From positions 1-43,054 of IMG/VR virus record IMGVR_UViG_3300010883_000090: a stretch of DNA of 43,054 bases; one strand, given 5' to 3'. The position numbers and the translations under genes are program-made. Positions 1-43,054 of the stretch are shown piece after piece. The stretch's first letter is position 1. Each line of letters starts with the position of its first letter. The notes below the pieces were generated by a model. That model saw only the letters and a list, made by a program, of their open reading frames with translations. It searched no databases and was not told where the DNA came from. The stretch is from a virus.

Positions 1-972
1 CAACGAGTAGTTGACCATTTCGGCCTTGATGCGCTGCTTGTCCTGCTCCGATAGCGTGCTGGTGACGACACGCACAACGGCGTAGACGGTGACAAGCTCG
101 GGGCGGAAAAAGGTGATATTGACCGGTTGGCCGAGTGGCGTGGTCGTGTCGGCGGTGATCTTGTTCGGGAATGCGCTGTCTCGATTCAGTCCGACGCCGG
201 GGTTCTTGCGCGAGGCGATGGCGCGCAGCACATCGTCATCGCTGCCGCCATCCACAAAGATGGCCATGGAATGCCCGGCCAGACCGTCAGCGTCGATACC
301 ATCCTCGGCATTCTCGAAGACCTGCAATTGCTTGACGCCCTCAACATTGCCCACGGCGGCATAGATATTGTCTATCTGATTTGATCCTGGCAGGGCGACC
401 GAGGCATTACGCCGATTGCGTAGCGCGCTGTCAGATTCTTCATCAAGGCCCAGCGAGGCGCCTGCGGCATTCGTCACCGATTGAACGCCACCGACCGGTG
501 TTGCAATGATGGACAGATCACCCGGCGAGGCTGTGACAGCCCCAGCAGTGAGCGCTGTAACGCCGACCGTAGCACCGCCCCCCGTCACTGTTACCGCGCC
601 ATCAGTACGCCACAGCGAATCGGTAGCGCGGTTGCGAATCTGCGTGCCGGCTGGAATAACTGTGCCGCTGACGCCGGTGAAGCTGACGGTAGCGGTTGAA
701 AAGGTCGCAGCCTGCCGATTAATCCCGGCAAACATGGCGATGCGGTCAAGCTGCTGGCCGATGGCGCTTTGCGGATCGACCGACTGATAAGCAAAAGTGA
801 CTTGCTCGTCCAGGTTCGCCAGCGTTTCGCACCACGCGGCAATCTGGAGCCCGTCCGGCGACTCAGGCGAGATGTTCCAGTCATCGTCGATGTCCAGATA
901 CCGCGCCCGCATGGCCGTTAGGTAGGCGCTGAGCGGCGTGCCGGTGACGCCTGCTGCGGTAATTTCGGCCAT
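1..972 (-). CDS. Baseplate J-like protein, N-terminal part (gene cut by window edge)
   Basis: Baseplate wedge protein of the gpJ/Mu gp47 type, linking hub and sheath to the tail fibres. The ATG at 972 follows a GAGAGG ribosome site, and 324 codons are open to the left edge. The N-terminal region (LDIDDDWNISPESPDG, then an EQVTFAYQSVDPQSA stretch) and the later glycine/alanine-rich beta region fit the family. The gene continues at the right end of the window (42867-43054, minus). It follows the gp25-like gene directly, the usual order in contractile-tail baseplate operons. The full protein would be about 386 residues, normal for the family. Confidence 0.85.
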   Translation of the reverse strand, partial: MAEITAAGVTGTPLSAYLTAMRARYLDIDDDWNISPESPDGLQIAAWCETLANLDEQVTFAYQSVDPQSAIGQQLDRIAMFAGINRQAATFSTATVSFTGVSGTVIPAGTQIRNRATDSLWRTDGAVTVTGGGATVGVTALTAGAVTASPGDLSIIATPVGGVQSVTNAAGASLGLDEESDSALRNRRNASVALPGSNQIDNIYAAVGNVEGVKQLQVFENAEDGIDADGLAGHSMAIFVDGGSDDDVLRAIASRKNPGVGLNRDSAFPNKITADTTTPLGQPVNITFFRPELVTVYAVVRVVTSTLSEQDKQRIKAEMVNYSL

Positions 973-1323
973 TTAGATAATCCTCTCGTCGAGCGTGAAC
1001 TGGATTTGCTCGTTGTTAACGTCAATCACGCTGGCCTGTACGGTGATCTTGCGCTCGCGCGGCTCGATGGTGAGCGCGAGCTCACTGATCCCAATAACGC
1101 CCGGCGCAGTAATGATGCGCCGTTTCAGCGTGGACTCTGCGAAGTCCTGCCGGGTCTTGCCCAGCACAGAACCGAACCAGTCGGTGCCGGTGGTGGCGTC
1201 GAGGAAAAATTCACCCAGGAACAGCCGCAGGCGCCGGATTATGGCCTGGCGTGTCGCCTCCTTGCCGGTGGCGAACTCCTGGCCGCTGGTCACGATGTCG
1301 CCGTCTGTGAAGTTGCGAATCAT
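973..1323 (-). CDS. Baseplate wedge protein, gp25/gpW-like
   Basis: A 116-residue protein with the small gp25-like fold: an N-terminal DGDIVTSGQEFATGKEATRQAI segment, a central LFLGEFFLDATTGTDWF motif and a C-terminal beta hairpin. Family members form the inner baseplate wedge and nucleate sheath assembly. It lies between the spike and J genes, where gp25-like genes are found in myoviruses, and its start codon touches the stop of the spike gene, implying translational coupling. The assignment rests on length, motif pattern and gene order. Confidence 0.75.
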   Translation of the reverse strand: MIRNFTDGDIVTSGQEFATGKEATRQAIIRRLRLFLGEFFLDATTGTDWFGSVLGKTRQDFAESTLKRRIITAPGVIGISELALTIEPRERKITVQASVIDVNNEQIQFTLDERII

Positions 1324-1925
1324 TACTTCGGCCCCCCTGTATCCTGCTGGCTGTTGTTGTCACTGTCCGCGCCTTGTGGGTGCGTGTGCGTGTCGCCTAC
1401 GTTGGTGCCGTTGTGCGTCAGCGTGCTGGAGGTAATCTCCACGCTGGCAGCGGTGAGCGTGATGTTGCCGGGCGTCAGATGAATCCGCGTCGCGCCGTCA
1501 TAGCTGCTCAAGCCGACCCCTTCATTGATGAACTCGGGAATGATGCGCGGCGCAGAGCGGATACCCGGCACGAAGTAACAATCCTCTGCGGAGAACATGC
1601 GCAGCTCATGCGGCGCGACCGGCCCGCCCTGGTCGTTCCACGTGTCGATCGCTCGCTGGCTGAAGTGAATCAGCCCTTCTGTTCCTGGCTGGATCTGATG
1701 CCACATGTACCACTCGCCATCGCCGGCGAATTGGACGCGGACATTCTCGATAACCGGGATAGTGCGAAAGGTGCCGTTAATGCGCTTCTGGATGCCGCAT
1801 TCAATCTGAGCCATCTGTGAGCCAGGATCGAAGGCAATCACCTTGCCCGGCAGACAGACCATCAGGTCACGCAGCCGGGACTCAATCGCGGCGTTGATCA
1901 GGTCAAGAAAAGGGGATTCGTTCAT
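1323..1925 (-). CDS. Baseplate spike protein, gp138/gpV-like
   Basis: About 200 residues. An N-terminal OB-fold-like region (LPGKVIAFDPGSQMAQIECGIQKR) is followed by repeated beta strands (GATRIHLTPGNITLTAASVEI) and a histidine-rich tip (GDTHTHPQG), typical of membrane-piercing spikes that bind metal at the tip. I chose the ATG at 1925 because it overlaps the TGA of the upstream hub gene (ATGA); the frame runs further upstream but inside that gene. It probably forms the trimeric needle under the hub. Confidence 0.75.
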   Translation of the reverse strand: MNESPFLDLINAAIESRLRDLMVCLPGKVIAFDPGSQMAQIECGIQKRINGTFRTIPVIENVRVQFAGDGEWYMWHQIQPGTEGLIHFSQRAIDTWNDQGGPVAPHELRMFSAEDCYFVPGIRSAPRIIPEFINEGVGLSSYDGATRIHLTPGNITLTAASVEITSSTLTHNGTNVGDTHTHPQGADSDNNSQQDTGGPK

Positions 1926-2803
1926 GCTTGCCGATACCCCTCTATGGATGTGTCCCATGTGTCGCCGTGAAAGTCGCCCTCATGGCGTACATTCATGACG
2001 CCGTAAATACCGCTGCCCCCGGCCGGGTCGGCCTCCATCATCTCGGCTGAGTACACGCCGGAGAATGCGAAGTTGCGCGTATTGGCCCGCAGGTCGATCC
2101 GCTCGCCGGGCATGATGGCCGGGTCCAGCTTCTTCGATACCTCGATTTGCTGGGGCATGATTTGCGGCGAGCCGATCATGCCGGTCTCAGCCGATACGAT
2201 ATGCGGCGGGGTTTGACGCGATGCGGGCCTGCCGTTCTCGTCCAACTTGATGATGGTCAGGCGCGTTCCGCTCATGTACCACGTGAAGCCGTGCGTGCGG
2301 GCCAGTTCGTTCATGCAGGCCGTGGCCGAGGTGCATACGCTGCGGCCCTTGATCGCTTTCGGGAGACTGGAGAAGTCGCCAACGAACTCGACTGGCAGCA
2401 GCATTGCCTCGGCCACCTCGCGGATAATGTCGGCTTGCGGCGTGTTCTCGCCCCAGGTCTTGCTGATGAATCCGTCTGCCTGCTTGGCGGCTGCGGTGCG
2501 GCAATAGAATTTGATGTAAGAATCAACGCCTTCGCGCCCGATCTCGAAGTTGATCACGCCCCCGGAGAAGATCAGGCCGGGCTGATTGCCATAGCCTGCC
2601 GACAGCGTGACCTGGTCGAACTTGTTATAGATAGCGCGGCGGGTTTTGGCAGATGCTCCATACAGCGTGATTTCTGCAATGCTGCCCTCGGTGCCGTACT
2701 TGCAATCCACGCTGAACGTGACTTGCATGGGCGGTTCATAGACCAGTTCGTCCGCACCGCTGCGCAGGGTCAGCCGGTAGTTACGCCCGAGAAACTGTGT
2801 CAT
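1922..2803 (-). CDS. Baseplate hub protein, gpD-like (T4 gp27 type)
   Basis: A 293-residue hub protein. The N-terminal beta domain and the SVCTSATACMNELARTHGFTWYMSGTRLTII region resemble late-control D/gp27-like proteins, which form the ring that carries the spike. It overlaps the plug gene upstream by about 23 bp and the spike gene downstream by 4 bp, a tightly coupled baseplate cassette. Length is normal. Recognised from motif pattern and synteny, not by alignment. Confidence 0.7.
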   Translation of the reverse strand: MTQFLGRNYRLTLRSGADELVYEPPMQVTFSVDCKYGTEGSIAEITLYGASAKTRRAIYNKFDQVTLSAGYGNQPGLIFSGGVINFEIGREGVDSYIKFYCRTAAAKQADGFISKTWGENTPQADIIREVAEAMLLPVEFVGDFSSLPKAIKGRSVCTSATACMNELARTHGFTWYMSGTRLTIIKLDENGRPASRQTPPHIVSAETGMIGSPQIMPQQIEVSKKLDPAIMPGERIDLRANTRNFAFSGVYSAEMMEADPAGGSGIYGVMNVRHEGDFHGDTWDTSIEGYRQA

Positions 2804-3083
2804 CGAACCACCTCAGCTTATTTGCAATGCCCAGGTTGCCGATGGTCGCGGGCTCGCCTTCCAGCACAATCCGGCCCAGCTCGACATTCAGCCCGGCCAG
2901 CAGGTTGATACCCGGATGCAGCGCCCGGCCTAGCGCAATGGGCGAGCCGTCAGCGCGGCGCATATCCACGGAGTAATACCCATGTCGGGTAGACCAGCGC
3001 AAGCGGAACTGAATATAAGTGCCGGCCAGGGTGACGCCGAAGCGCTGGAAGGCATCGCCGGGGCGCAGGGGAATGGTTTTCAT
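2781..3083 (-). CDS. Baseplate plug-like protein (DUF6983 type)
   Basis: A 100-residue all-beta protein (TIPLRPGDAFQRFGVTLAGT, RLRWSTRHGYYSVDMRRADG, GINLLAGLN) of the type annotated as phage baseplate plug. It lies between a Dit-like protein and the hub, the normal place for this family. Its ATG overlaps the upstream stop and its 3' end overlaps the hub start by 23 bp. The function is inferred from this context. Confidence 0.65.
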   Translation of the reverse strand: MKTIPLRPGDAFQRFGVTLAGTYIQFRLRWSTRHGYYSVDMRRADGSPIALGRALHPGINLLAGLNVELGRIVLEGEPATIGNLGIANKLRWFDDTVSRA

Positions 3084-3742
3084 TGCAAGCCTTGCTCCCC
3101 TAGGTCATTTTCGGTCTGCGCTTGAGTTGCCGCCGTATCGCCGACTGGCAGGTTGCTGTTCACGATGGCCTGATTCGCTAGGCTGTCCACGATGTAGAGT
3201 TTCTGCATCTCTACCACCAGCTCTAAGCCGCCCTCGTTCTCCTTGGTGACTTGAACGCGGGTATTGGTGATCAGCACATTGGTGTATGTCTCTTTTGCGC
3301 CTACCACGTCGATTAGCTGATGACTCTGCTGTAGCGCCCGAATGGCCTTGAGAAGTTGCGAGGACCGCAGTTCGCCACTACCCGCCAGCTCACTCAGGAC
3401 AGAACCGCCGAGACCCGACACCGCAGCCCCAGCGCCGCCCAGCATGCCGATGGCTGCGCCTGCCGCCGTACCGATCACCGCGCCCGGCAGCGAGCCCATC
3501 CCGGCCAGTGCTTCGGGCATGCTTGCGCGGGCCATCAGTGCCTTGATGGGATTGTCCGACAGCGCAACGGTCATGGTCAGGCGCAACGGCCTGTCCACCG
3601 CGTGATCATTGCCAATCGCGCCCGTCTCTATCGGGTACTCCGTCACGTCTGTGATCAGCTCGCTCGATTCCTCAAGCAGCGCATCAAAGTACAGCCCGCC
3701 GATATCTGGCCGGGATTTACTGAATATGCCGACTACGGACAT
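3080..3742 (-). CDS. Dit-like baseplate protein
   Basis: A 220-residue protein with an N-terminal beta domain (GGLYFDALLEESSELITDVTEYPIE, then LTMTVALS), a glycine/alanine-rich middle (residues about 85-120), and a C-terminal half containing TYTNVLITNTRVQVTKENEGGLELVVEMQKLYIV. This resembles the Dit-like N-terminal domain of phage baseplate proteins, which sits between tail tube and hub. The 11-bp gap to the tape measure gene and the overlap with the plug gene place it in the baseplate cassette. Confidence 0.65.
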   Translation of the reverse strand: MSVVGIFSKSRPDIGGLYFDALLEESSELITDVTEYPIETGAIGNDHAVDRPLRLTMTVALSDNPIKALMARASMPEALAGMGSLPGAVIGTAAGAAIGMLGGAGAAVSGLGGSVLSELAGSGELRSSQLLKAIRALQQSHQLIDVVGAKETYTNVLITNTRVQVTKENEGGLELVVEMQKLYIVDSLANQAIVNSNLPVGDTAATQAQTENDLGEQGLQ

Positions 3743-3753
3743 GGGCTGATTCC

Positions 3754-5019
3754 TTATGCAACGTTGGTGGGGATGCCGTCGCGGCTGATGTCTACCATGC
3801 GGCCTACTTCGTCGCGGATCACACCACGCACGCGCTCGGAGGTCAGCATGGGGTCAGTTGAGCCTCTGGCATCCACATTTATATTCATGGTTGTCGAGCT
3901 TGACGCGGTAGGCCGGGACAGCGACGGAACGTAGCTAGGCAGCAAGCGCCGATTGCCTTCCATTAGGTCGGCGTTGCTGCCTTGCGGGATCAGCTCGGAG
4001 GCGGACGGCTCGTAATCCATTTCGCCGGGGCTCAGGCCTGACTTGCCAGCCCTCGGGGATCTGCTCGGCGGCTCGTACTTGATCCCGCCTCGCCGCTCTC
4101 TGATTTGCTGCCAGCGCTCTGACCAGCTCGTCCCTGTATTTTCCTTGATGTACTCGTCCGCCTTTCCGAACGCCTGCATCGGCAGAGCGGTAAACGGGTT
4201 GTTCTTCAGATACAGATCAAGCGCATTCTCCGCGCCCGCGCTCTGTGCTATCTCGTCCGCCTTCTCCAGAAAAGAGGCGTCATCCTTGTTGAGGATCACC
4301 ATCCATGCGGTCGCGCCTTTCGCCCATTCGGTCATGCCCGGAAGCATTTGTGTAGCGACCATTTCGCGAAAGCTGTTCAGCGACTTGCTTAGCTCGCCCA
4401 TTGCGGCGGTGTATTCGGCGGACTGCTGATATAGATCCTCGTCGGCGTTCCCCAGCTCGTCTGATCGGCGGTAGTCCGACATGGTGCGGTCATAGTCGGT
4501 CATCACCCCGTACTGACCGGTTCCGGAGAACCCTAGCTCGCTGACGGCTCGGCGCTGACGCTCTGGATCTGCGATTGCGCTGACTTCGCGCATGAGGTAG
4601 TCAAGTCCTTCCTCATTGTTCATGCCCATAAGGCTGTGCAGATTCATGCCCGACTCGATCAAGGCCCACTCTGACAGCTCGCCGCGCATTGCTTGCGTGC
4701 GCAGGCTATCCACGTTCTCAAACATGGACATCATGTCGGAATCAGGGTTAGCGCTGCCGGCTTGGCCAAGCGCGAACTTGAGTTGCTGCGCCTTGCGGAT
4801 GCCGACGCCTAGCGAGTCTGCCCATTTGCCCATGGTGTCAGTTGAGCGCGCAACGCCGTCTGACATTTTGGTCAGACCAGCGCCGACGCCGATAGCCGTA
4901 GTGCCTAGAGCTAGCGCCTTGGTGCGTAGGCCGGAGAACTGGTTGTTGGCCTCTTTAAAGCCTTTCGCTTCTACATCAAGTCCGAGGCGAATAAGGAGTG
5001 AATCAATTGTCTCAGCCAT
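3754..5019 (-). CDS. Tail tape measure protein
   Basis: A 421-residue protein. The N-terminus (AETIDSLLIRLGLDVEAKGFKE) is typical of tape measure proteins, followed by a long helical region and a low-complexity Gly/Ser/Pro stretch near residues 310-370. The ATG at 5019 is preceded by GGAG at good spacing; the frame extends four codons to an unlikely TTG. At about 0.15 nm per residue this predicts a short tail of roughly 60 nm. In this virus the gene is separated from its upstream tail genes by the oppositely oriented homing-endonuclease-like gene. Confidence 0.75.
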   Translation of the reverse strand: MAETIDSLLIRLGLDVEAKGFKEANNQFSGLRTKALALGTTAIGVGAGLTKMSDGVARSTDTMGKWADSLGVGIRKAQQLKFALGQAGSANPDSDMMSMFENVDSLRTQAMRGELSEWALIESGMNLHSLMGMNNEEGLDYLMREVSAIADPERQRRAVSELGFSGTGQYGVMTDYDRTMSDYRRSDELGNADEDLYQQSAEYTAAMGELSKSLNSFREMVATQMLPGMTEWAKGATAWMVILNKDDASFLEKADEIAQSAGAENALDLYLKNNPFTALPMQAFGKADEYIKENTGTSWSERWQQIRERRGGIKYEPPSRSPRAGKSGLSPGEMDYEPSASELIPQGSNADLMEGNRRLLPSYVPSLSRPTASSSTTMNINVDARGSTDPMLTSERVRGVIRDEVGRMVDISRDGIPTNVA

Positions 5020-5033
5020 GCCTAGCTCCAAGT

Positions 5034-5067
5034 TTGGAATTCAGGGCGCGCCTGAATCATGTATAAT
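5034..5067 (+). promoter_or_regulatory. Promoter of the GIY-YIG gene (perfect TATAAT)
   Basis: A perfect -10 box, TATAAT, lies at 5062-5067. No good -35 box sits at the ideal distance: TTGGAA at 5034-5039 is 22 bp away and TTCAGG at 5040 is weak. A start about 7 nt after the -10 would put +1 near 5074, exactly the first base of the leader RNA's closing stem. Confidence 0.55.
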
Positions 5068-5073
5068 CAAATC

Positions 5074-5158
5074 GTGCGGCTAGGTCGGCCAACCGAAAAG
5101 GCGTAACGTTCCACGCCCTGCCGCACTCCCCAATGGAGCGATAGCTAAGGAACGAGCT
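5074..5158 (+). ncRNA. Structured 5' leader RNA: three-way junction plus RBS hairpin
   Basis: GTGCGGC (5074-5080) pairs perfectly with GCCGCAC (5120-5126) and encloses two arms: TCGG-CCAA-CCGA (5085-5096) and GGCGT-N8-ACGCC (5100-5117). A small CTCC/GGAG hairpin follows. Then ATAGCT (5141-5146) pairs with AGCTAT (5155-5160), holding the AAGGA ribosome site in the loop and the first two bases of the ATG in the stem. I do not recognise a named RNA family. The layout suggests translational control or a protein-binding RNA. Confidence 0.55.
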
Positions 5159-6334
5159 ATGTCTAAGCGTGTGTGCAAGTCTGCCGACTGGGTTGGTCAG
5201 TCAATAACTACCGATAGCGGCGTTGAACTTAAAGTTGTTTCGCATAATGGTCTTTCCGGAAACTCCAGCCGCCACGGCTTCTACTGCAAGGTCTGCGCTG
5301 CGGACTCCGAGCTATTCGGGGACGGCGTGTTTTGGTCTAGGGTCCATTCGATCACCCACAAAAGCGCCACTCCTTGCGGATGCGCCCGTCACCCGAGATG
5401 GGATGAGCGTCAGTTCTTGATCAGGGCTGCGCGGGCCGGCAAGGAGCGCGGGCTTTATGTCTCTGGCTACTCCGAGCCGTTTCGCGGGGCATATACCAAG
5501 CTGGCGGTGTCGTGCGAAAAGCATGGCGACATAAACACTCTTGCGCTAAACAACTTGATCAACTCAGGGCACGGATGCCGGCTGTGCTACGAGGCACGCG
5601 TATCCAGTCGGGCCATATCAAACGAAAAGCTCACTCGAAAATATGCAAGGCGATGCGGCTACCCAGCAGGGACAACAATTGAGCGCTCCACCAGGCTAAC
5701 TAACGGTCGCCGAAAACACGCCATTATCCGATGCCCTGACTGCGCCTCGGATGAGTTCGCGCAGGCCGGTCTGTGCGATGGAGTCTTCGAGATAGAAGCG
5801 GCATCGCTGTCCGCCGGAGTAACTGGTTGTCGATGCGGAAAGACCCGCCCGGTCCGCGAAGAAATAAGATCCTACCAAGTTCAAGGACTTCTATCTGAGT
5901 CCGGGCACAAGTTCCTCGGATGGCGTGACAGCTACACGAACAAGAACACTAAAGTCGTTGCTGAATGCCCGGATCATGGAATCTACCACCCGACCATTAC
6001 CTCTTTACTTAGAGGGAGCCGGTGCCCGGCCTGCTCCGCAGGAGGGTACAGCGTCAACAAGCCAGGGCATTGCTACCTGCTAAAATCAGAGTGCGGGTCT
6101 CTCCTCAAGATAGGGATAAGCAATGACCCGACTCAGCGCGTCAAAGACCTTGTCAGATTTACCCCGTTTGCATTTGAGCTGGTCATGGTCAAGCCTATGG
6201 CAGGGCCAAAGGCTCCGGTCGTAGAGACGATGATTAAGCGCCGCTTTGCCTCGGCACAGCTAAGCGGGTTCAATGGGGCTTCGGAGTGGCTGATAATGGA
6301 CGATGCCATCTCCGCTATGCTTATGGCTGCGTAA
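5159..6334 (+). CDS. GIY-YIG (T5orf172/MUG113-type) homing-endonuclease-like protein with zinc-ribbon repeats
   Basis: A 391-residue protein. The N-terminal two thirds contain repeated zinc-binding modules: CxxC near residues 42-45, CEKHG...GCRLC, RCPDC...CRCG and CPDHGIYHPTITSLLRGSRCPAC. The C-terminus (HCYLLKSECGSLLKIGISNDPTQRV, later SEWL) is a degenerate GIY-YIG nuclease of the T5orf172/MUG113 kind. It lies antisense in the tail operon, has its own promoter and structured leader, and ends 14 bp inside the convergent small gene. These traits suggest a freestanding mobile endonuclease (moron). Its DNA target is unknown. Confidence 0.75.
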   Translation: MSKRVCKSADWVGQSITTDSGVELKVVSHNGLSGNSSRHGFYCKVCAADSELFGDGVFWSRVHSITHKSATPCGCARHPRWDERQFLIRAARAGKERGLYVSGYSEPFRGAYTKLAVSCEKHGDINTLALNNLINSGHGCRLCYEARVSSRAISNEKLTRKYARRCGYPAGTTIERSTRLTNGRRKHAIIRCPDCASDEFAQAGLCDGVFEIEAASLSAGVTGCRCGKTRPVREEIRSYQVQGLLSESGHKFLGWRDSYTNKNTKVVAECPDHGIYHPTITSLLRGSRCPACSAGGYSVNKPGHCYLLKSECGSLLKIGISNDPTQRVKDLVRFTPFAFELVMVKPMAGPKAPVVETMIKRRFASAQLSGFNGASEWLIMDDAISAMLMAA

Positions 6335-6518
6335 CTTGCGGGTCGTCATTCATGACGGCCCACACTAGAGCGATACCCCAGCCGATAACGGTCCAGCCGA
6401 GGAAGATGTTCAGCATGGCGATGGCGACAGCATTATGCTTGCCGCGTGATCGCGCAATAAACGCAGGGATCAAATAAACCAGCAGGCCCACTACGAACGA
6501 CACTTCGAATAATGTCAC
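6321..6518 (-). CDS. Superinfection immunity protein (Imm_superinfect family)
   Basis: A 65-residue protein with two membrane segments: FVVGLLVYLIPAFIA, then AIAMLNIFLGWTVIGWGIALVWA. The IARSRGKHNAVAIAMLNIFLGWTVIGW signature matches the family related to T4 Imm, which blocks DNA injection by superinfecting phage at the inner membrane. The start is GTG at 6518, overlapping the upstream TGA (GTGA). It lies in the tail operon between the tail chaperone and tape measure genes, an unusual site for an exclusion gene, so it may act late in infection or be expressed from an internal promoter in the lysogen. Confidence 0.75.
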   Translation of the reverse strand: MTLFEVSFVVGLLVYLIPAFIARSRGKHNAVAIAMLNIFLGWTVIGWGIALVWAVMNDDPQVTQP

Positions 6519-6778
6519 TTATCACCCCCATCCATGGGCGGCACCTTGAACGTTTTCCAGGGCCGCATGTAGTCATCGAGAAAGCCAAGGCCCACCACCT
6601 CATCCCAGAACAGGCTCGACTCGCTGTGAGCGTATAGCTGGAGCGTTGAGCCGTTGGAGATAAGCGGCGTCTCGCGGCAAGGTATGCCGTCGCTCATGCG
6701 CAGCGATTGACTGCGTATGTGTAACGTCTTCCCCCGCTCGTCGATAACCTCAAAGGTGATGCGTAGCTTCTTGTTCAT
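6515..6778 (-). CDS. Hypothetical protein
   Basis: An 87-residue protein of unknown function with an N-terminal beta-rich half (KKLRITFEVIDERGKTLHIRSQ) and a C-terminal acidic/aromatic half. I recognise no family. It starts 49 bp after the frameshifted chaperone ends and overlaps the immunity gene by 4 bp, so it is cotranscribed and translationally coupled with it. It may be a second accessory gene inserted in the tail operon. Confidence 0.6.
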   Translation of the reverse strand: MNKKLRITFEVIDERGKTLHIRSQSLRMSDGIPCRETPLISNGSTLQLYAHSESSLFWDEVVGLGFLDDYMRPWKTFKVPPMDGGDK

Positions 6779-6827
6779 AGCGCCTCGATGTTGAGGCTCA
6801 AGCGTACCGCATGACGTGGCGCTGTGC

Positions 6828-7386
6828 TACTTCGCGGATTCAAGCTGATGCTCGATCTCATCCATGACGCAATGCATTTCCTGAACGTCCAGCAGGTCAT
6901 AGGTGCCATCAGTCATATCCGACCACTTGGCAAGCGGCGGGCATGACTGGCCGAGACCGACACAGGGACGCCACAGGAACCAGTCAACATGCGGGTTTAG
7001 TGGCTCGGCTCCGTCGCGACTTCTGCGGTTGCTTTTCGGAGCTGCCAGAAAGGGGCGAGGTTTTCGACTAGCGCCCTCCCGACCAGAAGATAGAAGTCCT
7101 GCGGATTGTCTTGGAACAGGTTCTCGCCTACTGGCACCTTGTCGGCGCTGCGCACAATCAGATCCTCGCGGCCCGACACAAAGCAGAGCTTACGCAATGC
7201 CGCGAAGTCGTCAGGGTGAATCTGCGTCAGCGCCACCACAAGGGCCATGTCTGACGCTTCGGATTGCAGGGAGACGATCAAGCCAGTCCGCCCCGCAATG
7301 TGCAGCATATCGATCTGAGACTTCGCCGGGGCGGTGGAGCCGCTGAATTCAGTGTCTCCGGCCTCGACTGTAAAGGGGCGTGCCAT
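6828..7386 (-). CDS. Tail assembly chaperone, long form by -1 frameshift (gpG-gpT analogue)
   Basis: The 0-frame chaperone ends at 6997, but the -1 frame stays open from upstream of that stop to a TAG at 6828-6830. It encodes GAEPLNPHVDWFLWRP, then WSDMTDGTYDLLDVQ, a classic second half of a tail chaperone that has no start or ribosome site of its own. A run of four A residues (CCGAAAAGC on the minus strand, around 7031-7040) is the best slip candidate. It is not a perfect X-XXY-YYZ heptamer, so the exact site is uncertain. The fusion would bind the tape measure during tail assembly. Confidence 0.7.
6997..7386 (-). CDS. Tail assembly chaperone, short form (gpG analogue)
   Basis: A 129-residue protein that starts MARPFTVEAGDTEF at 7386, one base after the tail tube stop, with a GAGG ribosome site inside the tube gene. 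The frame runs further upstream, but that part is antisense-like sequence inside the tube gene. Helical C-terminal half (QDFYLLVGRALVENLAPFWQL). It lies between tail tube and tape measure, where the abundant short form of tail chaperones is encoded. The -1 extension downstream supports the call. Confidence 0.75.
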   Translation of the reverse strand: MARPFTVEAGDTEFSGSTAPAKSQIDMLHIAGRTGLIVSLQSEASDMALVVALTQIHPDDFAALRKLCFVSGREDLIVRSADKVPVGENLFQDNPQDFYLLVGRALVENLAPFWQLRKATAEVATEPSH

Positions 7387-7387
7387 G

Positions 7388-7792
7388 TTATACCTCGTCG
7401 CTATCTGCGCACTCGATGACAATTTGCTCATCGCTGACGCTGGTTTTGCCCGCACGACCCATACTGCCGCGAGTCACCATCACGCCGTCAAAGCCGATGA
7501 CCGTTTCCAGTGTGCCGGACTGGCGAAAACTGAACGTAGCGTCAATGCCGGACTTCTCGGCAGCCAGGATCTGGCGTACCTGCTCGGAGCCGGGCATCAG
7601 GTTGACTGTCAAGCGTTTGGGGCGGGTCAGGTTATCAAGGCGAACCGAAGTCCGCCCGATGCCGCGCTTGAGCGTGGAGCGCTGTTCGATGTCCTCAATG
7701 GTGATAGCCGGGTCGGTATCGCCAAAATCCGTGACAGGGATGCCGAACAAAACCAGCTTTGCGCCGTCAGCGCCGTATCTATTCATAGCCAT
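7388..7792 (-). CDS. Tail tube protein (DUF3277 family)
   Basis: A 134-residue protein whose sequence (MNRYGADGAKLVLFGIPVTDF, then RTSVRLDNLTRPKRLTVNLMPGSEQ) fits the DUF3277/KCP family, the inner tube protein of DUF3383-sheath contractile phages. It lies directly downstream of the sheath, as expected. Each subunit ring stacks on the baseplate, forming the DNA channel. Length is typical of the family. Confidence 0.8.
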   Translation of the reverse strand: MAMNRYGADGAKLVLFGIPVTDFGDTDPAITIEDIEQRSTLKRGIGRTSVRLDNLTRPKRLTVNLMPGSEQVRQILAAEKSGIDATFSFRQSGTLETVIGFDGVMVTRGSMGRAGKTSVSDEQIVIECADSDEV

Positions 7793-7806
7793 GTGTCAGG
7801 ATTCCT

Positions 7807-8964
7807 TTAAGCGACGTTGACGTTAATTTCGGCTACGTGTGCGGCGCGAGCCAGGAACACATAGACGGTTGTTGTCGGATAATTACGGGCGCGGCGCTGA
7901 GCGGTAGTCAGGCCAAGCACGTCCTCTGGGGCAGCTGCGATGTGATAGCCAAACTTCATGTCCATGTCTTCGCCGGTCAAGGGGTTGACCATGACGCCAC
8001 GGCCAAGCACGCCGTTGTCGTAGAACGTTTTGCATGTGTCCGATATGGCTGCCAGAAGCCCGGCGTAGTCGTCCTCATCAAGAGCGCGCTTTGACCCGGC
8101 ACCGCTGATGTAGCTATACCCATCCACTTGCAGGTAATTTTTCAGCACGTCCAGATTGATCACGTCATCGATGAACTCGCCAAAGCTGGACATTGACTTC
8201 GAGTTGATCACGCGGCTGTTATCGACTTGACCGGCAAGCTCGATCTGTGTGAAGAACACGCCGTTCTTCGCGGTCAGTGCGTTGTATGCAGTCGTCGGCA
8301 GGTCATCGCCCATGACGCCCGGCAGCACTTGGAATTCACCGGTGATGGCGGTGCGCTGACCGTTCGGGCGGAACTTGTGGAACGCCGCTGCAAGCTGGCA
8401 CATGGCGTATTCTTGGCTAGGGTCCAGTGCGACATGTTCAGGCGACTTGAAGCCGGCGAACATGTGACGCGAGCCCTTGGCCTGCAATACCGACATGATG
8501 TCAGTTTCGGACTGCGGATCGAGGATGCCGACAGCGCTGTACGTGGCCCAAATAGCCCGGCTGTTCGCATCGCCCCAGTCGGACAGTGCCAGCGCGTCAG
8601 ACTCGGTCAGGTCGCTGGACTTGAAGAACTGGTGATAGCGCCAGGCTTCGTCGGCCGCTTTGTTCGCGGTATCGACAATGCCGGTATCAAGCGGGTCTTT
8701 CATCCATACGCTGATTTGCGGCGGTTTCGGGATCTGCGCGAAGTAGCGGGTCGCGATGTGATAGACCGGGCTGTCAGTACCGAAGTCTTCGGCCAGCTCA
8801 CTGGTGGTCGAGTAGTCGCGGAATGTGTTCACGTCAAAGGTGATCAGCGAGGCCAGATCAGCAGTGTCTGCAAACACAAAAGCGCTGGAGAAGTTTGCGT
8901 AGCCAATCCCGGATGGGCTGATTATCACGTTAACCGGTATGATATTTGATACTGGATAGGCCAT
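7807..8964 (-). CDS. Contractile tail sheath protein (DUF3383 family)
   Basis: A 385-residue protein. The N-terminus (ISPSGIGYANFSSAFVFADTADL), the central region and the C-terminal KFGYHIAAAPEDVLGLTTAQRRARNYPTT segment are characteristic of DUF3383 sheath proteins. These polymerise around the tube and contract to drive it through the envelope. The call establishes myovirus morphology. It is followed by the tube gene and preceded by the tail terminator gene, standard synteny. Full length, no anomaly. Confidence 0.9.
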   Translation of the reverse strand: MAYPVSNIIPVNVIISPSGIGYANFSSAFVFADTADLASLITFDVNTFRDYSTTSELAEDFGTDSPVYHIATRYFAQIPKPPQISVWMKDPLDTGIVDTANKAADEAWRYHQFFKSSDLTESDALALSDWGDANSRAIWATYSAVGILDPQSETDIMSVLQAKGSRHMFAGFKSPEHVALDPSQEYAMCQLAAAFHKFRPNGQRTAITGEFQVLPGVMGDDLPTTAYNALTAKNGVFFTQIELAGQVDNSRVINSKSMSSFGEFIDDVINLDVLKNYLQVDGYSYISGAGSKRALDEDDYAGLLAAISDTCKTFYDNGVLGRGVMVNPLTGEDMDMKFGYHIAAAPEDVLGLTTAQRRARNYPTTTVYVFLARAAHVAEINVNVA

Positions 8965-8966
8965 TG

Positions 8967-9506
8967 TCAGGCTCCGTTTAGCAGGTTGCCGCGTTCATCG
9001 CGGATTTCTAGCGTGAATCCAGCCGCCCGGAGAACGGGATAGCTGACCTCGGCTTCAATGAATAAGTGAACGTCTGACTGATAGCGCGGCTGCAATCCAG
9101 CCTGATGCAATCCGGTCAGGTTTCGGCTGTCGCTGACGTAGCGCCATGCGATTTTGTTGGCGAACAGATAGTCGCGCACCGGGGCGCGAAAGTTCGCGTT
9201 GTGCAGCCTCATGGCCGCCGTCGCAGCGCCCTCGTTGAGAATGTTTACGCTCAGCATGAATTGCATGCTTGTGCAGACCGTTTCCTCAAAGTCTGTCCAG
9301 CCCTCAAGGTCGGTCGGCTCGGTCGCGGCTACTTCTACGCGCTTGCGCCTGACATGCCCGTAAGCGCGAACAGGGACAGGCAGATAGGTTGCATACAGGC
9401 CGGTCGGTGCTGGTCCTGCTTGATCGGCAAGAATCACCGTCTCGACGTTTGTGGCCAGCTTGACCATGTTCTGGAAGACCGGATAAAGCGCTTCGATGCT
9501 TTCCAT
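8967..9506 (-). CDS. Neck/tail terminator protein
   Basis: A 179-residue protein with the pattern of LIC_12616-type neck proteins: an N-terminal helix (YPVFQNMVKLATNVETVILADQ), a YLPVPVRAYGHVRRKRVEV strand region and a C-terminal LFIEAEVSYPVLRAAGFTLEIRD segment. It lies just upstream of the sheath gene, where the protein that caps the finished tail and joins it to the head is normally encoded. Its ATG overlaps the end of the previous gene. Confidence 0.65.
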   Translation of the reverse strand: MESIEALYPVFQNMVKLATNVETVILADQAGPAPTGLYATYLPVPVRAYGHVRRKRVEVAATEPTDLEGWTDFEETVCTSMQFMLSVNILNEGAATAAMRLHNANFRAPVRDYLFANKIAWRYVSDSRNLTGLHQAGLQPRYQSDVHLFIEAEVSYPVLRAAGFTLEIRDERGNLLNGA

Positions 9507-9916
9507 CAGGCCTCCCGGAAACGTTCGACGACCGCCCGGCAGAAGTTGCGCCAGGGTCGGTTATCGCATTGCATTACGCGCCATTTACGCATTGCCAGTC
9601 CGTCACTGAACTCCAGCAGGTCGGCAAACTTGCCGTCATCGTCGGGGTAGAGGTAGGTCGCGCCATCGTTGATATGTACAAGCCGCACATCCTGCGGGTT
9701 AGCGGTGCCGCCCAGGCCCACCAGCATTTGCATGGTCTTGAGGCTGGCAGGCTGGACGTTTACGCGCTGGATCTCGACAGGCTCAGGCGTTACGCCGTCC
9801 TCCCAGGTTCCGCCCGGCCCGGTATAGCCGCCACCAGTGCCCGGCTTATGCAGCCAGACACCGCCCGGTATAGGGCTGTGAAACGTGCCGTCGATATGGT
9901 CACTCATGGAAAGCAT
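9506..9916 (-). CDS. Head-tail joining protein (putative)
   Basis: A 136-residue protein with a Gly/Pro-rich N-terminus and a C-terminal half (VRLVHINDGATYLYPDDDGKFADLLEF, then WRVMQCDNRPWRNFCRAVVERFRE). I do not recognise a named domain. It lies between the gp10-like minor protein and the tail terminator, a slot that usually holds a head-completion or stopper protein. The ATG at 9916 has a GAGG site 8 bp upstream; an alternative ATG lies three codons in. Confidence 0.55.
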   Translation of the reverse strand: MLSMSDHIDGTFHSPIPGGVWLHKPGTGGGYTGPGGTWEDGVTPEPVEIQRVNVQPASLKTMQMLVGLGGTANPQDVRLVHINDGATYLYPDDDGKFADLLEFSDGLAMRKWRVMQCDNRPWRNFCRAVVERFREA

Positions 9917-9918
9917 GA

Positions 9919-10386
9919 TCAGTCCTCGACGATATGGGTAATGGATTGCCAGAGCTGGCCGGTGTCAATCAGCGGAGTGTCAGAGCCCTTGCGTTGCTTG
10001 GTTGCTTCTGAGTTGCCAGGACTTAGCCCGGCTTCGATAGCCTCTTTGCTAACGCCGGCCGCCTTCATCCCTATCTGGTCCATGGCCTGGAACATCGTCA
10101 GCTCGCCCTTGGCAACCTTGGCCATCTGGCTGCGGAACATGGCCTTGAACAGGTCGGTGTTCTGCCTAAGCGGCACGCGCAGGAATGAGCGCTCCGGAAT
10201 ATTGCCGTCAGCCGATCCGAATTCATGCACAGCCGCTATCACCGCGATAGGTGCGCCGTCTTCATAGGCGCCGGTACCCGCAGGCACGCCCACCAGAACG
10301 CCGCTATTCTTCTGCATGCGTTCGATGATCTGCCTCAGCCGCGTGCCCAGCCTGTCGCCGCCTGATACGGACGTTTGCAGTTTCAC
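9919..10386 (-). CDS. HK97 gp10-like head-tail connector/minor tail protein
   Basis: A 155-residue protein with VLVGVPAGTGAYEDGAPIAVIAAVHEFGSADGNIPERSFLRVPLRQN. The 'HEFG...IPERSFLR' motif is the hallmark of HK97 gp10-like/virion morphogenesis proteins found between connectors and tail genes. The C-terminal PLIDTGQLWQSITHIV is also conserved in this family. It lies two bases before the DUF4054 connector's end and is presumably cotranslated. Role: joining preassembled head and tail. Confidence 0.75.
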   Translation of the reverse strand: MKLQTSVSGGDRLGTRLRQIIERMQKNSGVLVGVPAGTGAYEDGAPIAVIAAVHEFGSADGNIPERSFLRVPLRQNTDLFKAMFRSQMAKVAKGELTMFQAMDQIGMKAAGVSKEAIEAGLSPGNSEATKQRKGSDTPLIDTGQLWQSITHIVED

Positions 10387-10388
10387 GA

Positions 10389-10805
10389 CTAGACCATCAG
10401 CGCGCCGGCTCCGGCACGTTTGCGCAGTCGCAGGAACTCCAAGCCGTAGACGGTCAGCATCAGATCGCCATTGTTGATCTGCTCCAGCATCGTCGGCGTC
10501 GGCACAGCATAGGAAACGGATTCGTCAGCTACCGATTTGCTCGCCACGGCATAGGGTGTTGAGGCCATGCCGCCGCCAGTAGCAACGGCGCGCGCCAGAT
10601 TACGCATAGCCAGCCGATGGGCCGCAAAGGCAAACATGCCTCTAAACTTGATCGAGCGCGGCTTGTAGGTGCCCCAGCGGGCGCCGGTTTCGTCGTCGGC
10701 TTCTTCGAGTGAGCGGATGGCGTCGGCATCGGGCCAGGCCGTCACGTCTGCGAACTCGCTGTAGTAGCCACGGAAGGCCGTCACGATGTCAGCGGTGATA
10801 TCCAT
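10389..10805 (-). CDS. Head-tail adaptor (DUF4054)
   Basis: A 138-residue mostly helical protein (FRGYYSEFADVTAWPDADAIRSLEEADDETG, then FAAHRLAMRNLARAV and a C-terminal YGLEFLRLRKRAG). This is the pattern of DUF4054 proteins, gp6/gp15-like adaptors that sit under the portal. It lies downstream of the capsid cassette, beyond an intrinsic terminator at 10823-10845, so its expression may be tuned below that of capsid. Confidence 0.75.
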   Translation of the reverse strand: MDITADIVTAFRGYYSEFADVTAWPDADAIRSLEEADDETGARWGTYKPRSIKFRGMFAFAAHRLAMRNLARAVATGGGMASTPYAVASKSVADESVSYAVPTPTMLEQINNGDLMLTVYGLEFLRLRKRAGAGALMV

Positions 10806-10822
10806 GCGGCGCTCCAGAATGC

Positions 10823-10845
10823 AAAAAGCCCCGCATGTGCGAGGC
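10823..10845 (-). terminator. Intrinsic terminator after the capsid cassette
   Basis: On the minus strand a 7-bp hairpin, GCCTCGC-ACAT-GCGGGGC with one G-U pair, is followed by five T residues. It separates the capsid accessory gene from the connector genes and probably limits read-through, giving more capsid than tail message. Confidence 0.75.
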
Positions 10846-10879
10846 TCAGGAATAGTTGCCCCGGTTAAGGGGCGGTGCG

Positions 10880-11107
10880 TCAGCGCTTGCGGCGCGTCGG
10901 CTTTTTGGTCTCGACCGGTACAGGGTCGGCTTGTGGCTTTGCCTGCTCAGACTCGGACAGCTTGAGCCATCCGGCCTTAACGAACAGGTCATCTTCCCAG
11001 TTCTGGCGACCATCCACGTCGACCGATGCGCCGGGAGCGATATGCTTCAGCTCCCCGGCGTCAGTTACGGCCACCAACTGCTTTGACACGTTGGTGAGCG
11101 CTGTCAT
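10880..11107 (-). CDS. Small capsid-associated protein (hypothetical)
   Basis: A 75-residue protein: a beta-rich N-terminal half (QLVAVTDAGELKHIAPGASVDVDGRQNWEDDLFVKAGWL) and a lysine/arginine/proline-rich tail (ETKKPTRRKR). I recognise no named family, though small proteins of this kind commonly follow the major capsid gene in this group. It starts 2 bp after the capsid stop, so it is cotranslated. A minor head or decoration role is possible but unproven. Confidence 0.6.
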   Translation of the reverse strand: MTALTNVSKQLVAVTDAGELKHIAPGASVDVDGRQNWEDDLFVKAGWLKLSESEQAKPQADPVPVETKKPTRRKR

Positions 11108-11109
11108 GG

Positions 11110-12060
11110 TTACACCCCATCGAAATAAGCATGGGCCTTTGGCACACGGATCTCGGTGCCGCCAGTACGCAGAATGCCCGGAATGAACCAGGTCAACGCG
11201 CTGTCCTGATACGCAGTCTGGAAGTTGAAACCCATCGGCAGATGGAACTTAACGGTTTCCTCAGAGCGGGTGTAGACCATCATGCGGTCAACGCCAGCAG
11301 CGCCCGCACCCTTGAGGCTCAGGTCCGGTACGAACTGGACCTTGCCAGCGCGACCCGAGATCAGGTTTGCCTCCAGGTAGGCCAACAGGGTCATGTTGCC
11401 GCCGAATGGCAGGATGGCCGAACCGAGCGCGTTGCGCTGGGCAGGTGGCAACAGGATGTGAGTCGGCGCGAACGTGGTGTTTGTGTTGGTCACATACACA
11501 ACATCGATGCGCTGCTGGAAGAACTTGACCACAGCCTGAGCGCCCGCCACATCGGTAGCCGCGTCGATCAGCGCCTGGATAGTGCTGCCAGCCGCAGTCA
11601 CGCTCACGGTGGGAGTGTTGAACAGGCCCTGATAGCCGGCCTCAACGTTACCCAGATAGGCCAGCTTGTTCAGGCCTTGCTCGGCGATGCGCATGGCTGC
11701 AGAGGCCTTGTCGGCGCTCAGGTTCATGTTCATCATGCGCGCCTGGTTAATCTCTTCCAAGCTGTAGCCGTAGCCAAGCGCAGCAGTCTGAACTGGATGG
11801 GTGCCCAGCTTGTAGCCGACGTCTGCACGGTTGATGTCGTTGCTGTTCGGGCCTACGAAGGCCAGCTCGCCGCGAGCGTCAACCGATGCAACGGCAACAA
11901 TCGGCGCCCACTCAGGCGCAGAGGTGTCGACCGGGATCAGCTCGGCGTAAGTCACGTCTGGATATTTGGTCTCGTAGACCTTGGTTTCGATGTGCGTCCG
12001 CTGGCTCAGCAGGAACGACATTGCGGCCGCTGGGCCGGCGTCAAAAGTGTTGTGGCGCAT
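11110..12060 (-). CDS. Major capsid protein (DUF2184)
   Basis: A 316-residue HK97-fold capsid protein of the DUF2184 family. Diagnostic segments: an N-terminal AAAMSFLLSQRTHIETKVYETKYPD, a YGYSLEEINQARMMNMNLSADKASAAMRIAEQGLNKLAYLGN helix and GLFNTPTVSV, then a C-terminal MGFNFQTAYQDSALTWFIPGILRTGGTEIRVP. It follows the cement and protease/scaffold genes, the usual order. The large antisense reading frame over this gene is a shadow. Confidence 0.9.
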   Translation of the reverse strand: MRHNTFDAGPAAAMSFLLSQRTHIETKVYETKYPDVTYAELIPVDTSAPEWAPIVAVASVDARGELAFVGPNSNDINRADVGYKLGTHPVQTAALGYGYSLEEINQARMMNMNLSADKASAAMRIAEQGLNKLAYLGNVEAGYQGLFNTPTVSVTAAGSTIQALIDAATDVAGAQAVVKFFQQRIDVVYVTNTNTTFAPTHILLPPAQRNALGSAILPFGGNMTLLAYLEANLISGRAGKVQFVPDLSLKGAGAAGVDRMMVYTRSEETVKFHLPMGFNFQTAYQDSALTWFIPGILRTGGTEIRVPKAHAYFDGV

Positions 12061-12071
12061 TGTGTCGCTCC

Positions 12072-12545
12072 TTACTTGATTTCGATTTCAGAGACTTCGC
12101 CAGCAGCGCAGCTGCGGACAAAGCGGGCGCCGGTCAGGGCTACATACGCGACAGGTGTAGCCGCGCCATCATTCGCGCTCGATACGAGCTCGCCGGTAGC
12201 CTGGACCACATAGACCTGTCCGCCACGTGTCGCGCCATCAGATACGGTCACATACAGGCGGCCTTTCTCCATCACGGACATGGCCTTGACTTCCGCATAC
12301 ACGGATTCGCCGGCAGCGTTGTTCTCGACAGCCTGGGTCCGCACGGTGACGCCGATCAGGACGCCAGCGCTTGCACCGCCGATGACGGCCTGGTGATCTG
12401 CGGTGCCATAGCTAACCGCTACGCCGAACGGGATAGCCCCGCCCTCTGCATGCTGCGAACTGATCCAGGCGGGAAAGTCAGTGTTCTGCTGACCGTGGAA
12501 GCCAATAACGGCGTACTGGCTGAATGTATCTTGAGTGACGGACAT
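12072..12545 (-). CDS. Capsid cement/decoration protein (Gp24-like)
   Basis: A 157-residue all-beta, alanine/glycine-rich protein (GVAVSYGTADHQAVIGG, GVLIGVTVRTQAVENNAAGESVYAEVKAMSVMEKGRLYVTVSDG). This matches the structural cement family that sits on or between capsomers and stabilises the expanded head. It lies between protease/scaffold and capsid genes, as in related phages. No signal peptide or membrane segment. Confidence 0.75.
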   Translation of the reverse strand: MSVTQDTFSQYAVIGFHGQQNTDFPAWISSQHAEGGAIPFGVAVSYGTADHQAVIGGASAGVLIGVTVRTQAVENNAAGESVYAEVKAMSVMEKGRLYVTVSDGATRGGQVYVVQATGELVSSANDGAATPVAYVALTGARFVRSCAAGEVSEIEIK

Positions 12546-12547
12546 GG

Positions 12548-13708
12548 TTATGCCTCCTTCCAGGCGTTAGCAGTGCGGTTCATGCGGGCCTGGTAGGCTG
12601 CATCGAGGGTGGTTTGTGCGTCGCCGGTCTTGACCTTGCTCAGATCCTCGCCCAGCTTGCGATGGGAATCGGTGGTTTTAGACTTGTCGTCCTCTTCCTC
12701 TTCATCCTCGGCTTCCTGCTTCTCCATTTCGGAGTCCCAGGCGGCAGCGATGTAGGCTTCGGACTTGTCCGCCCAGGTGCGCTTAGGCAGGCGAGCGGCC
12801 AGAGCGGCGCGTTTGATCTCCAGCGGGTTGACCGAATCGCAGACGAACTCAGTGCCGGCCAGCTTGCGGGCACCATCGGTGACGGCCATTACGTCAGCCA
12901 GACGCTTGCTGACCGAGTCATCGGAGGCCTTTTTCTTCAGCTCCTCGTTTTCCTCGTCCTTGGCGTCGGCTTTCGCTTCGGCTTCGTCCTTGGCCTGCTC
13001 AGCTTTGGTCTTTTCTTCCTCGGCATCTGCAACGCGCTTGCGGAGGCCGTCGATGGTGCTCTGAATCAGGGTTTGAGTAGCTTCGTCAGCCACCTCGACC
13101 TTGACGCCAGAGTCCAGGGTTACTTTATGGGTCATGACTGCCTCCAGGGGCGGTTTGGTGTCGAACAAACGAGCCGTGTGGCCCGCTCTAGCTTTGTCGC
13201 AGAGCGCGACGTGGTTGACGACAATGCCGTCTTGTACGAACTGATACGGGGTGCCGTCCGGGGTTACGCCGGGCCGCTCGATGTACTCGGCGAGATAACC
13301 GGCGGACAATTCACACTTGCCCGACTCGATGGCCTTGATAGCGTCGGCGTCCTTGATCAGCAGATCAGCGACTACTGCATCGCCGTCCTGCCTGCCTGCG
13401 CTTGTGACGTGGCCGACACTGACGCGCTTGTAGGTGTTGGCCCCCACCATTTCAGTCGGGTGCTCAACCGTCACATCGGCGTTCTGATACGTCGCCAGGG
13501 AGGCCGGATCGAATACCGCCTCCGGTGGCCGGTAAACGTTCACGACGTCATTGGCTGGCCGGTCGGTCAGGCCCAGCTCTGACGCCAGGTACTGCTGGAC
13601 ATTTCCCGCGAGCGCGACCCGGCCCGGCACTTTGAGATAACCGTTTTCGGTGTATTCGCGGTGGGTAGGGATGGGGATCGCAGCGCGGTCTTGAAGCATT
13701 ATCTTCAT
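12548..13708 (-). CDS. Capsid maturation protease-scaffold (DUF2213)
   Basis: A 386-residue protein with two parts. Residues about 1-190 form the DUF2213 protease-like domain (PGRVALAGNVQQYLASELG, VTVEHPTEMVGANTYKRVSVGHV, CELSAGYLAEY, VNHVALCDKARAG). Residues about 200-270 are a charged coiled coil rich in K, E, A and D, typical of a scaffold. The start at 13708 follows AAGGA at good spacing; the longer frame enters the MuF gene. It presumably guides capsid assembly and is then cleaved away. Confidence 0.8.
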   Translation of the reverse strand: MKIMLQDRAAIPIPTHREYTENGYLKVPGRVALAGNVQQYLASELGLTDRPANDVVNVYRPPEAVFDPASLATYQNADVTVEHPTEMVGANTYKRVSVGHVTSAGRQDGDAVVADLLIKDADAIKAIESGKCELSAGYLAEYIERPGVTPDGTPYQFVQDGIVVNHVALCDKARAGHTARLFDTKPPLEAVMTHKVTLDSGVKVEVADEATQTLIQSTIDGLRKRVADAEEEKTKAEQAKDEAEAKADAKDEENEELKKKASDDSVSKRLADVMAVTDGARKLAGTEFVCDSVNPLEIKRAALAARLPKRTWADKSEAYIAAAWDSEMEKQEAEDEEEEDDKSKTTDSHRKLGEDLSKVKTGDAQTTLDAAYQARMNRTANAWKEA

Positions 13709-13718
13709 GCGCTGATCC

Positions 13719-14615
13719 TTAATAATCGAAGCCTTCCAGTTGCGGAATGGCGTTGCAGCGGCAATTGATATGTGCTTTGCCGGGGAACAAGCCGGTCTCG
13801 CCGGCATAGCTCGCGCCCTTGTCAACGAGGTACACCCCCGGCCCAAGGCCTATGTCCTGTCGGGCCAGCTGGTAACACTTGATTTTGGCGCCTGGATATT
13901 TGCCGGCAGGGTTGCCGCTGACCCGTACATCCCTGGCGGTCGCCCAGCGAAATCGCGTGATACCGGCCTGCTGCTGACGCTTGACGGCAATGTCGGCGTT
14001 GATCTTGCTCATCTGGTCGCGGGCGATGAGCTTGGCCCGTTTGTATGTCGCGCCCGTATCCGACTGAATGCGCTTAGCAATGGTCGTGACGCTCTCGCCC
14101 GACCGTATCCCATTAATCACCGAGTACTCGATCTTGCCGAAGTACTCTCGCGTGATGGACTTGATCAGCGCGACATTCTCAGCGGTTGCCGCGTCGAGAT
14201 AGTCATCAATGCCGGCCTGGCTGATCAGGCGCGTCATGTCCACGCCTACAGCGCGATTGACGGACGATACGAACGATGCCGTTGTCTCTGCCTCAGCCAT
14301 GCTTAGCGTTGATTGAGCGAGCCGGTAGGCCTGATTGGCATAGGCAACGCCAGTGAACCGGTCGGTCAGCCTGGCGATGATTGCCAGCACGCGATCCAGT
14401 AGCGGTGAGTCGGAGGTGTAGCCAGATCGCAGAATCGGCGTTAGCTCGGCATCAACAGCCTGAGCCATTTCACGCACCAGCGTCCGGAGCTGCCCCCGGT
14501 ACATCTGCTCAGGTTTATTGCTCGTCTTGATCGGCTTCGCTGGCTTCGGCCTGCGCTTCAGTAGGGCCTGGTTCGTCTCCGCCAAGCGCTCCAAGGGGGA
14601 TATAGTCTTCTCCAT
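13719..14615 (-). CDS. Minor head protein, MuF/SPP1 gp7-like
   Basis: About 298 residues from the ATG at 14615, which has AAGGCGGA upstream and overlaps the portal gene by about 100 bp. A start at 14504, after the portal stop, is the alternative. The body is helical, and the C-terminal domain (RARDVRVSGNPAGKYPGAKIKC region, then GLFPGKAHINCRCNAIP) contains the conserved 'P..H..CRC' zinc-binding motif of MuF minor head proteins. It is thought to assist head assembly and may travel with the DNA. Confidence 0.75.
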   Translation of the reverse strand: MEKTISPLERLAETNQALLKRRPKPAKPIKTSNKPEQMYRGQLRTLVREMAQAVDAELTPILRSGYTSDSPLLDRVLAIIARLTDRFTGVAYANQAYRLAQSTLSMAEAETTASFVSSVNRAVGVDMTRLISQAGIDDYLDAATAENVALIKSITREYFGKIEYSVINGIRSGESVTTIAKRIQSDTGATYKRAKLIARDQMSKINADIAVKRQQQAGITRFRWATARDVRVSGNPAGKYPGAKIKCYQLARQDIGLGPGVYLVDKGASYAGETGLFPGKAHINCRCNAIPQLEGFDY

Positions 14616-15921
14616 CTTGTTCCGCCTTTTCGTCTGCTTCGGCCTGCTCGATGTCCTTGTCACTGATCGCGTAGACGCCCTGCTCGGACAGCTTGCGCAT
14701 CAGTTGTGAGCGCTTAACCACGTTCTGCTGTAGCCGGATATCATCAGACTGAGCAAAGGCCAGTTGCTGTTGCGCTAGCTCGGTGTCGCTTGGCTGGGAT
14801 AGAGGATTCCAATCGAACTCGCAGTCATCCGGCATATGCCCCAGCGCGGACGGGATCAATACAGCGTCGATAGCTTCGAGAAACTGCCGATAGTCGCTTT
14901 CTTGCTTGCTGCGGATCGCGTTGTAGTAGTTGTTCATGTCGCCCGCGCCGGAATCGCCCATGCCTTTTGACTGGACGCCGAACAAGCGAGTCATGGGAAT
15001 GCCGGCAGCGCCGGAGACCCATTCCATGAGCGTGGACAGGATCTCACCCAAGCCGCCGAACGATGCGGCCTTGCGGTCGAACGTCTCGGAGCTATCAAGC
15101 AGCCCCATGCGGAACATGGACTTCATCATGCCGAACATCTGGTAGCGCGCCGCAACAGCTTGATCCATATCGCCGCTGGACAGGGCATCGCTCAACCCCT
15201 CCTTGGTGATGATGTCAACGTTCGCTTCCTGAATCAGCGAGGCCACACCAGACTTGGCCGATACCGCATCCTTGATATCTTCCATGCAGCGCCGGAGCTG
15301 TGAGTCATCCCATCCTTGATTGATCATCCGCAGGCGTAGCGGCAGCTTTGCCCCAGGTGCTCGAATGAAATGGCTGTGATGAATGCGCTGCTGCCCGCCG
15401 TTGACGAGGTAATAGGTCGGCTGCAGATAGTTAATCGCGGTCGGGTCCGTGACGTTGTGGTCCTGGCCAGTGATCAGCATCCGATCAAGCACCAATAGGC
15501 GCTTGAGTGAGCCTTTCTTAATCCTCTTGTGATCCAGCGGCTTGTCCAACGCCTGGTCAGTGATAAGCAGCGCGCCGGCCCCACCGTATAGGCCCGCCCA
15601 TTTAAAGGCGTCCTGCGTGACCTGCTGGAGCCCTAGCGCGTTCTCTGCCTTGCGGATGTCGCCACCCTCGTCAATTGAGAAGGTGCGCCATTCGCGGGTA
15701 GCATCATTAACCGGTGCGTCGATGACTTCGCGGGCAATCCAGTTTGTGCTGTACGCCGCTTCCAGCTCGGCAATGTCGTTGACGCTGCCGTACTGAAACT
15801 GGCTGTACTGTCTGCGGTCGCGGTCGGTGCCCATGCCGCTGATGACGTTCGATAGCCCGTCATTGGATGCAATGGCCTGCCCGTTGCTATACGAGCGCAG
15901 GCGCGGCTTGTGTGCGCTCAT
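14515..15921 (-). CDS. Portal protein (DUF1073)
   Basis: A 468-residue portal of the DUF1073/phage_portal_3 family: LEAAYSTNWIAREVIDAPVNDATREWRTF, AGLYGGAGALLITDQALDKPLD and WVSGAAGIPMTRLFGVQSKGMGDSGAGDMNNYYNAI are typical. The C-terminus is acidic and coiled (EADEKAEQDGED). It forms the dodecameric ring through which terminase packages DNA. It lies 12 bp after TerL and overlaps the MuF gene. Confidence 0.9.
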   Translation of the reverse strand: MSAHKPRLRSYSNGQAIASNDGLSNVISGMGTDRDRRQYSQFQYGSVNDIAELEAAYSTNWIAREVIDAPVNDATREWRTFSIDEGGDIRKAENALGLQQVTQDAFKWAGLYGGAGALLITDQALDKPLDHKRIKKGSLKRLLVLDRMLITGQDHNVTDPTAINYLQPTYYLVNGGQQRIHHSHFIRAPGAKLPLRLRMINQGWDDSQLRRCMEDIKDAVSAKSGVASLIQEANVDIITKEGLSDALSSGDMDQAVAARYQMFGMMKSMFRMGLLDSSETFDRKAASFGGLGEILSTLMEWVSGAAGIPMTRLFGVQSKGMGDSGAGDMNNYYNAIRSKQESDYRQFLEAIDAVLIPSALGHMPDDCEFDWNPLSQPSDTELAQQQLAFAQSDDIRLQQNVVKRSQLMRKLSEQGVYAISDKDIEQAEADEKAEQDGEDYIPLGALGGDEPGPTEAQAEASEADQDEQ

Positions 15922-15933
15922 AGCGTGAGATCC

Positions 15934-17307
15934 TTATAACCAGTTAAAAGAGGTGTTCGGGGCGGGCGCGAAGCACATGATGAAAGCGTCAGCGAGGTTG
16001 GGTGATGCGACCTCACGTTTTGCCATGTCCTTTTTGCTCTCGACCTTCACGCGCCCGTTTGCGTCGTAGTCACGCTTGGGTGTTGATAGCTCGTCGATTA
16101 GTTTGTCCAGATGCGGACAATCGCTTGCGATACTGATCAGCTCGTCATCGCGGAACGTCTCGCCCTTGCGTACAGCGTTGTACGTGTTGCGGAACCGGTC
16201 AGCGACCAGCCACCACGCCTGTGACTTGATGTTGCTGAACATGTCCTTATTCTTGATGCCCGGCTGATACTGGCCGTCCGGGTTGAATACAGCCCCGCCA
16301 GCGTTGAACTTTGAATAGTGGATCTTGCGCAGCTTGGGGTGAGCGGCATTCAGCTCGGCAAACTTGGCCCCTGCTGACGCACCCACGCCAATGGAGTCAT
16401 ACACGATTGACGCCTCACGTTGCCGAGCCCGTTCATAGGTCCGCATGCAGGACTTCAATAGCTCGTCGTCCTGGCCTTTCCATTCATCGGCCCACTGCGC
16501 AACGGAGCCATGCGCCTCGACATTGGCGCAAAGGTCATTGCCGCTGTCTGCCACGTCGAAGCCTAGACGCCGTGCGCCGCTCGCCTCGAAGCCCAGCACC
16601 TTATGGGCATCAATGGCCGCTTCGATCCATGAGCGCTTGATGATGACGCTCTCATCGTCGTTACGCGGGACGCCGAGGTATATGTGTTCGTATTCGTCGT
16701 GATCCTCTTCCTTGGCCGCTGCGATCAGATCCAGCATCGTTTGCGATAGGAAAGGGTTCTCGGTGTAATTGATCTTGCGCACCACCGTATTGGGTGGCGG
16801 ACTGGAAACAAACCGCTTCCACACGAAGTCAGTGGCAAGGCGCGGGTTGAAGATGATCCAGAACTGAGAATGCTCTTTACGAACGGTCGGCTCCAGAATC
16901 TCCCACTGGCTCTCGGTGATGTTGTGCGCCTCTTCCAGCCAGCACACGTCGATCCCTTCGAGCGACTTCACTTCGTCGATATGCCGCCACAGGCCATAGA
17001 ACAGAAACTCTGTGCCGGTGTAGCGGTTGATGATCTTGTCACGCTGAATCTCGTACCGGTCTTGCAGGCCGAACCGCTCAATCTGAATCTTGAGCAGCGT
17101 GTAAACAGATTCGGCTATCTTGTTCTGAAATTGTCTCGCGCATAGAAAGCGCAGCTTGTAGTTGTCGCCCAGGTACACAGCGAAGCCTGCCGCATCCCAT
17201 GACTTGGATGAGGCGCGACCACCGTAGAGAACCTTGTTTCGTGCTGGCTGCAACCAGAAGTCTTTCAGAGCAGGGTTAAGCGTTGGCGTCTTTCTTTGCG
17301 CTTCCAT
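15934..17307 (-). CDS. terL: Terminase large subunit (PBSX/Terminase_3 family)
   Basis: A 457-residue packaging motor. ATPase: Walker A VLYGGRASSKSWDAAG near residues 27-40 and Walker B IDVCWLEEAHNI. Nuclease domain: acidic residues in LGFDVADSGND, VYDSIGVGA and NLADAFIMCF near the C-terminus. Full length. The start overlaps the 3' end of TerS by 32 bp. It translocates DNA through the portal and cuts the concatemer. Confidence 0.9.
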   Translation of the reverse strand: MEAQRKTPTLNPALKDFWLQPARNKVLYGGRASSKSWDAAGFAVYLGDNYKLRFLCARQFQNKIAESVYTLLKIQIERFGLQDRYEIQRDKIINRYTGTEFLFYGLWRHIDEVKSLEGIDVCWLEEAHNITESQWEILEPTVRKEHSQFWIIFNPRLATDFVWKRFVSSPPPNTVVRKINYTENPFLSQTMLDLIAAAKEEDHDEYEHIYLGVPRNDDESVIIKRSWIEAAIDAHKVLGFEASGARRLGFDVADSGNDLCANVEAHGSVAQWADEWKGQDDELLKSCMRTYERARQREASIVYDSIGVGASAGAKFAELNAAHPKLRKIHYSKFNAGGAVFNPDGQYQPGIKNKDMFSNIKSQAWWLVADRFRNTYNAVRKGETFRDDELISIASDCPHLDKLIDELSTPKRDYDANGRVKVESKKDMAKREVASPNLADAFIMCFAPAPNTSFNWL

Positions 17308-17692
17308 AGAAGTGTCCCAAGCCCGCAGGCGTCATGCTGCCGTCCGAGCTGGAATGATCTACCTTCTCGGTGTACAGGCCGCTGGCTTTCCCACGCGATA
17401 CCTCGGCAGTGATGGCCGCGCTTAGCTGGCCCTCCTGTTCCGCCTTCTCGCTTAGCTGCTTCAGGCGCTCTAGGTGGCTCTCAAGCGTGATCTGGGCCTT
17501 CTCAACGGCAGGCTTTCGGATCTCTTCGACCCTTGCACTAACCTTGTAGTCAGCCATCAGGCGAGACGCCGCGGACTGTATGGTCTCCGGCTTCATCTTC
17601 CCGGACTCGAATGCGGACCGGTACGCGTCAGCCTGTGACATGCCCGACGCCACGGCTTGCGCGAAAGCCTCCCTTTTCGGCGTCAGGCTCAT
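17276..17692 (-). CDS. terS: Terminase small subunit
   Basis: A 138-residue protein with an N-terminal helix-turn-helix (TPKREAFAQAVASGMSQADAYRSAFESGKMKPETIQSAASRLM) and a helical oligomerisation part (RVEEIRKPAVEKAQITLESHLERLKQLSEKAEQEG). This is the terminase_2-type small subunit, which selects phage DNA at the pac or cos site. It precedes TerL with overlap. Its recognition site was not identified. Confidence 0.85.
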   Translation of the reverse strand: MSLTPKREAFAQAVASGMSQADAYRSAFESGKMKPETIQSAASRLMADYKVSARVEEIRKPAVEKAQITLESHLERLKQLSEKAEQEGQLSAAITAEVSRGKASGLYTEKVDHSSSDGSMTPAGLGHFYGSAKKDANA

Positions 17693-17697
17693 TGTGA

Positions 17698-17823
17698 TTA
17701 CCCTCTAGGTGTTTTCCTGCTGCGCCACACATCAGCCGCCCATATAGCAGCGATCTGGCACACGATGGATGCGGTCAGTAGTGCGCACTTGATGCGTAGC
17801 TTGATGTACTTGATGCGCTTCAT
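17698..17823 (-). CDS. Small membrane protein between holin and TerS
   Basis: A 41-residue protein: a basic N-terminus (MKRIKYIKLRIK), one membrane segment (CALLTASIVCQIAAIWAADVW) and a basic tail. Its ATG overlaps the holin TGA (ATGA) and its stop lies 5 bp before TerS, so it is clearly part of the operon. It may be an accessory lysis protein such as an antiholin, but that is a guess from position and topology. Confidence 0.65.
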   Translation of the reverse strand: MKRIKYIKLRIKCALLTASIVCQIAAIWAADVWRSRKTPRG

Positions 17824-18137
17824 ATGCCCGCCTTGCGCTCTCCCCACCTTACGGCGAGTTCACGCAGCTTCTCGGTGCCCAGGAATCCCGTTGCACCGCC
17901 AATGAACGTTGCCATGCTCTGAGGCAGGCCAGCCCATTCAAGCAGTGGTATCAGCGTCAGGGTGGCAAGGCCGCATAGCGCACCTTCCATGATCATCTGC
18001 CGACGATTGCCGCCCCCGTAGATAACCCTGATGACTGCGATAGTCACAGACAGGGCGAATGCGTATAGCTGGGGCGCGATGACGCTTAGCCACGCCAGCA
18101 AGGCGGTCCATGTGTCTGGTCTGTCTGGCATCTTCAT
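17820..18137 (-). CDS. Holin (LydA/phage holin family 3 type)
   Basis: A 105-residue protein with three predicted membrane segments: LLAWLSVIAPQLYAFALSVTIAVIRVIY, a GALCGLATLTLIPLLEWAGL segment and a FIGGATGFLGTEKLREL segment. The GGGNRRQMIMEGALCG loop is characteristic of LydA-like holins. I chose ATG 18137 (MKMPDRPD); ATG 18131 is also possible. It is the first late gene, next to terminase, while the endolysin and spanins are at the far end of the same operon. Confidence 0.8.
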   Translation of the reverse strand: MKMPDRPDTWTALLAWLSVIAPQLYAFALSVTIAVIRVIYGGGNRRQMIMEGALCGLATLTLIPLLEWAGLPQSMATFIGGATGFLGTEKLRELAVRWGERKAGI

Positions 18138-18241
18138 AGGTCCGTCATTACCGCAGGGGCAGTTGAATAAATCCCAGCCACGCGCACTATCACAGCCTGT
18201 CTGGAAACGAAGGCGTGGTGGGCGGCTGGAAAGTCGGGAAT

Positions 18242-18262
18242 AAAAAGGCCGCACTAGGCGGC
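18242..18262 (-). terminator. Intrinsic terminator before the late operon
   Basis: Minus strand: GCCGC-CTAGT-GCGGC (18248-18262), followed by CTTTTTA. It ends the small gene at 18271-18432. The 18138-18241 stretch between it and the holin shows no convincing sigma70 promoter, so late transcription probably needs antitermination or an activated promoter. Confidence 0.7.
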
Positions 18263-18270
18263 TAAGGTTG

Positions 18271-18432
18271 TTACTGGGGAATCTGTCTTGCGCCCATCAC
18301 TTCGACAGGCAATCCCTTGTATCGGGCTGGAGCCTGCCAAGCATCACGCGGATGAATCAGGATTCGAGTCAGCGGAATGCCTCGGGCCTTAGCCCAGCGA
18401 TACCAGCGCTTGATTCTGTATCGAAGCAGCAT
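18271..18432 (-). CDS. Small basic protein between two terminators (hypothetical)
   Basis: A 53-residue protein: a strongly basic, aromatic N-terminus (YRIKRWYRWAKARG) and a C-terminal LPVEVMGARQIPQ. The ATG at 18432 follows an excellent GAGGAAA ribosome site. I recognise no family. It is isolated between two minus-strand intrinsic terminators (18448-18473 and 18242-18262), directly before the late genes. Basic residues and position would suit a nucleic-acid-binding or antitermination role, but there is no direct evidence. Confidence 0.6.
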   Translation of the reverse strand: MLLRYRIKRWYRWAKARGIPLTRILIHPRDAWQAPARYKGLPVEVMGARQIPQ

Positions 18433-18447
18433 GGCTTTCCTCGGGCA

Positions 18448-18473
18448 TAAAAAAGCCCGCTCGAAAGCAGGCT
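18448..18473 (-). terminator. Terminator of the leftward early operon
   Basis: Minus strand: AGCCTGC-TTTCGA-GCGGGCT with one G-U pair, followed by six T residues. A second small hairpin, TTGCC-TTC-GGCAA, lies just upstream (about 18485-18497). It ends the early operon that runs from cro. The remainder of 18474-18539 holds no gene. Confidence 0.8.
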
Positions 18474-18539
18474 GTCGGGGTAAATTGCCGAAGGCAAACT
18501 ACCAGATATGGGAAACTTTACTCGCCAGCCGTGCAGGAG

Positions 18540-19130
18540 TCAAGCAACCTCTTTCATCTGGTAGATCATTGCTGCAATCGGGCTCAACGCCATCTTGTCC
18601 AGATCTTCGCAACACTCAAAACACAGCGTGATATACGGCTCCCACTCTCTCGCCCAGGCGCAAGACTCCAGCCTTACGCCGTATTGATCGAACAGCCAGG
18701 CCCGGAAAGCTTCAGGGCTGCTCAGCGGATCGGCATTAGCTGACTGTCCGCCCTGGTGCATGTATCGATACCGCAGCATTACGCCCTTGACGACATATTC
18801 AGCTTTTTCGCGCTTGGCCTCGGTCATGCGCTTGGACTTCGACGTGACAGCAGCGAATACAACCTCCTCCGCCGCTTCCTGAATTGCCTCATCACGCAAG
18901 GCTGAGTACATGAACTCACCGAATACCCGTATTTGCGGGTGCAGCTTGGCAATGGCTGACTGTATCCATCCGGCAAGCGCTGCATGCTCTGCATGATCAG
19001 CCGTTATGCCTTTATCGGTAGTCTGCACGACTACGCCTAAGATCTGCCGCTCAGCAAGCCCTGAGAGCCCTCCACGCGAAGCGGCGAAAGTAGCGTCGTG
19101 CCATGCCTGTCTTGCACTTATGAGTTTCAT
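18540..19130 (-). CDS. Hypothetical early protein in Q-like position
   Basis: A 196-residue protein, predominantly helical (MKLISARQAWHDATFAASRGGLSGL, then DHAEHAALAGWIQSAIAKLHPQIRVFGEFMYS and LFDQYGVRLESCAWAREWEPYITLCFECCEDL). I recognise no domain. It is the last gene of the leftward early operon and lies just upstream of the terminators and late operon, where lambdoid phages encode the late antiterminator Q. That makes a late-gene regulator the first guess. A zinc-finger pattern typical of some Q proteins is not evident. Confidence 0.6.
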   Translation of the reverse strand: MKLISARQAWHDATFAASRGGLSGLAERQILGVVVQTTDKGITADHAEHAALAGWIQSAIAKLHPQIRVFGEFMYSALRDEAIQEAAEEVVFAAVTSKSKRMTEAKREKAEYVVKGVMLRYRYMHQGGQSANADPLSSPEAFRAWLFDQYGVRLESCAWAREWEPYITLCFECCEDLDKMALSPIAAMIYQMKEVA

Positions 19131-19166
19131 GCCGCAATCCCTCCCCAGGGCGCCCGAATTGGGCTA

Positions 19167-19511
19167 TCAAAACTCTTCTATCGCCCATCCGCCGCCTGCC
19201 TTCTTACTCTTGGCAGTCACGGCGATAATTCGAAACGGGTACTGCTCGGCGGCGATCTTTGTCTTGGCTCGCGCATCGTCCAGCCAGTAGCCCTTCACTT
19301 CATGTAGCTCCATGGCGCCATCTGTCAGCATCACGGCAAAGTCAGGCGTGTAGAAAGTCTTGTCAGCCAGCCGCAGCTTGATACCCTCGAACCGATACCA
19401 GACGATTTCCCCTGCGTGCTTTCTCAGCTCCAGATGCTGCTGATATGCCGCCTCCGTTTTGTTCATCTGTCCGACCTTGAGCCGGCCTAGCGCCTGTACT
19501 GACCTATTCAT
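19167..19511 (-). CDS. PD-(D/E)XK-type endonuclease, DUF1064-like
   Basis: A 114-residue protein. The core TPDFAVMLTDGAMELHEVKGYWLDDARAKTKIAAEQYPFRIIAV has the PD...ExK arrangement of PD-(D/E)XK nucleases and fits DUF1064, often found in phage recombination/early operons and proposed to resolve branched DNA. Its ATG overlaps the stop of the next upstream gene. Biological substrate unknown. Confidence 0.65.
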   Translation of the reverse strand: MNRSVQALGRLKVGQMNKTEAAYQQHLELRKHAGEIVWYRFEGIKLRLADKTFYTPDFAVMLTDGAMELHEVKGYWLDDARAKTKIAAEQYPFRIIAVTAKSKKAGGGWAIEEF

Positions 19512-19690
19512 CCCTTCACCCTCCCCCTATGCGCATCACACAGCTTTCGCACCACTTCCGGGTCACTATCAGAGCCCAGCAGCTCGTTAACGTGATAACC
19601 GCTGTACATGATTGATTTGCCGGTCCGAGCGGAGTTGATGCAGTACGGGCCGCTGACGTGATGGTATTTGCTCTTGCGCTCCCATTTCAT
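19508..19690 (-). CDS. Small hypothetical early protein
   Basis: A 60-residue protein (SKYHHVSGPYCINSARTGKSIMYSGYHVNELLGSDSDPEVVRKLCDAHRG) with two cysteines and several histidines. I recognise no family. It overlaps its neighbours by 4 bp on both sides (ATGA), which supports it as a real, translationally coupled gene of the early operon. Confidence 0.55.
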   Translation of the reverse strand: MKWERKSKYHHVSGPYCINSARTGKSIMYSGYHVNELLGSDSDPEVVRKLCDAHRGRVKG

Positions 19691-19860
19691 TCTGCCACCG
19701 GTTCGAAATCTGCTGATTCATTGAATGCGATGCGGGCCTTCTCATGCGCTGTCAGCTCGAAGGGTGATCCCGTTTCCAGCCAGCGCTCGCCGTCCAGTCG
19801 GTCGTAGTGCTCCCCGTCATTGCCGTTCAGCCCAATAATGTCTATGCGTGAGAGCTTCAT
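19687..19860 (-). CDS. Small acidic hypothetical protein
   Basis: A 57-residue protein (MKLSRIDIIGLNGNDGEHYDRLDGERWLETG, then AHEKARIAFNESADFEPVAE). No recognised domain. ATGA overlaps with the genes on both sides show that it is translated within the early operon. Acidic overall, no membrane segment. Confidence 0.6.
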   Translation of the reverse strand: MKLSRIDIIGLNGNDGEHYDRLDGERWLETGSPFELTAHEKARIAFNESADFEPVAE

Positions 19861-20132
19861 GCGTCACCTCGAAAGAACTGTTCGCGCTCGGCCAGGGTCA
19901 GGGGCTCCATGGCAGCATCCACCGGATAGCGAAATTCCAGCAGCAATTCCAGCTCATGAATGGCCTTCTCGATGTCCTGCCTGCCCTTGCCTGTCGGCTT
20001 GTCGTGCCGGGTCACGCGCTTCACAATGCAACCTTCGAGGAACTGCATACGATTGGCCTCGATGTACTCGGCCGGCTGGATCGCGCATTCCTTGTAGTGG
20101 TTGCCGCCTATCTGGATTTTTAGTGCGCTCAT
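19857..20132 (-). CDS. DUF3310 protein (nucleotide-kinase-like)
   Basis: A 91-residue protein. The pattern IGGNHYKECAIQPAEYIEANRMQFLEGCIVKRVTRHDKPTGKGRQDIEKAIHELELLLEF is the DUF3310 signature ('GgdHY...iqP.e.i....l.f..Gn.iKYv.R...K.g..DL.KA'), found as short phage proteins and in T7 gp1.7-like nucleotide kinases. Probably acts in nucleotide metabolism. Overlaps its neighbours by 4 bp. Confidence 0.75.
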   Translation of the reverse strand: MSALKIQIGGNHYKECAIQPAEYIEANRMQFLEGCIVKRVTRHDKPTGKGRQDIEKAIHELELLLEFRYPVDAAMEPLTLAEREQFFRGDA

Positions 20133-20425
20133 GCCTTAATCACCCCTTCCCTTGTCAATGTGTCGAGCGTCCGAACCATCCCTTCCAAGTGATACAGGCG
20201 CGCTGTTTCGTGATCCATGGTGCGAGTACGCCGATCTATTTCGTCGTGACAGGATGAGCAGGCCCAGGCGCCCTGCAGATCATTCGGCTTCATGCTTGTG
20301 CCGCAGGTACCGGAAAGGCGGTAGTGAGCCAGTACGACGGTTTCAGAGTTGCCGTTGCATATGCCTGGAAGCCTGACTTGGCAATCCCGGCCTCGAGCGG
20401 CCTTGGTGAGCTTGGTTTGCTTCAT
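20129..20425 (-). CDS. YbcO-like zinc nuclease (DUF1364)
   Basis: A 98-residue protein: RDCQVRLPGICNGNSETVVLAHYRLSGTCGTSMKPNDLQGAWACSSCHDEIDRRTR. Cysteines in CQVRLPGIC and ACSSCHDEIDRR, and the central histidine, fit the DUF1364/YbcO family of HNH-like nucleases from lambdoid nin-type regions. Probably acts with the nearby NinB on recombining DNA. Coupled to both neighbours. Confidence 0.8.
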   Translation of the reverse strand: MKQTKLTKAARGRDCQVRLPGICNGNSETVVLAHYRLSGTCGTSMKPNDLQGAWACSSCHDEIDRRTRTMDHETARLYHLEGMVRTLDTLTREGVIKA

Positions 20426-20898
20426 GCTGCATCCTCGTCCGCTTGGTAGCGGTATCCGTAAGCGTTGCGCAGGTACTCGATATCGATAAACGCATCAATC
20501 TGGTAACCGGCTAGCATTAGCTCAGATTCCGATCTAGGCGGGCTGGCCTTGTAGTACCGCTTCCCTTCGCGACCCATTACTGGATCCAGAACAACCCATT
20601 CGTCGTCTTCGTCCATTTCAACAACCAGGTGATGCAGAAAACCGGGGATATTTAAAGACGGCACGGTAAGCAGGTAGGCGCCCGGCTCATCAATCACATG
20701 ATCTTCGTCGGACTGATAGGCTCTGTAGGGTATGCATAGATCATCTAAAATGCTGCCGAACCCAAACATGCGGGCGAGATAGTCGTCATGGAATCGCCGA
20801 ATTACCTCCCCTGCTGGCATTCCGCAAATCATTGCGATTGATGTGCAGGTGCAGGTGTCCGCCGTTGGTTGCTGCTGGTGCGTGATAAATAGGCTCAT
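20422..20898 (-). CDS. C39-like cysteine peptidase-fold protein (putative)
   Basis: A 158-residue protein. Three segments suggest a papain-like, C39-type fold: TADTCTCTSIAMICG (Cys near residue 16), GFLHHLVVEMDEDDEWVVLDPVMG (His near residue 85, Asp after it) and an acidic C-terminus. The start at 20898 has a strong GGAGG site and overlaps the upstream stop (TGATG). An early phage protease would be unusual. A substrate-binding protein with the same fold is equally possible. No signal peptide. Confidence 0.5.
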   Translation of the reverse strand: MSLFITHQQQPTADTCTCTSIAMICGMPAGEVIRRFHDDYLARMFGFGSILDDLCIPYRAYQSDEDHVIDEPGAYLLTVPSLNIPGFLHHLVVEMDEDDEWVVLDPVMGREGKRYYKASPPRSESELMLAGYQIDAFIDIEYLRNAYGYRYQADEDAA

Positions 20899-21314
20899 CA
20901 ATACCTCCCTCCCCATTGATCCTTTTGCGTCCAGCGGACGTTATGCTCGGCGCCGAATGCATTGATCCACTCGATCAACGAGGCGCATTTCTTCACGCCA
21001 AGCTTGGATGTCTTCTCGTAAATAACGTCAAATCCATTGCCATCGAGCGCGGGAATCATCGTGGCGTTCTCGCCTATTTCCCGAAGCCATGCCGCCGTGC
21101 ACAGGCGCTTCCAGATCAGCACGTTCCACTTCTTGCCGGCGTGCTCAACCTGCCGGGATATGTCGGAAAGCTTCGCGTGAAGGGCGGCGTTCTGTTCCGC
21201 GGTACGGTCCTCGTCGGTGATAGCAGCCTTCTTTGGCTTGCTCAGATCTATACCCTGGATGTGCGCCATGAAGCGCAGACGGTCGGTTTCGGTGCGCATA
21301 ATGAAATCGCTCAT
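20898..21314 (-). CDS. ninB: NinB recombination protein
   Basis: A 138-residue protein matching NinB: AEQNAALHAKLSDISRQVEHAGKKWNVLIWKRLCTAAWLREIGE, then PALDGNGFDVIYEKTSKLGVKKCASLIEWINAFGAEHNVRWT. Lambda NinB (Orf) is a recombination mediator that binds ssDNA/SSB and supports RecFOR-independent recombination. I chose ATG 21314, overlapping the TGA of the tiny membrane gene upstream. Confidence 0.9.
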   Translation of the reverse strand: MSDFIMRTETDRLRFMAHIQGIDLSKPKKAAITDEDRTAEQNAALHAKLSDISRQVEHAGKKWNVLIWKRLCTAAWLREIGENATMIPALDGNGFDVIYEKTSKLGVKKCASLIEWINAFGAEHNVRWTQKDQWGGRY

Positions 21315-21421
21315 CCCCACACCCCCCAAGCCAGCCAGGCCATCGCCGCTTCAAAGCACACCATTCCGATAATCCAGCCGAAGATGGCCGGCCCGGCGTC
21401 CTTGTCATCGTAGTCGTTCAT
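21311..21421 (-). CDS. Very small membrane protein
   Basis: A 36-residue protein: an acidic N-terminus (MNDYDDKDAG), then one membrane segment (FGWIIGMVCFEAAMAWLAWGVW). ATGA overlaps at both ends show that it is a true gene of the operon. Function unknown. Confidence 0.6.
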   Translation of the reverse strand: MNDYDDKDAGPAIFGWIIGMVCFEAAMAWLAWGVWG

Positions 21422-21585
21422 ACCCGCCCATCCTTAAAATACTTCCCGTCATAGCGGATACGCTGTACGCCCTTGACCATGATCATTGGGTGGCGTGATT
21501 CGATCTGGAAGCCAGCATCAAGCTTGGTCTGGATCGCGGCGCGCTGGTCCAGCTGGAGGCGGCGCTCTATGGGGATTGGGTTCAT
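21418..21585 (-). CDS. Small hypothetical early protein
   Basis: A 55-residue basic protein (PIPIERRLQLDQRAAIQTKLDAGFQIESRHPMIMVKGVQRIRYDGKYF). No recognised domain. It overlaps the helicase stop and the next start by 4 bp each, so it is coupled to helicase translation. Confidence 0.6.
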   Translation of the reverse strand: MNPIPIERRLQLDQRAAIQTKLDAGFQIESRHPMIMVKGVQRIRYDGKYFKDGRV

Positions 21586-22973
21586 TTCACCTCCTTGAGC
21601 ATGCTGCGGGCCGACTTGCGCACCGGCTGGTTATCCATCGCCTCTTGCACTGAATACCGGGCCGCGTCAGCCACCGAAACGAACCGGGCCAGATCGCCTT
21701 GAAATTGCAGAACGGTAAAATCAGGCTTGGCGTGGCGGCATTTCACGACATCGATATCAGTGATGCCCTGCTCGCCGCGCTGCGGGTCTTGGTCGCGGTG
21801 CGCCATGATGATTACGTCCGCGTCCTGCTCAATCTCGCCAGAGTCCCGCAGATCGCTCATGCGGGGTTTCACATCAGACCGGGACTCGATGCCGCGGTTA
21901 AGCTGAGCCAGTGCCACAACGGGGATACCCAGCTCCTTAGCCAGCGCCTTCATGCCACGACTGATCGCGCCAAGCTCCTGGTTGCGGTTCTGGATGCGGC
22001 TATTGGCGTCCGTGGTAATCAGGCCGATGTAATCAATCACGATCAGGCTCAACGGCTTGGCGCGGTGTTGCAGGCGGGCAATCGCCGCGATGCGGGCAAA
22101 CGTCAGCGCGCCCTTATCGCAGATGCGGATATCAGCCTCACACAGCTTGCCGAACGCAGCCACGATAGGCGTTACGGTGATATCGCTATCAATCGCCTTG
22201 CCGCTCTCGATCATGCCCTGGCTAACGCCTGATACGGACGCCAGCGTGCGCTTGGCCAGCTCCGCCTTGCTCATTTCCAGCGAGAAAATCAGCGATGAGC
22301 CGCCGTTGCGCACGGCGACGTTTTCCGCCAGATTCATGCCCAGGACCGTTTTACCGGTGCCGGGGCGACCCGCGATGATGGCCAGGTTGCCGGGGCGCAG
22401 GCCCTTGACGATATCGTCCAGGTCTTTCAAGCCGAACTTGTGACCCATTTCCACAGCGCCGCTGCGGCGTAGCTCCATCTCGTCGTAGACGGTGCCCAGC
22501 GCCTCTTTCATCGTCACAACGTCCGGCGTTTCGTCTTCGCTTTCCAGGTCCATGACCAGTGACTGCGCCATAGCGATCTGGTCGGCAATCCTGCCCCGGC
22601 TGTTGGCCATATCCTGAATCTTCTGGGCCACTTCCAGCATCTGGCGAGCTTTGTAGCGCTCAACGATGATGCGGGCGTAGACCTCGGTATTGGCCGCGCT
22701 GGTGACGGCTACCTGGATGCGTCCAGCGGCTTGCATGGTCGGCGCGCCGCTCGGCAGGAAGGGACACAGCTCGTCAAGAGTGATCGCGTCAGGCTTCTGA
22801 TCTTTCGAGCACGCCATCAGCGATAGCTGGTACAGGGCGCGGCAGTCCTGGTCCGAGAAGTGCGCGGCATCCAGAAACGAGCCGATGATTTCGGAGCGCT
22901 CGGGTTCGATCATCAGCCCGCCGATAACACCATGCTCGGCTTCGACGGCGGTAAGGGGGCGGTTAGCGAGCAT
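21582..22973 (-). CDS. dnaB-like: Replicative DNA helicase, DnaB-like
   Basis: A 463-residue helicase. An N-terminal DnaB domain (LTAVEAEHGVIGGLMIEPERSEIIGSFLDAAHFSDQDCRALY), then the RecA-like motor with Walker A GRPGTGKT at residues 202-209, SLIFSLEMSKAELAKR, Walker B LSLIVIDYIGLI and the VALAQLNRGIESR arginine region. It unwinds the phage fork after loading by the adjacent initiator, whose gene it overlaps by 11 bp. Full length. Confidence 0.92.
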   Translation of the reverse strand: MLANRPLTAVEAEHGVIGGLMIEPERSEIIGSFLDAAHFSDQDCRALYQLSLMACSKDQKPDAITLDELCPFLPSGAPTMQAAGRIQVAVTSAANTEVYARIIVERYKARQMLEVAQKIQDMANSRGRIADQIAMAQSLVMDLESEDETPDVVTMKEALGTVYDEMELRRSGAVEMGHKFGLKDLDDIVKGLRPGNLAIIAGRPGTGKTVLGMNLAENVAVRNGGSSLIFSLEMSKAELAKRTLASVSGVSQGMIESGKAIDSDITVTPIVAAFGKLCEADIRICDKGALTFARIAAIARLQHRAKPLSLIVIDYIGLITTDANSRIQNRNQELGAISRGMKALAKELGIPVVALAQLNRGIESRSDVKPRMSDLRDSGEIEQDADVIIMAHRDQDPQRGEQGITDIDVVKCRHAKPDFTVLQFQGDLARFVSVADAARYSVQEAMDNQPVRKSARSMLKEVK

Positions 22974-23691
22974 CGTATTTGCCCTCGAAGAACCTCTGAA
23001 CCTTGGTCGCGGTGGTCAGAAACTCGAAATCGGCACGCCATCCCTTGTCGTTCACGCCGAGCAGGAACGGGCAGTCAAGAACGTCGTTGAACAGGCCTTC
23101 CCAGAATTCCAGCCCTTGGTCTTGCGCTGGGCAGCAGCCATCGATCACCAGGTTGTAACAAGCCTTGATGTGCTTGCGGCGCTTGGCGTCGAGCCCCATG
23201 CACCGAGAAAGCTTTGTTCCAAGAATCTTGTTGTACAGTTCTCGGATCCGCTCGTAGGGCACGGGGTCGGCTTTATGGGCTCGATCAGGGGTCGCCGCAG
23301 CAGGCGGTGACATATCTGACGGTTCAATTGAAGGTTCAATTACAGTTCTGGGTGAACTCAGTTCGGGGGTAGGGTGAACTGAGTTCGGGGGTGGGGGTGA
23401 ACTGAGTTCGGGGGTGAATACAGTTCGGGGTGAATACAGTTCAGGGGTTATGGTGAATACGGTGGACCGACCATAACGCTCTGCCTTGGATAGAATCTTC
23501 GACTGAACCAGCCACTTGATAGCCAGCTGAACGCCCCGCTCTGTCAGGCAGGTTCGCTTGGCAATAGTGCTTATGGAAGGCCAGCATACGCCATCATCAT
23601 TGGCGTTATCTGACAGGCTGATCAGAACGGCTTTCTGGCTCGGAGTCATGCCGCCTATCGGCCAGCACTTGGACATAATGACAGTGCTCAT
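22963..23691 (-). CDS. Replication initiator/helicase loader with winged helix (lambda O analogue)
   Basis: A 242-residue protein starting MSTVIMSKCWPIGG, the ATG overlapping the upstream TGA. Residues about 15-85 form a helix-turn-helix of the type in phage replication proteins (TPSQKAVLISLSDNANDDGVCWPSISTIAKRTCLTERGVQLAIKWLV). A Pro/Ser/Thr repeat linker (PELSSP, FTPELYSPRT) follows, and its DNA is a set of iterons. The C-terminal part (YNKILGTKLSRCMGLDAKRRKHIKACYN, then WRADFEFLTTATKVQRFFEGKY) resembles helicase-loading domains. Confidence 0.8.
   Translation of the reverse strand: MSTVIMSKCWPIGGMTPSQKAVLISLSDNANDDGVCWPSISTIAKRTCLTERGVQLAIKWLVQSKILSKAERYGRSTVFTITPELYSPRTVFTPELSSPPPPNSVHPTPELSSPRTVIEPSIEPSDMSPPAAATPDRAHKADPVPYERIRELYNKILGTKLSRCMGLDAKRRKHIKACYNLVIDGCCPAQDQGLEFWEGLFNDVLDCPFLLGVNDKGWRADFEFLTTATKVQRFFEGKYDAR
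23352..23447. repeat. Iteron cluster inside the initiator gene: candidate replication origin
   Basis: Five copies of GTGAA-n3-AGTTC-(G/A)GGG at 23352-23369, 23374-23391, 23397-23414, 23414-23430 and 23430-23447, plus a partial copy at 23454. Copies 1-3 contain a near-perfect dyad, GAACT-(C/G)-AGTTC. Spacings are 22, 23, 17 and 16 bp. They encode the initiator's low-complexity linker, the same arrangement as ori inside lambda O. An A/T-richer GGTTCAATT direct repeat lies at 23323-23341. Confidence 0.7.
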
Positions 23692-23843
23692 ACACGCCCC
23701 CGGTTGACAGCCTTGCGCAGATAACTCAGGCACAGATTGATCATGCGCTTTCTCAGGCTATCGCTGCGCTGCGCACCTACCCGGTCGGCGCAATGCCTGG
23801 CTCGTTCCATGTGGTCATTGCCCTCCATCCTCGAGCCAGCCAT
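23688..23843 (-). CDS. Small basic early protein
   Basis: A 51-residue protein (MEGNDHMERARHCADRVGAQRSDSLRKRMINLCLSYLRKAVNRGRV). Basic and helical, no recognised domain. It starts at the ATG overlapping the Rha stop (TGATG) and ends overlapping the initiator ATG, so it is coupled to both. It might be a small DNA-binding accessory factor, without direct evidence. Confidence 0.55.
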   Translation of the reverse strand: MAGSRMEGNDHMERARHCADRVGAQRSDSLRKRMINLCLSYLRKAVNRGRV

Positions 23844-24538
23844 CACGCTGCCCCCTTCATTGAGAATTGCATCCACTGCCCGGCGATCCACTGAACACCC
23901 TTGGCGGTGAACCGGGACTGGCTGAATGCATGGCTGTTGTGTTCGCAGGTGCCGGTTTTGACTTCAAAGCGGCCTGCGTCGATGTGGGGCTGATATGGCG
24001 TAAGTACGCCGCCCAGGTAGTACATGATGTGATTGTCCAGCAGGAGCTGGCGTAGCTGCCTTTCGTTGGCTCTTAGCAGCTTGGCTACCTGACGGAAGCT
24101 CATGGAGCCAGCAGCCTCAACGTACTGGTCAACGAATGCCGCTTTCGGTGCAGCCAGAGCTAGCTGTATGTTCGCAGCCTGTGCGGCCTCTACTTGATCC
24201 GCCCATGCCCGAGCCGCAATGGCTGGATTGGTGAAATCAGGCAGCGTGACAGCCTGGCGTGACTCAAGCTCTTTCCAGCGGCGGATGACGGCAAGGCGCA
24301 TCTTGGCGCTGTAGCCAGTGAGCAAGGTGTCCGTCATGTCGCGATCAAGGTTGAAGCACGGCAAGGCGCGACCAGTAGGGTCTGTGTACTGGGCTGAAAA
24401 TCCAGCCCAGTCAATTTCAAGCTCCGCTAGCATGCTACGAATATCTGCGAGCACGTTCTTGTGCGCCTTCCCGGTCAGCTCGGCAATCTCCCGACTGCTC
24501 ATCGTCACTGCATTACTTGCTTGGATGACGTGATTCAT
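23843..24538 (-). CDS. Rha-family regulator with C-terminal KilAC/ANT domain
   Basis: A 231-residue protein. Residues about 12-90 form the Rha domain (TMSSREIAELTGKAHKNVLADIRSMLAELEIDWAGFSAQYTDPTGRALPCFNLDRDMTDTLLTGYSAKMRLAVIRRW). The C-terminal half is KilAC/antirepressor-like (FRQVAKLLRANERQLRQLLLDNHIMYYLGGVLTPYQPHIDAGRFEVKTG). Such proteins control lysis-lysogeny or counter host immunity. It lies just after an intrinsic terminator, so expression may depend on read-through. Confidence 0.85.
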   Translation of the reverse strand: MNHVIQASNAVTMSSREIAELTGKAHKNVLADIRSMLAELEIDWAGFSAQYTDPTGRALPCFNLDRDMTDTLLTGYSAKMRLAVIRRWKELESRQAVTLPDFTNPAIAARAWADQVEAAQAANIQLALAAPKAAFVDQYVEAAGSMSFRQVAKLLRANERQLRQLLLDNHIMYYLGGVLTPYQPHIDAGRFEVKTGTCEHNSHAFSQSRFTAKGVQWIAGQWMQFSMKGAA

Positions 24539-24567
24539 ATAATCTTTGCCTCAAGTTGTTGTGAACG

Positions 24568-24596
24568 AAGCCGGGATTGCGCCCCGGCTTTTCTTT
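24568..24596 (+). terminator. Strong hairpin, plus-strand terminator
   Basis: AAGCCGGG (24568-24575) pairs perfectly with CCCGGCTT (24583-24590) around a 7-nt loop, and TTTTCTTT follows on the plus strand. No plus-strand gene lies here. It may block antisense transcription; on the minus strand it forms a hairpin in the Rha leader. Confidence 0.6.
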
Positions 24597-24619
24597 GCCT
24601 GCAATTCGGTAGTGGTCCA

Positions 24620-24643
24620 TAAAAAGGCCCTCTACGCGGCCCC
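24620..24643 (-). terminator. tR1-like terminator before the Rha gene
   Basis: Minus strand: GGCC-gcgtagag-GGCC, then five T residues (+ strand AAAAAGGCC near 24621-24629). It overlaps the stop of the 80-residue gene. It would cut cro-operon transcription before the Rha and replication genes, as tR1 does in lambda. Confidence 0.55.
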
Positions 24644-24874
24644 TTCTGAAACCTTTTTGCGGTCCGTGACTAACGTCAGCCTCGGCACCTTGTCCAAATC
24701 CTTGTCCAGCTCCTGCATTACTCGCTTGATTCCGTTCTCGCCTAATGCGCGGTTGACGAACCGGCTGATGGCGTCTTCCCTGCTGATCCCTTCCTCACGG
24801 GCGCGTTGATCGATCTTTTGTTGGGTGTGTATTGGCAGTCGATCAAACCGGATGCTGTGCAAATCGCCCCTCAC
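24632..24874 (-). CDS. Small RHH-like early protein (putative)
   Basis: An 80-residue protein. IRFDRLPIHTQQKIDQRAREEGISREDAISRFVNRALGE reads as a strand-helix-helix, like ribbon-helix-helix DNA-binding proteins, followed by a charged tail. It is the third gene after the cro promoter. It may be a CII-like or accessory regulator; the fold is inferred from pattern only. Confidence 0.5.
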   Translation of the reverse strand: MRGDLHSIRFDRLPIHTQQKIDQRAREEGISREDAISRFVNRALGENGIKRVMQELDKDLDKVPRLTLVTDRKKVSEGAA

Positions 24875-24882
24875 TAGGCCCT

Positions 24883-25086
24883 TTAGGCCGCGTTATGCTT
24901 GCGCGTAAACTTAATATCCAGCTCTTCAAGTCCGCCGTGCTCGACGGCCCAGATGACCAGGTGATACGCCAAGGTGGCTTCCTGTAGTCCGCGTGACGTG
25001 GCTTCGTGACGAAGCTCCTCACGGAAGTTCTCGGTAACACGGACCTTGACGACTTCGGTTCGCTTGTTGGCTGGGTTCCAGTGCAT
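24883..25086 (-). CDS. Ribbon-helix-helix (Arc-like) protein
   Basis: A 67-residue protein: EVVKVRVTENFREELRHEATSRGLQEATLAYHLVIWAVEHG has the strand (VVKVRVT) and two helices of the Arc/MetJ fold. It lies between the cro-like gene and the second RHH-like gene. Probably a DNA-binding transcription regulator of the early region. Spacing to neighbours is small. Confidence 0.6.
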   Translation of the reverse strand: MHWNPANKRTEVVKVRVTENFREELRHEATSRGLQEATLAYHLVIWAVEHGGLEELDIKFTRKHNAA

Positions 25087-25128
25087 GGCTTTATGCCCTT
25101 GTGTGGTGAAAGGAATATGAAAAAGGAT

Positions 25129-25341
25129 TCAAGCGGCGGCTTTGACGCGCTTCAGGGCTGGGCACAGCTCTACGGCAAGGAATGCCCCGCCAGTGACTTG
25201 TTCGGCAGTCAGGGCGGTGACGGGGGACATCCCATGCTTACCCCTGACCCATCCGGACACGGTGCCTTGCTTGACCCCGAGCGCCTCGGCGGTGAGATCT
25301 TGGCCCTCGAAGTGCTTAACCAGTCGCTCGAAGATGTTCAT
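25129..25341 (-). CDS. Cro-like repressor
   Basis: A 70-residue helix-turn-helix protein: MNIFERLVKHFEGQDLTAEALGVKQGTVSGWVRGKHGMSPVTALTAEQVTGG, typical of Cro/YdaS-type repressors, with the recognition helix around QGTVSGWVRG. It is the first gene of the leftward early operon, divergent from cI, with a GAGGT ribosome site. It presumably binds the operators at 25357-25414 and switches cI off. Confidence 0.85.
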   Translation of the reverse strand: MNIFERLVKHFEGQDLTAEALGVKQGTVSGWVRGKHGMSPVTALTAEQVTGGAFLAVELCPALKRVKAAA

Positions 25342-25356
25342 GTCAATACCTCAAAT

Positions 25357-25428
25357 AGGAATGCCTGTATAGTAGAACATAGGAATGCATGTTTGCAAGG
25401 ATATAGGCAAACCTTTGATAATCCGCTC
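25357..25428. promoter_or_regulatory. Immunity operator region: three operators, divergent pR- and pRM-like promoters
   Basis: Three copies of AGG-N4-CCT or close (AGGAATGCCT at 25357, AGGAATGCAT at 25381, AGGCAAACCT at 25405) are spaced exactly 24 bp apart. The palindromic hexamer TTGCAA at 25393-25398 can serve as -35 both ways: leftward with TACTAT (25374-25369, spacer 18) for cro, and rightward with GATAAT (25417-25422, spacer 18) for cI. The rightward start would fall at about 25429, the cI ATG. Confidence 0.75.
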
Positions 25429-26154
25429 ATGGACTTCAAGCATCGTGTTAAAGCAGCCAGAAAGTACGCCGGCCTCACTCAGGGAGAGCTGGCAGAACGC
25501 GTTGGGATCAAGCAGGCTACGGTCTCCGAGCTCGAAACCGGCAAATCAGGCAGCAGCTCTTTTACTGCCAGCATCGCGCATGCATGCGGCGTAGACCCGT
25601 TGTGGCTGGAAACGGGCAGTGGCGAAATGCTACCTAAGCAGCGGGATTCATCGTCTCAAGAAAGGGGGGCAGCGCCCGATAACGGACCTATAGCCCTACA
25701 GAGCCTCCGCGTTCAAGAAGCGTCGGTGATATCCGCCTATGAAATCACGACCGTTCCCCTAGTAAGCTGGGTGGCGGCCGGTTCATGGTGCGAGGCTGTA
25801 GACCTGTTTGCTGCTGGCGATGCCGAGGTTTGGATGCCCTGCCCTGAAAATATTGGACCGCGTGGCTTTGCGTTACGCGTAGAAGGTGACTCGATGACGA
25901 GCCCTTACCCTGGTAAAGAGAGTTACCCCCACGGAACCATTGTCTATGTTGACCCTGATGTGGCCTACAAGAGCGGTGACGCGGTGATAGCGAAGCTTCC
26001 GGATAGCAACGAGGCTACATTTAAACTGCTGGTTGAGGATGCGGGAAAGACCTACCTGCAGCCGATAAATCCGCAATACCCAATGATAGTCCTAGACCGC
26101 GAGACGCACATTTGTGGCGTCGTGATTGGATCGTTCAGATCTACTCGACGATGA
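25429..26154 (+). CDS. CI-like lysogeny repressor (XRE + S24 peptidase)
   Basis: A 241-residue repressor. N-terminal HTH (VKAARKYAGLTQGELAERVGIKQATVSELETGKS), then a LexA/CI S24 domain with self-cleavage Ala117-Gly118 (WVAAGSW), catalytic Ser155 (EGDSM) and Lys199 (ATFKLL). It should therefore be inactivated by RecA after DNA damage. The frame is open far upstream, but that part is antisense to cro and crosses the operators. ATG 25429 has no Shine-Dalgarno and probably heads a leaderless message. Confidence 0.92.
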   Translation: MDFKHRVKAARKYAGLTQGELAERVGIKQATVSELETGKSGSSSFTASIAHACGVDPLWLETGSGEMLPKQRDSSSQERGAAPDNGPIALQSLRVQEASVISAYEITTVPLVSWVAAGSWCEAVDLFAAGDAEVWMPCPENIGPRGFALRVEGDSMTSPYPGKESYPHGTIVYVDPDVAYKSGDAVIAKLPDSNEATFKLLVEDAGKTYLQPINPQYPMIVLDRETHICGVVIGSFRSTRR

Positions 26155-26186
26155 ATTGATCAATTATTCTGCCGCAAAGGAACCTG

Positions 26187-26606
26187 ATGACCCTTCCGTT
26201 CAACCCATCCCAAGGGCTTATTGTAATATGTGATTTTGATGGCTTGAAAGCCCCGGAGATGGTCAAAAGACGCCCATCTATCGTGGTGTCGCCACGGTCC
26301 AGGCGAAGCACTGGACTGTGCACCGTGATTCCATGTAGTGCGACAGCGCCAGTGCCCGAATTAGCGCATCACTTCCAGCTTGGAATTAACCCTCCCTTGC
26401 CGCAGCCTTATCCGGAGCCGAACGTTTGGGTGAAATGCGACATGATTTATACCGTCAGTTTCGCTCGGCTAAATCTGCCGTGGTATAGAGCTGTTGATGG
26501 TTCAAGGCAATACATAAATCAATACGTTAGCGAAGATGATCTACTGTCAATCCAGCGCTGCATGCTTACTTACCTTGGATTTGCCGAGGCTGCGAGATTC
26601 CTTTAG
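26187..26606 (+). CDS. PemK/MazF-like toxin without visible antitoxin
   Basis: A 139-residue protein: GLIVICDFDGLKAPEMVKRRPSIVVSPRSRR, then CTVIPCSATAP, and VWVKCDMIYTVSFARLNL match the PemK/MazF fold of mRNA-cleaving toxins ('G.i...df....pe..k.RP.vVlS' and 'KcD...tv...Rl'). It lies 32 bp after cI with an AAGGA site, so it is probably cotranscribed with the repressor. No small antitoxin gene precedes or follows it. Either the toxin is weak or a distal factor neutralises it. Confidence 0.8.
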   Translation: MTLPFNPSQGLIVICDFDGLKAPEMVKRRPSIVVSPRSRRSTGLCTVIPCSATAPVPELAHHFQLGINPPLPQPYPEPNVWVKCDMIYTVSFARLNLPWYRAVDGSRQYINQYVSEDDLLSIQRCMLTYLGFAEAARFL

Positions 26607-26768
26607 CTATTTGCTAATTTCGATTAGCTGACTTAATATTGCGTTGCTCCCGCTCTGCTTTTGCATCGGGCTTTTAAGTCCATCGCAAGATGGCCGCCAT
26701 CAGTGGAGTCGCAATCCTAGATGGTGTCAGAACTGAACAGGCCCGGCTTATGCCGGGTTTTGTTTTTT
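26607..26768 (+). ncRNA. Structured 3' region of the cI-pemK transcript ending in a terminator
   Basis: No gene here. Hairpins: GCTAAT-TTCG-ATTAGC (26613-26628), CCATC-GCAA-GATGG (26680-26693) and the terminator CCCGGC-TTAT-GCCGGG with TTTTG and seven T (about 26742-26768). A second CCATC and a second GATGG could give alternative folds. This may be only an untranslated tail or a stable small RNA; I do not recognise a family. Confidence 0.4.
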
Positions 26769-26774
26769 TACAAC

Positions 26775-26825
26775 GAAAAATCACGAACGAGCGCGCTCGC
26801 CCACTCATTTCCGACATCGTGATTT
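26775..26825 (-). terminator. Dyad/terminator of the small leftward gene
   Basis: AAATCACGA (26778-26786) pairs with TCGTGATTT (26817-26825), enclosing the perfect palindrome CGAGCGCGCTCG (26788-26799). On the minus strand the stem ends in five T residues, so it probably terminates the 26829-27053 gene, back to back with the plus-strand terminator at 26742-26768. Confidence 0.55.
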
Positions 26826-26828
26826 GAA

Positions 26829-27053
26829 TTATTTAAATGGGCCCTTCGGCTCGATCTTACCGTTTCCCTCGTAATCAGGCTTGTAGCGTGCCAGCTCGCG
26901 CCGCAAGAAGCGCCTGGCTGCTTGCGTGCCAACCTCTTCTATAAGCAGTCTGACGCTTACCCTGGCCAGGTCCTTTGACGTATCGGGCTGCTGATCCACC
27001 ATCCCTCCGGCCCACGTCGCCTTCACTTCTGAGTGCAAGAACACCTTCGGCAT
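26829..27053 (-). CDS. Small leftward gene beside the pL region (hypothetical)
   Basis: A 74-residue protein (MPKVFLHSEVKATWAGG, then TSKDLARVSVRLLIEEVGTQAARRFLRRELARYKP). No recognised family. The ATG at 27053 follows AGGAG; an upstream ATG at 27095 lies too near the TATATT at 27105-27100, which looks like the -10 box of this gene. It is transcribed away from the pL-like promoter and has its own terminator, so it could be expressed in the lysogen. Confidence 0.6.
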   Translation of the reverse strand: MPKVFLHSEVKATWAGGMVDQQPDTSKDLARVSVRLLIEEVGTQAARRFLRRELARYKPDYEGNGKIEPKGPFK

Positions 27054-27136
27054 CGCTATAACTCCTGCTTTCTCTACCGTTCGTCGGGATTTCATAAAGA
27101 AATATAGGCTCCCGATATGCGACTATAAAAAAATAC

Positions 27137-27176
27137 AGGAGTTCCTGTTGACACGTTAAAAAGGAATGCCTATATT
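27137..27176 (+). promoter_or_regulatory. pL-like promoter with two embedded repressor operators
   Basis: TTGACA (27148-27153), 17-bp spacer, TATATT (27171-27176): a near-consensus sigma70 promoter. AGGAGTTCCT (27137-27146, in the dyad ACAGGA-GT-TCCTGT) abuts the -35, and AGGAATGCCT (27162-27171) lies between -35 and -10. Both share the AGG-N4-CCT core of the cI-cro operators, so CI should shut this promoter in the lysogen. Confidence 0.8.
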
Positions 27177-27215
27177 AAACCCATGCCAAGCAACACGGCA
27201 CAGGGCCAGACCCGA

Positions 27216-27265
27216 CGCTCTTTACACAATTCGAGATCCTCCCCTTCGGGCTCCCCGGCAACGGG
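27216..27265 (+). promoter_or_regulatory. nut-like antitermination site: boxA and boxB-like hairpin
   Basis: CGCTCTTTACACA (27216-27228) matches the boxA consensus for NusB/S10 binding. About 25 nt later CCCG-GCAA-CGGG (27254-27265) forms a hairpin with a GNRA tetraloop, like boxB. It lies about 35 nt into the pL-like transcript and upstream of the strong terminator at 27974. The matching N-like protein is not identified. Confidence 0.55.
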
Positions 27266-27268
27266 TAC

Positions 27269-27388
27269 ATGCGGAGTAAAACCGCCCGAACCATTTCAGT
27301 AGTGGAAAAACTGAACCATGCCAGCTCTGGAACTGGCCAGCGTCGGGAGACGCTGCAAGATTGCACCCGGCCACCCATTAGGGTTTGA
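27269..27388 (+). CDS. Possible small leader peptide (39 residues)
   Basis: An ATG follows the boxB-like hairpin directly and encodes a basic peptide (MRSKTARTISVVEKLNHAS, then GTGQRRETLQD). It overlaps the 27318 frame in another register, so at most one of them is likely real. Arginine-rich segments would suit an N-like RNA-binding protein, but the ribosome site is weak. Low confidence. Confidence 0.3.
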   Translation: MRSKTARTISVVEKLNHASSGTGQRRETLQDCTRPPIRV

Positions 27389-27506
27389 GACGACTCGGCA
27401 GACGGTGCAACGAGATCAGTTGTTAGGAAATTCCGAACAACTCGCCCGGCCGGAGGTGGCGAATAACACCGGCAGCAATACAGATTTCCTCATGCCGCTT
27501 CACTGA
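27318..27506 (+). CDS. Possible small protein (62 residues)
   Basis: A 62-codon frame (MPALELASVGRRCKIAPGHP, then TTRQTVQRDQLLGNSEQLARPEVANNTG) in the pL leader. No clear ribosome site and no recognised domain, and it overlaps the 27269 frame. Together the 27177-27539 leader holds boxA, boxB, and these two uncertain frames; nothing else is supported. Confidence 0.3.
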   Translation: MPALELASVGRRCKIAPGHPLGFETTRQTVQRDQLLGNSEQLARPEVANNTGSNTDFLMPLH

Positions 27507-27539
27507 GGCGGCATCGGGAAGTTAAACAGGGAGAGGGAA

Positions 27540-27779
27540 ATGAACTTGATCCATGAATCGGCAATGACGGTAGCTAGCGCAGCTCAGGGCAATCCGGTCA
27601 TCGCCACAATCGTCGTAATCATGTTCGTGCTCGGCATACAGATGCTTGAGGCGACCGTGGAGCAGCTTATCTGGGGCAAGCGTTTCGAACACTGGCTGGA
27701 CGTGGTGATTATCAGCGGATCGATCGCTTACGCCGCCTACGTGGTTTATGCATGCGCTCTATTCAACTCTGACAGGTAG
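27540..27779 (+). CDS. Membrane protein, first gene of rightward early operon
   Basis: A 79-residue protein with two membrane segments (NPVIATIVVIMFVLGIQMLEATVEQLI and WLDVVIISGSIAYAAYVVYACALF). It has a strong GGGAGAGGG ribosome site. I recognise no family. Because it lies between the repressor-controlled promoter and the first terminator, it would be the earliest product on that side, a place where phages often keep exclusion or host-takeover genes. Confidence 0.65.
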   Translation: MNLIHESAMTVASAAQGNPVIATIVVIMFVLGIQMLEATVEQLIWGKRFEHWLDVVIISGSIAYAAYVVYACALFNSDR

Positions 27780-27871
27780 CAACGAGCGAGGGTCTGCCGG
27801 AGCCGCTTAGGTGTGTAGCTCAGCGTGACCGTGACTGCCGTGAAAGAGCGGCCCGATATCTCCGCCAGGAC

Positions 27872-27959
27872 GTATCGGTAAGGGTGAGCGAGCATCAGGC
27901 TAGATGAGCACAAGTCAGAGATTAGCGCTGACCACCCTTACCGATGCTTCCCTAGCATC
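27872..27959 (+). ncRNA. Long-range stem and alternative hairpin before terminator
   Basis: In the gene-free 27780-28012 stretch, ATCGGTAAGGGTG (27874-27886) pairs perfectly over 13 bp with CACCCTTACCGAT (27933-27945), extended by a G-U and a G-C pair, across 46 nt. GATGCT (27943-27948) also pairs with AGCATC (27954-27959). The two folds share bases and exclude each other, like an attenuator, and the strong terminator follows. Confidence 0.5.
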
Positions 27960-27973
27960 ATCCACCTCCTTTG

Positions 27974-27997
27974 CCCCGGTTCGCCGGGGATTTTTTT
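27974..27997 (+). terminator. tL1-like strong terminator
   Basis: CCCCGG-TTCG-CCGGGG (27974-27989), then A and seven T. It separates the first early gene from the rest of the rightward operon, so downstream expression needs read-through or the nut-like site upstream. Confidence 0.85.
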
Positions 27998-28012
27998 ACT
28001 CAAGGAAGAGAT

Positions 28013-28195
28013 ATGGACGCCATCAAGGCACTAATCATCGCGGGCCTGCTGATCATGCTCGCGGCTGTTGTTCTCGTACCCATCACGCCCGAACGCCCTA
28101 CTCCTTCACGCTCACCGTCACAGCCCAGGCAACAGCCAAGGTCAGCGGTGATGCGTGGAAAGCGAGACGAAGCGGCGCCTGTATTCGTTTTTTGA
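28013..28195 (+). CDS. Small single-pass membrane protein
   Basis: A 60-residue protein: one membrane segment (KALIIAGLLIMLAAVVLVPI) and a Pro/Arg/Ser-rich tail. The ATG at 28013 has AAGGAAGAG at good spacing, right after the terminator. The frame also runs upstream through the terminator, which I reject. Function unknown; it may be an early membrane-active protein. Confidence 0.6.
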   Translation: MDAIKALIIAGLLIMLAAVVLVPITPERPTPSRSPSQPRQQPRSAVMRGKRDEAAPVFVF

Positions 28196-28206
28196 GGAGA
28201 TTGCCC

Positions 28207-28458
28207 ATGCTTACCGGAACACTGGAACACAGCGGCCTGATCATCGACTGGCAGGCCGACGAGAACGAAGACGATGGTTTCCACTGGGATATCTGCATGG
28301 TCCGTCAGGACGGCAATGGAGGCTATTACAGCTGCGCCGAGATGGGCCGGATCATGGAGCGAGACCACGCCCAGATCGACAACGAGGTCCGCGCCTGCTT
28401 CGCAGCGGCCGCGCGTGAATATCAAACCGAATCGCTGCTGTATGCGGCTGGCTACTGA
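28207..28458 (+). CDS. Hypothetical early protein
   Basis: An 83-residue acidic protein (MLTGTLEHSGLIIDWQADENEDDGFHWDICMVRQDGNGGYYSCAEMGRIMERDHAQI). The ATG at 28207 follows GAGGAGA. The frame extends upstream over the terminator for about 100 codons without sense. No recognised domain. Confidence 0.6.
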   Translation: MLTGTLEHSGLIIDWQADENEDDGFHWDICMVRQDGNGGYYSCAEMGRIMERDHAQIDNEVRACFAAAAREYQTESLLYAAGY

Positions 28459-28470
28459 GAGGCATTGGAC

Positions 28471-28704
28471 ATGAAAGCGATTACATGGGAGTTGGCAGTA
28501 CAAATGCTCAATGTGCACATGCAGCTCGTACCGCTAGCCGACGACTTGAGCCGCCTTGCACTGCGCGAGCAGCGGATCAAGGAAGACATGGAAGAAATCG
28601 AGGAGTCGCGCGTGCTAGGCCATGACGAAATGGACGACTACGCAGTGAAGTTCAAGGCAGCTATTGCGCAGAGACGGCAGGAATTACAGGGGGTGGCGGC
28701 ATGA
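28471..28704 (+). CDS. Hypothetical helical early protein
   Basis: A 77-residue protein, helical and charged (MQLVPLADDLSRLALREQRIKEDMEEIEESRVLGHDEMDDYAVKFKAAIAQRRQEL), probably a short coiled coil. I chose ATG 28471 over a TTG two codons upstream. It overlaps the next gene by 4 bp. No recognised family. Confidence 0.6.
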   Translation: MKAITWELAVQMLNVHMQLVPLADDLSRLALREQRIKEDMEEIEESRVLGHDEMDDYAVKFKAAIAQRRQELQGVAA

Positions 28705-29060
28705 GCAAGGAAGTGAAGCGGTACAACTTCGATGTGGACAAGTTCGGATCACCGCGCGCATACGAATCTGAACACGGGCGCTGGATGAAGCGCGCTGACT
28801 ACGAAGCGATTCTCGCTGAGCGGGATGCGCTGAAGAATGATGCAGATCGTCGGGTCCCGCTATACGAGGCGATTGAGCGTGCGTGCGGTGAGATACCAGA
28901 TGGCTGGTCAATCCAGCTTTGCATTGAGCGCTGGGCTGGCTGGGTCGAGCTGCGCGATGCAGACGGCGTACAGGTTGTGGACTTCGCCACCAACAATGAG
29001 CGCCTGGATTACACCGTGATCGACGCGCTTGAGCACGCCTTGCAAGGAGAGCAGCCATGA
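28701..29060 (+). CDS. Hypothetical early protein
   Basis: A 119-residue protein. The N-terminal part (YNFDVDKFGSPRAYESEHGRWMKRADYEAILAERDALKNDADRRVPLYE) resembles the common 'YdfD...G.....g.wv...d...l..er' pattern of phage ead/eaa-like accessory proteins, but I cannot assign a function. ATGA overlaps at both ends place it in the operon. Confidence 0.6.
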   Translation: MSKEVKRYNFDVDKFGSPRAYESEHGRWMKRADYEAILAERDALKNDADRRVPLYEAIERACGEIPDGWSIQLCIERWAGWVELRDADGVQVVDFATNNERLDYTVIDALEHALQGEQP

Positions 29061-29164
29061 ACATTCTCATAACAGCATTCGTCGCCGGCCTGGCCTGCAT
29101 CGTGTCATGGCCGCTGGGTGCATTCATTGCCCTGTCTGGATGGGTATTGGGGAGGAAGGGATGA
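29057..29164 (+). CDS. Very small membrane protein
   Basis: A 35-residue protein, nearly all hydrophobic (ILITAFVAGLACIVSWPLGAFIALSGWVLG, with two possible segments) and ending GRKG. ATGA overlaps at both ends support it as a real gene. Function unknown. Confidence 0.6.
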   Translation: MNILITAFVAGLACIVSWPLGAFIALSGWVLGRKG

Positions 29165-29562
29165 GTCCACGGAAAAGCCACATCAACCCCGACTGCCCAT
29201 ACTGCGGCGAGCGCTCAGCCCTGGTCGGCGGCGATGCTATCTACCCGCACCGTCCGGATCTGTACGCCAAGCAGTTCTACTCCTGCGAGCCCTGCGGCGC
29301 GTTTGTGGGCTGTCATCCCGGCACTATCACGCCACTCGGCAGGCTGGCCGATGCATCTCTACGCAAAGCGAAGAGCGCAGCGCACCGGGCATTCGATCCG
29401 CTCTGGCGAGAAGAAGGCATGAGCCGCAAGCACGCATATCAATGGCTGGCCCGCAAGCTGGGCATCGATTCGGAGGATTGCCATATCGGCATGTTTGATA
29501 CCGACACCTGTAATCGGGTAATTGCCGCATGTTTGGATCGATTGCTGAAGGAAACGCCATGA
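29161..29562 (+). CDS. Zinc-finger protein (DUF3268)
   Basis: A 133-residue protein with two CxxC pairs (CPYCGERS, then YSCEPCGAFVGCHPGT) and the helical C-terminus FDPLWREEGMSRKHAYQWLARKLGIDSEDCHIGMFDTDTCNRVI. This matches the DUF3268 zinc-finger-containing domain found in phage early regions. Probably nucleic-acid-binding; the exact role is unknown. Confidence 0.8.
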   Translation: MSPRKSHINPDCPYCGERSALVGGDAIYPHRPDLYAKQFYSCEPCGAFVGCHPGTITPLGRLADASLRKAKSAAHRAFDPLWREEGMSRKHAYQWLARKLGIDSEDCHIGMFDTDTCNRVIAACLDRLLKETP

Positions 29563-29915
29563 CAACCACCCCCGTAATGACCATCACCGACGACCTGCTG
29601 GCAGAGCTGGAAGAGAAGGGCCGCACTCATTACTGCCATGTGCAAGTTGGCCCCGCCACGATCCTAGCTCTCATCGCCAGGATTCGTGAGCTTTCAGAGG
29701 CGCAGCGGTGGGTGCTGGTTGGCGAGAAGCTGCCAGCACGCGGGCAAGAGGTTCTATTCCATGTAGGCGCGTACAACGAGATCCATTCCGGAACCTGGCA
29801 GGACGCGAGCTTCCTTGAGCATGACGGGCATACCTCATGGCCTGCGCACGACGATCCGCGGTACGGAGCCACCCACTGGATGCCGGCCCCATCCCCACCC
29901 AAGGAGGAAGCATGA
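29559..29915 (+). CDS. DUF551-containing protein
   Basis: A 118-residue protein. The C-terminal part, RWVLVGEKLPARGQEVLFHVGAYNEIHSGTW then GATHWMPAPSPP, is the DUF551 signature ('W...e.lP..g..Vl........G.......THWmplP'). This domain is common in phage accessory proteins and has no established function. ATG 29559 overlaps the upstream stop. Confidence 0.8.
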   Translation: MTTTPVMTITDDLLAELEEKGRTHYCHVQVGPATILALIARIRELSEAQRWVLVGEKLPARGQEVLFHVGAYNEIHSGTWQDASFLEHDGHTSWPAHDDPRYGATHWMPAPSPPKEEA

Positions 29916-30097
29916 GCGGCAAAAAATCCACAAAGCGCTCTCATGCCGTCGCCAAGCGATGCGCACGACTCCGCGCCGAAGGGCTGACCCTCTCCGCAAT
30001 TGCTGACTTAACCGGCATAGATCGAGAGCGAATACCGTCGCGCATCCAGCTTGGGGAGCGGCTGCTATCACTGGAGACACAATCATGCTCAGACTAA
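29912..30097 (+). CDS. Small HTH-like basic protein
   Basis: A 61-residue basic protein (KKSTKRSHAVAKRCARLRAEGLTLSAIADLTGIDRERIPSRIQLGERLLSLE). The RLRAEGLTLSAIADLTGIDRERI segment reads as a helix-turn-helix, so DNA binding is likely. The start overlaps the upstream stop; the earlier part of the frame lies in the DUF551 gene. Confidence 0.55.
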   Translation: MSGKKSTKRSHAVAKRCARLRAEGLTLSAIADLTGIDRERIPSRIQLGERLLSLETQSCSD

Positions 30098-30189
30098 TCC
30101 TGCACCGCACAGCCAACTTCCTAGCCGCTCTAGGCTTCTTCTCTTTTCTCATCATGACCTCTGCGATTGCAGGGGTGATAACGGGGTGA
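30085..30189 (+). CDS. Very small membrane protein
   Basis: A 34-residue protein (LILHRTANFLAALGFFSFLIMTSAIAGVITG) with one membrane segment. GGAG precedes the ATG at good spacing. It overlaps the previous gene by 13 bp. Function unknown. Confidence 0.5.
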   Translation: MLRLILHRTANFLAALGFFSFLIMTSAIAGVITG

Positions 30190-30191
30190 AT

Positions 30192-30347
30192 ATGGAACAG
30201 ACCATCACATTGATGCTGCGCCACGGCGGACGCTTTGCCCGCGATTTGGCAAGGCTCTGGCAGACAGCGGACGACGCGAATCGGGCCCGCATAGAGGTTA
30301 CGTGGGCGGACATGATTGATAAGTATCGTGTGGGAGAGAGGGTATGA
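30192..30347 (+). CDS. Small hypothetical protein
   Basis: A 51-residue protein (MEQTITLMLRHGGRFARDLARLWQTADDANRARIEVTWADMIDKYRV). Helical and basic; no recognised domain. The ATG at 30192 has GGGGTGA upstream. Overlaps the annealing-protein start by 4 bp. Confidence 0.6.
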   Translation: MEQTITLMLRHGGRFARDLARLWQTADDANRARIEVTWADMIDKYRVGERV

Positions 30348-31063
30348 ACAACATGAGCATATGGAGCCAGGTAGATAAGACCGCTCCAGAGGCCACCAAG
30401 GCCGCAAAAGTTAACGGGCAGCAGATTACAAGCATCAGCGGCCAGCACATGATCAAGCGGGCCACTGAGGTGTTTGGCCCGGTCGGGATCGGCTGGGGCT
30501 GGACGGTTGCAGAGGAACGGTTCGACCAGGGCGGCGATATCCGCAACGACAAAGGCGAGATCATTGGCCATGAAGTCGGCCACACCGTTCGGATCAAGCT
30601 CTGGTTCCTGCAGGACGACAAGCGCGGTGAATTCGAGCAGTACGGCTGCACGCCCTTCACGTACAAGAGCAAGTGGGGCGTGACAACAGACAGCGAGGCG
30701 CCAAAGAAATCCCTGACCGATGCGATCAAGAAGGCCTTGGCCATGCTGGGATTCAGCGCCGATATCTTCTTGGGGCTGTACGACGACCGCGACTATGTTG
30801 CCGAGCGCCACGAAGAGGCCGCCCTGGATCAGGCAGAGAACAAGGAAGCCGAGGCCGCACGCCAGCGCGAAGAGCGTCTGGACTGGCTGAAAGCCTCTGT
30901 TGAAGCGCTCGAAACGTCGGTGTCCCTGCATGAGTTGAAAGCGCTGCATGCCAAATTCGTGCGTAGTGCCAGCCGCCGCAACGAAGACAAGTTCGTGACC
31001 CGGCTTGCCCGCGCCTTTGACGAGCGTCAAGCGCAGCTCGAGCAGAAGAAGGAGGCCGCATGA
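30344..31063 (+). CDS. Rad52-like ssDNA annealing protein (Sak type)
   Basis: A 239-residue protein: QITSISGQHMIKRATEVFGPVGIGWGWTVAEERF, HTVRIKLWFLQDDKRGEFEQYGCTPFTYKSKWG and DSEAPKKSLTDAIKKALAMLGFSADIFLGLYDD fit the core of Rad52/Sak-like recombinases ('K.a.tDalkka...lG..adi..g.y'). The C-terminal quarter is a charged coiled coil. With Gp157 and SSB next to it, it forms a phage recombination module. Family assignment by motif only. Confidence 0.75.
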   Translation: MNNMSIWSQVDKTAPEATKAAKVNGQQITSISGQHMIKRATEVFGPVGIGWGWTVAEERFDQGGDIRNDKGEIIGHEVGHTVRIKLWFLQDDKRGEFEQYGCTPFTYKSKWGVTTDSEAPKKSLTDAIKKALAMLGFSADIFLGLYDDRDYVAERHEEAALDQAENKEAEAARQREERLDWLKASVEALETSVSLHELKALHAKFVRSASRRNEDKFVTRLARAFDERQAQLEQKKEAA

Positions 31064-31554
31064 GGCTTTACGAGATCACCGAGCAGTTCAAAGCCCTGGA
31101 AGCTTTATCAGAGGGCGCTGATGAGGATCTGGCCATTGCTGTGCGCGACACCATGCAGGCCATCGAAGCCGAATTCAACGACAAGGCGCTGATGGTCAGC
31201 CGGGTAGCCCTCAATATCGAAGCTGATCTGGCAGGGCTGGATTCGGAAATCGAGCGCTTGCAGGAGCGCAAGCGGGTTATCGTGAACCGAAAAGAAAGCC
31301 TCACCGAATACCTGCGCGAGAACATGGAGGCGGCGAGCATCAGCAAGATTTCATGCCCCCTGTTCACGGTAACCCTATCTAAAGGCAGGGAGGTTGTTGT
31401 GGTCGATGACGAGGCTGCACTTCCAGACGACCTGATGCGCGTCAGAACCGAAATTGCCCCAAATAAACCGGCTATCGCGGCCAAGCTCAAGGCCGGGGAA
31501 GCAGTTCCCGGCTCACACCTGGAGCGGGGCAAAAGCTCCATCCGTATCAAGTAA
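31060..31554 (+). CDS. Siphovirus Gp157-like protein
   Basis: A 164-residue protein: MRLYEITEQFKALEALSEGADEDLAIAVRDTMQAIEAEFNDKALMVSRVALNIEADLAGLDSEIERLQERKRVI, then YLRENMEAASISKISCPLFTVTLSKGREVVVVDDEAALP. This is the Gp157 family, common next to recombinases in phages, with a coiled coil (residues 40-85). Its biochemical role is unknown. Confidence 0.9.
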   Translation: MRLYEITEQFKALEALSEGADEDLAIAVRDTMQAIEAEFNDKALMVSRVALNIEADLAGLDSEIERLQERKRVIVNRKESLTEYLRENMEAASISKISCPLFTVTLSKGREVVVVDDEAALPDDLMRVRTEIAPNKPAIAAKLKAGEAVPGSHLERGKSSIRIK

Positions 31555-31565
31555 GGAAACAGACA

Positions 31566-31997
31566 ATGCCAGTATCAGATTTTGGCCGTATCGGTCGGGA
31601 TGCAGAGCTTCGTTACACCGCTAACGGCGACCCGGTATGCAGTATTCCGGTTGCTATCGACTATGGCCGTAAGGGCCAGGACGGCAAGAAGCCGACGCAG
31701 TGGTTTGAAGTAACGCTGTGGGGCAAGCAGGCAGAAGGCTTGGCCCCGTATCTTCTTAAAGGCAAGCAGGTGTTTTTCACCGGCACTGACCTGCACGTCG
31801 AAACCTTCCAAAAGAGTGACGGCACGCAAGGCACGAAGCTGGTTTGCCGCTGTTCGGAAATCAAGTTCTCCAGCGATGGCCAGGGACAGCCGGCGCAGCA
31901 GCAAGCCGCCAGGCCTCAGCAGCAGCGCCCTGCCCCGCAGCCTCAGAGCCAAACAGCCGCGCCGGCTAATGATTATGACGATGATATTCCTTTCTAA
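31566..31997 (+). CDS. ssb: Single-stranded DNA-binding protein
   Basis: A 143-residue SSB. The OB fold spans residues 1-105 (GRIGRDAELRYTANGDPVCSIPVAI, WFEVTLWGKQAEGLAPYLLKGKQVFFTGTDLHVETFQ). The linker is Gln/Pro-rich and the acidic tip YDDDIPF is the conserved partner-binding tail. It protects phage ssDNA and likely works with the annealing protein. AAGGAAA precedes the ATG. Confidence 0.92.
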   Translation: MPVSDFGRIGRDAELRYTANGDPVCSIPVAIDYGRKGQDGKKPTQWFEVTLWGKQAEGLAPYLLKGKQVFFTGTDLHVETFQKSDGTQGTKLVCRCSEIKFSSDGQGQPAQQQAARPQQQRPAPQPQSQTAAPANDYDDDIPF

Positions 31998-32010
31998 ATC
32001 AATTACTTAT

Positions 32011-32034
32011 AAGGGCGCTTCGGCGCCCTTTCTC
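32011..32034 (+). terminator. Terminator after ssb
   Basis: AAGGGCGC-TTCG-GCGCCCTT (32011-32030) is a perfect 8-bp stem with a UUCG loop, but the tail is TCTC rather than a long T run, so termination may be partial. Confidence 0.6.
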
Positions 32035-32046
32035 ATGGAGCTACCC

Positions 32047-32514
32047 ATGACCCGCAAAAAGAACAACAGCAAGGCCAGGCTGCAGCGCTTCACCCGCGCC
32101 TTGCTCAGCCAGAACAATATCGTCGTCGTGCATATCCACCCCAGCGGTAGACAGGGCCTGATCAACTGGAAGACGTGCAAATCTGTCGCTGCGGGCAAGT
32201 TACTGGCCTCTGGCATCTGCGACATACCGCATCACTGGACCGTCTATCTCGCTGTCTTCTGCCGATCCCAAACGGGTGAGCGCTATATCAAGGCTGACGA
32301 GATTGAGCCGCAAGGCCAGTACCGGTCAGAGCAGATCGCGGGTGTCATGGAGAGATACCACGATGCGCTGAAAGCGGGCTGTAACCCTCAACACGTTATC
32401 GGCTGCGGCTGGATAGCCAGCCCAGTCGGGGAATCGTTGACCGAAGACCAAGCTGCGCGGGTATTCGATGCCGTCGGCGTGTGGATGGAACCAGAACAGG
32501 AGAAGGCAGCATGA
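32047..32514 (+). CDS. Hypothetical protein upstream of the methyltransferase
   Basis: A 155-residue protein (basic N-terminus MTRKKNNSKARLQRFTRALLSQ, then NIVVVHIHPSGRQGLINW, and CDIPHHWTVYLAVFCRSQTGERYIKADEIEPQGQYRSEQI). No recognised family. It overlaps the methyltransferase by 4 bp and could be its partner. GGAG precedes ATG 32047. Confidence 0.6.
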   Translation: MTRKKNNSKARLQRFTRALLSQNNIVVVHIHPSGRQGLINWKTCKSVAAGKLLASGICDIPHHWTVYLAVFCRSQTGERYIKADEIEPQGQYRSEQIAGVMERYHDALKAGCNPQHVIGCGWIASPVGESLTEDQAARVFDAVGVWMEPEQEKAA

Positions 32515-34154
32515 ACGCAGTGACGCAGATTCAAGGCGAGCTAGTCGACGATACCGCCAAGTTCTTCGCACCTATGTCATCCGACCTCGTCGACGGGTTG
32601 ATAGGTGAGTACAACGTCACACGATCTCGCATCACCGCTATGGCGGACGCAGTCAGGCACGGGCAGTACTCTGGCGCCCTCCACTACTTCATCGAAGGGA
32701 ATGTGAAGGACCAGCGCCATTGCCTGCCGAGGACAGTTGAAGAGCTTTTCGAGGTGAAAGGCGCCGTCGCCAAGCTGAACGCGGCGTTCTGGAACAGGGC
32801 TTTGCGCATGACCGACGTGCTCGACCTGATGCCGCAGAAGCGCCGCGATGAGTGGTTCGAGCAGATTGAAAAGCAAACCGCGCCCGACTTCGAAGAAGCA
32901 ACCGTGCGCTCCACCCTCGGAGATCTTTTGGCGGGCCGCGGCAAGTTCTTCGCTGAGCGGGTGGACGGTATCTTTCGAGCCCTCAGCCGGGATCATGTCA
33001 CGAACTGCCCGCAAGGATTCAATAAGCGCATGATCCTGCCGAGGGCAATAACCAGCTACGGCACGATTGAATACTCGACGGCTGGCGTCATCAATGATCT
33101 GCGCTGCGTGATCGCCAAGTTCATGGGTCGCGATGAGCCAGGGCATGACGCAACGGGCGGGGTGATACGCATCGTGCGCCAGGAGAACGGGCAATGGATG
33201 AGCGTCGACGGCGGGTCGCTGCGTATTCGCATCTACAACGGCGTTGGCACGGCACACCTTGAGGTGCATCCCGAAATGGCATGGCGCCTGAACGCAGTGA
33301 TAGCCAGCCTCTACCCTGCCGCCATTCCTTCGCAGTTCCGGACCAAGCCGAAGCGCGCCAAGGCAATCAAGGATTTCAAGCTGTACGATAAGCCGCTTCC
33401 GTTCGCTGTAATTGGTCTGCTTGCGGGCATGAAGCCGGCAACCCGTGTCAACGAGGACGCCGGCTTTCGCGAAAACAAGTTCGTTGAGATCCCGCAGACC
33501 CTGGCGGTCAGCTACGACGCGCACGACAAGTACGTCATTGCGGAAGCGGAGAGGGTGCTGGCTGCTATTGGTGGCATACGTGACAGGGATGAGCGCCGCG
33601 AGTGCTGGCGTTTCGATTACTACCCGGCACGGGTGATAAACGAGATCGTTTGCAGCGGCTGCATTCCTGACCACAAGTCTCACCAGTTCTATCCCACCCC
33701 CGACGATCTGTCAGAGATGGCGGTAGCCCTGGCAGGTATTGAGCCTGAGCACGCCTGCCTTGAGCCGTCAGCCGGCACCGGAAGCCTTGCCGCACTGATG
33801 CGTGATGGGCGCTCGCTATGTTGCGTCGAAATCAGCCCCCTGCATTGCACGATCCTGGAGGCCAAAGGATTCAAGCCGCTGACCAAGGATTTCTTGGCAT
33901 GGCAAACCCCGACAGGATTTGACCGGATCGTCATGAACCCCCCTTTCAGCGAAGGCAGGTGGCAGGCTCACATCGCTCACGCTGCAGCAATGCTCATGCC
34001 TACCGGGCGCCTCGTCGCAATCATCCCGGCCAGCGCCAAAGGCAAAGACCTGCTGCCTGGGCTGACACATGAATGGCACGGGCCCTTTGAAAACAGATTC
34101 CCCGGCGCGAGCGTATCGGTGGTGATACTCGTTGCTACCAAGGAGACCGCATGA
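32511..34154 (+). CDS. DUF4942 protein with C-terminal N6-adenine-type methyltransferase
   Basis: A 547-residue protein. Residues about 30-230 form DUF4942 (LIGEYNVTRSRITAMADAVRHGQYSGALHYF, then WNRALRMTDVLDLMPQKRRDEWFEQI). The C-terminal third is a Rossmann methyltransferase with motif I EPSAGTGSLA near residue 418 and the catalytic NPPF near residue 476. DNA modification to evade host restriction is the likely role. ATG 32511 overlaps the upstream stop. Confidence 0.85.
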   Translation: MNAVTQIQGELVDDTAKFFAPMSSDLVDGLIGEYNVTRSRITAMADAVRHGQYSGALHYFIEGNVKDQRHCLPRTVEELFEVKGAVAKLNAAFWNRALRMTDVLDLMPQKRRDEWFEQIEKQTAPDFEEATVRSTLGDLLAGRGKFFAERVDGIFRALSRDHVTNCPQGFNKRMILPRAITSYGTIEYSTAGVINDLRCVIAKFMGRDEPGHDATGGVIRIVRQENGQWMSVDGGSLRIRIYNGVGTAHLEVHPEMAWRLNAVIASLYPAAIPSQFRTKPKRAKAIKDFKLYDKPLPFAVIGLLAGMKPATRVNEDAGFRENKFVEIPQTLAVSYDAHDKYVIAEAERVLAAIGGIRDRDERRECWRFDYYPARVINEIVCSGCIPDHKSHQFYPTPDDLSEMAVALAGIEPEHACLEPSAGTGSLAALMRDGRSLCCVEISPLHCTILEAKGFKPLTKDFLAWQTPTGFDRIVMNPPFSEGRWQAHIAHAAAMLMPTGRLVAIIPASAKGKDLLPGLTHEWHGPFENRFPGASVSVVILVATKETA

Positions 34155-34315
34155 ACGCACAACTCAAAGCCCTGCCCGAAACACGCAATGGCCAGCCTGG
34201 CCTGATCCTGGATGATCAGCTATGGGTGCCGAACGAATGGATACTCGAACAGGCCCGCCAGGTGCGGTACAGCCAGAATGATGTTGCTTATGAGCAAGAG
34301 GAGATTGAGGGATGA
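34151..34315 (+). CDS. Small hypothetical protein
   Basis: A 54-residue acidic protein (LKALPETRNGQPGLILDDQLWVPNEWILEQARQVRYSQNDVAYEQEEIEG). No recognised domain. ATGA overlaps with the methyltransferase and the next gene show that it belongs to the operon. Confidence 0.6.
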   Translation: MNAQLKALPETRNGQPGLILDDQLWVPNEWILEQARQVRYSQNDVAYEQEEIEG

Positions 34316-35172
34316 GCAAGGGACAGGAAATGATGCGGGAAGAGTTTGAGGACTGGGCAGAAAGCACCGGGCTATCAATCGACCGTTGCAGCCACATTGC
34401 CATGTTCTTAAATGGAAGCAGGCGCGAAAAAGGCGATTACATACTCGAAGAGTCTTTTAGAGCCTGGGAAGCATGGCAAGCCGCCCGCCAGCAAGCCCCG
34501 GCAGAGCAATCACCAGTAAGTCGCAGGTCAGCATACGAAGCACAGCGGTGTGCGCTTGCAGCAATGCTTAGCGCTTTTCGCGGTTCGGAAATGGACCGTG
34601 CTCAACTTACTGGGTTTGAATGTGCAGAGGCGCTATTCACGGCTACAAGCGGGAATCTCGAAAAGGATGAATCGCGTCTGGCAGAGCATGCAGAGGTGCC
34701 GGTTGACTACCACCAGATGGCATTCGAGATGGGTGGTACCGAAGCAGGATGCTACTTGCTCGAAAGCGAAGAGCTGGATCAGATCGTCCAGGCTGTTCTT
34801 TACGCCGCACCAGTAGACCAGGGCGCGCCAGCCCCGGCGCAGGATGAGCGGTTGCGCAACCGTCACGGAATCGACGGGCATTACTTCGGCAAGAACCTGT
34901 CGCGCATCGTTCGAGACTTCGACAGCTTTACACCCGATGAGCTGGCCCGATGCCTAGCAAGGCTTGCTTGTGTCGCTGCCGAGTCCATTCTTTCGGAGCT
35001 GGAGTTCGCCCGACCCGCGCAGACCGAGCAGCAGCCGGAGCAGAGCGGGCTAGAGAAAGCTCTGCGGATGATTGCTGGAATCAATTGCAAAAGCCTCCAC
35101 TACCACCCATCACACATGAGTCGCATTGCACGAGAAGCGCTCGCCGCCCTATCAGCCCAAGGAGGTGAGTGA
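34312..35172 (+). CDS. Hypothetical protein with phage accessory N-terminus
   Basis: A 286-residue protein. The N-terminus (REEFEDWAESTGLSI, then YILEESFRAWEAWQAARQQA) is the frequent 'FE.W.......Y......AWEaWqaar' module of phage accessory proteins (Ea22-like). The rest is helical, with no recognised domain. It probably evolves by module exchange; function unknown. Confidence 0.6.
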   Translation: MSKGQEMMREEFEDWAESTGLSIDRCSHIAMFLNGSRREKGDYILEESFRAWEAWQAARQQAPAEQSPVSRRSAYEAQRCALAAMLSAFRGSEMDRAQLTGFECAEALFTATSGNLEKDESRLAEHAEVPVDYHQMAFEMGGTEAGCYLLESEELDQIVQAVLYAAPVDQGAPAPAQDERLRNRHGIDGHYFGKNLSRIVRDFDSFTPDELARCLARLACVAAESILSELEFARPAQTEQQPEQSGLEKALRMIAGINCKSLHYHPSHMSRIAREALAALSAQGGE

Positions 35173-35819
35173 TGAACTGGCAGCAGCTAAAAGCCTTGCG
35201 CGCATGGGTACGAGAGGTGAACGGTCTTGGCCTCAAGCATGGCTATGAAGACATGGCCGGTACGCCTAACGACCCAGACCCGGAGTACGTCGAGCGGTTC
35301 GAGAACGGAGAGACGCCAGAGCAGGTTATTGCCTCCGATTTCGCATCGCATATAGCCTCCCAAGGGAGGCAGGCCTTGAGTAAGCCGGAAGTGGTGGCAG
35401 TTATTGCCAAGGTGATCAGCGCCCATGGTGACCCGGAATCGTTCGGGCAGCGCGAATTGAAGGTGATAGCCGACCTCCAAGCGCTGCCATACGACACTGA
35501 TCTGATCTGCATGGCTGACTACGAAGCCCTGGCAGCGCAGAACGCCGAACTCCGCGCCGACACCTCCCGACTCGACGCCCTTGCCTCTTCTACCGCAGCG
35601 CTCAATGAGACGTTGGGGATGCGGGTGTTTGAGCTGGAGCAGGAGGCGGAGCGATACGAGGCCGCCATGCGCGAAGTCATGACGCAGGTAGACGGAAACA
35701 TCCGCGAAACCGTCAGGGATTGCGTCAACGGTCAGCCTGACGTCCAGGATATTTACGACTACTGCGACCGGATTGAAGAGGCGATCATTGCAGCCCTATC
35801 CCGGCAGTCCAGGCCATGA
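35172..35819 (+). CDS. Hypothetical coiled-coil accessory protein
   Basis: A 215-residue protein starting MNWQQLKALRAWV behind an excellent GGAGGTGA site (TGATG overlap). Central coiled coil (DYEALAAQNAELRADTSRLDALASSTAALNETLGMRVFELEQEAERYEAAM), C-terminal helical region. The pattern is like Ea22/ead accessory proteins. No known function. Confidence 0.6.
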   Translation: MNWQQLKALRAWVREVNGLGLKHGYEDMAGTPNDPDPEYVERFENGETPEQVIASDFASHIASQGRQALSKPEVVAVIAKVISAHGDPESFGQRELKVIADLQALPYDTDLICMADYEALAAQNAELRADTSRLDALASSTAALNETLGMRVFELEQEAERYEAAMREVMTQVDGNIRETVRDCVNGQPDVQDIYDYCDRIEEAIIAALSRQSRP

Positions 35820-36016
35820 CGCCAGAACAACGGATCGACGAAGCGCTTGATCGGGTGCTGAGAGCCGCAGGCAGCAGGCTTGACCACTACACCATGCCGT
35901 CCAGCCGCGAAAAGCTCAGGAAAACCATGCGCGAGATCATGAGCGAGTCTTACATAGCCGGGTCGAACGATTGCCATGACGCGATGAAGCAACGGCAAGC
36001 AGATCAAGCGCGATAG
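35816..36016 (+). CDS. Small hypothetical protein
   Basis: A 66-residue helical protein (PEQRIDEALDRVLRAAGSRLDHYTMPSSREKLRKTMREIMSESY). No recognised domain. It overlaps the preceding stop by 4 bp, supporting coupled translation. Confidence 0.6.
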   Translation: MTPEQRIDEALDRVLRAAGSRLDHYTMPSSREKLRKTMREIMSESYIAGSNDCHDAMKQRQADQAR

Positions 36017-36034
36017 GCGCAAGGAGATAGAAGG

Positions 36035-36208
36035 ATGATCGGATTAAAAATCGCTGCTAGCGGAGCGGTGATGTTTGTTTTTTGCTGCTTCATGAGCAGG
36101 ATCTCGAAGAAAGAACCTGTCACTTCTTTCGGGTGGGTGTTCGATCTCGCCGCGTTGGCTGGATTTTTCGCGATGCCAGTCGGCCTACTGCTTGCAATCT
36201 GGATCTAG
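36035..36208 (+). CDS. Small two-segment membrane protein
   Basis: A 57-residue protein: membrane segments LKIAASGAVMFVFCCFM and VFDLAALAGFFAMPVGLLLAIWI with a basic loop between them. AGAAGG site before ATG 36035. Function unknown. Confidence 0.6.
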   Translation: MIGLKIAASGAVMFVFCCFMSRISKKEPVTSFGWVFDLAALAGFFAMPVGLLLAIWI

Positions 36209-36277
36209 CCAGCCCCAGCAATAACCCCCACCCCTCATCATTTTGAGCATCACCCTATAAGCCGGGAGGCATAAGTA

Positions 36278-36433
36278 ATGTCGCATCAGCCCAAAGGCGG
36301 AATGTGTACAGCATGCGCGCATCGTCATTCTGACTGTAGCGCCCTGCCGTTTCACGCAATGCCCGTAATCAAAAAATACCCGGACGGCGTGAAGGCCGTT
36401 CGGTGCGACCAGTTCAAGCGGAAGGAGAAGTAG
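36278..36433 (+). CDS. Small cysteine-rich protein
   Basis: A 51-residue protein with CTAC, a histidine cluster (HRHSDC) and a C-terminal CDQF: probably a single zinc site. GGGAGG precedes the ATG. It lies directly before xis. Similar small zinc proteins are frequent near integrases; function unknown. Confidence 0.6.
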   Translation: MSHQPKGGMCTACAHRHSDCSALPFHAMPVIKKYPDGVKAVRCDQFKRKEK

Positions 36434-36435
36434 CC

Positions 36436-36714
36436 ATGGCAAAATATCAAACCGTCCGGCGGTTCGCTGCCGAAAGCGGCTACACTGAGCGCGCCATTTA
36501 TGCAAAATGCGATGATGGCACTTGGTTACAGGGTGAGGTTTGGATAAGAGCGCCTGACGGCCGCAAGCTGATCAGCGTCGAGGGGTATGAAGAATGGGTG
36601 GAAAGCGGGCAGGCGTCAGAGCTGCGTCAAGGTCGAGCATTGAAATCAGTTTCATGCTCGCGGGCGTCCAGTGTCGCGAACGTATCCCGCTTGAGCCCAC
36701 CCCCGCTAACCTGA
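36436..36714 (+). CDS. xis: Excisionase
   Basis: A 92-residue protein. The N-terminal winged-helix part (YQTVRRFAAESGYTERAIYAKCDDGTWLQGEVWIRAPDGRKLISVEGYEEWVES) fits phage excisionases, which bend attL/attR to direct excision. AAGGAGA precedes the ATG. Its 3' end overlaps the integrase start by about 120 bp in another frame, so the C-terminus may be partly dispensable. Confidence 0.75.
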   Translation: MAKYQTVRRFAAESGYTERAIYAKCDDGTWLQGEVWIRAPDGRKLISVEGYEEWVESGQASELRQGRALKSVSCSRASSVANVSRLSPPPLT

Positions 36715-37769
36715 AACGCGCCGAGCAACACAAGGCAGCAATTGAGCTATCAATCTATAACGGCACCTTCGACTACCCCGCAACCTTCCCACACTCCAAG
36801 CGCGCCCAGCGCATCGGCTACCGCTCCGGCCAGATCCCCTTGGCTGAATACCTGCCAGCCTGGCTTGAACGCATGGAGTCGCGCTTGAAATCATCCACCT
36901 GGGACGGCTATCGCAAGATTATCAATGGCGTCCTGAAGCCCCGCATGGGCAAGACCCCACTGATTGCTATCAGTCGAAAGACTGTGCGCGATGCGTTGAG
37001 CGACATGAAGGTCGGCAACAAGCGGCTGTCGAATATTCAAAGCTGCCTGCGTTCTGCCCTGGATGACGCCTTGGATGATGAATTGATCGAGATCAACCCC
37101 TTGGCCGGCTGGACGTACTCGGTCAAGGGTAAGCCCAAGGCCGAAGATAACATTGACCCGTTCACGCCAGAAGAGCAGCGGGCGATACTGGAGGCGGCGA
37201 CCGGGCAGTATCGGAGCTTTCTGCAGTTCGCTATCTGGACTGGGCTTCGTACATCGGAATTGGTAGCGCTGGAGTGGGGTGATATTGACTGGCTTCGAGG
37301 TGAGGCCAGGATCAGCCGGGGGCTAACCCATGCCGCGAAGGAAGCGGAGCTGCCGAAGACGGCGGCAGGGATTCGTGACGTGAAGTTGCTGCCCATGGCG
37401 CTCGAAGCATTGCAGGCGCAAAAGCAGCACACTTATATAGAAGGTGGCGCGGTATTTCATGACCCGCGGTACGGCAAGCCGTTCGACGGAGATCAGGCAA
37501 TCCGCAAATCATTCTGGATTCCAGTCATACGCAAGGCAAAGGTGAGATATCGCTATCCCTACCAGACCCGGCACACATATGCCTCCATGATGCTATCAGC
37601 CGGCGAGCATCCGATGTGGGTATCAAAGCAGATGGGGCATAAAGACTGGACCATGATTGCCCGCGTGTATGGTCGATACATTCCCACAACAGGCGACACG
37701 TCCGGCCAGAAAGCGGTCGAGAAATTCGGGACGCCGGTTCAACTCCCTACGGAGGAGTCAAATGGATAA
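36594..37769 (+). CDS. int: Tyrosine recombinase integrase (DUF3596 arm domain)
   Basis: A 391-residue integrase. N-terminal arm-binding DUF3596 (RSSIEISFMLAGVQCRERIPLEPTPANLKRAEQHKAAIE), SAM-like core-binding domain, then the catalytic domain: Arg in TGLRTSEL, PYQTRHTYAS (the first His of the usual HxxR is Tyr, a variant I believe is common here), MGHKDW and the nucleophile Tyr in ARVYGRY. It acts on the adjacent attP at the ssrA-like core. Confidence 0.92.
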   Translation: MGGKRAGVRAASRSSIEISFMLAGVQCRERIPLEPTPANLKRAEQHKAAIELSIYNGTFDYPATFPHSKRAQRIGYRSGQIPLAEYLPAWLERMESRLKSSTWDGYRKIINGVLKPRMGKTPLIAISRKTVRDALSDMKVGNKRLSNIQSCLRSALDDALDDELIEINPLAGWTYSVKGKPKAEDNIDPFTPEEQRAILEAATGQYRSFLQFAIWTGLRTSELVALEWGDIDWLRGEARISRGLTHAAKEAELPKTAAGIRDVKLLPMALEALQAQKQHTYIEGGAVFHDPRYGKPFDGDQAIRKSFWIPVIRKAKVRYRYPYQTRHTYASMMLSAGEHPMWVSKQMGHKDWTMIARVYGRYIPTTGDTSGQKAVEKFGTPVQLPTEESNG

Positions 37770-37950
37770 GCAAGCGCCCAAACACCCCAACGGAGACTGC
37801 GAGGCCTGCGGCGGACCATGTGCAGTGTATGGACCGAGATATTGCCCGGAATGCTACTGGCCCAACACCTATCCAGATAGGGTCAATAATGCGGGTTTCA
37901 GCAACATTTCAGCAACATCGCCTCGAAAGCTCAATAAATACGCGGTATGA
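37762..37950 (+). CDS. Small zinc-ribbon protein ending at attP
   Basis: A 62-residue protein with CEAC, CGGPC-like and CPEC cysteines in its first 35 residues, overlapping the integrase end. GGAGGAG precedes the ATG. The last residues are encoded by the integrase arm sites P1 and P2, and the stop lies 2 bp before the attP core. Function unknown. Confidence 0.6.
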   Translation: MDKQAPKHPNGDCEACGGPCAVYGPRYCPECYWPNTYPDRVNNAGFSNISATSPRKLNKYAV

Positions 37951-38080
37951 CCGGGGGTTCAAATCCCCCCGGCTCCACCAAACAATCCAGTAAGAATGGG
38001 GCTTTCAGCGGTATCAGAGCCCGGATGTTGCTGAAAAGTGCTGAGGAATCCTGAGGGGTTCAGCGACTTTTCAGCAACAT
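37896..38080 (+). other. attP: tmRNA (ssrA) 3'-end core with four integrase arm sites
   Basis: The core at 37952-37980 is a 29-bp copy of a Pseudomonas tmRNA 3' end: T-arm GGGGGTTCAAATCCCCC, then the GGCTCCACCA acceptor end. Four perfect arm sites TTTCAGCAACAT flank it: 37896-37907 and 37907-37918 (11 bp apart), 38025-38036 (inverted) and 38069-38080. Integration at ssrA would restore the host tmRNA end. Confidence 0.85.
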
Positions 38081-38376
38081 TTTTTTTGCCTGCGATTTGA
38101 CGTTCTCCCGATAGACCCCTTGCACCCCATGCAAGCGGGACCGTCTACAGGCCATGCTACAAGCCACACCATATGGGCGCTCGCTGCACACGATGCCCTA
38201 CGATGCATAACGATGAGCGACAAAGTTACTTGAAAAGTTACTGACCCCTCTCCGCCCGTCCGGGCAAATCAAATCCCGATACGCTTATAATGAACCGGAA
38301 TTCCGGTCTACATACCCTCTCCATTTTGAAGCTGGTTTGCCATCATCCGGCAAAACTACCGTTCGTCGCGCTTTTT
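38081..38376. other. Gene-free stretch downstream of attP with phased repeats
   Basis: No gene. ACGATG occurs three times at exactly 10-bp phase (38190, 38200, 38210). AAAGTTACT occurs at 38222 and again at about 38234. TATAAT at 38286 is followed by the perfect 14-bp palindrome ACCGG-AATT-CCGGT (38294-38307). These look like protein-binding sites (Xis, IHF or a regulator). Confidence 0.45.
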
Positions 38377-38424
38377 ATTATATACACAACTATTGCTTGC
38401 TTCTTATTTATGTGTGTATATAAT
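38377..38424 (+). promoter_or_regulatory. Promoter in a 12-bp inverted repeat, before the candidate acr operon
   Basis: ATTATATACACA (38377-38388) and TGTGTATATAAT (38413-38424) are perfect inverted copies 24 bp apart. The right arm contains the -10 TATAAT (38419-38424), and TTGCTT (38397-38402, spacer 16) is a plausible -35. This arrangement suits an autorepressor, like Aca-bound acr promoters. Confidence 0.7.
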
Positions 38425-38458
38425 GAATCCATAGCCAACGGGAACAGGAATAACGGAC

Positions 38459-38812
38459 ATGAGCTTTCAAGATTACTGCGAAGACAACCTAGACCTGCAA
38501 ACTGGCCTGATGAGCGCCGCTCAGATCGCAGAGGCCCGCGCATCCTTCCACGCAGTATCCGAGAAAGTCAAAGTTGAAAAGCACAAAGATGCTGGCCTTA
38601 AGCTGGCTGAGCTGATCGCCAAGGTTTCACGTCTGGCCGCAAGCCAGTCAATCGCCATCGCCAAAGCTGCCGAGCAAGGCAAGGACGCCAGCATCGCCAA
38701 ATTGTTTGTAGCACAAGCTGAGCAAGCCCTGACAGGCAAGGCAAAGAAAGCAGACCTGCTGAATCTGATTACCTTGAGCAGCGAAGCAAGCCGTTGCTTG
38801 AACGCCCAATAA
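38459..38812 (+). CDS. Candidate anti-CRISPR/anti-defence protein 1 (unknown)
   Basis: A 117-residue helical, lysine/alanine-rich protein (SFQDYCEDNLDLQTGLMSAAQIAEARASFHAVSEKVKVEKHKDAGLKLAELIAKVSRLAASQSIAIAKAAEQGKDASIAK). I recognise no family. It is the first gene behind the inverted-repeat promoter and precedes an RHH-like gene and the CRISPR-like repeats, which makes it a candidate Acr by association. The local DNA upstream is AT-rich, unlike the rest of the phage. Confidence 0.6.
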   Translation: MSFQDYCEDNLDLQTGLMSAAQIAEARASFHAVSEKVKVEKHKDAGLKLAELIAKVSRLAASQSIAIAKAAEQGKDASIAKLFVAQAEQALTGKAKKADLLNLITLSSEASRCLNAQ

Positions 38813-38827
38813 AACAGGAGCAAGACC

Positions 38828-39193
38828 ATGAGCGCAGACTGGGATGATGCTTACAACGATATAGATCCAAGCGTACCGACTATCGATACGGTTTTTCTGG
38901 GCGAAGGGCGGCATATGCCATCTGCTGCGCTGCTGCTGGAACGCGACATGGATGATGCTGTTGACGTGCTGCTGGCTCGGCAGTGCGTGGAATGGGCGGT
39001 AAAGCTGCGCGAATCAGGATTCGAAAACCAAAATGGCGGAATGTGGTTTCCGAGTAATGATGAGCTTGCGCGGTTCGGCAATGTCATTAATGCGCAGCTG
39101 AGCCGGCTCGGGGTGAGCGGTATGGGCGACAATTCTCGCGTTCGCTGGGTAAGAGTTGCGCGGCTAGCCCTGCTCGGAGACGAAGATGAATAA
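38828..39193 (+). CDS. Candidate anti-CRISPR/anti-defence protein 2 (unknown)
   Basis: A 121-residue acidic protein (MSADWDDAYNDIDPSVPTIDTVFLGEGRHMPSAALLLERDMDDAVDVLLARQCVEWAVKLRESGF, then DNSRVRWVRVARLALLGDEDE). I recognise no family. Small, acidic, in an operon with an RHH-like regulator and next to I-F-like repeats: typical of Acr proteins, though this is only context. It overlaps the third gene by 8 bp. Confidence 0.6.
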   Translation: MSADWDDAYNDIDPSVPTIDTVFLGEGRHMPSAALLLERDMDDAVDVLLARQCVEWAVKLRESGFENQNGGMWFPSNDELARFGNVINAQLSRLGVSGMGDNSRVRWVRVARLALLGDEDE

Positions 39194-39392
39194 GCTCGAC
39201 GCCGTCGCAGAGACGACAAAGACCGAGCTAAAAAAGCTAGGCCGCCCGAACGTCATTGACGGCAAGCGGCGCAATGTATTCATTGATGACGAAAGCTGGA
39301 GCAATGCGCAAAAGCTGGGCAATGGTAATGCCAGCGAGGGGATAAGGAAGGCGCTGGAACTGGCGCAAACGCTTGACAGCGCAGACCATTGA
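39186..39392 (+). CDS. RHH-like regulator, candidate Aca
   Basis: A 68-residue protein. GKRRNVFIDDESWSNAQKLGNGNASEGIRKALELAQ reads as strand-helix-helix, as in ribbon-helix-helix repressors. It ends the three-gene operon and could bind the inverted repeat at 38377-38424 or the palindrome in the next promoter. Its last codons contain the -35 box of the repeat array promoter. Aca repressors are usually HTH or RHH proteins in this position. Confidence 0.55.
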   Translation: MNKLDAVAETTKTELKKLGRPNVIDGKRRNVFIDDESWSNAQKLGNGNASEGIRKALELAQTLDSADH

Positions 39393-39402
39393 ATGGTTTT
39401 AT
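39373..39402 (+). promoter_or_regulatory. Promoter and operator of the CRISPR-like repeat array
   Basis: A perfect -35 TTGACA (39373-39378), 18-bp spacer and TTTTAT (39397-39402). Transcription would start near 39409, within the first repeat's stem. The spacer holds the perfect palindrome ACCATT-G-AATGGT (39385-39397), a good repressor operator. Confidence 0.6.
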
Positions 39403-39404
39403 CA

Positions 39405-39574
39405 ATCCACTGCTGAGCAAGCAGTTTAGTAATAGCAATGCTTGAAATACTTTCACTGCCGAGCAGGCAGCTCAGAAATGACAGCATGTGGTCTAAGCGT
39501 TAACTGCTGAATAAGCAGCTTAGAAATGACAGCGCTCTCTCTGCGCGTTAACTGCCGAACAGGCAGCGAAACGG
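39405..39574 (+). CRISPR. Racr-like array of four type I-F CRISPR-like repeats
   Basis: Four 28-nt units start at 39405, 39451, 39499 and 39547 (periods 46, 48, 48). They resemble the I-F repeat, as I recall GTTCACTGCC-n5-GGCAGC-TAAGAAA. Unit 2 is closest: TTTCACTGCC-GAGCA-GGCAG-CTCAGAAA. Every unit forms a 5-bp stem with 5-nt loop, and the closing pair alternates C-G and T-A by compensatory change. Spacers are only 18, 20 and 20 nt; the last two start TGACAGC. Unit 4 has lost the usual 5' handle. No cas genes are present. This suits an RNA anti-CRISPR that mimics repeats. Confidence 0.75.
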
Positions 39575-39596
39575 CCCGCTTAATCGCGGGCTTTTT
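39574..39596 (+). terminator. Terminator of the repeat array
   Basis: GCCCGC-N6-GCGGGC (39574-39591), then five T. It ends the array transcript and lies over the Rz stop codon, so it may also serve the convergent lysis genes. Confidence 0.8.
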
Positions 39597-40080
39597 CTTG
39601 CGCGATAGAAAGTGAATCATAAGCCGCGACACAAGCCTCCCCCGCTACTCTGCTTCTGTCAGCCTCTGCTGCCATTCTTCCCGCAACTGCATCAGCCTCG
39701 CTGAACAGCTTGGCGAGCAATAGCTTGTCGGGATCTGCCTGGCCTCGGTCGGCAGTATCGGGACACTTGGCGGGGCGACCGGCGAGCTTGTTGACTTGCT
39801 CGCGCAGGCTGTCAGCAGTAACGCCGGCAGTAGCAGCGTCAGCTTTAAGCTGTGCAATCCTTTCTTGTGCATCACGTCGTATCCCCTCGATTGCTGATTG
39901 CCTGCGCGATTCTTCGCTGCGCGCCTGGACCTGTGCTTGTGCGTAGGCCTTGTCATGCTCTGACTGGATCTGCGCTACTTCTTCGGACCAGCGCTTACCC
40001 TGGATGTACCAGGCGGAGCTGAAGCCTGATGCGATCAGGGCTAGGGCTAGGCCGGCGTAGAGGTAGAGGCGTAGGTTCAT
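39580..40080 (-). CDS. Rz: Rz-like inner-membrane spanin (DUF2514)
   Basis: A 166-residue i-spanin: N-terminal membrane anchor (LRLYLYAGLALALIASGFSSAWYI) and a long coiled coil (EEVAQIQSEHDKAYAQAQVQARSEESRRQSAIEGIRRDAQERIAQLKAD). It fits the DUF2514 Rz-like family. With Rz1 it fuses inner and outer membranes in the last lysis step. It overlaps the endolysin by 4 bp and encodes Rz1 in another frame. Confidence 0.85.
   Translation of the reverse strand: MNLRLYLYAGLALALIASGFSSAWYIQGKRWSEEVAQIQSEHDKAYAQAQVQARSEESRRQSAIEGIRRDAQERIAQLKADAATAGVTADSLREQVNKLAGRPAKCPDTADRGQADPDKLLLAKLFSEADAVAGRMAAEADRSRVAGEACVAAYDSLSIAQEKARD
39645..39872 (-). CDS. Rz1: Rz1-like outer-membrane spanin lipoprotein, nested in Rz
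   Basis: A 75-residue protein wholly inside Rz in another frame: MHKKGLHSLKLTLLLPALLLTAC gives a signal peptide with lipobox LTAC. The mature part is Pro/Ser-rich (SSPVAPPSVPILPTEARQIPTSYC). This is the classic nested spanin arrangement. The frame extends upstream, but the signal peptide fixes the start at 39872. Confidence 0.8.
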   Translation of the reverse strand: MHKKGLHSLKLTLLLPALLLTACASKSTSSPVAPPSVPILPTEARQIPTSYCSPSCSARLMQLREEWQQRLTEAE

Positions 40081-40562
40081 GCCGCCACCCCGCCCGCCTT
40101 GACGTACTGAGCCAGCAGGTTCGAGACGGACTGCTCATGCTGCCCGTACCCTGCCCCCGGCAAACTGGCCCACCGGCTGCGGCATTTGTGAATCGCCTGC
40201 TCGATGCGACCCGCCTTGATGTCGTCCAGCGCCTTGCATTCGCGGATCAGCTGCAGAGCGATGCGGTCCTGACTGGCTGGGCTGAAATCCGGCAACTTGA
40301 GCTGCGCCTTGTAGTGATCGAAATAGCGCGACAGGATCTGATAACGCCCGGCAGCAGTGGACTTGATGCCGTAGCGCGGCAGGCTGACCAGATTACGTGG
40401 ATGATCGGCGTAGCCTTCAAACAGCCCGCCGCCGACAACCACGTCATAGCCTCGATCTTTCGTTGGCTGCCTGCCGTTGTCCGTCCCTTCAGCCCAAGCA
40501 ATGAGATCCAGAAAGGCGCAGACGTTCTCGCCGCCCGCTTCGGATGTTGTGATTTGAGGCAT
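40077..40562 (-). CDS. Endolysin, lambda R-like lytic transglycosylase (GH104)
   Basis: A 161-residue enzyme. CAFLDLIAWAEGT holds the catalytic Glu, followed by GYDVVVGGGLFEGYADHPRNLVSLPRYGIKSTAAGRYQILSRYF and SQDRIALQLIRE, characteristic of lambda R transglycosylases. No signal peptide, so release depends on the holin. ATG 40562 has GGAGA. Confidence 0.9.
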   Translation of the reverse strand: MPQITTSEAGGENVCAFLDLIAWAEGTDNGRQPTKDRGYDVVVGGGLFEGYADHPRNLVSLPRYGIKSTAAGRYQILSRYFDHYKAQLKLPDFSPASQDRIALQLIRECKALDDIKAGRIEQAIHKCRSRWASLPGAGYGQHEQSVSNLLAQYVKAGGVAA

Positions 40563-40577
40563 AGAATCTCCAGGCAA

Positions 40578-40599
40578 TAAAAAACCGCCCGTAGGCGGT
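40578..40599 (-). terminator. Terminator between tail and lysis genes
   Basis: Minus strand: ACCGCC-TACG-GGCGGT (40584-40599), then TTTTTATT. It separates the NlpC/P60-like gene from the endolysin, so lysis genes need read-through or their own promoter. Confidence 0.8.
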
Positions 40600-40626
40600 A
40601 TGTGAATTCATTAAGTGCTAGCAGAC

Positions 40627-41064
40627 TCAGATCCCTTCACCGGCTTGCTGCCTCCCGATAAACTGGCACATCTTACCCAGCGTCACGGGGCTGTAGCTCG
40701 CCGGATTCGGTAAGCCAAGCGCGGACGCACACCATTCTGAACAGAACTGCGCGCCTTTCACCGGGCGATTCAGATTGAACAGCTGGGAGGTGATGAGAGA
40801 TGGCCAGCCATAGCGGTGATGGTCCGTTTTTGCGAAGTACTGCAGCACGTCGCCTGAGTTGGCCCAGGGCAGCGGCATCAGGTCCCACTTGCCATCGGCC
40901 ATGTCAATCCGCTTGCGCCGCACGCCCTTGTCCATCACTGAGCTAGAGTAACAGTAGCCATCAATTACCAGTTCGCAATGGCTGTACTGGCTTCTGCACC
41001 ACCAGCGGATTAGGGCATTTGCTAGCTGGCCCTTGCCTTTATAAAGCGCGAGTTGGACGGTCAT
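40627..41064 (-). CDS. Permuted NlpC/P60 (YiiX-like) papain-fold protein
   Basis: A 145-residue protein: CRSQYSHCELVIDGYCYSSSVMDKGVRRKRI places the conserved His near residue 29, and KGAQFCSEWCASALGL holds the catalytic Cys near residue 110. This His-before-Cys order is that of permuted NlpC/P60 (YiiX/YebB-like) proteins. Found after tail-fibre genes in many phages; may cleave peptide bonds in the wall or modify a lipid. ATG 41064 overlaps the chaperone stop. Confidence 0.7.
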   Translation of the reverse strand: MTVQLALYKGKGQLANALIRWWCRSQYSHCELVIDGYCYSSSVMDKGVRRKRIDMADGKWDLMPLPWANSGDVLQYFAKTDHHRYGWPSLITSQLFNLNRPVKGAQFCSEWCASALGLPNPASYSPVTLGKMCQFIGRQQAGEGI

Positions 41065-41492
41065 GCAGCGCCTTCGGGCACTGGCGACGGCGGCCACTCA
41101 ATCACCGGCAGCGCTGCTATCAGTTCGGCCTCAGTCGGTATCGGGCGCAATCCCTGCTTTACCTCGGCCAATATCTGATACGCGACCATATTGCAGTCGT
41201 CCATCCAGGCAGCAAAAGTCTGGCCCTCTGCCTGAAATGGGCCGGGATAGCCTGCGCGCAGTGAGCAGGTAAAGCGGTCATCATAGCTGCGCTGGCCTGC
41301 CACTTGGTTTAAATGGTCGTTGAGCGCGGCAGTCAGGCGCTGCTGCATCTGGGCGGCGCTCTCAGGCGGCTTAATATGCTTCTGCACCTCTCCAGTTGTC
41401 ATTGGCCTCAGGCCCGGCTTGATATGCGCATCCTGTGAGCCGTCCGATTCATAAGCGAAGACCTGATTTGTTTCTGATTTGTAGTATTTCAT
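41061..41492 (-). CDS. Tail fibre assembly chaperone-like protein (DUF4376 type)
   Basis: A 143-residue protein starting [32 protein letters not shown]. The 'yy.s.t..vyay..dg.......glr.mt..e' opening and the central helical domain match tail fibre assembly/DUF4376 proteins. ATG 41490-41492 overlaps the fibre TAA. It probably helps fold the fibre encoded just upstream. Confidence 0.75.
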   Translation of the reverse strand: MKYYKSETNQVFAYESDGSQDAHIKPGLRPMTTGEVQKHIKPPESAAQMQQRLTAALNDHLNQVAGQRSYDDRFTCSLRAGYPGPFQAEGQTFAAWMDDCNMVAYQILAEVKQGLRPIPTEAELIAALPVIEWPPSPVPEGAA

Positions 41493-42208
41493 TATCTCAG
41501 CTCCGCCCATGACAATAGAGAAGTCCACCCGTCTACTGAGTAAGTAGACCCAGCAGGGACAATCCACGCAAGGGCAGACGATATAGTCCCTGAGCTTATA
41601 GTGGTGAATCGCCCTATGTTCGCGCCGTTAACTTTTACAAAGTTATTGATCGTTCCTTGGTTGGCGGTTACAAGGACCGTAATCGGTCTGCCTGTGCTGT
41701 TTGTATAGGTCGTTAGCGCGGCTCGCGACCCTGTAACATCTTGCCACGACTGGCCTGCGCCTATTGACCGAAGGCTAGAAAGCTTTTTCGGCGTCACCGA
41801 CACATTGTCCAGCACCCCGGCATCGACCTCAGCTTGAGTGCCGACCCGAATCACCCCGCGCAGGGTTTCCGAGGCGTTCGCCCCTAACTCGGCCCACTGC
41901 CCTGTATTCGCTACGTCTGACGGCTCAACTCCTGTGTTGGCCGTTGTAGCAATCCAGTTTGCGTCTCCGCTGCGAGCAATCGCACCCACGGTATACGGCA
42001 CATCGGCAAACCATTGTGGCGCACCATTAGCCTCGACCTCGTGCAGCGCCTCATCTACACGGTTGTGCCACCAGTTCTCCCATTTAGCCTCAGGCGGATC
42101 TTCTGCCGCGCCACCTGCCCAGCCGCGAGCAATCAGCGTGTCTTCGGGCCGCTCAAATTGCGCAGGCGTAGCGGCCCATTTTTTCAGGAAACTATCTAAT
42201 CTCGCCAT
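41492..42208 (-). CDS. Tail fibre protein
   Basis: A 238-residue fibre. The N-terminus ([51 protein letters not shown]) is a known baseplate attachment module. A repeat region ([26 protein letters not shown]) follows and the C-terminal beta domain ([27 protein letters not shown]) should bind the host receptor. It is short for a fibre. Confidence 0.8.
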
Positions 42209-42219
42209 TGTGCTGCTCC

Positions 42220-42867
42220 TTAAATGGGCGTGACATAACTGCCCTCGCCGTATGGCTGGGCGGAAAAGGTGCCTTTATAGGCGAAGGGGTATTCGTTCTT
42301 GGCGATCTTGCGTATGTTCACGCCTTGCGGGCGCGGGATGATGTCAAACTCCTGCACCATGACCAGCAGGTTCGCTGCGACATCGCCCTCAAACCAGACG
42401 GTGGACATGCTCATGCTCTGTCCGTCGATGACAGTGCTATCAACGCCAAAGATGAAATCCACCGACTCCTTAACATCATCCAGGGTGGCCGAGCCGTTAT
42501 TGCGCCGGATCTTTGCCTTGATCAATACGCGGTACAGGTAATCAGGCAGCAGAATTGTCGGCAGATCCGCGCCTGGTTCGCGGTATGGAGCGGCGCCGTA
42601 TGGCTGCGCGCCGATGGTGCCGTTGCAGGCAAACACTTGCAGGGCGTCGGAGCGAATGCGAGGCCTTTCAATTCCGGCGATGCGTCCGATTATTTCAAGC
42701 TGCTCGCCAGAGGCGTTATCGATATCGAGGATATCGACGACCTGCTGTATCGGTCCTTCAATCTGATCCTGCGCAATCCTTGGTAGTATCTGCATCCATT
42801 CGCGCAGCTTTGGGCTATTACGGTATTGCCAGTAGACGCGGCTAAGCGCCTTTTTTGCGTGATCCAT
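42220..42867 (-). CDS. Baseplate protein (DUF2612, gpI-like)
   Basis: A 215-residue DUF2612 protein: [58 protein letters not shown], then [32 protein letters not shown]. These proteins join baseplate wedges to the tail fibres. Its ATG overlaps the J stop (TAATG). Confidence 0.85.
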
Positions 42868-43054
42868 TACACATACTCCACCGTGATATTGTCGGCATCG
42901 AGTACGCCAAGCTGATTAAACGCCAGCAGCAGCGCCTGGCTATCCTCTGCGCCTGGCGCGGTCCCGAGCTGTATCGACTCAACGTAGCCAGCCCCAGCGA
43001 CAATAAAGTTGACGGGCGTATAGAGTCTGCCGGCAGATACATCGGCGCCGATCC
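42867..43054 (-). CDS. Baseplate J-like protein, C-terminal end (continues at position 1)
   Basis: The last 62 codons plus 2 bases of the J gene: IGADVSAGRLYTPVNFIVAGAGYVESIQLG, ending in DADNITVEYV and TAA at 42867-42869. Across the window ends the frame is off by one base. Adding one base gives NYSL-x-IGADVSAGRLY, the expected GIGxDV-type motif of J proteins. Confidence 0.8.
   Translation of the reverse strand, partial: IGADVSAGRLYTPVNFIVAGAGYVESIQLGTAPGAEDSQALLLAFNQLGVLDADNITVEYV

Follow-up and report, generated by a model that had tools for sequence, protein, structure and literature searches.

The window analyzed here is IMG/VR virus record IMGVR_UViG_3300010883_000090 at its whole length (43,054 nt), which carries genes for portal, terminase, integrase, endolysin, spanin, DnaB, and repressor proteins. 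Between an open reading frame (ORF) of 68 aa and the Rz spanin gene, Rfam cmscan and reading of the sequence located four mimics of the type I-F CRISPR repeat at 39405-39574, separated by gaps of 18, 20, and 20 nt. The features of this intergenic locus are given below; bit scores are those of Rfam CRISPR-DR4 (RF01317), an I-F type repeat with a cut-off of 35 bits, and the mini-crRNAs are predicted from the I-F processing rule, the ends of mini-crRNA 1 assuming Cas6f cleavage at the stem bases of units 1 and 2.

39373-39402, plus strand: candidate sigma-70 promoter, read by eye (TTGACA at 39373-39378, 18 nt, TTTTAT at 39397-39402)
39405-39432, plus strand: unit 1, I-F repeat mimic, stem CTGCT/AGCAG, weakened handle TTTAGTAA (RF01317, 22.2 bits)
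39425-39470, plus strand: predicted mini-crRNA 1, 46 nt (8-nt handle, 18-nt guide, 20-nt 3' hairpin)
39433-39450, plus strand: spacer S1, 18 nt, TAGCAATGCTTGAAATAC
39451-39478, plus strand: unit 2, I-F repeat mimic, stem CTGCC/GGCAG, handle CTCAGAAA (RF01317, 37.3 bits)
39471-39518, plus strand: predicted mini-crRNA 2, 48 nt
39479-39498, plus strand: spacer S2, 20 nt, TGACAGCATGTGGTCTAAGC
39499-39526, plus strand: unit 3, I-F repeat mimic, stem CTGCT/AGCAG, handle CTTAGAAA (RF01317, 39.9 bits)
39519-39566, plus strand: predicted mini-crRNA 3, 48 nt
39527-39546, plus strand: spacer S3, 20 nt, TGACAGCGCTCTCTCTGCGC
39547-39574, plus strand: unit 4, terminal mimic, stem CTGCC/GGCAG, 3' handle lost (RF01317, 27.0 bits at 39547-39571)
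39573-39597, plus strand: intrinsic terminator GGCCCGC-TTAATC-GCGGGCT with T tail (terminator scan, 39573-39592; fold)

Units 3 and 2 exceed the RF01317 cut-off, units 4 and 1 fall below it, and E values in the record range from 1.8e-9 to 4.9e-4. The 5-bp stem is perfect and encloses a 5-nt loop in all four units, with a closing pair that alternates between T-A (units 1 and 3) and C-G (units 2 and 4). Good 5' handles occur in units 2 and 3, a weak one in unit 1, and none in unit 4; spacers S2 and S3 share the start TGACAGC. The pair pattern was present in 3 of 399 genomes and a reversed control pattern in 0 of 399, so the pattern is not a product of chance. The anatomy proposed by the first-pass annotation is borne out, coordinates included: four 28-nt units with intact stems, a closing-pair change (CTGCC/GGCAG versus CTGCT/AGCAG), usual handles in units 2 and 3 and a lost one in unit 4, two spacers that begin alike, and spacers well short of the 32 nt of a canonical I-F mini-array. 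The array had also been said to lie in a phage without cas genes, and a search of the record for the Cas6f family found no Cas6f (Csy4) gene.

The claim that the array has its own promoter survives in part: TTGACA-18-TTTTAT is legible upstream, but a consensus promoter scan with stricter -10 rules listed none at 39373-39402, and we therefore treat it as a candidate only. A transcript from this promoter is predicted to start near 39409, at the unit 1 stem, and the predicted 192-nt RNA folds better than its shuffles (z, -2.47).

The window portal protein is 65% identical to that of Pectobacterium phage ZF40 and at most 87% identical to those of IMG/VR phages, a fragment on one 10-kb contig being 100% identical over the half that it holds. 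A Pseudomonas host, which had been suggested for this phage, is not supported, as the best portal identity among 398 Pseudomonadaceae genomes was 48%. None of the phage records contained the window array or was closely related to the window at the DNA level. Two further features of the phage may be recorded here: an int-alpA RNA (RF02996) scoring above the gathering threshold at 5073-5140, in the left part of the genome, and three small ORFs (117, 121, and 68 aa) at 38459-39392, upstream of the array, that match no Pfam or PHROG family and are candidates for accessory or anti-defense genes.

Targets of the window spacers

Exact copies of S2 and S3 occur nowhere else in 2.9 million IMG/VR viral contigs; protospacers in mobile elements, as a canonical I-F mini-array would have, were thus not found for these two spacers in IMG/VR. 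Viral mini-arrays whose spacers cut related phages do exist (PMC11656645), and two-repeat 32-nt mini-arrays were found in other phages here, but Cas2/3 is not triggered by guides of 18 to 20 nt (PMC7296934), and we find it hardly credible that the window array is such a weapon against superinfecting phages. The two-repeat 32-nt arrays (phage contigs L252-L322, which also include spacers of 36 to 38, 41, and 48 nt and, in some cases, terminators) form a separate group, possibly one devoted to inter-phage targeting.

A search of the window itself for CC protospacers matching a full seed found none. The sequence TGACAGCGC is common to S3 and to phage array L194, which is independent of the window array and adjoins a spanin gene, the two being unrelated after TGACAGCGC. 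Preceded by CT, it is also present at 39372-39382, in the -35 region of the window array itself (CTTGACAGCGC), giving a 9-nt S3 seed match; S2 has a 7-nt match in the same region. A I-F1 system is known to accept CT as a PAM (PMC7296934). The array might thus repress itself through S3, judging from this match, and mini-crRNAs could more generally guide the host Cascade to promoters other than those of cas genes, whether the array's own or others of phage or host. We consider this improbable as the function of the array: among 83 viral spacers, own-promoter targets with an NC or CT PAM were not enriched (3, versus 2.6 in shuffles), the window being among the few. The -35 box of a cas8f promoter in one genome (L385) likewise contains TGACAGCGC behind a CT PAM; since an estimated 0.1 to 0.2 such hits are expected by chance, this match is a lead only, and the window spacers have no significant match among cas8f promoters.

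Recurrence and guide lengths of short-spacer I-F arrays

The first-pass annotation held that the window array would be a notable multimeric form; it is not unique, since viral contigs and prophages contain at least 50 distinct I-F arrays with short spacers and 2 to 6 units. The search pattern, two I-F repeats 13 to 29 nt apart, was present in 47 viral contigs, in addition to prophages. Shorter spacers (<13 nt) between I-F repeats were seen in one viral contig, and wider spacing in viral contigs belonged mostly to canonical 32-nt arrays. Three or more units were present in 20 of the 50 viral and prophage arrays, the terminal handle was lost in 44 of 50, and a terminator lay within 55 nt of the array in 28 of 50, compared with 0.8 in shuffles. 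Spacers of the same viral array resemble one another at positions 1 to 5 (sharing of 0.59 versus 0.365 expected, a level reached in 0 of 2000 randomizations) and far less at positions 9 to 14. Hairpins within spacers were rejected as a distinguishing feature, being equally present in CreR.

These class-wide properties bear on the idea that the window array is a decaying fragment of a host CRISPR or CreR locus, functionless and carried by accident. Divergence of the units from each other and the missing handle of unit 4 would fit such decay; however, the four stems still pair, with compensatory changes, terminal handle loss and a downstream terminator are characteristic of the class, and short arrays recur in unrelated phages next to spanin or portal genes. 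We therefore regard decay as very unlikely.

Two further loci may be mentioned: an extreme homogeneous version with six near-identical I-F units and the same 16-nt spacer throughout (L046:675-922), and a Thauera metagenome-assembled genome (L074) that resembles neither class, with several clusters of I-F repeats irregularly spaced at 23 to 29 nt in a stretch of about 4 kb.

The lengths of viral spacers gather at 14, 18 to 21, and 24 to 26 nt, and a tally of length counts modulo 6 places 46 at 1 to 2 and 6 at 4 to 5. A Rayleigh test of periodicity was strong, but neighboring periods scored nearly as high, and we therefore rely on the class counts instead. In a published type I-F1 system, a Cascade with N Cas7f subunits corresponds to a spacer length L = 6N-4 (Tuminauskaite et al. 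2020, PMC7296934); its complexes assemble with spacers from 14 nt upward and not with 8 or 2 nt, and shortened complexes bind DNA and form R-loops, while Cas2/3 cleavage is absent below 32 nt (PMC7296934). In a study of type I-B, transcription was repressed with a 24-nt guide, which no longer supported interference or priming (PMC10989794). Lengths near 6N-4, together with the lack of Cas2/3 triggering below 32 nt, make the viral spacers fit for complete but nuclease-silent complexes; window spacer S1, at 18 nt, is off the exact 20 of this rule.

CreR-like arrays in hosts and seeds shared with phages

CreR has been named for types I-B, I-E, and V-A, and no type I-F member is named in two reviews (PMC13131331, PMC12737573); in the literature that we searched, which lay outside subscription journals, we found no description of a type I-F or a phage-encoded CreR. 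In bacterial genomes, the short-spacer I-F pattern corresponded, among the matches listed, mostly to two-unit short arrays. Among these listed matches, the chromosomal arrays had an adjacent CC-PAM site with a mean scored seed of 8.9 (2.8 in shuffles), 73% had a CC-PAM seed of at least 6, and the target typically lay about 68 nt upstream. Those whose genes were read are located between cas2/3 and cas8f and diverge from cas8f-5f-7f-6f, and their target is the cas8f promoter, as in Azonexus (L186), Pseudomonas entomophila (L191), Pseudomonas carbonaria (L192), Chromobacterium (L193), and others. From this position and target, the chromosomal two-unit arrays look like a type I-F CreR. Similar arrays are widespread, at genome loci L052-L169 and elsewhere, for example at L186:3226-3372 and upstream of cas8f in L349. 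A positional base preference common to viral and CreR spacers (+2.4 bits) was not used as proof, as canonical spacers partly show it too (+0.8).

Viral arrays do not have local CC-PAM targets of this kind (mean seed of 2.59 versus 2.69 in shuffles, none above shuffle). In three lineages, Azonexus, Pseudomonas, and Pasteurellaceae, a phage spacer copies the CreR seed of a clade-matched host. The host CreR of Azonexus sp. R2A61 is AAGTAGTTTCCAAATTAGGGCTAC, and a P2-like prophage of this genome has an array of four units whose spacers AAGTAGTTTCCGACTTAAG and AAGTAGTTACGCGAAAGC each match the CC site in the cas8f promoter; an Azonexus prophage spacer (L106) agrees with host CreR at 16 of 19 positions. 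In one Pseudomonas genome (G116), CreR is TATGAGCTATTGGCCTTGGCCTAGAAA, and three phage arrays (L005, L041, and L163, the last located in P. indoloxydans) carry spacers beginning with TATGAGCTACGC and share a 9-nt seed with it, L005 spacer 1 (TATGCGTTATTGGCTTTGGCC) being identical at 18 of 21 positions. The cas8f promoter of P. indoloxydans has a match with a CT PAM and an 8-nt seed, which provides weak support. The third case is an Aggregatibacter array (L075) whose spacer ATAGGTGTTTATTTTGGTT has 14 nt identical to CreR of one Pasteurellaceae genome and matches the promoter target of that genome except at position 6; a second spacer, ATAGTTGTTATCTTGGTG, matches the cas8f promoter of a second Pasteurellaceae genome, again except at position 6. 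In I-F targeting, a flipped-out base is expected at guide position 6. The Aggregatibacter array has five units (L075:4200-4450, minus strand) with guides that fit these two cas8f promoters, and its own genome lacks Cas6f. Separately, spacer 1 of L025 shows a 13-nt match, except at position 6, to a CC site upstream from cas8f in L409.

At least seven scored seed bases were shared in 5 of 18 clade-matched comparisons, versus 4 of 5757 others, the five matches representing three lineages and not five independent events. When viral spacers were compared with 156 cas8f upstream regions, CC seeds of at least 9 numbered 6, versus 2.05 in shuffles (p=0.02), and seeds of at least 12 numbered 2, versus 0.05. 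Viral seed matching was not significant in an early mixed pool of cas8f promoters with unmatched hosts; two Azohydromonas arrays (L109, L120) had no match in the cas8f promoter of their host, and another array (L121) was negative in the Pasteurellaceae cas8f promoter sample. Our combined results suggest that hosts have a type I-F CreR and that phages imitate it.

It is possible, although rather unlikely, that the window array is a pure decoy, in effect a multimeric Racr that sequesters Cas6f and other Csy proteins, with guide sequence irrelevant and additional units raising the dose. RacrIF1, and even non-targeting crRNA, inhibit type I-F in a dose-dependent manner (PMC10651486), and the missing CC protospacer in the window and the lack of local targets in viral arrays are consistent with such a role. 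A pure decoy, however, needs no seeds (positions 1 to 5) shared within an array, no copies of host CreR seeds, and no 6-nt length classes.

Proposed mechanism and relation to known systems

We consider it reasonably likely that the window locus acts as a multimeric RNA anti-CRISPR by giving rise to mini-Cascades that are nuclease-silent; the anatomy, recurrence, length classes, and seed copying in three relative lineages are read directly from sequence, whereas for this array we infer expression, cutting by Cas6f, loading, and any repression. Host Cas6f would cut the transcript into three mini-crRNAs of 46 to 48 nt; Cas8f-Cas5f would then load on the handle and about four Cas7f subunits on the guide, with Cas6f staying on the hairpin. 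The resulting mini-Cascade would be complete but shortened, able to bind DNA and not to trigger Cas2/3. Such silent complexes would drain Cas5f, Cas6f, Cas7f, and Cas8f, thereby acting as a decoy, and where a seed fits the host cas8f promoter, the guide would additionally repress cas expression. Several units would provide a higher dose and perhaps match more than one allele of the host promoter.

The array class probably acts beyond a decoy, also silencing cas expression, and the window array and its relatives probably serve as an RNA weapon with several shots against CRISPR immunity. More tentatively, we propose as a serious possibility that phages captured the cas8f-repressing guides of I-F hosts, cut them down to lengths at which the nuclease stays silent, and combined several alleles in a single array. 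If this is true, a single transcript could both drain Cascade subunits and shut the cas promoter in several host genotypes. The array class links two separate themes, repeat-mimic decoys and guide-directed cas autorepression.

The first-pass annotation named the array a candidate Racr. What stands of this is a cas-less array of I-F mimics on a phage, expressed by its looks and with non-canonical spacers, most likely directed against type I-F; the array is not solitary, handles are present, and spacers are non-neutral in its relatives. As with RacrIF1 and the solitary repeat units (Camara-Wilpert et al. 2023, PMC10651486), it is a non-coding I-F mimic in a phage in which no Cas6f gene was found, matching RF01317 in the interval between annotated ORFs, and it is predicted to bind host Cas6f and Cas7f. 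RacrIF1 has one repeat and no 5' handle, and only Cas6f and Cas7f load on it (PMC10651486), whereas the window has four repeats within 170 bp, where a solitary unit has none within 100 bp, and internal 5' handles (CTCAGAAA and CTTAGAAA, each upstream of the next guide) with guides of 18 to 20 nt, so that Cas5f and Cas8f could load as well. Being clustered, and with units 1 to 3 supplying a 5' handle, the window array is not a Racr by the published definition. The SRUFinder screen for solitary repeats discards repeats clustered within 100 bp (PMC10651486); the short-array class therefore lies outside that screen by design, and the window array points to an overlooked class of RNA anti-CRISPR.

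Viral CRISPR mini-arrays (PMC11656645) similarly place CRISPR repeats in viruses without cas genes, but they carry canonical-length spacers against related viruses, in contrast to the 18- to 20-nt spacers of the window, of which S2 and S3 lack an IMG/VR match. A regulatory parallel is CreR, a short mini-CRISPR encoding an RNA that is complementary to cas promoters to a limited extent (PMC13131331, PMC12737573). Phage relatives of the window array share host CreR seeds, and complementarity to a cas promoter with a PAM was found in the Azonexus, Pseudomonas, and Pasteurellaceae relatives. Unlike CreR, which adjoins the cas operon that it represses, the window array is carried by a phage far from cas genes, with a 68-aa ORF and the Rz spanin gene as neighbors, and it is multi-unit and followed by a terminator. 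Finally, the truncated-spacer I-F1 Cascades of 14, 20, and 26 nt, which assemble and bind DNA and do not trigger Cas2/3 (PMC7296934), were an engineered series studied in vitro; here, comparable lengths are natural, in phages and in host regulatory arrays, and nature appears to employ guide lengths whose nuclease silence had been seen in vitro.
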